A stretch of DNA of 43,130 nt from Candidatus Rokuibacteriota bacterium (GTDB taxonomy: Bacteria > Methylomirabilota > Methylomirabilia > Rokubacteriales > CSP1-6): the NCBI GenBank assembly GCA_016179875.1, contig JACPCH010000022.1, positions 1 to 43,130 on the forward strand. The letters run 5' to 3'. Of the stretch, positions 1 to 43,130 are shown in pieces; positions within the stretch are counted from its first letter, which is position 1, and each line of letters starts with the position of its first letter. The position numbers and the translations under genes were made by a program. The notes below the pieces were generated by a model, which saw nothing but the letters and a program-made list of their open reading frames with translations, was not told where the DNA came from and made no database searches.

Positions 1-691
1 CGAGGGGATCGAGGTGCGGTACGGCGAGACGTCCGTCCTCAGGGACGTCAGCGTCGAGGTCGAGCGCGGCGAGGCGGTGAGCGTCATCGGCCCCAACGGC
101 GCCGGCAAGACGACGCTCCTCAAGACGATCGCGGGCGTGCTGCGGCCGCGGCACGGCCGCGTGGTCTACGACGGCGTGCGCCTCGACGGTCGTCCCGCCC
201 ACCGGGTCGTGCGGCTCGGAATCGCCTACGTCCCCGCCGAGAAGGAGCTGTTCCCCCAGATGACGGTGCTGGAAAACCTCCAGCTCGGCGCCTACGCCAA
301 CCCGACCGCGACCGACGAGCACCTGGCCTTCGTCTTCGGTCTCTTTCCGCGGCTCCGGGAGCGCACGGCGCAGCTCGCCGGCACCATGAGCGGCGGCGAG
401 CAGCAGATGCTCGCCATCGGCCGGGCCATGATGGCAGGGCCGAAGGTGCTGATGCTGGACGAGCCGTCCACGGGGCTCGCGCCGAAGCTCGTCGCCGAGA
501 TGTACGAGCAGCTCTCCCGGCTCAAGGCGGCCGGGCTCACGATCCTGCTCGCCGAGCAGCAGGTGCCGCTGGCCCTGGCGTTCTCCGATCGGACGTACGT
601 GCTCGAGAACGGGGCCATCCGTCTCGCCGGCCCGTCCCGGGACCTCCTGGGAGACCCCGAAATCAAGCGGGCGTACCTGGGCGTGGTGTAG
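1..691 (+). CDS. livF: Branched-chain amino-acid ABC transporter ATP-binding protein (LivF-like), 5' end outside window
   Basis: Walker A GPNGAGKTT, signature SGGEQQM, Walker B VLMLDEPS; followed by LivH- and LivM-like permeases; reading frame open to the window start. Confidence 0.93.
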   Translation, partial: EGIEVRYGETSVLRDVSVEVERGEAVSVIGPNGAGKTTLLKTIAGVLRPRHGRVVYDGVRLDGRPAHRVVRLGIAYVPAEKELFPQMTVLENLQLGAYANPTATDEHLAFVFGLFPRLRERTAQLAGTMSGGEQQMLAIGRAMMAGPKVLMLDEPSTGLAPKLVAEMYEQLSRLKAAGLTILLAEQQVPLALAFSDRTYVLENGAIRLAGPSRDLLGDPEIKRAYLGVV

Positions 692-695
692 CGCC

Positions 696-1553
696 GTGCT
701 TCCCATCCTGATCGACGGCGTCGTCCAGGGGCTGCAGCTCTCCCTCCTCGCCGTCGGCATCACACTGATCTACGGGCTCGGGGGCGTGCTCAACCTCGCG
801 CACGGCCAGCTCGCCATCGTCGGCGGGGTGGCGGCGGCGCTCCTGATCGGGGGCGGCGTGAACGCGGTGGCGGCGTGCGTGCTGGGAGTCCTGGGCGCCG
901 GGCTCCTGGCCCTCGTCGTGGACCGGTCGCTGCTGGTCCCGGCCTACCGGGCGCACGGGGAGGAGCGGCTGCTCCTCGGCCTCGTGCTGACGCTCGGCCT
1001 CTCGCTGCTGATCGACGGCTACCTGAACTACCAGTTCCCCAACACCGCGCTCACGCTGCGCCTGCCGGTGCCCTCGGTCAACCTCGGCGGGTTCCGCGTC
1101 CGGAGCGCGAGCATCGGCACCTCGCTCATCGCGATCCTCGCCTTCCTGGTCCTCCTGGGCTTCCTGCGCCGGACGCTGGTGGGCAAGGCCGTGCGGTCCA
1201 TCATCCAGAACGAGGTCGGCGCAGAGCTGTGCGGGATCGACGCCACCCGCACCCGCACCCTGATCGTCGTGCTGAGCGGCATGCTCGCCGGGCTGGCCGG
1301 CGTCGCCCAGGGGCTGTTCTCCTCGCTCGGCACCGAGATGGGCGTCGAGTTCACGATCCTGGGGCTCATCGTCGCCGTGGTCGGCGGGGTCCGCAGCATC
1401 AACGGCACGCTGGTGGCGGGCGTCCTGCTGGGGATCGTCAACGCCTTCGCGAGCTACTACGTCGGGACCTACCTGGCGTTCATCATCCTCCTGCTGGCCG
1501 CCATGATCACGATCCTCGTGCGGCCGAGCGGCCTCCTGGCGTACTGGACGTGA
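696..1553 (+). CDS. livH: Branched-chain amino-acid ABC permease LivH
   Basis: GTG start; hydrophobic; LIYGLGGVLNLAHGQLAIVG motif typical of LivH. Confidence 0.92.
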   Translation: MLPILIDGVVQGLQLSLLAVGITLIYGLGGVLNLAHGQLAIVGGVAAALLIGGGVNAVAACVLGVLGAGLLALVVDRSLLVPAYRAHGEERLLLGLVLTLGLSLLIDGYLNYQFPNTALTLRLPVPSVNLGGFRVRSASIGTSLIAILAFLVLLGFLRRTLVGKAVRSIIQNEVGAELCGIDATRTRTLIVVLSGMLAGLAGVAQGLFSSLGTEMGVEFTILGLIVAVVGGVRSINGTLVAGVLLGIVNAFASYYVGTYLAFIILLLAAMITILVRPSGLLAYWT

Positions 1554-2521
1554 GCGCGCGACGCTCTCGGGCCCCGCTCGCGTCCCTCGGGGCGGTGGCC
1601 CTCGTCCTGGCGCTCCTGCCCCTGGCGACGGGCGGCAGCGCCCACTATCTCCGGCTCCTGACGCTGATGCTCGTCCACATGGCGTACGCCGTGGCGTTCA
1701 ACCTGATCTTCGGGCACACGAAGCAGCTGTTCCTGTGCCTGGGCGCGCTCGCGGGCGCGTCCGCCTACGTGTCGGTCGTGCTCGCGCGCGAACTGCACCT
1801 GTCGCCGTGGCTCACCATGCCCGCCGGCATCCTCGTCGCCGGGGCCCTCGGCGCGCTCTTCAGCTACGTGTCGGTGCGGCGGGGGCTCGGGACGATCTTC
1901 GTCGGCATCGTGACCCTCGCCTTCTCCCTGATCTTCCAGAACGTCATCCTCGGGCTCCGCGACCTCACCAACGGCGAGACCGGGATCGTCACCCGGGACC
2001 TCGGAGCCTCGGTGCTGCAGCGGGCGCCGTCGAGCTACTACGCCTTCCTCCTCCTGCTGGTGGCGTCGCTGGTCCTCTACGACGCGCTCATGCGCTCCCG
2101 CCTCGGCGTCGCCTTCCGGGCGCTGAGCGACGACGAGCTCACGGCCGAGCTCGCCGGCATCGACGTGGCCCGCTGCAAGGTGGCGGCGGCCGGCGTCGGA
2201 TCGGCGCTCGTCGGCGCGGTCGGCGCCCTCTACGCCTACTTCAGCGGGCTCATCAACCCGTCCGTGTACTCGCTGGTCGCCGTGGACATCGCGGTGCTGA
2301 TCACCCTGCTTCTCGGAGGCCTGGGCACGCGGCTGGGCCCGGTGCTCGGGGGCGCGGCCTTCGCGATCATCGAGGAGCTGGTCCGGCCCTTCGGCCAGCT
2401 CAACGTGCTCGTGTACGGCGCGCTCCTGATCGTGCTCTTCGTGGCGTTCCGGGACGGGCTGGTGGCCGTGCCCGGGCGGGCGGCGGCTGCCCTGCTCGCT
2501 CTCCGTCGCGCGGGTGGCTGA
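1550..2521 (+). CDS. livM: Branched-chain amino-acid ABC permease LivM
   Basis: GTG start overlapping the livH stop by 4 bp; LivM-type motifs (FNLIFGHTKQLFLCLGALAGASAYV). Confidence 0.9.
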   Translation: MSARRSRAPLASLGAVALVLALLPLATGGSAHYLRLLTLMLVHMAYAVAFNLIFGHTKQLFLCLGALAGASAYVSVVLARELHLSPWLTMPAGILVAGALGALFSYVSVRRGLGTIFVGIVTLAFSLIFQNVILGLRDLTNGETGIVTRDLGASVLQRAPSSYYAFLLLLVASLVLYDALMRSRLGVAFRALSDDELTAELAGIDVARCKVAAAGVGSALVGAVGALYAYFSGLINPSVYSLVAVDIAVLITLLLGGLGTRLGPVLGGAAFAIIEELVRPFGQLNVLVYGALLIVLFVAFRDGLVAVPGRAAAALLALRRAGG

Positions 2522-3695
2522 CGTGCTTGAAGTCCTCGGCGTCGCGGCGCGGCTCGGCCTGACCTCGTTCGGCGGCCCGATCGCCCACCTCGGGTACTTC
2601 CGCGACGAGTACGTCGTCCGCCGCAAATGGATCGACGAGCAGACCTACGGCGACCTCGTCGCGCTCTGTCAGTTCCTGCCGGGGCCGGCGAGCAGCCAGG
2701 TGGGGATCGCCATCGGCATCTTCCGCGCCGGGCTGCTGGGCGGCGTGGCGGCCTGGATCGGGTTCACGCTGCCGTCGGCCCTCGCCCTCGGCGCGTTCGC
2801 CTACGGCGTGCGCGGCGCGGGCCTGGGCGACGCGGCCTGGCTGCACGGCCTCAAGGTGGTCGCCGTCGCGGTGGTCGCGCAGGCCGTCTGGGGGATGGCC
2901 CGCGCCCTCTGTCCGGACCGCGCGCGGGCGAGCCTCGCCGTGGTCGCCGCGCTCGTCACGCTGGCGGCGCCGACGGCGGCCGGCCAGGTGCTCGTCATCG
3001 CGGCGGCGGGACTCGTCGGGTGGCGGTTCCTCCCGGCGGCCGGGATGGCCGGGGCGCCCCGCGTGCGGGTGCCCGTCAGCCGCGCGCTCGCGCTCGGCGC
3101 GCTGGCGGTCTTCTTCGCCCTGCTCCTGGGCACGCCTATTCTCCGATATGTCGCGCCCGGCCAGCCGCTCGCGGTCTTCGACAGCTTCTTCCGCGCGGGC
3201 TCGCTGGTGTTCGGCGGCGGGCACGTCGTGCTGCCGCTGCTCCAGGCCGAGGTCGTGCCGCCGGGGTGGGTCAGCGGCGAGCAGTTCCTCGCCGGGTACG
3301 GCGCGGCCCAGGCCGTGCCGGGCCCGCTGCTCACCTTCGCCGCCTACCTGGGCGCCGTGATGGGGCCGCGGCCGAACGGGTGGGCGGGCGGCGCGCTCGC
3401 CCTCGGCGCGATCTTCCTGCCCTCGTTCCTGCTGGTCGTCGGCGCCCTGCCGTTCTGGGACGTGCTGCGGGCCCGCGCGGGCTTCCAGGCGGCGCTGCGC
3501 GGCGTCAACGCCGCCGTCGTCGGGTTGCTGCTGGCGGCGCTCTACCATCCGGTGTGGACCGGCGCGATCCGCGCGCCGGCCGACTTCGGGCTCGCCCTCG
3601 GCGCGTTCGCCCTGCTCATGTTCTGGAAGGCGCCGCCCTGGCTGGTCGTCATCGCGACGGCCGCCGGCGCCTCCGTCCTCGCCGCGCTCCGCTGA
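2514..3695 (+). CDS. chrA: Chromate transporter, ChrA family
   Basis: Duplicated CHR domain motifs: LTSFGGPIAHLGYFRDEYV...CQFLPGPASSQVGI and FGGGHVVLPLL...GYGAAQAVPGPL. Confidence 0.93.
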   Translation: MADVLEVLGVAARLGLTSFGGPIAHLGYFRDEYVVRRKWIDEQTYGDLVALCQFLPGPASSQVGIAIGIFRAGLLGGVAAWIGFTLPSALALGAFAYGVRGAGLGDAAWLHGLKVVAVAVVAQAVWGMARALCPDRARASLAVVAALVTLAAPTAAGQVLVIAAAGLVGWRFLPAAGMAGAPRVRVPVSRALALGALAVFFALLLGTPILRYVAPGQPLAVFDSFFRAGSLVFGGGHVVLPLLQAEVVPPGWVSGEQFLAGYGAAQAVPGPLLTFAAYLGAVMGPRPNGWAGGALALGAIFLPSFLLVVGALPFWDVLRARAGFQAALRGVNAAVVGLLLAALYHPVWTGAIRAPADFGLALGAFALLMFWKAPPWLVVIATAAGASVLAALR

Positions 3696-4099
3696 CGCAG
3701 CCGCCCCAGCGCGGGCGTCCCAGCGCGCATCAGCCACGAACGGCGATGGCGCGACCGCGCGGGGCCGCGCCCTGCGCCAGGACCCGCCCGTCTCGCGTGT
3801 GGTCGTTCATGAATAATCTAGCCCATGTTTCCCTTATTGAGCGGGGGCACGACGTGTAAGTACGCGAACTGACGAGAGTCGAGGGGCGCTGGCGCCAAAA
3901 GCGTAGTGACAGACGCATCGTAAGTATTCCTTGATCTCCGAGCACGGAGCGTCGTGTTCCGGTGCGTCGACGGCCGCCTTGCGCAGACGCTCGCGGCGCT
4001 CTGACCGAGGCGCGCAACACGGCCTCTCCCACGGGGCCGGCCGCGCAACCGCGTGCGCTCCTCGTTGGCGATACGCGCGGGGTCGCCGGCCCGAACGTC

Positions 4100-4280
4100 G
4101 ACCTTGATCTTCACGCCGCGCTCGCCGATCTCGCTCGCTCCGCCGCAGCTTGGGTCGGTTCGCCGTTCGCTTGTACAGGGCGAGTTGCTGGCGCAAGGTG
4201 GGGTTCTACAGGGCGAGCCGGCGGTGGCCGCCGCGGAGGAACGGCAGGAGTCGAAGCATGTGGAGCAGGAGTGTGATCAT
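4100..4280 (-). pseudogene. N-terminal remnant of an integrase-core IS transposase with an in-frame stop
   Basis: Reverse-strand translation MITLLLHMLRLLPFLRGGHRRLAL*NPTLRQQLALYKRTANRPKLRRSER resembles the N-terminus of rve-type transposases (LRQQLAxxKRxxxRPKL); stop codon TAG at 4206-4208; no catalytic domain follows. Confidence 0.6.
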
Positions 4281-4581
4281 CGAGCCGGGATTCTCTCGGG
4301 ATCAGAGCCGACAGATCAACCACGTGGCTGCCGGACGGAGTTTTGGCGAGGGACGGGAGGTCCTGCCCATGTACTTGGCGACGCTCTGTCACAACCGCAC
4401 GAAGCGCGGCCGGCGAGTCGAACGTGGTTTTTGCGAAGGCAACCTCTTGAGGCCGTTCAAGTCTCACTCTGCCACCGCAAAGAATCGAAGAAGACCGAAT
4501 TTCGTTCCTATTCTTGATTCCAGAACTCCTGACATAGCCGACTGAAGTCCGCGCCATTCCGGGCCCTGCTGGGTTGGGGGT

Positions 4582-4606
4582 GCGGACCCAAACCGGTCCG
4601 CTTTTT
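4582..4606 (+). terminator. Intrinsic-terminator-like hairpin
   Basis: GCGGACC-caaacc-GGTCCGC followed by TTTTT. Confidence 0.6.
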
Positions 4607-4786
4607 CGACGCCGAGCCCTATGTCAGGAGACGGGCATGGCCTCGCGCGCGATTTGGGTTTATCCTCGATGCGCCCCTCGGGTGCCGCGGCCGGCGCCGC
4701 GCGGGTGGGCAGGTCGCTACCTCATCGACCCACTGAGCAGCCCCACCACGCGCCGGCTGCCGCGTGGTGAACGGGCGGGAGGAGAC

Positions 4787-5167
4787 ATGCAAAAGCAAGT
4801 CGTTCACACGCCGAAGGTGCCGCCGGCACGCGTGCCGCTGTCCCAGGCCATCAAGGTCGGAGAGTGGGTGTTCGCGTCGGGTCAGCTCGGCCTCGACGTC
4901 AAGACGGGCAAGCTGGCCGAGGGCGGGATCGCCGCCGAGACGCGCCAGGTCTGCGAGAACCTCAAGGCGGTGCTGGAGGCGGGCGGCTCATCGCTCGAGA
5001 AGGTGGTGAAGGTCACCATCTACCTCGCGGACATGAAGGACCTGATGGACATGAACAACGTCTTCGGCCAGTACTTCCCCAAGGACCCGCCTGCGCGGAC
5101 GACCTTCCAGTGCGTCGCGCTCGTGGGCGGGGCGCGGGTGGAGATCGAGGCGATCGCGCACGTCTAA
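4787..5167 (+). CDS. RidA family protein
   Basis: MQKQVVHTPKVPPARVPLSQAIKVGEWVFASGQLGLD...RTTFQCVAL; SD GGGAGGAG upstream. Confidence 0.92.
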   Translation: MQKQVVHTPKVPPARVPLSQAIKVGEWVFASGQLGLDVKTGKLAEGGIAAETRQVCENLKAVLEAGGSSLEKVVKVTIYLADMKDLMDMNNVFGQYFPKDPPARTTFQCVALVGGARVEIEAIAHV

Positions 5168-5214
5168 GACCCGTCTAAGACCGGGACCCGCAACACCGAC
5201 CCGAGGAGCGGACA

Positions 5215-6354
5215 ATGGCACAGACCGACCCGCGGCTCGTGGCGAACGTGCCGCGGCTGAACGAGCACATGGACCAGCACCGGCTCGCCGCCGTCGTGGC
5301 GCGCTCGGGCCAGAACTTCAACTACCTGGCGGGCTTCGGCTACCCGGGCACGCTCGCCCGCCTCATGGACCTCACCGACTCCCCGCGCGGCGTGATGCTC
5401 CTGTGGCCGCGCCGGGGCGAGCCGGTCGTGATCGGCAACACCGCCACCGCGATGGTGACCGCGCGCGACTGCTGGATCAAGCGGCACGAGACGTACGAGT
5501 CCTACGTCGAGTCGCCCTACGCGCGCCTCTGCAAGGTCATGAAGGAATACGGGCTCGACCACGAACGGATCGGCATCGAGAAGGACTACGTGAGCGCGCT
5601 GCACTGGGAGGAGATCCAGCGGACACTCCCGGGCGTCCAGCTCGTGGACTGTTCCGCCATGATGGACCGGGTGCGGTGGGTGAAGACGGAAGCCGAGATC
5701 GCCCTGCTGAAGCGGGGCGCCGACCTCCTCGATGACGCCTACCTGGAGGTCTTCCCCACCATCCGCCCCGGCCAGCGGGAGCGCGAGGTGCACAGCCGCA
5801 TCGTGCACGCGTGTCTCCAGCGCGGCTCCGCCTTCACCCACGGGATGCTGAACTCGAGCCGCAACGACGGCCCGTTCATTGGCGAACGCGAGAACGTCCT
5901 CTATGCGGGCGACATCGTCCGCAACGACTACGTCGCCTACCTCTGGGAGGGCTACCCCGGCCACCAGTCGCGCGTGGTCGTCATTGGCAAGCCGAGCGCC
6001 GAGCAGCGGAAGACTTACACGACCCTCCGCGACATCTACCGGCGGACGATCGACCGGTGTCGGCCCGGCGTGCTGGCCAACGCCCTCTTCCGCTTCGTGG
6101 TCGACGAGTTCGCCAAGCAGGGGTGGGAATACAAGATCGTCCCCCTGATGGGGCACTCCGTCGGCGCCTGGTGGCACCAGCAGGAGCCGATCCTCACGAA
6201 GGGCCGCGACGTGGCGCTCGAGGAAGGGATGGTGCTGGCGATCGAGCCCGTCCGGGGCTACTGGCACCTGCAAGACATGATCGTCGTCCGGAAAGATGGC
6301 CCGCAGCTCATCTCCGACAAGTTCTCGACGGACGAGATGTTCGTCGCCGGGTAA
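5215..6354 (+). CDS. M24 family metallopeptidase (Xaa-Pro aminopeptidase/creatinase-like)
   Basis: Creatinase N-terminal domain plus M24 fold motifs (GYPGHQSRVV, MGHSVG, LEEGMVLAIEP). Confidence 0.88.
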   Translation: MAQTDPRLVANVPRLNEHMDQHRLAAVVARSGQNFNYLAGFGYPGTLARLMDLTDSPRGVMLLWPRRGEPVVIGNTATAMVTARDCWIKRHETYESYVESPYARLCKVMKEYGLDHERIGIEKDYVSALHWEEIQRTLPGVQLVDCSAMMDRVRWVKTEAEIALLKRGADLLDDAYLEVFPTIRPGQREREVHSRIVHACLQRGSAFTHGMLNSSRNDGPFIGERENVLYAGDIVRNDYVAYLWEGYPGHQSRVVVIGKPSAEQRKTYTTLRDIYRRTIDRCRPGVLANALFRFVVDEFAKQGWEYKIVPLMGHSVGAWWHQQEPILTKGRDVALEEGMVLAIEPVRGYWHLQDMIVVRKDGPQLISDKFSTDEMFVAG

Positions 6355-6367
6355 GGAGAAGCGCCTC

Positions 6368-7960
6368 ATGTCGACCAGAACCATTCCGTCCCTGCTCCTC
6401 GCGGCGCTGGTGCTGCTGGCCACGCCGCTCCTGGCTTCCGCCCAGCAGCCGGTGCAGGGCGGCGAGCTCGTCTTCGCCGCCGCCGCCCGCATCGACTCGC
6501 TCGACCCGCACACCACCAGCTTCCTGGCCACGCGCCAGATCATGAACAACATCTACGACCCGCTCGTCCGCCAGAAGCCCGGCGACCCGAAGATCTATCC
6601 GGGGCTCGCCACCGCCTGGAAGCTGTCGGACGACAGGCGCTCCTATGTCTTCACGCTGCGCAAGGACGTGAAGTTCCACGACGGCACGCCGTTCAACGCG
6701 GCCGCGGTGTGCTTCACCTTCGACCGCATCGTGAACCCGGGGACGCAGGCCCGCGTCGCCCGCGGCACCATCGGGCCGTACAAGTCGTGCGACGTGGTCG
6801 ACGAGTACACCGCCAAGGTGAACTTCAGCGAGCCGTACGCGCCGTTCCTCTCCCTCGCCGCACTGGAGGTGCTGGCACCGATCTCGCCCACCGCGGCCAG
6901 GAAGTACGGCGCCGACTTCAGCCGCAACCCGGTCGGTACCGGGCCGTTCATGTTCAAGGAGTGGATCCCGCAGCAGCACGCGAAGTTCGTGCGGAACCCC
7001 GACTACAAGTGGGGGTCGCCGGTCTACAAGCACCAGGGGCCGGCCTACCTCGACGGCTTCGTGTGGAAGGAGGTGCCCGAGCACGTGACCCGCATGGGCT
7101 CGCTCCGGGGGGGCGAGGCGCATATCGCGGAGGCGCCGCCGGCCACCGACTACGAGGCGCTGAGGCGCGACCGCCGCTTCTTCGTGACGGGCTCGACGGT
7201 GCAGGGTGCGCCGCTGCTGATGCACCTCAACTACAAGAAGTTCCCCACCAGCGAGCTGGCGGTGCGCCGGGCGATGCAGCACGCGGTGGACCAGGACGTG
7301 ATCTCCCGGGCGCTCTACAAGGGCATGTACGAGCCGACGCGCGATCTCCTCGACCCGACGACGTTCGGCTACGACCCGAGCATCAAGACCATGTACGCCC
7401 ACGACCCCGGGAAGGCCCGCGAGCTCCTCGAGGCGGCCGGCTGGAAGGCGGGCGCGGACGGGATCCGCGTGAAGGACGGCAAGCGGCTCGAGCTCGTCTT
7501 CATGATGAACTTCCCCTTCGACGCCTACACGGTCGGCCCGCTGCTGCAGGCGCAGGTGCGCGAGGTGGGGATCGACCTCCAGCTCCGGAAGGAGGCGATG
7601 CCGAACTACCTGCCGTCGATCCACAAGGGCCTGCACCACGCGGCAGACTCGGCCTGGGCGTACCCCGACCCACAATGCCTGCGCCAGCTCTACTACGCGC
7701 CCTTCGGCGCGACGGCGTTCAACTACGCGCACTACGACAATCCCGAGGTGGACAAGCTGCTCGACGAGGGCGCGCAGGAGTTCGACGCGGCCAGGCGCGC
7801 CGAGATCTACAAGAAGGTGCAGAAGATCGTGATGACCGACGCGGTGTCGGTGCCGATCCGCCGGCTGCGGGGCGTCTTCGTCGGCAGCAGCAAGGTGAAG
7901 GACCTCGCCTTCTCGGCGGTGGGCTTCCCGCTCTTCCACGACACCTACATCCAGAAGTAG
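6368..7960 (+). CDS. Peptide/oligopeptide ABC transporter substrate-binding protein (family 5)
   Basis: Signal peptide and SBP_bac_5 motifs (WKLSDDRRSYVFTLRKDVKFHDGTPFNA). Confidence 0.92.
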   Translation: MSTRTIPSLLLAALVLLATPLLASAQQPVQGGELVFAAAARIDSLDPHTTSFLATRQIMNNIYDPLVRQKPGDPKIYPGLATAWKLSDDRRSYVFTLRKDVKFHDGTPFNAAAVCFTFDRIVNPGTQARVARGTIGPYKSCDVVDEYTAKVNFSEPYAPFLSLAALEVLAPISPTAARKYGADFSRNPVGTGPFMFKEWIPQQHAKFVRNPDYKWGSPVYKHQGPAYLDGFVWKEVPEHVTRMGSLRGGEAHIAEAPPATDYEALRRDRRFFVTGSTVQGAPLLMHLNYKKFPTSELAVRRAMQHAVDQDVISRALYKGMYEPTRDLLDPTTFGYDPSIKTMYAHDPGKARELLEAAGWKAGADGIRVKDGKRLELVFMMNFPFDAYTVGPLLQAQVREVGIDLQLRKEAMPNYLPSIHKGLHHAADSAWAYPDPQCLRQLYYAPFGATAFNYAHYDNPEVDKLLDEGAQEFDAARRAEIYKKVQKIVMTDAVSVPIRRLRGVFVGSSKVKDLAFSAVGFPLFHDTYIQK

Positions 7961-7987
7961 GAGTCCGCGGGCCGTCGGGCCTGGCCC

Positions 7988-8911
7988 ATGCTGAAGTTCG
8001 TCGTGCTACGGCTGGGCTCGATGGTCCCGCTCCTGTTCGGCGTGTCGGTCGCGGTGTTCTTCATGGTGCACCTGCTCCCGGGCGACCCCGTGCTCATCAT
8101 CCTGTCCGGGTCGGACGTGACGCCGAAACAGATCGAGCAGCTCCGTCACGAGCTCGGCCTCGACCTGCCCATCCACCAGCAGTACGTCCACTGGGTCACA
8201 AAAGCCCTCCACGGCGACCTGGGTCGGTCCATCCACACCCGCCGCCCGGTGCTCCAGGCAATCGTCGAGCAGGTCGGGGCGACGCTCCAGCTCGCGTTCG
8301 CCGCGCTGGGGGTGGCGGTCGTCGCCGGCGTCCTGATCGGCACCCTCGCCGCCCTCCGCCACAACACCTGGATCGATGCGGCGTCCATGGCCTTCGCCGC
8401 CTTCGGAATCTCGATCCCGCACTTCTGGCTGGGGTTGCTGCTGCTGTTCGTCTTCTCCTTCACGCTCGGCTGGGTGCCGGCGACGGGGACGGAGGGGCTG
8501 AAGCGCCTCGTCCTGCCCGCCGTCACGCTCGGCCTCATGTACGCGGCTGTCATCGCGCGCCTCGTCCGCTCGGGGCTGCTGGAGGTCATCCGCCAGGACT
8601 ACATCCGGACGGCGCGCGCGAAAGGGCTGGCGGAGCCGCGGGTGATCTTCGGCCACGCGCTCAAGAACTGCCTCATCCCCGTCGTCACGATCGTCGGCCT
8701 CCAGTTCGGCCACGCCATGGCGAACACCGTGATCATCGAGACGGTGTTTTCCCGGCAAGGGATCGGGCGGCTGGCCATCACCGCCATCCTCGAGAAGGAC
8801 TTCCCCGTCACGCAGGGCGTGATCCTCTTCATGTCGGTGATGTACCTCGCCGCCAACATGCTGGCCGACGTCGCCTACGCCTACCTGGACCCGCGGAGTC
8901 GCGAGCCATGA
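7988..8911 (+). CDS. Peptide ABC transporter permease (DppB-like)
   Basis: DppB-like N-terminus and EAA loop (YIRTARAKGLAEPRVIFGHALKN). Confidence 0.92.
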   Translation: MLKFVVLRLGSMVPLLFGVSVAVFFMVHLLPGDPVLIILSGSDVTPKQIEQLRHELGLDLPIHQQYVHWVTKALHGDLGRSIHTRRPVLQAIVEQVGATLQLAFAALGVAVVAGVLIGTLAALRHNTWIDAASMAFAAFGISIPHFWLGLLLLFVFSFTLGWVPATGTEGLKRLVLPAVTLGLMYAAVIARLVRSGLLEVIRQDYIRTARAKGLAEPRVIFGHALKNCLIPVVTIVGLQFGHAMANTVIIETVFSRQGIGRLAITAILEKDFPVTQGVILFMSVMYLAANMLADVAYAYLDPRSREP

Positions 8912-9756
8912 CGACGGGCGTAGGCGCCGGTGGACGATGGCGCAGCGTGCGCCGCAGTAAGACGATGGTGGTGGGTCTGGTGCTCGTCGCGGGGCTGGTC
9001 GTGATCGCGCTGGGCGCCGGCGTGCTGGCGCCGTACAGCCCGATCAAGGTCGATCCCCTGGCGGCGCTTCAGGCGCCGAGCACGACGCACATCATGGGCA
9101 CGGATCAGTACGGCCGCGACATCCTCAGCCGGGTCCTCCTCGGCTCGCGGCTTACCCTGATGGTGGGCCCGGCGGCAATCGCCATCTCGCTCTTCTTCGG
9201 GCTGCTGGCGGGAGTGGCCGCGGGCTACGTCGGGGGCCGGGTGGACACCGTGCTCATGCGCCTGGTCGACGTCATGCTCGCCTTCCCCGGTGTCCTGCTC
9301 GCGCTGGGGGCGATCGCGGTACTCGGCGTGGGGCTCATGAACGTCACCATCGCGATCGGTATCGCCTACGTCCCGAACTTCACGCGGCTGATCCGCGCCA
9401 CGGTGCTCTCGACGAAGCAGAACCTGTACGTCGAGGCCTCCCGCGCCATGGGCGCGCCCGCTCTCTACGTGGTCGCGCGGCACGTCCTGCCCAACATCAT
9501 GGCGCCGGTGCTCGTGCTCACGTCGTCCGCCATCGCGTGGGCCATCCTCACCGGCGCGGCGCTGAACTTCCTCGGGCTGGGGACGCAGCCGCCGACGCCG
9601 GAGTGGGGGGTCGATCTCAGCGAGGGCCGGAGCTACCTCGGCGCCGCCTGGTGGATGACCACCTTCCCGGGCGTGGGTATCATGCTGGCGGTCCTGGGCA
9701 CCAACCTCCTCGGCGACGGGCTGCGCGACGTGCTCGATCCCCGCCTGAAGGAGTGA
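8908..9756 (+). CDS. Peptide ABC transporter permease (DppC-like)
   Basis: ATGA overlap with the upstream permease; GTDQYGRDILSRVLLGSR and EAA-loop motifs. Confidence 0.92.
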   Translation: MTTGVGAGGRWRSVRRSKTMVVGLVLVAGLVVIALGAGVLAPYSPIKVDPLAALQAPSTTHIMGTDQYGRDILSRVLLGSRLTLMVGPAAIAISLFFGLLAGVAAGYVGGRVDTVLMRLVDVMLAFPGVLLALGAIAVLGVGLMNVTIAIGIAYVPNFTRLIRATVLSTKQNLYVEASRAMGAPALYVVARHVLPNIMAPVLVLTSSAIAWAILTGAALNFLGLGTQPPTPEWGVDLSEGRSYLGAAWWMTTFPGVGIMLAVLGTNLLGDGLRDVLDPRLKE

Positions 9757-9888
9757 TCGCGCCTGTGACCGCCCCCGCGACCGGGCGGAGGCCATCGCCG
9801 CCCTCCCGGCCGGGGGCCCCCTGCTCGCCATCGACGACGGCCTCCTCATCCCCGTCGCCGATGGCCTCCGCGGAGAGGCGGACGACAC

Positions 9889-10059
9889 TCACCGAGTGGA
9901 GAGCCGGCTCCGAACTTGGTCGCGGCCTCCGCCCAGGACACGCCCAGGGCTACCCGCCATAACGGCCCGGGCACGGCGCTCGATCTCCTGGACCCACCCG
10001 CGTTCGTCGCGTGCAAGCTTGAGCGCTTCCCTGAGCAATCGATCGCCAATACTGGCCAT
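9889..10059 (-). pseudogene. Remnant resembling a putative addiction-module (antitoxin) component
   Basis: MASIGDRLLREALKLARDERGWVQEIERRARAVMAG...; the -1/+1 frame continues with GVSWAEAATKF, suggesting an internal deletion and a frameshift. Confidence 0.35.
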
Positions 10060-10133
10060 GAGCGCCCTCCTGATCCGGCCGGCGTGTGACCTCGAGCTCG
10101 AGCCGGCGGTTGTGGGCAGTGCGCCGAGCCCGA

Positions 10134-10304
10134 CTGGTCTGCGTCGACCCCGAGCACTCGCGGCGCACGCGCCGGGCCTTCCTCGAGCGTTACGCTGACA
10201 CGGACACCCTCGTGATGCTGGCGCACTTCCCGGCGCCGTCGGTCGGGCGCGTCGTCCGCGCCGGCGCCGCGTGGCGCTTTGTCGTCCAGGACGATTGTCC
10301 ATGA
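10134..10304 (+). pseudogene. C-terminal fragment of an MBL-fold metallo-hydrolase
   Basis: LVCVDPEHSRRTRRAFLERYADTDTLVMLAHFPAPSVGRVVRAGAAWRF resembles the C-terminal end of MBL-fold hydrolases; no N-terminal HxHxDH region upstream. Confidence 0.55.
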
Positions 10305-10324
10305 CGGCGAACGCGTAGGTCGGG

Positions 10325-10426
10325 GTGCCGAAGACCGAGCTCGATACGCCCGCGCTCCTCATCGACCTCCCGACGTTCGAGCGCAACCTGGAGACGATGC
10401 GGGCGCTGGCGGCCGGGGCCGGCGTC
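10325..10426 (+). pseudogene. N-terminal fragment of a D-threonine aldolase / alanine racemase N-domain (DSD1-like) protein
   Basis: VPKTELDTPALLIDLPTFERNLETMRALAAGAGV, then abrupt loss of similarity. Confidence 0.6.
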
Positions 10427-10535
10427 GTCTACTTACGTTCGCCGGTTTTCCATCTGTTCCTTTCGCCACAGTGTCCGAAACGCTACGTGGTCCCCACGCC
10501 GCGCAGGCCCTCGAGCAAAGCGTCGGCAACCGTCG

Positions 10536-10914
10536 TCATCCTGCTTCGCGCAGCTTGAAGCGCTGGATCTTGCCGGTCGCGGTCTTCGGGAGCTGATCGA
10601 CATAGACGTACCAGCGCGGATACTTGTAGCGGGCCAAGCGGGCTTTGACGAGCGTTGTCAGCTCCGCCTCGAGCTCAGGACTGGGCCTGAAGCCCTGCTT
10701 GCGGACGAGGAGGGCCTTCGGCTTGATGAGACCGTGTTCGTCCGGGGCCCCGACCACCGCGGCCTCCAGCACTGCGGGGTGTTCGACGAGGACGTTCTCG
10801 ATCTCGATGGGCGAGACCCCCCCCCACTTTCAGCATGTCGTCCGATTGACCCACGAACCAGTAGATCCCGTCTGTATCGCGCCGTACCGTGTCCCAGAAC
10901 GTCGCACGATTCTT
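10536..10914 (-). pseudogene. C-terminal fragment of a benzoate-CoA ligase-like AMP-binding enzyme, frameshifted at a C9/G9 tract
   Basis: FWDTVRRDTDGIYWFVGQSDDMLKVGG in one frame; VSPIEIENVLVEHPAVLEAAVVGAPDEHGLIKPKALL...LPKTATGKIQRFKLREAG in the next; frame change at the 9-bp C run 10817-10825. Confidence 0.7.
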
Positions 10915-11253
10915 TTCGATCCATTTCACAGGCACGCCCGCCTTCATCGCCGCGAGGCCGAGGAGCACCATGTAGGGGTACATGCTGGTCTTGAGCCCAA
11001 AGCCGCCGCCGATATCGCCGGGGACGATGACGCGAACGCGGTCCTGCGGCATCCGCAGCGCTCGCGCGATCACGGTGTGGATGATGAAGGGGCCCTGGAA
11101 ATTCGCCCAGAGTGTCAGGAGGCGGGCGGCGGGGTCGTAGCTCGCGATCACCCCATAGGTTTCCATCGGGAAGTGGCTGTACCCCTGCAGCGCCTCCCCG
11201 ACCTCGATCCCCCGACAGCGCCCGGGAAGGCCGAAACGGTCGCGTGATGACAA
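10915..11253 (-). pseudogene. Internal fragment of a xanthine dehydrogenase / CoxL-family molybdopterin-binding subunit
   Basis: EVGEALQGYSHFPMETYGVIASYDPAARLLTLWANFQGPFIIHTVIARALRMPQDRVRVIVPGDIGGGFGLKTSMYPYMVLLGLAAMKAGVPVKWIE. Confidence 0.75.
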
Positions 11254-11312
11254 TCCGCTGACTCGCCCCTCGAACTTTCAGCTACTTACAGGTCGAAAAG
11301 GGAAACATGGGG

Positions 11313-11561
11313 CTAGGGCGCCGGCGTCACCGCGTACCCCTTGCGCTCCATGCAGCGGTTGAACGCCTCGCGGTCCACGCGCTGCGCGGGCAGGAGCGCG
11401 ATGCTGAAGCGGTCGAGCGCCTCCTTGCGGCAGGCGGTCATGTCGTGGTCGAGCCGCGCCGGCGTGAGCCCGGGCTTCTCGTAGATCCACTCCGGCGGCG
11501 TCGCGCACGCCGCGGCGGCGAGCGCGAGGGCGGCGAGCGCGCGGGCGGCGCGGCCGCTCAC
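11313..11561 (-). CDS. Small putative lipoprotein, unknown function
   Basis: GTG start; MSGRAARALAALALAAAACATPPEW has a lipobox-like AAAC; overlaps the upstream gene stop. Confidence 0.65.
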   Translation of the reverse strand: MSGRAARALAALALAAAACATPPEWIYEKPGLTPARLDHDMTACRKEALDRFSIALLPAQRVDREAFNRCMERKGYAVTPAP

Positions 11562-12550
11562 TGGAGCACCCGGTCGGCGCGCAGGAGCATCGCCGACGGC
11601 ACCGCGAGCCTGAGCGCGCGCGCGGCCCGGAGGTTCACGGTCAGCTCGAGCCGCTGCGGCCGCTCGACGGGGAGATCGGCGGGCCGCGCGCCGCGCAGGA
11701 GCTTGTCCACGAAGACCGCCACGCGGCGGAACGTGTCGGCCCACACGGCGCCGTAGGCGAGCAGGCCGCCGACGTCGGCGAACTCGGCCAGCGGGAACAC
11801 CGCCGGCAGGCGCTGGCGGCTCGCGAACGTCGCGAGCTGCCGGCGGCTCGCCTGGAAGAGCGTGTCGGTCGCGACGAACAGACCGCCGGGCTCGAGCTTG
11901 GCGATGGCCGCGAGGGCGGGCTTGAGCTCGCCGTCGCCGCGCGCCTCGACCGGGAGCAGCTCGACGCCGAGGCCGCGCGCCGCGGCCTGCGCGTCGCGCA
12001 GCTCGGCGGCCGCGCTGCGATTGTCGGGGTTCCACAGCACCGCGACGCGCGTGACGTGCGGCACGGCCTCCTTCAGCAGCTCGAGGCGCCGCGCGGCCAG
12101 CCCGGGCGCGGCGAGCGTGACGCCGGTGACGTTGCCGCCCGGCTGCGCGAGGCTCGCCACGAACCCGCTCGCCACCGGATCGTCGATGCTCGCCATGACG
12201 ATGGGAATCCGCGCCGTCGCCTTGCGCGCGGCCTCGATCGCCGGCGGGGTCGCGGCGACCAGCACGTTCACGCCGAGCCGCACCAGCTCCTCGGCGTGCG
12301 GCCCGTAGAGCGCGGGCTTGCCCTGGGCGTAGCGCTGCCAGAGCTTGAGCGACTCGCCGTCCACCCAGCCGGCGTCGCGCAGCGCCTGGCTCAGGACCGG
12401 CAGCGCGTCGGGCGTGGGCTCGTTGGCGAGATAGCCGACCCACGGCGGGCGCGGCCTGGCGCGGAGCGCGCCCGGCGTCCCGAGCCACGCCGCGGCGAGG
12501 AGCGCGAGCGCGCGGCGGCGCGGGATCAGGCGCGGGCGAGCGTCTCCCAC
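11558..12550 (-). CDS. ABC transporter substrate-binding protein (ABC_sub_bind / TrpX-like family)
   Basis: VGYLANEPTPDALPVLSQALRDAGWVDGESLKLWQRYAQG...IPIVMASIDDPVASGFVASLAQPGGNVTGVT. Confidence 0.88.
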   Translation of the reverse strand: MGDARPRLIPRRRALALLAAAWLGTPGALRARPRPPWVGYLANEPTPDALPVLSQALRDAGWVDGESLKLWQRYAQGKPALYGPHAEELVRLGVNVLVAATPPAIEAARKATARIPIVMASIDDPVASGFVASLAQPGGNVTGVTLAAPGLAARRLELLKEAVPHVTRVAVLWNPDNRSAAAELRDAQAAARGLGVELLPVEARGDGELKPALAAIAKLEPGGLFVATDTLFQASRRQLATFASRQRLPAVFPLAEFADVGGLLAYGAVWADTFRRVAVFVDKLLRGARPADLPVERPQRLELTVNLRAARALRLAVPSAMLLRADRVLQ

Positions 12551-12590
12551 GCCGCCACCAGGAGCGCGCGGCGCCGGGCCGCGTCGGGCG

Positions 12591-12980
12591 TCACGCGGGG
12601 CGCCGGCCGGCGACCGCCCCGACGATCGCGCGCAGCTCGGCGGCCTCGAACGGCTTGCGGACGAAGCGGTCGAAGCCGGAGGCGAGGATCTTCGGGATCT
12701 CGTCCTCGCCGACCGACGCCGAGATCGCCACCGCCGGCGTGCGCCCGCCGTCGCCGGCCGGCAGCGCCCGCACCTGGCGGATCAGCTCGTAGCCGTCGCC
12801 GCCGGGCATGCGGATGTCGCTCAGCAGCACGTCGGGCCGGGCGCGCGTGAACGACTGGAACGCCTCGCCGCCGGAGGCGACGGCGGTGACGGCCGCGCCC
12901 GCGTCGGCCAGCACCCGGGTGATGAGCAGGCGGATGCCGCGCTCGTCCTCCGCCACCAGGATCTTGAGGCCGCGCAGCAT
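12591..12980 (-). CDS. Stand-alone response regulator receiver protein (CheY-like)
   Basis: ILVAEDERGIRLLI, DVLLSDIRMPGGDGYEL, FVRKPF. Confidence 0.92.
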   Translation of the reverse strand: MLRGLKILVAEDERGIRLLITRVLADAGAAVTAVASGGEAFQSFTRARPDVLLSDIRMPGGDGYELIRQVRALPAGDGGRTPAVAISASVGEDEIPKILASGFDRFVRKPFEAAELRAIVGAVAGRRPA

Positions 12981-13013
12981 GCGGCGAGCCTATCAAACTG
13001 CCGGGGAAATTGG

Positions 13014-13019
13014 TATGAT
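13014..13019 (+). promoter_or_regulatory. Candidate -10 box TATGAT close to the ATG at 13029
   Basis: AT-rich hexamer in a GC-rich 48-bp divergent intergenic region. Confidence 0.4.
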
Positions 13020-13028
13020 CCCCCCGCG

Positions 13029-13247
13029 ATGGCGCAGGGGTTGAAGGAGCTGGTCGGACGCGTGCTGCTCGATCCGGAATTCCTGGCTGAGTTCCAGCGC
13101 GCGCCCGAGCCGGTGCTGGCCCAGTACGAGCTGAACGACGACGAGCGCGCCAAGGTCCGCCAGGCGCTCGCCCGGCTCGCCTCGACGCCGTCGCACGAGC
13201 GGCGGCACGCGTTCAGGAACGCGCTGATCCGCCGCGTGGCCACCTAG
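13029..13247 (+). CDS. Small protein resembling the Os1348-type NHLP-clan (nitrile hydratase leader peptide-like)
   Basis: MAQGLKELVGRVLLDPEFLAEFQRAPEPVLAQYELNDDERAKVRQALARL; pattern of helical leader-like small proteins, recognised by eye only. Confidence 0.5.
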   Translation: MAQGLKELVGRVLLDPEFLAEFQRAPEPVLAQYELNDDERAKVRQALARLASTPSHERRHAFRNALIRRVAT

Positions 13248-13263
13248 GCCGCGGGCGCCCGCG

Positions 13264-13764
13264 GTGCCCACGCCGTCCGAGACGCTCGCCTTTCTCCGTG
13301 ACGTCCGCCTGTTCGCCAGCTTCGCCGACGCCGACCTCGCCGCCGTCGGGAGCCGCCTGCGCGAGCGCTCGCTCCGGAAGGGCCAGGTCCTCTTCCGCGA
13401 GGGCGACCCGGGCGACGAGATGTTCGTCGTCTTCCGCGGCACGATGCTCGTGTCCAAGGCCATCACCACCAAGGTCGAGCAGGTGGTGGCGCGCGTCGAG
13501 CCGGGCGACTTCTTCGGTGAGATGAGCCTGCTCGACGGCTCGCCGCGCTCGGCCGCGGTGCAGGCGGAGACGGAGGCCGTGCTGTTCGTGTTCGGCCGCG
13601 AGGGCCTGCAGGCGCTCACCGACTCGGCGCCGCACGCCGCCGCCGCCTTCTTCTTCGCGATGGTGCAGGTCTTCATCGAGCGGCTGCGCCGCTCGACGAT
13701 GCAGGTGGCCGAGGCGACACGCTGGGGGCTGGAGGCGACCGGGCTCGACGTGGAGGGGCGATGA
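13264..13764 (+). CDS. Cyclic-nucleotide-binding (CRP-like) domain protein lacking an obvious HTH
   Basis: LRKGQVLFREGDPGDEMFVVFRG...EPGDFFGEMSLLDGSPRSAAVQAETEAVLFV; C-terminus short and amphipathic. Confidence 0.88.
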   Translation: MPTPSETLAFLRDVRLFASFADADLAAVGSRLRERSLRKGQVLFREGDPGDEMFVVFRGTMLVSKAITTKVEQVVARVEPGDFFGEMSLLDGSPRSAAVQAETEAVLFVFGREGLQALTDSAPHAAAAFFFAMVQVFIERLRRSTMQVAEATRWGLEATGLDVEGR

Positions 13765-14984
13765 CCGAGCGGCCCGCGCCGGCCAAGCTCGAGCTGCTCG
13801 TCCGCCGCGAGGACGGCGAGAGCTTCGAGCTGCGCGAGGTCGGCAGCGCGCTCGGGTTCATCAACTCGCGGCCGCAGCGCGTGCCGCCGGAATCGTACGA
13901 GCTGGCCGAGGTGAAGTCGCGGGTCGCCGGCGAGCGGCGCTATATCTTGAAGAATACGGCGACGGACCGGTTCCTGCTGCTCACCGCGCCCGAGAAGTTC
14001 CTGTGGGAGCAGATGGACGGCCACACGTCCATGCAGGAGATCGCGACCGCGTACGTGCTCCGGTACGGCGACTTCGACTTCGAGATCATCCCCAACCTCA
14101 TCCGCAAGCTCCAGCGCGCCCAGCTCCTGGTCCTCAAGATGACGTCGCGGCTGCGCCAGGCGCTCGAGCGCAACCGGGGCCGGCGGGTGGTGCGGGCCGT
14201 CGAGAAGACGCTGCTCGGGCTCGAGCGCCTCACGCTCGCGAGCCGCGACGTGCAGCCGTTCTTCCAGCGCCTGCACCGCTGGGGCGGCTTCCTGCTGTTC
14301 ACGCGGCCGGCGGCGGTCCTGTGGCTGGCGCTGGCCGTCGCCGGCGGCGTCGCCGCGGTCCGGCTCGGGCGCGACCTCGACGACGTGATGACGGGCTTCG
14401 GCGGCCACGCGGTGCGGGCGATCGTCACCGTCAAGCTCCTGTTCTTCTTCAGCATGGCCGCGCACCAGGTCGTCCACGGCCTGGCGTGCGTCCACTACCG
14501 CCGGCGCGTGCGCGAGTTCGGCTTCACGTTCCTGCACGGCTTCGTGCCGACCTTCTACGTGGACGTCACCGACATCTTCATGGCCGGCCGCCGGGCCCGC
14601 GTGGTCACGGCGGTCTCGGGCGCGCTCGTCCACCTGGTGCTCGGCGCCGCGTGGTTCCTGGTGGCGGCGCGCGCGCCGTGGGGCGGGTTCGTCCAGGCCT
14701 TCGCGGCCGCGTCGGGCATCATCCAGTGGCAGGCGCTGGTGATCTCGCTCTACCCGTTCTGCTTCATCGAGATGGACGGCTACCACGTCCTGGTGGACGC
14801 GCTCGGCGTGCCGACGCTCAAGCACGACGCGATCACGTACGCGAAGGCGCTCCTCGGCGGGCGCGGGCGGCTGGCGCACGGGCGGGAGGAGAGCCTGTGG
14901 CTCGGCTACATCGCGCTCTCGACCCTCTCCATCGCCGCCTTCATCGCCTTCAACGTCTGGCTGATCGTCAAGACGACGTCGTAA
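13761..14984 (+). CDS. PqqD-like (RRE) domain fused to an M50-like membrane metallopeptidase domain; HExxH replaced by HQVVH
   Basis: PqqD-like region YILKNTATDRFLLLTAPEKFLWEQMDGHTSMQEIATAYVLRYGDFDFEIIPNLIRKLQRAQLL; membrane domain with AAHQVVHGLACVHY and FCFIEMDGYHVLVD. Confidence 0.75.
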   Translation: MTERPAPAKLELLVRREDGESFELREVGSALGFINSRPQRVPPESYELAEVKSRVAGERRYILKNTATDRFLLLTAPEKFLWEQMDGHTSMQEIATAYVLRYGDFDFEIIPNLIRKLQRAQLLVLKMTSRLRQALERNRGRRVVRAVEKTLLGLERLTLASRDVQPFFQRLHRWGGFLLFTRPAAVLWLALAVAGGVAAVRLGRDLDDVMTGFGGHAVRAIVTVKLLFFFSMAAHQVVHGLACVHYRRRVREFGFTFLHGFVPTFYVDVTDIFMAGRRARVVTAVSGALVHLVLGAAWFLVAARAPWGGFVQAFAAASGIIQWQALVISLYPFCFIEMDGYHVLVDALGVPTLKHDAITYAKALLGGRGRLAHGREESLWLGYIALSTLSIAAFIAFNVWLIVKTTS

Positions 14985-16197
14985 CGGCGTCGGCCAGCAG
15001 CGCCGCCGCGCCGCCGACGATCTCGCGGACGCCCTCGGGGCCGGCGGCGGCGCCGGCCCGCGCGCGGAGCGCCGCCGCCTGGGCGGGGGCGTCGAGCGCG
15101 GCCAGCGCGGCCTGGGCCCGGGCGCGGAGCGCGTCGCCGGCGAGCTGGGCGAGCTCGGCGAGTGCGGCGAGCGCCACGCCCGCGCGCTCGGCCGGACGCG
15201 CCGCGGCGCGCACGCCGTCGGCCAGCGCCGCGCGGAGCCGGTCGTCCACGATCACGCGCGCCGCCTCCACCCGCACCAGGTCGCGCGCCACGCGGCCCCA
15301 GCCGAGCGTCACGTCGCGCGCGACCGCCCGGATGAACGGCGCCAGCGGCGGGGCGCTCTCCGCGGCGACCGCGGCCACGACCCCCGTCCACACGCGCCGT
15401 GGCAGCGCGCGCTGCCACGTGTCCGCCGGCGTGTCCTCGTCCAGCACGCGCACGAGCTCGCCCGACGGCGCCAGGAGCAGGTGGTCGGCCAGGCTCCGGC
15501 CCAGCGCCCACAGACCGCAGCGGACGCCGTCCCCGGCGTCGCGCACGCGGCGCGGCGCGTGGCGCACCACGCCCTGCCAGTCGGGCCGGAGATAGGTCGT
15601 GCCGCGCCACACGACCTTCTCGACGCGCCCGCGGCGCTGCACCCAGAGGCCGTCGGCCGTGACGAGCGCCTCGTGGGGCGCCGGCGCCCACGCGAGCCCG
15701 CCGGCGGCGAACGCGGCGAGCGGGTCCGGCGCGTGGGCGGGCTCGTAGCGAAACGACTCGAGCAGCGTGAGGAAGAGCTGCTCGCCGGGAAAGGGCCCCG
15801 TGTAACGCAGGCGCGCGATCCCTTGGCGCGTCGCGAGCGAGGCGATGAGGTTGAGGACCGCGGCGCCGCCGCCCGGCGGCAGCCGCGCGGGCTCGGCGAG
15901 CACGGGGATGCGCGCGATCCGGGCCCAGTCGAGCGCCTCGCCGAGCGTGAGCGGCACCGCGTCGGGGGGCAGGGCGTCCGCCCCGAGCGGGGGGGCGTCC
16001 GCGGCGCGCGGCCAGTGCCACACGCGGTCCGCGTCGCCCCACGGCGCGCCGCACGCGGCGCGCGGCTCGACGGCGAGCCACGTGCCGTCGGGCACCCGCG
16101 CCCAGGCCCGCGCGAGCGTGCCGTCGGGCCGCCAGCGCACGTCGGCGACGAGGGTGCCGCGGCGATCGACGATCCGCACGACGCGTGGATGATACAA
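14968..16197 (-). CDS. Hypothetical protein, 409 aa
   Basis: Long ORF with TTG start (MYHPRVVRIVDRRGTLVADV); convergent with and 17-bp overlapping the PqqD-M50-like gene; no family recognised. Confidence 0.6.
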   Translation of the reverse strand: MYHPRVVRIVDRRGTLVADVRWRPDGTLARAWARVPDGTWLAVEPRAACGAPWGDADRVWHWPRAADAPPLGADALPPDAVPLTLGEALDWARIARIPVLAEPARLPPGGGAAVLNLIASLATRQGIARLRYTGPFPGEQLFLTLLESFRYEPAHAPDPLAAFAAGGLAWAPAPHEALVTADGLWVQRRGRVEKVVWRGTTYLRPDWQGVVRHAPRRVRDAGDGVRCGLWALGRSLADHLLLAPSGELVRVLDEDTPADTWQRALPRRVWTGVVAAVAAESAPPLAPFIRAVARDVTLGWGRVARDLVRVEAARVIVDDRLRAALADGVRAAARPAERAGVALAALAELAQLAGDALRARAQAALAALDAPAQAAALRARAGAAAGPEGVREIVGGAAALLADAVTTSS

Positions 16198-16205
16198 TGC
16201 GCGCG

Positions 16206-17615
16206 ATGAGCGACGACGACCTGATCTGGCGGTCGGCGCTCGAGCTGGGCGACCTCATCCGGAAAAAGGAGCTGACGCCGGTGGAGGTCACCGACGCCGC
16301 GCTGGCGCGGCTCGAGGCCGTCAACCCGCTGCTGAACGCGTTCTGCCTCGTGGCCGCCGAGCGGGCGCGCGAGCAGGCGCGCGAGGCGGAGATCGCCGTC
16401 GTGAAGGGCGAGCCGCTCGGCCCGCTCCACGGCGTGCCGATCTCGATCAAGGACGTGCTGGCCACGCGGGGGCTGGCGACGACGGGCGGCTCGCGCCTGT
16501 TCGCCGACGCCGTGCCGGAGGAGGACGCGATCCCGGTGGCGCGCCTCAAGGCCGCGGGCGCCGTCATCCTCGGCAAGACCAACACCTCCGAGTTCGGCCA
16601 CAAGGCGGTGACCGAGAACCCGCTCTTCGGCGTCACGCGCAATCCCTGGAACCCCGAGCGCACGCCCGGCGGCTCGACCGGCGGCGGCGGCGCGGCGGTG
16701 GCGGCGGGCGTGGGCCCGCTGGCGCTCGGCTCCGACGGCGGCGGCTCCGTGCGGATCCCGGCGGCGTTCTGCGGTGTCTTCGGGCTCAAGCCCTCGTTCG
16801 GGCGCGTGCCCCACGCCGGCGGCTTCCCGGGCTTCACCCACGTCTCACACGTGGGGCCGCTCGCCCGCACCGTGCGCGACGCGGCGGCGCTGCTCGACGT
16901 GATCGCGGGCGGCGACGACCGCGACCGGCGCTCGCTCCCGCGCGAGCCCGGCTCGTACCTCGAGGCGTGCGACGCGGGTGTGGCGGGCCTGCACGTCGCG
17001 TGGACGCCGGACCTGGGCTACGCCGCCGTGGACCCGCGCGTGCGCGCCCTCTGCGAGACCGCCGCGGCCGAGTTCGAGTCGCTCGGCTGCCACGTCGAGG
17101 TGGTGAGCCCCGGCTGGGAGGATCCCGAGGCGTGGTTCGGCACGCTGATCGCCGCGCAGTTCTACGCGGCCTGGTCCGATCGCCTGCCGGACGCCGAGCC
17201 GCTGATGGACCCGACGCTCGTCACGCTGATCCGGCGGGGCGGCGCCGTGCCGGCACGCGACTACGTCCGCGCGGTCGACCGCATCGAGGCGTACTGGGCG
17301 GAGGTGCGCGCGTTCCTCGAGCGCTTCGACCTCCTCCTGATGCCGACGGTCGCGGTGCCGCCCTTCGACGCCGGCGCCCGGCCGCCGCGCGAGGTGGACG
17401 GCCGGAGCGTCTCCGTGCTCGGGTGGATGCCGTTCACGTTCCCCTTCAACCTCACGGGCCAGCCGGCCGCGAGCGTGCCGGCCGGCTTCACCGACGACGG
17501 CCTGCCGGTCGGGCTCCAGATCGTGGGCCGCCGCCACGCCGACGCCACCGTGCTGGCCGCCGCCGCCGCGTTCGAGGCGGCCCGCCCGTGGAGTGACCGC
17601 CGTCCGAGGCTCTAG
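16206..17615 (+). CDS. Amidase (GatA/AtzF amidase-signature family)
   Basis: GPLHGVPISIKDVLATRG, GSTGGGGAAVAAGVGPLALGSDGGGSVRIPAAFCGVFGLKPS. Confidence 0.93.
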   Translation: MSDDDLIWRSALELGDLIRKKELTPVEVTDAALARLEAVNPLLNAFCLVAAERAREQAREAEIAVVKGEPLGPLHGVPISIKDVLATRGLATTGGSRLFADAVPEEDAIPVARLKAAGAVILGKTNTSEFGHKAVTENPLFGVTRNPWNPERTPGGSTGGGGAAVAAGVGPLALGSDGGGSVRIPAAFCGVFGLKPSFGRVPHAGGFPGFTHVSHVGPLARTVRDAAALLDVIAGGDDRDRRSLPREPGSYLEACDAGVAGLHVAWTPDLGYAAVDPRVRALCETAAAEFESLGCHVEVVSPGWEDPEAWFGTLIAAQFYAAWSDRLPDAEPLMDPTLVTLIRRGGAVPARDYVRAVDRIEAYWAEVRAFLERFDLLLMPTVAVPPFDAGARPPREVDGRSVSVLGWMPFTFPFNLTGQPAASVPAGFTDDGLPVGLQIVGRRHADATVLAAAAAFEAARPWSDRRPRL

Positions 17616-17636
17616 GCCCGCTCCCCGGGCGGCGGC

Positions 17637-18341
17637 ATGACCGACCGCGCGCGCTGGACGCTCGTCACCGGGACCCTCTTCGGCCTGCTGGTGGTCGTGC
17701 TGTGGCTGGTGGTCACCGACGCGCCGGTCATCCACTGGCTCGTCCGGCTCTACCGCGACAAGAAGTTTCTCAAGGAGACCGTGAACGCCTGGGGCTGGAT
17801 GGCCCCGATCGTGTTCGTCGCGATCCAGGCGCTCCAGGTGATCATCTCGCCGATCCCGGGCGAGATCACGGGGCCGGTCGGCGGCGTCCTCTTCGGGACC
17901 TGGCTCGGGCTGCTCTACTCGACGGTCGGCCTCACCACCGGCACGCTCTTCTGCTTCTGGGTGGGACGCCAGTGGGGCGAGCCGCTCGTGCGGCCCTGGC
18001 TCAGCGAGCACCACTGGAACCGGATGAACTTCATCCTGGAGGCCGAGGGCGCGATCCTCTGCTTCATCCTCTATCTGGTGCCCGGCTTCCCGAAGGACAT
18101 CATCTCCTACCTCTTCGGGATCAGCCCGCTGCCCTTCTGGGTCTTCGCGGTGGTCTCCACGGTCGGCCGGATCCCCGGCACGCTCATCTCGTCCTACTTC
18201 GGCGCCCACGTGGCGGAGCAGCAGTACATCTACACGATCGCCTTCGTCGCCGCCGCGCTCGCGATCTGCCTGCCGCTCTACTATTACCGGGAGCGCATCC
18301 TCCGGCGCTTCCACAAGCCGCGGGCCAAGGACGCGGTCTAG
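17637..18341 (+). CDS. VTT-domain (TVP38/TMEM64, SNARE-associated family) membrane protein
   Basis: ISPIPGEITGPVGGVLFGTWLGLLYSTVGLTTG...LVPGFPKDIISYLFG. Confidence 0.88.
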   Translation: MTDRARWTLVTGTLFGLLVVVLWLVVTDAPVIHWLVRLYRDKKFLKETVNAWGWMAPIVFVAIQALQVIISPIPGEITGPVGGVLFGTWLGLLYSTVGLTTGTLFCFWVGRQWGEPLVRPWLSEHHWNRMNFILEAEGAILCFILYLVPGFPKDIISYLFGISPLPFWVFAVVSTVGRIPGTLISSYFGAHVAEQQYIYTIAFVAAALAICLPLYYYRERILRRFHKPRAKDAV

Positions 18342-18350
18342 ACAAAGCGC

Positions 18351-18380
18351 TTGACGGGCGCGGCCGCCGCCCGGTAGAGT
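18351..18380 (+). promoter_or_regulatory. Promoter for the aromatic leader peptide / DAHP synthase
   Basis: TTGACG (18351-18356), 18-bp spacer, TAGAGT (18375-18380). Confidence 0.6.
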
Positions 18381-18393
18381 GACGGGCACGGCT

Positions 18394-18471
18394 ATGGGCA
18401 GCGTGGCGCAGGGCACCCGGTTCTTTTACTTCGTCTACTTCGCCGAGGTCTGCCCGGGCGCCCTGATCTAG
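18394..18471 (+). CDS. Phe/Tyr-rich leader peptide (25 aa), MGSVAQGTRFFYFVYFAEVCPGALI
   Basis: Short ORF with FFYFVYF run just downstream of a promoter and upstream of a terminator hairpin and a DAHP synthase gene. Confidence 0.8.
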   Translation: MGSVAQGTRFFYFVYFAEVCPGALI

Positions 18472-18484
18472 CGCGAGACAGGGA

Positions 18485-18560
18485 GCCGCGGGTGGACCGA
18501 ACGCCCGCGGCGCCGATCGAGTCGAGGCCGCGGGCGCATCCCCGCGGCCTTCGTGTTTTT
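18485..18560 (+). terminator. Attenuator: alternating complementary segments ending in a U-tailed terminator
   Basis: GCCGCGGG (18485-18492), CCCGCGGC (18504-18511), AGGCCGCGGG (18525-18534), CCCGCGGCCT (18541-18550), then TCGTGTTTTT. Confidence 0.8.
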
Positions 18561-18585
18561 CACCGACTCGAAAGGAGACACGGCC

Positions 18586-19602
18586 ATGATCATCGTCCTG
18601 AAGTCCGGCGCCGCCGACGCGGAGGTCGACGACGTCTGTCGTCGCATCACCGCCATGGGGTACGCCCCCCACACGATCCGCGGCACGCTCCGCACGGTCA
18701 TCGGCGCGGTCGGCGACGACCGCGGCAAGGACGCCCTCCTGAGCCTCGAGTCCCTCGAGTGCGTCGAGACCGTCACGCCGATCCTCAAGCCCTACAAGCT
18801 CGCGAGCCGCGAGGTGCGCCAGGAGCCGACCGTCATCACGGTCGGCGGCGTGACGATCGGCGGCCCGGCGATCGTCGTGATGGCCGGGCCGTGCTCGGTC
18901 GAGTCACGCGTGCAGCTGCTGGAGGCGGCCGCGAAGGTGAAGGCCGCGGGCGCGCGCGTGCTGCGCGGCGGCGCGTTCAAGCCGCGGACCTCGCCCTACG
19001 CGTTCCAGGGGCTCGAGGACGAGGGCCTGAAGCTCCTGGCCGAGGCCCGGCGCGAGACGGGGCTGCCCGTCGTGACCGAGGTGATGGAGCCGGACAAGGT
19101 GGACGTCGTCGCCGAGCACGCCGACATCCTCCAGATCGGCGCCCGCAACGTGCAGAACTTCTCGCTGCTACGGCGCGTGGGCGAGGCCGGCAAGCCGGTG
19201 CTCCTGAAGCGCGGCATGGCGACGTCCATCCAGGAGTGGCTGCTCTCGGCCGAGTACATCCTGGCGAGCGGCAACCCGAACGTGATTCTCTGCGAGCGCG
19301 GCATCCGCACCTTCGAGACCGCGACGCGCTACACGCTGGACCTCAACGCCGTGCCGGTCGTCAAGCGGCTCTCGCACCTGCCGATCATGGTGGACCCGAG
19401 CCACGGCACGGGCCACTGGGAGTACGTGGAGGCGATGGCGATGGCGGGGGTGGCGGCGGGCGCCGACGGGCTCATCATCGAGGTGCACCCGCGGCCCGAG
19501 GAGGCCCTGTCCGACGGGCCGCAGTCGCTCAAGCCCGAGCGCTTCGCGGCCCTCATGGAGAAGGTCCGGCGGGTCGCCCGGGCCGTGGACCGGGACGCCT
19601 GA
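18586..19602 (+). CDS. aroF: 3-deoxy-7-phosphoheptulonate (DAHP) synthase, AroF/AroG type I-beta family
   Basis: [49 protein letters not shown] upstream. Confidence 0.95.
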
Positions 19603-19628
19603 AGGCGCGCCCCGCGCGCTTGTACGCT

Positions 19629-19634
19629 TATAAT
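19629..19634 (+). promoter_or_regulatory. Consensus -10 box TATAAT 7 nt before the ATG
   Basis: Perfect TATAAT immediately upstream of the start codon at 19642. Confidence 0.5.
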
Positions 19635-19641
19635 CGAGGGG

Positions 19642-20637
19642 ATGCGCATCCGCCTGCCCGACTTCGTGCGCCGCGTGCGCCGGCGGCCCCTGATCGGGGT
19701 CGTCGGGTCGCTCCTCCTGCACCTCGCGGTGCTCGGGGCGCTGCTGCTCGTCGCCGCGCCGGGGCCCACCTACCCCGTCAAGCGCGGCGAGCCCCTGATC
19801 GTCGAGCTGCCACAGGCGGACGAGCCCGCGCGGCGCGGCCGGCCGGGCGGGCCCGGCACCCCGCCGACCCCCGAGGCGCCGAGGCCCGCGACGCCGCCGG
19901 CACCGCCCGCGGCCAAGCCCGCGCCCCCGCCGACGCCTCCCGCAGCCAGGCCGGCGGCGCCCGCGGTCGCGGCGAAGCGCGCGCCGGAACAGCCGAGGGT
20001 CGCGAGCGCCGCGCCGGCGCCGGCCGCCAGGCCCGTGGAGCCGGCGCCCGAGGCGCCCCCCATCGCGCCGCCGCAGCCCGCCGAGTCCGCGCCGCCCGCC
20101 GCCGCCCCGCGCGCGGCGGAGCGTGAGCCCCAGGAGCCGGGCGGCCCGCCGCGCGTGGCGACGGCGCCGGGGCCGCGCGAGACGGCGCCCGACATCCGCT
20201 CGGCGCTCCGCCGGGGCGGGCCCGGGGACGGCGCGGGCGGGGCCGGCGGGCGCGGGGAGGGGCGGGGCGGCATCGAGGGCGAACCGATTCCGCTGGACTC
20301 GAAGGACCCGAAGTACAACGACTACCTCGACCGGGTCCGGCGCATGATCAAGGACAAGTGGGTGTTCCCGTGCGTGAAGAGCCCGGACAGCGGCCGCTGC
20401 GAGTACCACTCGGCCGTGCTCGTGATCGAGTTCGGGATCGCCAAGGACGGGCGGGTGCCGTTCGTCACGCTCCGGCAACAGTCGGGCTTCGAGATCATGG
20501 ACCAGTACGCGATGAACGCGATCAAGCTGGCGGCGCCGTTCCCGGCGGTACCGGACGCGCTCTCGCGCAAGGGGATCCCGATCCTCGCCCGGTTCAGCTA
20601 CGTCGTGGACACCTCGCTCGTGAACGTGCTCCGCTGA
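19642..20637 (+). CDS. Energy transducer TonB/TolA-like protein
   Basis: N-terminal TM, long Pro/Ala-rich linker, C-terminal domain [13 protein letters not shown]...[45 protein letters not shown]. Confidence 0.85.
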
Positions 20638-20641
20638 GTCT

Positions 20642-20670
20642 TTGACACCCTCGGCGGCGGGCTGTAGCAT
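20642..20670 (+). promoter_or_regulatory. Strong sigma-70-type promoter for tRNA-Val
   Basis: TTGACA (20642-20647), 17-bp spacer, TAGCAT (20665-20670). Confidence 0.75.
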
Positions 20671-20686
20671 GGTCGGCACTCTGGAT

Positions 20687-20761
20687 AGGCTCGTAGCTCA
20701 GTGGGAGAGCGCCTCTCTGACGCAGAGGAGGTCGGCGGTTCGAAACCGCCCGAGCCTACCA
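20687..20761 (+). tRNA. tRNA-Val (anticodon GAC), CCA encoded
   Basis: Cloverleaf: acceptor AGGCTCG/CGAGCCT, D-arm GCTC..GAGC, anticodon arm CCTCT-CTGACGC-AGAGG, T-arm GGCGG-TTCGAAA-CCGCC, CCA. Confidence 0.93.
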
Positions 20762-20786
20762 TTCACCCACACAGGCGAGCGCACCA

Positions 20787-22571
20787 CTGTCTGAAGAAGA
20801 ACGGCATCTGAAGCTCTCCGGCGAGTTCGACTGCGATCCCTCGCCGCTCGCGACCCTCCGCCACTCGACCTCGCACGTGATGGCCCAGGCGGTGAGGCGT
20901 CTCCACCCGGGCGTGAAGGTCGCGATCGGCCCGGCGATCGAGGACGGCTTCTACTACGACTTCGACAAGCCCGAGCCCTTCACGCCCGAGGACCTCGCGC
21001 GGATCGAGGAGGTCATGCGCGAGATCGTGCGCGCGGACCATCCGTTCGAGCGCGAGGAGATGGACCGGGCGGACGCGATCCGGTTCTTCGGCGAGCGCGG
21101 CGAGCGCTACAAGGTCGAGATCCTCGAGGGCCTCGACGTCCCGCGCGTGTCGCTCTACCGGCAGGGCGACTTCGTCGACCTCTGCCGCGGCCCGCACGTG
21201 ACGTCGACCGGCGCGATCCGCGCGTTCAAGCTCCTGTCGTCCTCGGGCGCGTACTGGCGCGGCGACGAGCGGAACCCGATGCTCCAGCGCATCTACGGCA
21301 CCGCGTGGCTGACCCAGGAGGAGCTCGACAAGCATCTCTGGCGGCTCGAGGAGGCGAAGAAGCGCGACCACCGGAAGCTCGGGCGCGAGCTCGACCTCTA
21401 CGTCTTCCACGACGTCGCTCCGGGCGCGCCCTTCTGGCTGCCGAACGGCTGGACCCTCGTGCGCGAGCTGGAGCGGTTCGTGCGGGAGGCGCTCGACGCG
21501 CGCGGCTACCAGGAGGTCTCGACGCCGATCCTGGTCAACCGGAAGCTCTGGGAGCAGTCGGGCCACTGGGAGCACTACGCCGAGAACATGTTCAGGCTGG
21601 AGGTCGAGGAGCAGGCGTTCGGCCTCAAGCCGATGAACTGCCCCGAGTCCACGCTGGTGTACCGGCACGCGCTCCGCTCGTACCGCGACCTGCCGCTGCG
21701 CTTCGCGGACATGGGCCGGCTGCACCGGAACGAGCGCTCGGGCACGCTGGCGGGCCTCTTCCGTGTCCGCCAGTTCACGCAGGACGACGCCCACATCTAC
21801 TGCCGGCCCGACCAGCTCCAGGACGAGATCACCGCGCTGCTCGAGCTGGTCCGCGAGTGGTACAAGATCTTCTCGCTCGAGCCGTTCTTCAAGCTGTCCA
21901 CGCGCCCCCCGAAGTCGCTGGGCACGGACGAGCAGTGGGAGGTGGCCGAGCGGGCCCTGCACGACGCGCTCCTCGCCGACGGGCTCGCGTACGACCTGAA
22001 CCCGGGCGACGGCACCTTCTACGGGCCCAAGATCGACGTGGACATCCTGGACGCGCTGGGGCGGCGGTGGCAGATCGCCACCATCCAGGTCGACTTTCAG
22101 CAGCCGGATCGCTTCGCGCTCGAATACATCGGCAGCGACGGGCAGGCGAAGCGCCCGGTCATGGTCCACCGCGCGATCGTCGGCTCCTTCGAGCGCTTCA
22201 TCGGCATCCTCGTCGAGCACTACGCCGGCGCGTTCCCGACGTGGCTCGCGCCGGTGCAGGCGCGGGTGCTGCCGGTGAGCGAGAAGCATCAGGAGTACGG
22301 GCGCGCGGTGCACGGAGGGCTCCGCGCCGCCCGCGTCCGCGCGGAGCTCGACGACCGCAACGAGAAGCTCGGCTACAAGATCCGCGAGGCGCAGCTCCGC
22401 AAGGTCCCGTACATGCTCGTGGTCGGCGAGCGGGAGAGCCAGAGCGGGACCGTCAGCCTGCGGCACCGGACCGGGGAGGATCTCGGGGCGGTCCCCCTCG
22501 ACCGGGTGCTGACCGACCTCGCGCGCGAGATCGGCACGCGCGCGTCGAGTCTCACCGTGGGCCGCTCGTGA
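20787..22571 (+). CDS. thrS: Threonyl-tRNA synthetase; start codon non-canonical or uncertain (CTG at 20787 proposed)
   Basis: ATLRHSTSHVMAQAVRRLHPGVKVAIGPAIEDGFYYDFD...MNCPESTLVYRH...HRNERSGTLAGLFRVRQFTQDDAHIYC; conserved N-terminal residues lie upstream of the first GTG (20877). Confidence 0.93.
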   Translation: MSEEERHLKLSGEFDCDPSPLATLRHSTSHVMAQAVRRLHPGVKVAIGPAIEDGFYYDFDKPEPFTPEDLARIEEVMREIVRADHPFEREEMDRADAIRFFGERGERYKVEILEGLDVPRVSLYRQGDFVDLCRGPHVTSTGAIRAFKLLSSSGAYWRGDERNPMLQRIYGTAWLTQEELDKHLWRLEEAKKRDHRKLGRELDLYVFHDVAPGAPFWLPNGWTLVRELERFVREALDARGYQEVSTPILVNRKLWEQSGHWEHYAENMFRLEVEEQAFGLKPMNCPESTLVYRHALRSYRDLPLRFADMGRLHRNERSGTLAGLFRVRQFTQDDAHIYCRPDQLQDEITALLELVREWYKIFSLEPFFKLSTRPPKSLGTDEQWEVAERALHDALLADGLAYDLNPGDGTFYGPKIDVDILDALGRRWQIATIQVDFQQPDRFALEYIGSDGQAKRPVMVHRAIVGSFERFIGILVEHYAGAFPTWLAPVQARVLPVSEKHQEYGRAVHGGLRAARVRAELDDRNEKLGYKIREAQLRKVPYMLVVGERESQSGTVSLRHRTGEDLGAVPLDRVLTDLAREIGTRASSLTVGRS

Positions 22572-22636
22572 GCGAGCGGCCGGCCGTTCGCATCCGTCAC
22601 GCCGGGCCCAGCGGCTAACCAGGAGGAGCCACCCAC

Positions 22637-23155
22637 ATCAGCCAAGCCAAGGACATCCGCATCAACGAGGGCATCAGGGTCCGGGAAGTCCGGGTCGTCA
22701 GCGCCGAGGGGGCGCAGCTCGGCGTCATGCCGATCCAGCAGGCGCTCGACACCGCGCGGCAGCAGGAGCTGGATCTGGTCGAGGTCGCGCCGGAAGCGCA
22801 GCCGCCGGTGTGCCGCATCATGGACTTCGGCAAGTACAAGTACACGCAGGCGCGGCGCCTCAAGGAGGCGCGGAAGAAGCAGACGACGATCCTGGTCAAG
22901 GAAGTGAAGATGGGCCCGAAGACCGAGCGGCACGACTTCGACTTCAAGCTCAAGCACGTGCGCCGGTTCCTCGAGGAGGGCCACAAGGCCAAGGTCACGG
23001 TGCGCTTCAAGGGCCGCGAGATGGCGCACACGGAGCTCGGCTGGAAGATGCTGAACAAGATGGTCGAGGCGACGCAGGACATCGCCACGACCGAGAACAA
23101 TCCGCGGATGGAGGGCCGGATGCTCCACATCATCCTGAGCCCGAAGGCGCACTGA
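22637..23155 (+). CDS. infC: Translation initiation factor IF-3, AUC start
   Basis: RINEGIRVREVRVVSAEGAQLGVMPIQQAL...VCRIMDFGKYKY; SD AGGAGGAG at 22621-22628, in-frame ATC at 22637; no ATG/GTG/TTG between the in-frame TAA (22616) and the internal ATG (22727). Confidence 0.93.
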   Translation: MSQAKDIRINEGIRVREVRVVSAEGAQLGVMPIQQALDTARQQELDLVEVAPEAQPPVCRIMDFGKYKYTQARRLKEARKKQTTILVKEVKMGPKTERHDFDFKLKHVRRFLEEGHKAKVTVRFKGREMAHTELGWKMLNKMVEATQDIATTENNPRMEGRMLHIILSPKAH

Positions 23156-23168
23156 CGAGGAGACGGCG

Positions 23169-23366
23169 ATGCCGAAGATGAAGACCAAGCGCGCCGCCGC
23201 GAAGCGGCTCAAGAGGACGGCCTCGGGCAAGCTGAAGCGGCACTCGGGCTGGAAGGGCCACCTGCTGGAGGCCAAGCAGCCCAAGCGCCGGCGGAAGCTC
23301 CGCAAGGCGGCGCTGATCTCGAAGGCGGACGAGCCCCGTCTCAGCGTGCTCGTTCCCTATCTCTGA
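23169..23366 (+). CDS. rpmI: 50S ribosomal protein L35
   Basis: MPKMKTKRAAAKRLKRTASGKLKR; infC-rpmI-rplT synteny. Confidence 0.96.
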   Translation: MPKMKTKRAAAKRLKRTASGKLKRHSGWKGHLLEAKQPKRRRKLRKAALISKADEPRLSVLVPYL

Positions 23367-23385
23367 TTCCGGGAGGATGTGACGC

Positions 23386-23742
23386 ATGCCACGGGCAAAA
23401 GGTGGAGCCAAGACGCGCCAGCGGCGCAAGAAGATCCTCAAGAAGGCGAAGGGCTACGTCGGCGGGCGCCGCAAGCTCTACCGCACGGCGGCCGAGACCG
23501 TCCTCCGCGCCGGGGCGTTCGCGTACCGTGGGCGCAAGCAGAAGAAGCGCCTGGCGCGCGGGCTCTGGATCGTCCGCATCAACGCCGCCTGCCGGCAGGT
23601 GGGGCTGTCGTACTCCGTGTTCATGGCCGCGCTGAAGAAGGCCGGGATCCTGCTGGACCGCAAGGTGCTGGCCGAGCTGGCGGTCTCCGACCCGCAGGCG
23701 TTCGCGAAGCTCGCCGAGACCGCGAAGGCCCAGGCCCGCTAG
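23386..23742 (+). CDS. rplT: 50S ribosomal protein L20
   Basis: [35 protein letters not shown]; synteny. Confidence 0.96.
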
Positions 23743-23746
23743 GTTC

Positions 23747-24772
23747 GTGACGCATCCGCGGGTCGACGCCGTTGCGCAGGAGGCGCGTGACGCGATCGCG
23801 TCGGCCCGGTCCTCGGCCGAGCTGGAGCAGGTCCGCGTCACCTATCTCGGCCGCCAGGGCGCCCTCACCCAGCTGCTCCGCGGGCTCGGCGCGCTGCCGG
23901 CCGCGGAGCGCCCGGCGGTCGGCGCGGCCGCCAACGAGGCCAAGCGCGAGCTGGAAGCGCTGCTGGAGTCCCGGCTCGCCGCCGCGCTCGAGGGCGAGCG
24001 GCGGGTCCGGCGCGAGAGCGAGCGGCCCGACCTGACGCTGCCGGGGCGCCGCCCGCCGCGGGGCGCGCTCCACCCCCTGACGCGCGTGCACGACGAGATC
24101 GTCGCCATCTTCGCGGGCCTCGGCTTCTCCGTCGCCGAGGGCCCGGAGATCGAGACCGACTACCACAACTTCGAGGCGCTCAACATCCCGCGCGACCACC
24201 CGGCGCGGGACATGCAGGACACGCTCTACCTCTCGGAGTCCACGCTCCTCCGGACCCACACCTCGCCCGTCCAGATCCGGGCGATGCTGGCCCGGAAGCC
24301 GCCGGTCCGGATCATCGTGCCGGGCCGGGTCTTCCGCCGCGACGTCGCCGACACGTCGCACTCGCCGATGTTCCACCAGGTCGAGGGGCTCGCGGTGGAC
24401 CGCGCCATCACGATGGGCGACCTCAAGGGGACGCTCGAGCTCTTCGCGCGCGAGATGTTCGGGCCCGGGTCGCGGATCCGCTTCCGGCCCTCGTTCTTCC
24501 CGTTCACCGAGCCCTCGGCGGAGGTGGACGTGCTCTGCTTCGTCTGCCGCGGCGGCGGCTGCCGGCTCTGCAAGCAGTCGGGCTGGCTCGAGATCCTGGG
24601 CTCCGGCATGGTGCACCCGCGCGTCCTGACGAACGTCGGCTACGATCCGGAGGAGGTCACGGGCTGGGCCTTCGGCATGGGGATCGAGCGGATCGCGATG
24701 CTCAAGTACGGCATCGACGACCTCCGGCTGTTCTTCGACAACGATCTCCGCTTCCTCCGGCAGTTCGCGTGA
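23747..24772 (+). CDS. pheS: Phenylalanyl-tRNA synthetase alpha subunit
   Basis: GRRPPRGALHPLTRVHDEIVAIFAGLGF, HTSPVQIRAML, FGMGIERIAMLKYGIDDLRLFFDNDLRFLRQF. Confidence 0.96.
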   Translation: MTHPRVDAVAQEARDAIASARSSAELEQVRVTYLGRQGALTQLLRGLGALPAAERPAVGAAANEAKRELEALLESRLAAALEGERRVRRESERPDLTLPGRRPPRGALHPLTRVHDEIVAIFAGLGFSVAEGPEIETDYHNFEALNIPRDHPARDMQDTLYLSESTLLRTHTSPVQIRAMLARKPPVRIIVPGRVFRRDVADTSHSPMFHQVEGLAVDRAITMGDLKGTLELFAREMFGPGSRIRFRPSFFPFTEPSAEVDVLCFVCRGGGCRLCKQSGWLEILGSGMVHPRVLTNVGYDPEEVTGWAFGMGIERIAMLKYGIDDLRLFFDNDLRFLRQFA

Positions 24773-27180
24773 AGATCCCGTATCGCTGGATCGGGGAGTT
24801 CGTCGAGCTGAGGCTCGGCGCCGCGGCGGCGGCCGACCGGCTCGTCAACGCGGGCCTCGAGGTCGCGAGCGTCACGCCGCTGGCGCCCGCCGGCCTCGCG
24901 GGGGTCGTCGTCGGCGAGATCGAGGCGATCGAGCGCGAGCTCGGCGAGAGCCACGGCCACCGGCTCCTCCTCTGCCGCGTCTCGACGGGGCGCGAGCGGT
25001 TCTCGGTGATCTCCGGCGCGCCCAACACGACGGTGGGGACGCGCGCCGCCTTCGCGCCGCCCGGCGCCACGCTCCCGGGCGGCCGCCGGATCGCGGCGGC
25101 GAAGATCCGCGGCGTCGAGTCGCAGGGGATGCTCTGCTCCGAGCGCGAGCTCGGGCTCGGCGACGAGCACGAGGCGGGCCTGCTCGTCCTCGACGGCGAC
25201 GCGCGCCCGGGCCAGGATCTGGTCGCCCACCTGGGCCTCGACGACCACGTCCTCGAGATCGAGATCACGCCGAACCGCCCCGACTGCCTCTCGGTCGTGG
25301 GCGTGGCGCGGGAGCTGGCGGCGCTCACGGGCTCGCGCCTGCGCGTGCCCGCGCCCGCGCTGCGCGAGTCGGGCGCGCCGGCGCGCACGCTGGCGCGCGT
25401 GAGGATCGAGGCGCCGGACCTCTGCCATCGCTTCACCGCGCGCGTCGTCAGCGGCGTCCGGGTCGGCCCGTCGCCGGCCTGGCTGGGCGCGCGCCTCCGG
25501 GCCGTGGGCCTGCGCCCGATCAGCAACGTCGTGGACGTGACGAACTACGTGCTCTGGGAGCGGGGCCACCCGCTCCACGCCTTCGACTACGACACGCTGG
25601 CCGAGCGGACCATCGTCGTCCGCCGGGCGGGGAAGGGGGAGCGCTTCACGACCCTCGACGGCCAGGAGCGCGTCCTCGACGACGCGATGCTGGTCATCGC
25701 CGATCCCGGGCGCGCCGTCGGCCTCGCCGGCGTCATGGGCGGCGCCAACACCGAGGTGTCGGCGGGGACGACGCGCGTGCTCCTCGAGAGCGCGTACTTC
25801 GACCCGGTCTCGATCCGCCGCACCTCGCGCGCGCTCGGGCTGCGGACCGACGCCGCCTACCGCTTCGAGCGTGGCGCCGACGTCGAGGCGCTCGTGGGCG
25901 CCTCCGCGCGCGCCGCCGGGCTCATCGCCGAGCTGGCGGGCGGGACGCTGGCGCGCGGGATGGTGGACGTGTACCCGCGCCGGCGGAAGCCCGTGCGCGT
26001 GCGCCTCCGGATGTCGCGCGTGAAGCGCGTCCTCGGCGTCGCCCCCCCGGCGGCGAAGGCCCGGGCGATTCTCGCCGGCCTCGGCCTGCCCACGCGCGCG
26101 AAGGGCGCGGCGCTCGACGTCGAGATCCCGAGCTTCCGGCGCGACCTCGCGATGGAGGACGACCTCGTCGAGGAGATCGTCCGCGTCTGGGGGTACGACA
26201 AGCTCCGCTCGACGCTCCCGGCGAGCGCGGTGGACGTCGTCACGCACCCGCCGGCCCTGCACCAGGCGCAGGTCGTGCGCCGCGCGCTGGCCGGCGCCGG
26301 GCTGGCCGAGGCGGTCACCCACGCGTTCGGCGACCCGGGGCGCGCGGCGCTCCTGCGCGCCGCCGGAGCGCCGGAGCCGCTCGGCCTCCTGAACCCGCTC
26401 GCCCAGGACGCGTCGGTCCTCCGGAGCCATCCGCTCGAGGGGCTGCTGGGCGCCGTGTCGGTCAACCTGAGGCGCCAGCAGCCCGACGTCGCGCTCTTCG
26501 AGATCTGCACGACGTACGAGCGCGCGGCCGGCGAGACGGGCGCGGCCGAGCCGCGCTGGGCGGCGATCGCGCTCAGCGGCGGGCGCACGGCGCACGCCTG
26601 GCACACGCCCGACGCTCCCGCCGACGTCTACGACGCCAAGGGCCTCGCCGAGCACGTCCTGGCCGCGCTGGGCGTCGCGGTCACGCCGGGCGGCGCCGGA
26701 CGGCTCGGCGGCTTCGAGCCCGACTGCCACGGCACCCTCGTCACGGCGGCGGGCGCGGTGGCCGCCGAGTTCGGCGAGGTCGCCGCCGCGGTGCGGGAGG
26801 CGTTCGGGCTCGACGCGCCCGTGTTCGGCGCCGCCGTGGCCCTCGACATCGCCGCCGCGGCCCCGGCCCCGGCGCTCGCCTACCAGGCGCTGCCGCGGTT
26901 CCCCGCCGTCCAGCGCGACCTCGCGTTCGTGCTCGGCGCCGCGCCGGCGCTGACGGCGGCCGAGATCGAAGCGGCGCTCGCCCGTGAGGCGGGGCCGCTG
27001 CTGCGCGCCCTCACGCTCTTCGACGTCTTCCGCTTCCCGGACGGCCGGCGGAGCCTCGCCTGGCGGCTCGTGTTCCAGGCCGAGGACCGCACGCTCACCG
27101 ACGACGAGGTCAACGCGATCCAGGCGCGCCTGACGGGCCGGATCACCGGGACGTTCCCGGTCACCCCGCGGAGCGCCTGA
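24769..27180 (+). CDS. pheT: Phenylalanyl-tRNA synthetase beta subunit
   Basis: ATGA-type overlap with pheS; tRNA-binding domain, B3/B4, B5 and anticodon-binding domains readable. Confidence 0.96.
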   Translation: MKIPYRWIGEFVELRLGAAAAADRLVNAGLEVASVTPLAPAGLAGVVVGEIEAIERELGESHGHRLLLCRVSTGRERFSVISGAPNTTVGTRAAFAPPGATLPGGRRIAAAKIRGVESQGMLCSERELGLGDEHEAGLLVLDGDARPGQDLVAHLGLDDHVLEIEITPNRPDCLSVVGVARELAALTGSRLRVPAPALRESGAPARTLARVRIEAPDLCHRFTARVVSGVRVGPSPAWLGARLRAVGLRPISNVVDVTNYVLWERGHPLHAFDYDTLAERTIVVRRAGKGERFTTLDGQERVLDDAMLVIADPGRAVGLAGVMGGANTEVSAGTTRVLLESAYFDPVSIRRTSRALGLRTDAAYRFERGADVEALVGASARAAGLIAELAGGTLARGMVDVYPRRRKPVRVRLRMSRVKRVLGVAPPAAKARAILAGLGLPTRAKGAALDVEIPSFRRDLAMEDDLVEEIVRVWGYDKLRSTLPASAVDVVTHPPALHQAQVVRRALAGAGLAEAVTHAFGDPGRAALLRAAGAPEPLGLLNPLAQDASVLRSHPLEGLLGAVSVNLRRQQPDVALFEICTTYERAAGETGAAEPRWAAIALSGGRTAHAWHTPDAPADVYDAKGLAEHVLAALGVAVTPGGAGRLGGFEPDCHGTLVTAAGAVAAEFGEVAAAVREAFGLDAPVFGAAVALDIAAAAPAPALAYQALPRFPAVQRDLAFVLGAAPALTAAEIEAALAREAGPLLRALTLFDVFRFPDGRRSLAWRLVFQAEDRTLTDDEVNAIQARLTGRITGTFPVTPRSA

Positions 27181-27386
27181 TGGGCGACGGCGTGAGCGAG
27201 CGCCTCGGCGAGCTGGAGGAGGCCGTGCGGCGGGCCCTGGACGTGCTCGCCCGCCTGCGCGCCGAGAACGCCCAGCTCACGCGGGAGGTCCGTCGCCTCG
27301 CCGACGAGAAGAAGCACGCGCTCGCCCAGGTGGACACGATCCTGAAGGACCTCGCGAAGCTCGAGCTCGACCGGACGCCGGAATGA
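27180..27386 (+). CDS. Small coiled-coil protein (ZapB-like)
   Basis: LGELEEAVRRALDVLARLRAENAQLTREVRRLADEKKHALAQVDTILKDLAKLE; directly upstream of zapA. Confidence 0.65.
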   Translation: MGDGVSERLGELEEAVRRALDVLARLRAENAQLTREVRRLADEKKHALAQVDTILKDLAKLELDRTPE

Positions 27387-27673
27387 GCGAGCCCGCGCGG
27401 GTCGAGCTGACACTCCTCGGCCAGACCCTCACGATCCGCACCGAGGCGGCGCCCGACTACCTCCGTACGCTCGCCAAGTACCTGGAGGACCGCGTGGCCC
27501 AGCTCACGCGCTCGGGCGTGAAGGAGCCGGGAACCGCGCTCACGCTGGCCGCGCTCGACATCGCCGACGAGCTGTTCCAGGCGCGCGAGGCGGGCGGGCG
27601 CGACCGCGGCGACGCGGACCGGCGCCTCGGGGCCCTGATCGCGCTGCTCGAGCAGGCCGTCAGGGAGCCCTGA
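27383..27673 (+). CDS. zapA: Cell division protein ZapA
   Basis: VELTLLGQTLTIRTEAAPDYLRTLAKYLEDRVAQLT...LTLAALDIADELF. Confidence 0.88.
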   Translation: MSEPARVELTLLGQTLTIRTEAAPDYLRTLAKYLEDRVAQLTRSGVKEPGTALTLAALDIADELFQAREAGGRDRGDADRRLGALIALLEQAVREP

Positions 27674-27676
27674 GCC

Positions 27677-29179
27677 TCAGCGCGCCAGCGGGAACACGTA
27701 GTGGAACTCGGGCCCCTGGAGCGTGTGGATCTCCTTCACCTTGTCGCCCACGGCGGTGAACGAGGTGACGCGGTACATGAACAGCCACGGCGCCTCGTCG
27801 AAGATGCGCTTCTGCACGTCGGCGTAGATCCGCCGGCGCCGCGTCTCGTCGAACGTGGACGCGCCGGCGTCGATCAGGGCGTCCACGTCCTTGTTCACGT
27901 AGGCGCCGAGGTTCCAGAGCGCGCCGGCCCGGCGGCTGTGGAAGATGCTCTGGAGCACCTGGTCGGGGTCGCCCGTGGACCCGCCCCAGCCGAGCATGTA
28001 GAGGTTGAAGTCCTTCTTCTTGATGGCGTCGATGTACCCCGCCCAGTCGCCGATCACCCGCAGGTCGACCGTGAGGCCCGCGGCCTTCAGGTAACCCGCG
28101 ACCGCCTGGGAGACCTGGCTGTCGAGGAGGTAGCGGTTCTCGGGGGACAGCAGCACGACGCGGGCGCCCACGGCGTTCGCCTCCCGCAGCAGCTGCCTGG
28201 CCTTCTCGGGGTCGTACGCCCACGTCCCGACCGCGGTGTGCCCCCACAGCATCGACTCGATGACCGAGCGCGCGGGGGCGCCGGCGCCCTGCAGCACGCG
28301 CTGGATGATGGCCGTCTTGTCCACCGCGTGATTGATCGCCTGCCGCACGCGCGGGTCGCTGGTCGGCGCCAGCGCGAGGTTGAGCTGGTAGAAGATGTTG
28401 CGCCCCTCGATGCGGAGCAGCCGCACGCCCTTGGCGCCCTCGAGCTGCCGGGCCTCGGCCGGCCCCAGCCGGAGCGCGATGTCCGCCTGACCGCGCTGCA
28501 TCATGAACAGGCGCGTCGTCACCTCCGGGACGAACTGGAAGCCGATCTGGTCGTAGGTGGGCCGGGCGCCGTGGTACGCGTCGTTGCGCACGACGACGAT
28601 GCGGGTGCCGCGCGTCCATTCCTTGAAGGCGTACGGCCCGCAGCTCACGGGCTGCACGCCGTAGCGGTCCCCCAGCGCCGCGTCGGCCCTGGCGCTCACG
28701 AGGCCCGCGTTCGGGTGCGCGAGGCTGTTGCGCAGGCTGGGGAAGGGCTTCTGCGTGGTCAGGATGAGCGTGTCCTCGCCCTCGGTCCGGATCTCGCTGA
28801 TGGCCTGGAAGAGGACGCGCTGCGAGCCGCCCTTCCGGCGCATGCGCTCGATCGTGTACTTGACGGCCTCCGCGTTCACGGCCGTCCCGTCGTGGAACCT
28901 GGCGCCGCGCTTGAGCTTGAGGGTCCAGGTCCGCTGATCCGCGCTCAGGCTCTCGTGCGCGATGAGGTCGGGCGTCGGCTCCATGTCGTCGTTGAACGTG
29001 TAGAGCCGGCAGTAGACGTGGTACATGACCATCGTCTGGTCGCCGCTCAGGATCTCGACGGGGTCGAGGTTGGCGAACTCGGACGGCAGGAGGACCGTCA
29101 GAGACTGGGCCTGCGCGCTCGCCGCGATCCCGCCGAGCGCCACCAGTGCCGCCAGGAACACCAGAGTCCGTGAACGCAT
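27677..29179 (-). CDS. Peptide ABC transporter substrate-binding protein (family 5)
   Basis: Signal peptide MRSRTLVFLAALVALGGIAASAQAQ; RTWTLKLKRGARFHDGTAVNAEAVKYTIERM. Confidence 0.92.
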   Translation of the reverse strand: MRSRTLVFLAALVALGGIAASAQAQSLTVLLPSEFANLDPVEILSGDQTMVMYHVYCRLYTFNDDMEPTPDLIAHESLSADQRTWTLKLKRGARFHDGTAVNAEAVKYTIERMRRKGGSQRVLFQAISEIRTEGEDTLILTTQKPFPSLRNSLAHPNAGLVSARADAALGDRYGVQPVSCGPYAFKEWTRGTRIVVVRNDAYHGARPTYDQIGFQFVPEVTTRLFMMQRGQADIALRLGPAEARQLEGAKGVRLLRIEGRNIFYQLNLALAPTSDPRVRQAINHAVDKTAIIQRVLQGAGAPARSVIESMLWGHTAVGTWAYDPEKARQLLREANAVGARVVLLSPENRYLLDSQVSQAVAGYLKAAGLTVDLRVIGDWAGYIDAIKKKDFNLYMLGWGGSTGDPDQVLQSIFHSRRAGALWNLGAYVNKDVDALIDAGASTFDETRRRRIYADVQKRIFDEAPWLFMYRVTSFTAVGDKVKEIHTLQGPEFHYVFPLAR

Positions 29180-29299
29180 GACAGTCCCTCCTCGGGTTGA
29201 GTGCACGACGTCCTCGGGGCGCCGCCTCACGACCGCGGGGTGCATGATCGGCCACGGGCCCGTCCGCACATGGTAGCTCCATTCCCGGCGCGGCGGGTC

Positions 29300-30187
29300 C
29301 TAGAGCTCGAGCAGCACGCCGCGGGTCCGCCGCGGGTCGAGGGCCAGGCGCAGGCCGTCCCCGAACAGGTTGATGCCGAGGATCGTCAGCATGATCGCGA
29401 CGCCGGGATACACGATGAGCTGCCCGTGCTGGAGCATGTAGCGCCGCCCGGTGTTGAGCATGGCCCCCCACTCCGGCGTCTCCGGCGGGACGCCGACGCC
29501 GAGGAACGACAGGGTCGCGCCCACCAGGATGGCCGTCGCCACCTGGAGCGCGGCGAGGACGACGATCGAGTTGATCAGCGTGGGCGCGATGTGCCGGACC
29601 AGGATGCGCGCCGGCGACGCCCCGAGCGCCCGCGCGGCGGTGACCGAGTCCCGCTCGCGGGCCACCAGCGTCGAGGCGCGGGCCACCCGGCCGAAGACCG
29701 GCACCGCGCGCAGCCCGACGGCGAGGAGCACGTTGGTCACGCCGGTGCCGGCGACGGCCACCACCATCAGCGCGATCAGGACGCCCGGGAACGTCAGCAG
29801 CATGTCCACGATCCGCGTGAACGCCCCGTCGAGCCGGCCGCCCGCGTAGCCGCTCACCACGCCCGCGGAGCCCCCGAGCACGAGGCCGAACAGCGTGGCG
29901 CCGACGCCGATCAGGAGCGACAGCCGCGAGCCCGCGACCAGCCGGGCGAGGGTGTCCCGGCCGAGCTGATCCGTGCCCAGCCAGTGCCCGCGGCTCGGGC
30001 CTTCGAGCGCGCGCGCGAGGTCCTGGGCGTAGGGATCGAGGGTGAGGCTCGGACCGATCGCCGCCACCAGCGCCAGCACCGCGAGGATGCCCAGCCCGAC
30101 CCGGCCGGTCGCGGGCAGCCGGGCCCGGCGGCCGCGCGGCGCGGGCGGCGGGCTAGGCGTGCCGGGCCCGGGGATCGATGACGCCAT
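29300..30187 (-). CDS. Peptide ABC transporter permease (DppC-like)
   Basis: HWLGTDQLGRDTLARLVAGSRLSLLIGVGA; EAA loop. Confidence 0.92.
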   Translation of the reverse strand: MASSIPGPGTPSPPPAPRGRRARLPATGRVGLGILAVLALVAAIGPSLTLDPYAQDLARALEGPSRGHWLGTDQLGRDTLARLVAGSRLSLLIGVGATLFGLVLGGSAGVVSGYAGGRLDGAFTRIVDMLLTFPGVLIALMVVAVAGTGVTNVLLAVGLRAVPVFGRVARASTLVARERDSVTAARALGASPARILVRHIAPTLINSIVVLAALQVATAILVGATLSFLGVGVPPETPEWGAMLNTGRRYMLQHGQLIVYPGVAIMLTILGINLFGDGLRLALDPRRTRGVLLEL

Positions 30188-31073
30188 TGAGGAGATCCAC
30201 GGCGAGGTTGAGCAGCGCGAAGAGCAGGGCCAGGGCCAGGACGATGCCCTGGACCATGGGGTAGTCGCGGGTCGCGATGGCATCGACGAGCGCCTTGCCG
30301 GCGCCGGGCCAGGCGAAGATCGTCTCCACCGCGATCACCCCGCCGAAGAGCCGCCCGAACTCGAGCCCGGCGACCGTGACCGGCGGGATCAACGCGTTGC
30401 GCATGGCGTGCCGCCAGAGCACCTGGGTCCGCCGCGCGCCCTTGGCGACCGCCGTCCGGATGAAGTCCTCGCCCAGCACTTCGAGGAGGGTCGACCGCGA
30501 CAGCCGGGCGAACACCGCGAGGCTGTTGGGCATCAGCGTCGCCACCGGAAGGACCAGATGGGCCCAGCTGTCGCTGCCGGCGACGGGCAGGAGGCCGAGC
30601 TGCACCGCGAAGAGCAGCACCAGGAGCAGGCCCAGCCAGAACGAGGGCGCCGACACCCCGAGCAGCGCGAAGACGAGCAGCGCCACGTCCGGCCACCGGC
30701 CGGCCCGGACGGCGGCGGTCATCCCGAGGGCCAGCCCCAGGACGAAGGCCAGCGCGATCGACGTGAATCCGAGCAGGAGCGTGGCGGGCAGCCGCCCGGC
30801 CAGCTCCTCGAGCACGGGCTGCTTGCTGCGGATCGACTGCCCGAGGTCGCCCCGCAGGACGTTTTTCAGATAGACGGCGTACTGCACGAGCACGGGCTGG
30901 TCGAGGCCGAGGCGCGCGCGGATCCCGGCGACGATCTCGGGGCTCGCGTCCTGCCCCGCCAGGACCGTCGCGGGATCGCCGGGCACCAGGCGGAGCAGGA
31001 TGAACACCACCGCGCTGATCAGGAGCAGCGTGGGGGCGAGCCGCGCGAGCCGGCGGAGCAGGTAGGTCAGCAC
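30153..31073 (-). CDS. Peptide ABC transporter permease (DppB-like)
   Basis: MLTYLLRRLARLAPTLLLISAVVFILLRLVPGDPA; FIRTAVAKGARRTQVLWRHAMRNAL. Confidence 0.92.
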   Translation of the reverse strand: MLTYLLRRLARLAPTLLLISAVVFILLRLVPGDPATVLAGQDASPEIVAGIRARLGLDQPVLVQYAVYLKNVLRGDLGQSIRSKQPVLEELAGRLPATLLLGFTSIALAFVLGLALGMTAAVRAGRWPDVALLVFALLGVSAPSFWLGLLLVLLFAVQLGLLPVAGSDSWAHLVLPVATLMPNSLAVFARLSRSTLLEVLGEDFIRTAVAKGARRTQVLWRHAMRNALIPPVTVAGLEFGRLFGGVIAVETIFAWPGAGKALVDAIATRDYPMVQGIVLALALLFALLNLAVDLLNGVIDPRARHA

Positions 31074-31092
31074 CGCCGGGTGTCGCCGGCCC

Positions 31093-31971
31093 TCAGTCCT
31101 TGTCCCCCTGGATGCGGTTGCGCAGGGCCGGGTAGCCCTCGATCTGCACCTCGACCACGTCGCCCTCCTTCAGGAACTCCGGCGGCTCCTTGATGATCCC
31201 GATGCCGAGGGACGTGCCGGTGGTGATCACGTCGCCCGGGTGGAGCGTGATGCGGGCGGTGATGTACTCGATGACCTCGGCGACGGTATGGACCATGTCG
31301 CTCGTCGGGAACCGCTGCTTCTCGACGCCGTTGACGCGGCAGAGCAGCGTGAGCTTCTGCGGGTCGGGGATGAGCCGCGCCGGGATCAGCGTCGGCCCCA
31401 TCGGGCCGAAGGTATCGGCGGCCTTGAGCGGGATGATGATCGAGCCCGACTCCGGCGGGCGCGGGACGACCTTCGCGGTGTAGTCGTTGCAGGCCGTGTA
31501 GCCGCCGACGTAGGCGAGCGCGTCACGGGCCCGCACCCGCCGGGCCGTGCGCCCGATCACGACGCCGAGCTCGGCCTCGAAGTCGATCTTGTCGACGACC
31601 TTCGGCACCAGGATCGGGTGGTCGTGGCCGACCGCGCAGCCCGGCAGCTTGGCGAAGAGCTCGGGATGCTTGTTGAAGGCCAGGCCCTCGTGGGTGGCCA
31701 GCGCCCGGTAGTTGTAGCCGAGCCCGAGGAACACCTGCGGGGTCGTCGGCGCGAGGAACTGCACCCGGTCGGCGGGGACGCCGCGCCGGGCGCGGATCGC
31801 CCGCTTGGCGAAGGCCTCCGCCTTCTTCAGCGCCGGCTCGCCGCCGGCCAGGAGCGTGGCGACGTCGGCGAAGCGCTTGTCCTGCGAGGTCGGGAGCGCG
31901 ACCACCATGCCGTCGATCCAGGCGGCCGCGGCGGGTTTGCCGGACTTGCTGCGGATGCGCGCGAGCTGCAT
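31093..31971 (-). CDS. Fumarylacetoacetate hydrolase (FAH) family protein
   Basis: FLGLGYNYRALATHEGLAF, DKIDFEAELGVVIGRTAR, HPGDVITTGTSLGIG. Confidence 0.93.
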   Translation of the reverse strand: MQLARIRSKSGKPAAAAWIDGMVVALPTSQDKRFADVATLLAGGEPALKKAEAFAKRAIRARRGVPADRVQFLAPTTPQVFLGLGYNYRALATHEGLAFNKHPELFAKLPGCAVGHDHPILVPKVVDKIDFEAELGVVIGRTARRVRARDALAYVGGYTACNDYTAKVVPRPPESGSIIIPLKAADTFGPMGPTLIPARLIPDPQKLTLLCRVNGVEKQRFPTSDMVHTVAEVIEYITARITLHPGDVITTGTSLGIGIIKEPPEFLKEGDVVEVQIEGYPALRNRIQGDKD

Positions 31972-32083
31972 CGGTGTCTCCCTGCGTGTCGGTACGCTGC
32001 GGGGTTAACGGCAGTCCTTGCGCGAGATCACGACGACGAGGTGCTCCGGGGTCGTGGAGCGCACGGCGCGCTTATCATACGGG

Positions 32084-32112
32084 TTGACACGACGACCGGA
32101 CAACCGGATAAG
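32084..32112 (+). promoter_or_regulatory. Promoter for the second RidA-family gene
   Basis: TTGACA (32084-32089), 17-bp spacer, GATAAG (32107-32112). Confidence 0.6.
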
Positions 32113-32143
32113 TGGTCAAGCTCACCGCCCTCAGGAGGACGCG

Positions 32144-32530
32144 ATGCCGAAGATCGTCGTGAAGGACAACCGGGACCTCCCGCCGCCCTCGGCGCCCTAC
32201 GCCCAGGTCGTGCGCAGCGGCAATCTCGTGTTCATGTCGGGCGCCGTGGGCAAGGACAGGCACGGGCACGTCGTGAAGGGCGACATCCAGGCCCAGTTCC
32301 GGCAGCTCCTGGAGAACACGCGCGTGGCGCTCGCGGCGGTGGGCGCCACGCCCGAGCAGGTGGTGCGCGTGACGCTCTACCTGATCGACATGCGGCACAA
32401 GGCGCTGCTCGACACGATGCGCGAGGAGTTCTTCGGCCCGGGCTGGCCGGCCGCGACGGCGCTCGGCGTCACGGCGCTCGCCGGCCCCGACTACCTCGTG
32501 GAGATGGACGCGATCGCCGTCGTGGAGTGA
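32144..32530 (+). CDS. RidA family protein
   Basis: MPKIVVKDNRDLPPPSAPYAQVVRSGNLVFMSGAVGKD...VVRVTLYLIDM; SD AGGAGG. Confidence 0.9.
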   Translation: MPKIVVKDNRDLPPPSAPYAQVVRSGNLVFMSGAVGKDRHGHVVKGDIQAQFRQLLENTRVALAAVGATPEQVVRVTLYLIDMRHKALLDTMREEFFGPGWPAATALGVTALAGPDYLVEMDAIAVVE

Positions 32531-32657
32531 GGCTCGCCCCCCGGCCCGCGGGCGCTCAGAGCCCGTGAACGAATCGCATCGTCGAGGGGCGCCACGGCGG
32601 CGCCGGGGCGCCCCGAGCGCCGGGGGGCTTGGGGGGCGCCCGGAGCCCCCCATGGAC

Positions 32658-33428
32658 TCAGAACGCGCCGTGGCGCCCGGCGCCGGCGGCGAAGCGCCGC
32701 GCGCCCTCGACGCTCTCGCCGGTGGCGACGGACGCCATCCCGAGCGCGTGCTCGCGCCTGAGGGCTACGCGCCGCGGTGTGCCGAGTGACGCGTACGCCG
32801 ACCGCCGGTCGCTCCGGACGCAGTGCGGCGGGAAGCTCGCGATCGTCAGCGCGAGCGCTTCGGCCTCCGCGCGGGCCGCGCCGCGCGGGACGACGCGGGT
32901 CGCCAGGCCGATCCGCTCCGCCTCGCGCGCGTCCACCGGGCGGCCCGTCAGGATGAGATCGAGCGCGCGGCCGAACCCGACGAGCGCCGGCAGGCGCACC
33001 GTGCCGCCGTCGATCAGCGGCACGCCCCACCGGCGGTTGAAGACGCCCATGACGGCGTCCTCCTCCACGACGCGGAGGTCGCACCACAGCGCCAGCTCGA
33101 AGCCGCCGGCGACGGCGTGGCCGGCCACCGCGGCGACGACCGGCTTCGACAGCGCCAGGCGCGTGGGCCCCATCGGGCCCTCGCCGTAGGCGCGCGGGAT
33201 CTTCCGCGCCCCGGCGGCCAGCGCCGTGAGATCGAACCCGGCGCAGAAGGTGCCGTGGGCGCCCCAGAGCACGGCGACGCGCGCGCCGCGATCCCGGTCG
33301 AACGCGCGGAAGGCGGCGCGCAGCGCCGCGGCCGTCGCCGGGTCCACCGCGTTTCGCCGCGCGGGACGGTCGAGGATGATCGTCGTCACCGGGCCGTTCG
33401 ACTCGCTCCGCACGCTCGGGCGCTCCAT
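32658..33428 (-). CDS. Enoyl-CoA hydratase/isomerase family protein
   Basis: GPVTTIILDRPARRNAVDPATAAAL, FCAGFDLTAL, KPVVAAVAGHAVAGGFELALWCDLRV. Confidence 0.92.
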   Translation of the reverse strand: MERPSVRSESNGPVTTIILDRPARRNAVDPATAAALRAAFRAFDRDRGARVAVLWGAHGTFCAGFDLTALAAGARKIPRAYGEGPMGPTRLALSKPVVAAVAGHAVAGGFELALWCDLRVVEEDAVMGVFNRRWGVPLIDGGTVRLPALVGFGRALDLILTGRPVDAREAERIGLATRVVPRGAARAEAEALALTIASFPPHCVRSDRRSAYASLGTPRRVALRREHALGMASVATGESVEGARRFAAGAGRHGAF

Positions 33429-33467
33429 GGCTTGCGTCCTCCCCGCCCGCCATGGTACACAAGCAGC

Positions 33468-33640
33468 GTCCCTGCGCTGTGCGTGATGCCGGGGGAAGGT
33501 TTCAACCTCGTTGTCACAACGGGAGCCGTCGTAGAGGGTGGTGTGCAAGCCCCTCTCGAAGGGGAAGCCTGAAGCCCTCGGGATCACGGCGCCCACCTGG
33601 CCTACCAGGTTCGAAACACCGTCGGCACACGGCAGAGGTG
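33468..33640 (+). ncRNA. ssrS: 6S RNA (SsrS)-like regulatory RNA
   Basis: Rod-like fold readable by eye: closing stem CTGC..TGTGC / GCACA..GCAG, GGTTTC/GAAACACC, 3'-side bubble hairpin ACCTGG-CCTA-CCAGGT, arm GCCGT/ACGGC and GAGGG/CCCTC, terminal AAGCCCCTCTCGAAGGGGAAGCCTGAAGC; position immediately upstream of rny, in zapA-rny neighbourhood. Confidence 0.8.
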
Positions 33641-33647
33641 GGGATGC

Positions 33648-33653
33648 TATACT
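33648..33653 (+). promoter_or_regulatory. -10 box TATACT 6 nt before the rny start codon
   Basis: AT-rich hexamer directly upstream of ATG 33660. Confidence 0.45.
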
Positions 33654-33659
33654 CCTGCC

Positions 33660-35219
33660 ATGCAAGGCATTTGGCTCATTCTCGACTCTTTCATCGCCGT
33701 CCTTGCCCTGGTCGTCGGATTCTTCCTCCACAAGATCTTCAGCGATCGCAAGATCGGCGAGGCCACCACCCGCGCCGAGCGCATCGTCCAGGACGCCGAG
33801 CGCGAGGCCGCCAACCGAACGAAGCAGGCGGACCTCGCGGCCCAGGAGGCGTCGCTCAAGGCCCGCACCGCCTTCGAGGAGGGCGCGCGCCGCCGCCAGC
33901 GCGAGATCGAGCAGATCGAGCAGCGCGTGCTCGCGAAGGAGGAGGAGCTCGCGCGCAAGCTCGAGCAGATGGAGCGCCGCCTCAACGAGATCGGCGCGAA
34001 GGAGCGCGAGGTCGCCGGGCGCGAGAAGACCGTCGCCGAGCAGGAGGGCCGGCTCGCGCTGGCGCTCGAGGAGCAGCGGCGGAAGCTCGAGACGATCGCC
34101 GGCCTCACCGCCGAGGAGGCCAAGCGCCAGCTCCTCGGGCAGATGGAGGCGGAGGCCCGGCGCGAGGCGCAGCTGGTCGCGATGCGGCTCGAGGAGGAGG
34201 CGCGCGAGACCGCCGACGTGAAGGCCCGCGAGGTCCTGGCCACGACCATCCAGCGGCTGGCGCCGGACTACACGGTGGAGACTTCGGTTTCGGTCGTGGA
34301 CCTGCCCTCCGACGACATGAAGGGCCGCATCATCGGCCGCGAGGGGCGCAACATCCGCGCGCTCGAGCTGCACACGGGCGTGGACCTCATCGTGGACGAC
34401 ACGCCCGAGACGGTGCTGATCTCCGCCTACGACCCCTACCGCCGCGAGATCGCGCGCCGCGCGCTCCAGGTCCTGATCGCCGACGGCCGCATCCACCCGG
34501 CGCGCATCGAGGAGGTCGTCGAGAAGGTCAAGAAGGAGATGGAGCAGCACCTCAAGGAGGAAGGCGACAAGGCCTGCTTCGAGGTCGGGGTCCACGGGCT
34601 GCATCCGGAGCTGGTGAAGCTGGTCGGGCGCCTGAAGTTCCGGACCTCGTACGGGCAGAACTGCCTGCAGCACTCCAAGGAGGTGGCGTGGCTCGCCGGC
34701 ATGATGGCGGCCGAGATCAAGGCCGACTCGAAGCTCGCCAAGCGCATGGGCCTCCTGCATGACATCGGCAAGGCGCTCACCCACGAGCAGGAGGGGAGCC
34801 ACCCGGAGCTGAGTCTCCAGGTGCTGACGAAGTACAACGAGCCGCCCTCGGTCATCAACGCCGCGCTCTGCGGCCACGAGAACGTGGAGCCGGAGACCAT
34901 CGAGGCCGTGCTGGTGGAGGCCGCCGACGGCATCTCGGCGGCGCGCCCGGGCGCGCGCCGCGACGTCCTCGAGTCCTACATCAAGCGGCTCGCGAAGCTC
35001 GAGGAGATCGCGATGTCCTACAAGGGCGTCGAGATGTGCTACGCGATCCAGGCCGGCCGCGAGCTGCGCGTGATGACCAAGGCCGACGTCCTCTCGGACT
35101 TCGACGCGCACCAGCTCGCCAAGGACATCTCCAAGCGCATCGAGGCCGAGATGCAGTACCCCGGGCACATCAAGGTCGTGGTCATCCGCGAGACGCGCGC
35201 CGTCGAAGTGGCGAAGTAG
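33660..35219 (+). CDS. rny: Ribonuclease Y
   Basis: N-terminal TM, long coiled coil, KH domain GRIIGREGRNIRALE, HD domain LLHDIGKALTHE. Confidence 0.96.
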   Translation: MQGIWLILDSFIAVLALVVGFFLHKIFSDRKIGEATTRAERIVQDAEREAANRTKQADLAAQEASLKARTAFEEGARRRQREIEQIEQRVLAKEEELARKLEQMERRLNEIGAKEREVAGREKTVAEQEGRLALALEEQRRKLETIAGLTAEEAKRQLLGQMEAEARREAQLVAMRLEEEARETADVKAREVLATTIQRLAPDYTVETSVSVVDLPSDDMKGRIIGREGRNIRALELHTGVDLIVDDTPETVLISAYDPYRREIARRALQVLIADGRIHPARIEEVVEKVKKEMEQHLKEEGDKACFEVGVHGLHPELVKLVGRLKFRTSYGQNCLQHSKEVAWLAGMMAAEIKADSKLAKRMGLLHDIGKALTHEQEGSHPELSLQVLTKYNEPPSVINAALCGHENVEPETIEAVLVEAADGISAARPGARRDVLESYIKRLAKLEEIAMSYKGVEMCYAIQAGRELRVMTKADVLSDFDAHQLAKDISKRIEAEMQYPGHIKVVVIRETRAVEVAK

Positions 35220-35225
35220 GCGGGC

Positions 35226-36002
35226 ATGAACATCCTCATGGTCGGCGACGTCTTCGGCGAGCCGGGCCGCGCGGCGCTGGCCCGGCTCCTGCCGCGCCTG
35301 CGCCAGGAGCACGCGATCGACTTCTGCGTCGTCAACGTCGAGAACGCGGCCGGCGGCTTCGGCGTGACGCCCCCGATGGCGCGGCTGTTCCTCGAGCAGG
35401 GCGCCGACGTGATGACGTCCGGCAACCACGTCTGGGACAAGAAGGAGATCGTCGAGTACATCGCGAAGGAGAACCTCCTCCTGCGGCCCGCGAACTTCCC
35501 GGCGGGGACGCCCGGCGCCGGGTCCATCACCGTCAAGTGCGGCCCCCACAAGATCGCGGTGCTGAATCTGATGGGGCGCGTGTTCATGCTCCCGATCGAC
35601 TGCCCGTTCCAGAAGGCCGACGAGGTCGTGCCCGAGCTCCGCAAGGACACGCCGATCGTCCTGGTGGACATGCACTGCGAGGCGACGTCCGAATCGCAGG
35701 CGATGGGCTGGTACCTCGACGGGCGGGTGAGCGCCGTCGTCGGCACCCACCGGCACGTCCAGACCGCCGACGAGCGCGTCCTGCCGGGCGGCACCGCCTA
35801 CATCACCGACCTCGGGATGACGGGCCCGACGGAGGGCGTGATCGGCGTCGACCGCCATCTCATCTTGCAGAAGTTCCTCTCGCAGATGCCGGTGCGCTTC
35901 GAGCCGGCCAAGGGGCCGGCCGCGCTCCACGGCGTCGTGATCGTCGTGGATCCCGACACCGGCCGCGCCTCGGACATTCGCCGGCTCCGCGTCCCGGCTT
36001 GA
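35226..36002 (+). CDS. ymdB: YmdB family metallophosphoesterase
   Basis: MNILMVGDVFGEPGRAAL, NVENAAGGFGVTP, TSGNHVWDKKEI, GTHRHVQTAD. Confidence 0.93.
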   Translation: MNILMVGDVFGEPGRAALARLLPRLRQEHAIDFCVVNVENAAGGFGVTPPMARLFLEQGADVMTSGNHVWDKKEIVEYIAKENLLLRPANFPAGTPGAGSITVKCGPHKIAVLNLMGRVFMLPIDCPFQKADEVVPELRKDTPIVLVDMHCEATSESQAMGWYLDGRVSAVVGTHRHVQTADERVLPGGTAYITDLGMTGPTEGVIGVDRHLILQKFLSQMPVRFEPAKGPAALHGVVIVVDPDTGRASDIRRLRVPA

Positions 36003-36850
36003 TCCTCGACGGCAGACTCGTCGCCCAGAAGGTCCTGGACGAGGTGCGCGCGGGCGTCGGGCGCCTGCGCGAGCGCACCGGCGTCACGCCGGCGCTGGCG
36101 GTCGTCCTGGTCGGCGACTTCGCGCCGTCGAAGATCTACGTCGCGAACAAGAAGAAGGCCGCCGACGCGGTCGGCATCGCCACGCGCGACTTCCTCCACC
36201 CGGCGGGGCTCACCCAGCCCGAGCTGGTCCGGCTCTTGGAAGGGCTCAACGCCGAGGACGATGTCCACGGCATCCTGCTCCAGCTCCCGTTGACCGCGGG
36301 CTGCGACGAGGACGCGGCGATCCGCGCGATCGCGCCGGAGAAGGACGTGGACGGGCTCCATCCCGCGAACCTCGGCCAGCTCCTGGCCGGCGCGCCGACG
36401 GTCGTGCCGTGCACGCCCGCCGGCTGCCTGGCGATTCTCGACCACTACGGCTGCGAGCTGAAGGGCGCGGAGGCGGTCGTGATCGGCCGCTCGCGCCTCG
36501 TCGGCAAGCCGCTGGCCCAGCTCCTGCTCGCGCGCCACGCGACGGTGACGATGTGCCACACGCGCACGCGCGACCTCGCCGCGCACGCGCGGCGCGCCGA
36601 CGTGCTCTGCGTCGCGGCGGGCCACCCGCGCACCGTCACGGGCGACATGGTGAAGGAGGGCGCGTGGGTGGTGGACGTCGGGACCAACCGGCTCGAGACG
36701 GGCAAGCTCGTGGGCGACGTGGAGTTCGAGGCGGCGGCGCGGCGCGCCCGCGCGATCACGCCGGTGCCGGGCGGGGTCGGCCCGATGACGGTCGCCATGC
36801 TGTTGAAGAACACGCTCGCCGCCGCCGAGCGCCAGCTCGCCGCCCGATGA
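35999..36850 (+). CDS. folD: Methylenetetrahydrofolate dehydrogenase / cyclohydrolase (TTG start overlapping ymdB stop)
   Basis: YVANKKKAADAVGI, HGILLQLPL, EKDVDGLHPANLG, VIGRSRLVGKPLAQLLL, TPVPGGVGPMTVAMLLKNT. Confidence 0.95.
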   Translation: MILDGRLVAQKVLDEVRAGVGRLRERTGVTPALAVVLVGDFAPSKIYVANKKKAADAVGIATRDFLHPAGLTQPELVRLLEGLNAEDDVHGILLQLPLTAGCDEDAAIRAIAPEKDVDGLHPANLGQLLAGAPTVVPCTPAGCLAILDHYGCELKGAEAVVIGRSRLVGKPLAQLLLARHATVTMCHTRTRDLAAHARRADVLCVAAGHPRTVTGDMVKEGAWVVDVGTNRLETGKLVGDVEFEAAARRARAITPVPGGVGPMTVAMLLKNTLAAAERQLAAR

Positions 36851-36866
36851 GTGCCGCGCGACCGCG

Positions 36867-37053
36867 GCCGGCAGGGCCTGTCGGGGTCGCGCCCCCTCCC
36901 GTCCTCGCGGTCGGTGTCGATAGTTTCGGTATGCGTCGTGCGGCCCGTCGCACGCGGTCGCGAGGCGCGCCGGTGTCGCTCCGGGCGTCCGGGGGCGCTC
37001 CCCCGCCACCCGCCGGCCTCGGCGTGCGCACAAGCATGACAGGCCCTGCCGGC
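36867..37053. repeat. 187-bp segment bounded by a perfect 16-bp inverted repeat (GCCGGCAGGGCCTGTC / GACAGGCCCTGCCGGC)
   Basis: Direct sequence reading; internal complementary pair GCGCCCCC (36889-36896) / GGGGGCGC (36991-36998). Confidence 0.8.
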
Positions 37054-37076
37054 GGCGGCGCGCGAGGACACGCGGC

Positions 37077-38366
37077 GTGACGAGCGACCGCGCGGTCTTG
37101 AGCGTGACGGAGCTGACGCAGCGGCTGCGCGCCGTGCTCGAGGAGCGGTTCCCCGCGGTCTGGGTCGAGGGCGAGATCTCGAACTTCCGCCTCTACGGCT
37201 CGGGCCACGCCTACTTCACGCTGAAGGACGCCGACGCCCAGCTCCGCGCCGTGCTCTTCCGGAACCGCGCGCGGCGTCTCAAGTTCGAGCCGGCCGACGG
37301 CCTGTCGGTGATGGCGTTCGGCAGCGTGGAGGTCTACGCCCAGCGCGGCGAGTACCAGCTCGTCGTCGAGCTGCTCGAGCCCAAGGGGCTCGGCGCGCTG
37401 CAGCTGGCCTTCGAGCAGCTCAAGGCGCGGCTCGAGGCCGAGGGGCTGTTCGACGCGGGCCGCAAGCGCGCGCTGCCGCGATTCCCGCGGAAGATCGGCA
37501 TCGTCACGTCGCCGAGCGGCGCCGCGCTGCGCGATATTCTTCGCGTGATCGGGCGGCGCTTCGGCGACCTCCACATCGTCATCGCCGGCTGCCGGGTGCA
37601 GGGCGACGGCGCCGCCGCCGAGATCGCCCAGGCCATCCGCGACCTCGACGCGCTCGGCGACGTGGACGTCGTCATCGTGGGGCGGGGCGGCGGCTCGCTC
37701 GAGGACCTGTGGGCGTTCAACGAGGAGGTCGTGGCGCGCGCCATCGCCGCCTCGACGGCGCCGGTGGTGTCGGCGGTGGGCCACGAGGTGGACTTCACCA
37801 TCGCCGACTTCGTCGCCGACCTGCGCGCGCCCACGCCGTCGGCGGCCGCCGAGCTGGTCGTTCGCGAGAAGCAGGCGGTCGTGGACACGCTGGCCGACCT
37901 GCGGCAGCGCCTGGGCCGCGCGATGACGAGGCCGCTCAGGGACCTCGAGCGCCGCGTGGACGACGTGGTCGCCCGGCTCCGCCGGGGCGGGCGCGGCGAG
38001 CTGGCGCGCGCGGAGCACCGGCTCCAGCTCGTGGCCGCCGGGCTCCGGTCGGCGAGCCCGTTCGCGCGGGTGGAGAACGGCCGCCACCGGCTCGACCGCG
38101 TGCAGGCGCGCATGCGCGCCGAGCTCCGCCACGCGGCGGTGGGCGCGCGGCACCGCCTCGCGGCCGCGGTGGGGCGGCTCGACTCGCTCTCGCCGCTGGC
38201 CGTGCTCGGCCGCGGCTACAGCCTGACGCTGGCGGACGCCCGCCGCATCGTGCGAAGCTGGCGCGACGTGCGGCCGGGCGATCCGGTGCGCGTGCTCCTG
38301 CACGAGGGGAGTCTCGACTGCCGCGTGGACGCGACGAGGGAGCAGGATGACCGACCTCACGTTTGA
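37077..38366 (+). CDS. xseA: Exodeoxyribonuclease VII large subunit
   Basis: LSVTELTQRLRAVLEERFPAVWVEGEISNFRLYGSGHAYFTLKD; VIVGRGGGSLEDLWAFNEE. Confidence 0.96.
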   Translation: MTSDRAVLSVTELTQRLRAVLEERFPAVWVEGEISNFRLYGSGHAYFTLKDADAQLRAVLFRNRARRLKFEPADGLSVMAFGSVEVYAQRGEYQLVVELLEPKGLGALQLAFEQLKARLEAEGLFDAGRKRALPRFPRKIGIVTSPSGAALRDILRVIGRRFGDLHIVIAGCRVQGDGAAAEIAQAIRDLDALGDVDVVIVGRGGGSLEDLWAFNEEVVARAIAASTAPVVSAVGHEVDFTIADFVADLRAPTPSAAAELVVREKQAVVDTLADLRQRLGRAMTRPLRDLERRVDDVVARLRRGGRGELARAEHRLQLVAAGLRSASPFARVENGRHRLDRVQARMRAELRHAAVGARHRLAAAVGRLDSLSPLAVLGRGYSLTLADARRIVRSWRDVRPGDPVRVLLHEGSLDCRVDATREQDDRPHV

Positions 38367-38582
38367 GGACTCGCTGGCGCGGCTCGAGCAGATCGTGGGC
38401 CAGCTCGAGGCCGGCAACCTCCCGCTGGAGGAATCGCTCAAGGTGTTCGAGGAGGGCGTGGCCCTCGCGCGCCACTGCGCGAAGTACCTCGAGGAGGCCG
38501 AGCGGCGGATCGAGCTGCTCACGAAGGACGAGGCCGGCGCGCCGGGCACCAAGCCCTTCGCGTGGGAGCCGGACGGCGAGGC

Positions 38583-38586
<4 letters not shown>
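38347..38586 (+). CDS. xseB: Exodeoxyribonuclease VII small subunit
   Basis: LTFEDSLARLEQIVGQLEAGNLPLEESLKVFEEG. Confidence 0.95.
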
Positions 38587-41054
<2,468 letters not shown>

Positions 41055-41056
41055 CG

Positions 41057-42658
41057 ATGGACGCGTTCTGGGCCTGGTTCTGGGGCACCGGCTGGTTCTG
41101 GTTCGCCATGTTCTGGGTGGCGCTCGCCGTGAACGGGCGCGCGGCCTTCAAGCTGCTGCTCGACTGGAAGGGCATGCTGACCACCTGCCGCTTCGTCGAG
41201 GACGCCTACGCGCGCCTCCCCGCGCTGCCCGACGAGGCCCGGCTCGAGCGCGAGCCGGCGGCGCCCGTCTTCGTCCACGTCGTGCCGGCCTGGGAGGAGC
41301 CGGAGATCGCCACGACGCTCCAGGCCCTGCTGCACTCGCGCTACCCGCACGGCAAGCTCCACGTGGTGGTCGCGACCCGGGAAGCGGAGGAGCGCGCGCC
41401 CCATCCGGCCATGGCGGCGCCGACGGCGGAGCTGGTGCGCCGCTTCCGCGAGACCCTGCCGCCGTGGCAGCAGAAGATGCTCACGCTGGTGGCGCTGCCG
41501 GGCGAGGGGCGCAAGGCCGACCAGCTCAACTGGGCGCTGCGCCCGGAGGTCCTCCGCGGCCTGCTCGACGGCCAGCACGACCCGGCGCGCGTCTTCGTCG
41601 GCGTGAGCGACGCCGACTCGATCCCCGACCCGAACACCCACCGCTGGATCGCGGCCGACGTGCTGGAGACCGGCGGGAGCCTCGCCTACCAGGGGGTAAC
41701 GCTCTCGCTCGCGAACTTCGACCGCCTCGACGTGCGGGGCCGCGTGTGCGCCATCCAGCAGTCGTCCATCTTCATCCGCGTGTCGATCGCCCGCCTGATC
41801 AACGAGCGCCGGCGCGTGGCCTGGTTCGCGCGCCTGTCGGCGCGCGCGCCGGGGGCGGCGCGGCTCGTGCGCCCGCTGTTCGACTTCTGCTTCCGCCGCT
41901 CGCAGATCTGCCTCGGGCACCACGAGTTCGTCCGGCTCGACGCCCTGCGGGCGCTCGGCCTGTTCCCGACGGCCGGCGCCACCGAGGACTCGGCGCTCGG
42001 CCTGGCGCTCGGCGCGCACGGGATCCTGATCGCGGCGCTGCCGCTGCTCGAGCTGGTGGACCTGCCGGAGACGACCGAGAAGATGGTCCGGCAGAACGCC
42101 CGCTGGTACAAGGGCGTGCTCGACGACGTCGCGTTCCTCTGGAGCGCCTGGCGCGCGCGGCCGAGCGCGTTCAACCTGGCCCAGCTCGGCCGCCACGTCG
42201 GCAACAAGGTGATCGAGTGGCCGATCGCGGCGGTGGTGTACCCGGTGCTCGGCTTCCTCGGCTGGCATCTGGCGTACCGGTTCTCGGCCCACCCGCTGTG
42301 GTTCGTGCTGGGAGTCGCGTTCCCGTCCGTCTCCCTCGGCCTCACCATCTGGGTCGGCGGGATCGTCACGCAGGACCTGATCGAGAGCCTGACGCCCCAC
42401 CTGCCGCGGCGCGTGAGCGTGGCACGGACGACGCTCCGGCAGAAGTTCTGGGGGACGTTCCGCTGCCAGACCTACTGGCTGCTGGCGACGCGCGGCGCCT
42501 GGCGTGTGCTGTGGGCGCTCGCGCGCACGGGCCGCTTCGAGCCGGCCAAGACCGACCGCGTCGCCCGCCCCGCCTGGGCGCGCGCCCCGCCGGGGCGTCT
42601 CCGATCCGTGGCATTGACGAGGCGCCGCCGGGACTCCACGATTGTGAAACACGCGTGA
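41057..42658 (+). CDS. Membrane glycosyltransferase, family 2
   Basis: PVFVHVVPAWEEPEIATTLQALLHSRYP...GVSDADSIPDP...TEDSALGLALGAHG...RQNARWYKGV. Confidence 0.82.
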   Translation: MDAFWAWFWGTGWFWFAMFWVALAVNGRAAFKLLLDWKGMLTTCRFVEDAYARLPALPDEARLEREPAAPVFVHVVPAWEEPEIATTLQALLHSRYPHGKLHVVVATREAEERAPHPAMAAPTAELVRRFRETLPPWQQKMLTLVALPGEGRKADQLNWALRPEVLRGLLDGQHDPARVFVGVSDADSIPDPNTHRWIAADVLETGGSLAYQGVTLSLANFDRLDVRGRVCAIQQSSIFIRVSIARLINERRRVAWFARLSARAPGAARLVRPLFDFCFRRSQICLGHHEFVRLDALRALGLFPTAGATEDSALGLALGAHGILIAALPLLELVDLPETTEKMVRQNARWYKGVLDDVAFLWSAWRARPSAFNLAQLGRHVGNKVIEWPIAAVVYPVLGFLGWHLAYRFSAHPLWFVLGVAFPSVSLGLTIWVGGIVTQDLIESLTPHLPRRVSVARTTLRQKFWGTFRCQTYWLLATRGAWRVLWALARTGRFEPAKTDRVARPAWARAPPGRLRSVALTRRRRDSTIVKHA

Positions 42659-42737
42659 CACGGAGCCGCCGGTGCCGAAGAATGACGGCAATTACCCCCC
42701 CCACACTTCTTGGGAAACCAGGACGGTGGGTTCTCAG

Positions 42738-42767
42738 CCCCCGGCGCCCGGCATAGGGCGCCGGGGG
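42738..42767 (+). terminator. Very stable hairpin (12-bp perfect stem), terminator-like
   Basis: CCCCCGGCGCCC-ggcata-GGGCGCCGGGGG followed by TCCTTGTCT (weak T-tract). Confidence 0.55.
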
Positions 42768-42779
42768 TCCTTGTCTGCA

Positions 42780-43130
42780 GTGTCCGAGCGCGTCGCCTAC
42801 CGAGCCTTCAAGAGCACGTTCGGGTCTTCGCGGTATGCGCCGCTGTATGCCGGCCAGCAGGGGTTTCTCGCGCGATTGCAGGCGCAACAGGGGCTCACCC
42901 TCTGGACCGGTCGGATGGCGCATGCCGGAGGGCGCTGGTACGAGAAAGGGGTGGACGTCGCCCTGGCCTACGCGGGCGAGTATGAGGTTGCGGTCCTGGT
43001 GAGCGGCGATGGAGACCTGGCGCCCGCCGTCCACGAGGTGCGCCGGATCGGGCGACGGGTGGAGAACGCGATGATCCGGGCACGGCGATCATGGCACCTC
43101 GTCCAGGAGAGCACGAGGTTCATCCCGATC
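42780..43130 (+). CDS. Partial NYN-domain (LabA/DUF88-like PIN-fold) protein, runs off the window; N-terminus apparently missing
   Basis: GQQGFLARLQAQQGLTLWTGRMAHAGGRWYEKGVDVALAYAGEYEVAVLVSGDGDLAPAVHEVRRIGRRVENA; EKGVDVxLA and LVSGDGDLxPAV motifs. Confidence 0.6.
   Translation, partial: MSERVAYRAFKSTFGSSRYAPLYAGQQGFLARLQAQQGLTLWTGRMAHAGGRWYEKGVDVALAYAGEYEVAVLVSGDGDLAPAVHEVRRIGRRVENAMIRARRSWHLVQESTRFIPI

Follow-up and report, generated by a model that had tools for sequence, protein, structure and literature searches.

What can a small leader-like protein, a cyclic-nucleotide-binding protein and a membrane protein of peptidase fold do together when, as had been remarked of this locus and as holds here, no modification enzyme or ABC exporter borders them? 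Three such genes, A, B and C, lie on the plus strand of the window, the whole 43,130-nt stretch analysed. We propose that A-B-C most likely draws on the leader-peptidase parts of RiPP systems to form a membrane complex that responds to cyclic nucleotides (cNMP) and is non-proteolytic. The three plus-strand ORFs of 72, 166 and 407 aa described in the first-pass annotation are recovered, with the start of C overlapping the stop of B as ATGA. The features are as follows.

13014..13019, plus strand: promoter-like -10 element (TGGTATGAT context), 10-15 nt 5' of the A start codon
13029-13247, plus strand: gene A, 72 aa, ATG start; Os1348/NHLP clan, of fixed length and without a variable core
13230..13244, plus strand: conserved C-terminus of A (RRVAT); the final residue is Thr in 49 of the 54 orthologs and Met in the remaining 5
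13264-13764, plus strand: gene B, 166 aa, GTG start; stand-alone cyclic-nucleotide-binding protein without HTH
13711..13749, plus strand: C-terminal signature of B, E-x-x-R-W-G-L-E-A-T-G-x-D; E150, R153-G160 and D162 invariant in 55/55
13761-14984, plus strand: gene C, 407 aa, ATG start; N-terminal RRE (PqqD-like) and M50/site-2-protease fold
13863..14138, plus strand: RRE domain of C, about residues 35-126 (borders approximate); strands, then helices in the AlphaFold model
14463..14477, plus strand: HQVVH, the altered HExxH of C; H235, Q236 and H239 invariant in 55/55
14493..14495, plus strand: H245 of C, conserved in 54/55; a few active paralogs share this His, which is therefore not specific to C
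14535..14537, plus strand: gained His H259 of C, 55/55; non-His in aligned relatives
14631..14633, plus strand: gained His H291 of C, 55/55; E, D or T in relatives
14775..14786, plus strand: D339-G-Y-H342 of C, with the Asp as retained third metal ligand and H342 gained; 55/55

All three frames are real, as tblastn recovers them in the same order at all complete ortholog loci; this A-B-C order in relatives is the one on which the earlier reading had been made to depend. Across these loci A and B are mostly 3-41 nt apart (maximum 335), and B and C most often overlap by 4 nt. The gene preceding A, in opposite orientation, encodes a response regulator (PF00072; 12591-12980), and the downstream gene lies on the minus strand, making A-B-C an isolated operon in the window. 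That downstream gene (14968-16197, minus strand) encodes a 409-aa protein, overlaps C tail-to-tail, and has no match in Pfam, NCBIfam, PHROGs or PADLOC; it is conserved beside C in most family genomes and absent at some loci. For the cassette, too, a PHROGs search gave no match. A 628-aa minus-strand ORF overlapping the cassette (12993-14879) lacks support and is set aside as a chance product of GC-rich DNA.

A protein search with C over 99 relatives reveals orthologs in 55 of 57 genomes of the family of the window, a soil-bacterium family. Of the other two, G022 shows no C ortholog and G025 yields a distant paralog only; in the other families of the phylum, no C orthologs were found among the 99 relatives, the few weak matches there being non-orthologous. 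The A profile finds the same 55 genomes, with essentially one copy per genome and no match outside them at E<=1e-4. Neither of two additional phyla, represented by 1 and 101 genomes, gave a match. With 55 of the 57 family genomes carrying it and none from the phylum's other families, A-B-C is a vertically inherited core operon and not a specialised cluster. Downstream amidase, TVP38-like and DAHP-synthase genes fix the block in one chromosomal place at most loci, and the distances of A and C follow those of DAHP synthase (Spearman 0.70 for A and 0.72 for C, 20 loci). Median dN/dS values for the operon genes are 0.40-0.48, a measure of limited use here because synonymous sites are GC-biased and saturated. 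One genome (G040) carries a second A, located where a contig begins and with the same gene upstream; it looks like another strain's copy of the locus. A further locus titled Actinobacteria bacterium AC_69 (L013) and a Rokubacteria locus (L014) are almost identical, and judging by this identity the L013 record looks mislabelled or contaminated.

The first-pass annotation had read the 72-aa protein as NHLP/Os1348-type, and the HMM check upholds this assignment. NF038399 (Os1348 family NHLP clan) matches 25 of 25 family A members (best E 7.5e-11) and A of the window at E=2.1e-8, with 34.1 bits, below the curated cut-off of 40; the A family profile finds the Os1348 crystal structure 6lk7 at E 8e-5. 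Clan profiles and a solved member thus both place A in the clan. The structure model is moderate (pLDDT 76, pTM 0.52), with weak Foldseek matches (E about 1-4). A shares its small helical clan with Os1348 of Pseudomonas sp. Os17 and with the NHLP leaders (NF038399, TIGR03793). Os1348 sits among GNAT, HExxH and SagB-type genes and an efflux system (PMC7726476), whereas A has no such neighbours, lacks a core, and is kept family-wide.

A measures 71-73 aa throughout and is alignable over its full length (54 orthologs). Variability is greatest at residues 49-60, and conservation rises again at 61-72, ending in RRVAT, KRWAT and similar sequences, also KRWAM. The evolutionary rate of A is no higher than that of B or C. 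Without a variable core after a conserved leader, and essentially single-copy, A is not a typical RiPP precursor; the earlier suggestion that it might be one is, in the usual sense, unlikely, and a RiPP cluster with diversified cores is rejected on the constancy and copy number of A. Daptide C-terminal Thr chemistry was also considered for A and rejected, given Met in 5/54 and no such enzymes nearby. NHLP leaders are stable folds recognised partly via RREs (PMC12455567), and constant carriers occur in pearlin pathways, where the membrane M50 proteins TglG/TmoG act at the carrier C-terminus (PMC10885120). Pearlin constant carriers and RRE-recognised NHLP leaders are the nearest functional models for A.

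C had been described as a PqqD-like domain joined to an M50-like membrane peptidase, and the domain fusion stands. NF041824 (daptide intramembrane metalloprotease, RRE-M50) matches C at 5.8e-26 and is found in 37/37 members, PF02163 is found in 14/37, and the PqqD sequence match (PF05402) is marginal (E=0.022; 18/37 members). In the AlphaFold model, which is poor at residues 253-273, the N-terminal domain has the winged-helix RRE fold and matches the leader-holding lasso-peptide RRE proteins 5v1v/5v1u, including TbiB1, by Foldseek (prob 0.97-1.00, target TM 0.60-0.70, with weak E-values of 0.07-0.5). A PDB profile search with C gave no match.

The peptidase half of the description is not supported. 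The metal ligands of the HxxxH + Asp site in the membrane fold (H235, H239 and D339) are invariant in 55/55 distinct orthologs, and the catalytic Glu of HExxH is Gln in 55/55, giving HQxxH throughout. The motif NxNP before the Asp is replaced by LYPFCF, and nearly all relatives have DGYY or DGYF at the D339-H342 position. In the S2P SpoIVFB, E44Q fully abolishes proteolysis (PMC11486902); by the best available inference C is thus probably a pseudoprotease that keeps its metal site and has gained histidines. With metal ligands kept and Gln in place of Glu, C would capture or scaffold A rather than cleave it.

The daptide RRE-fused site-2 protease MpaP/DapP (NF041824) resembles C in its RRE N-terminal to the M50 domain and in its small precursor-like partner. 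The match spans C residues 59-376, scoring 91.5 bits vs a cut-off of 300. C has lost the catalytic Glu. The cassette adds a cNMP-binding protein; a daptide precursor motif, an oxidative decarboxylase, an aminotransferase and a methyltransferase are all absent from it. With the score below cut-off and no Dmp-forming enzymes bordering the operon, the cassette does not qualify as a daptide system. EpeP/YydH-LiaK (epipeptide) and TglG/TmoG (pearlin) are likewise membrane M50 proteins that work on RiPP precursors, but as active proteases in known pathways, whereas C has no Glu and extra His.

B contains PF00027 (E 2.3e-22) as the sole domain found in its 166 aa and matches no HTH domain model, bearing out its description as an HTH-less cNMP-binding protein and separating it from CRP/FNR regulators with their C-terminal HTH. 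Phosphate-cassette residues G85, E86, R95 and A97 are invariant in 55/55, and with PF00027 and the cassette Gly-Glu and Arg in place, nucleotide binding by B is likely. Class III cyclases are present in 36/36 family genomes searched, and the window's own genome has nine. Invariant contact residues and abundant cyclases make cNMP gating of the system plausible. The C-terminal signature is a possible docking tail. B has a cNMP domain in common with TIGR03896 (cyclic-nucleotide 'bacteriocin-type transport-associated'), scoring 50.5 vs a cut-off of 161; B differs in being single-domain, with its own RWGLEATGxD tail and no exporter here.

All outside relatives of C examined keep HExxH, including plasmid-borne ones from other phyla, and HlyD-fused C paralogs of the same family retain HExxH, NxNP and DGYY. 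These PqqD-M50-HlyD proteins share the RRE-M50 core with C at 25-31% identity and, unlike C, have intact HExxH and NxNP...LDG, an HlyD-type part, and another gene neighbourhood. Such PqqD-M50(HExxH)-HlyD fusions are seen in separate loci of same-family genomes (L066, L069, L076 and others) and are likely of a peptide or adhesin export accessory type. A plasmid search with C returned partial relatives only (25-32% identity); of three whose surroundings were read, one belongs to a RiPP cluster of thiocillin-like type, which also contains genes for YcaO and lantibiotic dehydratase, and two lie in type I secretion settings. In the family itself, YcaO is present in 6/56 genomes and absent from 50/56, and was rejected as a partner on this count. 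The window's genome carries a YcaO gene (G000:C103:1393-2358), and most relatives have none.

One genome of another phylum (G278) encodes a 392-aa protein, C', with HELAH intact and without the gained histidines. The tree places C' as sister to all family C proteins (99/98; long branches, to be read with caution). Directly after C' lies B' (38% identity, E=5e-33, tail WGLDATG), giving the order C-B and not B-C. A C'-type protein occurs in 1/46 genomes of that class. The simplest reading is that the Glu loss and His gain arose within the window's family and that the pairing of B with C predates the Glu loss; G278 is, however, a single genome, and its branch in the tree is long. A search for A in G278 found none, so A is not required wherever B and C types pair.

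An RRE-M50 protein also occurs in one genus of a third phylum (G356 and G357). In G356 it carries HEFSH and matches NF041824 at 2e-46. Two NHLP proteins follow in tandem there (TIGR03793 9e-13 and 4e-13), the first overlapping its 3' end, and none of the ORFs around them is recognisable as a modification enzyme. In view of this independent case, the pairing of NHLP-clan and RRE-M50 proteins without modification enzymes is not unique to the window. A minimal leader/RRE-M50 unit besides that of the window is seen at L152:1604-3935. Its RRE-M50 protein is extended at the N-terminus and overlaps the first member of a pair of near-identical NHLP proteins, adjoining a serpin-like gene.

The main reading, put forward tentatively at a probability of about 0.42, is that A-B-C is a core operon made from RiPP-type leader-peptidase parts, in which A docks on the RRE of C and B tunes a complex that does not cut. 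A would fold as a small helical protein held by the RRE, its conserved C-terminus perhaps reaching toward the dead active site of C. C would sit in the membrane as a receptor or scaffold, capturing A, or bearing it as a subunit, without cleavage. B would sense cAMP or cGMP, dock on the complex by way of the invariant RWGLEATGxD tail of B, and switch the state of the complex. iRhoms are pseudoproteases, and C would be their S2P counterpart. Binding, metal content, gating and function of A-B-C are all inferred. A bolder reading, on the whole rather unlikely, has a non-proteolytic metal centre rebuilt from an intramembrane protease fold by Glu loss and His gain, under cNMP control, working on or through a constant NHLP-type carrier protein for family-wide housekeeping.

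The same histidines could instead point to catalysis. C would then be a new kind of enzyme: with haem, or with one or two redox metals, bound at its M50 site, it would modify the C-terminus of A (RRVAT/KRWAM) under regulation by B. H259, H291 and H342, gained and invariant, occur together with the retained H235/H239/D339, with H245 nearly invariant, and A is a constant carrier with a conserved C-terminal end. Precedents are TglG/TmoG, which work on the last residue of constant carrier peptides (PMC10885120), and daptide precursors with their invariant C-terminal Thr (PMC10036551). The terminal Thr of A gives way to Met in 5/54, however, and the operon provides no electron-transfer or partner enzyme, which leaves this proposal unlikely. 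Less probable again is an ordinary RiPP pathway in which enzymes from other loci modify A as a precursor, C serves as leader peptidase or exporter, and B as regulator. A, RRE and M50 are all RiPP parts, the nearest family model of C is a daptide leader peptidase, and one outside relative of C lies in the thiocillin-like cluster. Against it stand the coreless, essentially single-copy A of 71-73 aa, evolving no faster than B or C, the loss of the protease Glu in 55/55, the scarcity of YcaO (6/56), and the absence of daptide enzymes beside the locus.

It is improbable that C remains a protease, with Gln or a nearby residue activating water, and that cNMP controls its cleavage of A or of a membrane substrate of anti-sigma type; all three metal ligands are invariant and the sister C', paired with B', has an intact HELAH, but E to Q inactivates SpoIVFB (PMC11486902) and LYPFCF has taken the place of NxNP. 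A Pycsar-type cyclic-nucleotide anti-phage system with a membrane effector has next to no likelihood. The cNMP domain of B does match Pycsar effector models (1.7e-9 to 5.9e-7), but the match is confined to this common domain, the three genes include no cyclase, PADLOC has no model matching A or C, and inheritance that is strictly vertical, at one chromosomal position, does not fit the pattern of defence genes. A defence system was accordingly rejected, the PADLOC matches being limited to the common domain and Pycsar membership lacking.

The first-pass annotation had named the locus the best candidate for an undescribed system. For the combination this is fair: within the reach of these searches, no earlier description of A-B-C as a unit came up, and no open paper was found joining cyclic nucleotide-binding, site-2 protease and RiPP; the parts were already known. 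The operon is a natural example in which parts for leader recognition and leader cleavage apparently work outside natural-product biosynthesis, and suggests cyclic-nucleotide control of a site-2-protease-type protein via a separate subunit. C, with Glu lost and His gained, and its active-looking sister C' form a matched pair, each beside a cNMP-binding partner of the same type, making RRE-M50 function and the evolution of intramembrane pseudoproteases directly testable.

Upstream of A, a TANNWT element (TATGAT-type) at about 10-15 nt spacing is kept in 37/55 distinct orthologs. The -10-like element before A looks extended and is phylogenetically conserved in the window's clade. Its closeness to the A start suggests a near-leaderless (or leaderless) A-B-C transcript in the clade bearing it. 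Distant clades have no near-start element; some carry TATAAT farther upstream with a purine-rich stretch. In several distant clades (L118, L131, L138, L028) a tRNA-3'-end-like sequence (gcgggttcaaatcccgccggggtcacca) directly precedes A, and there the operon seems to lie directly 3' of a tRNA gene.
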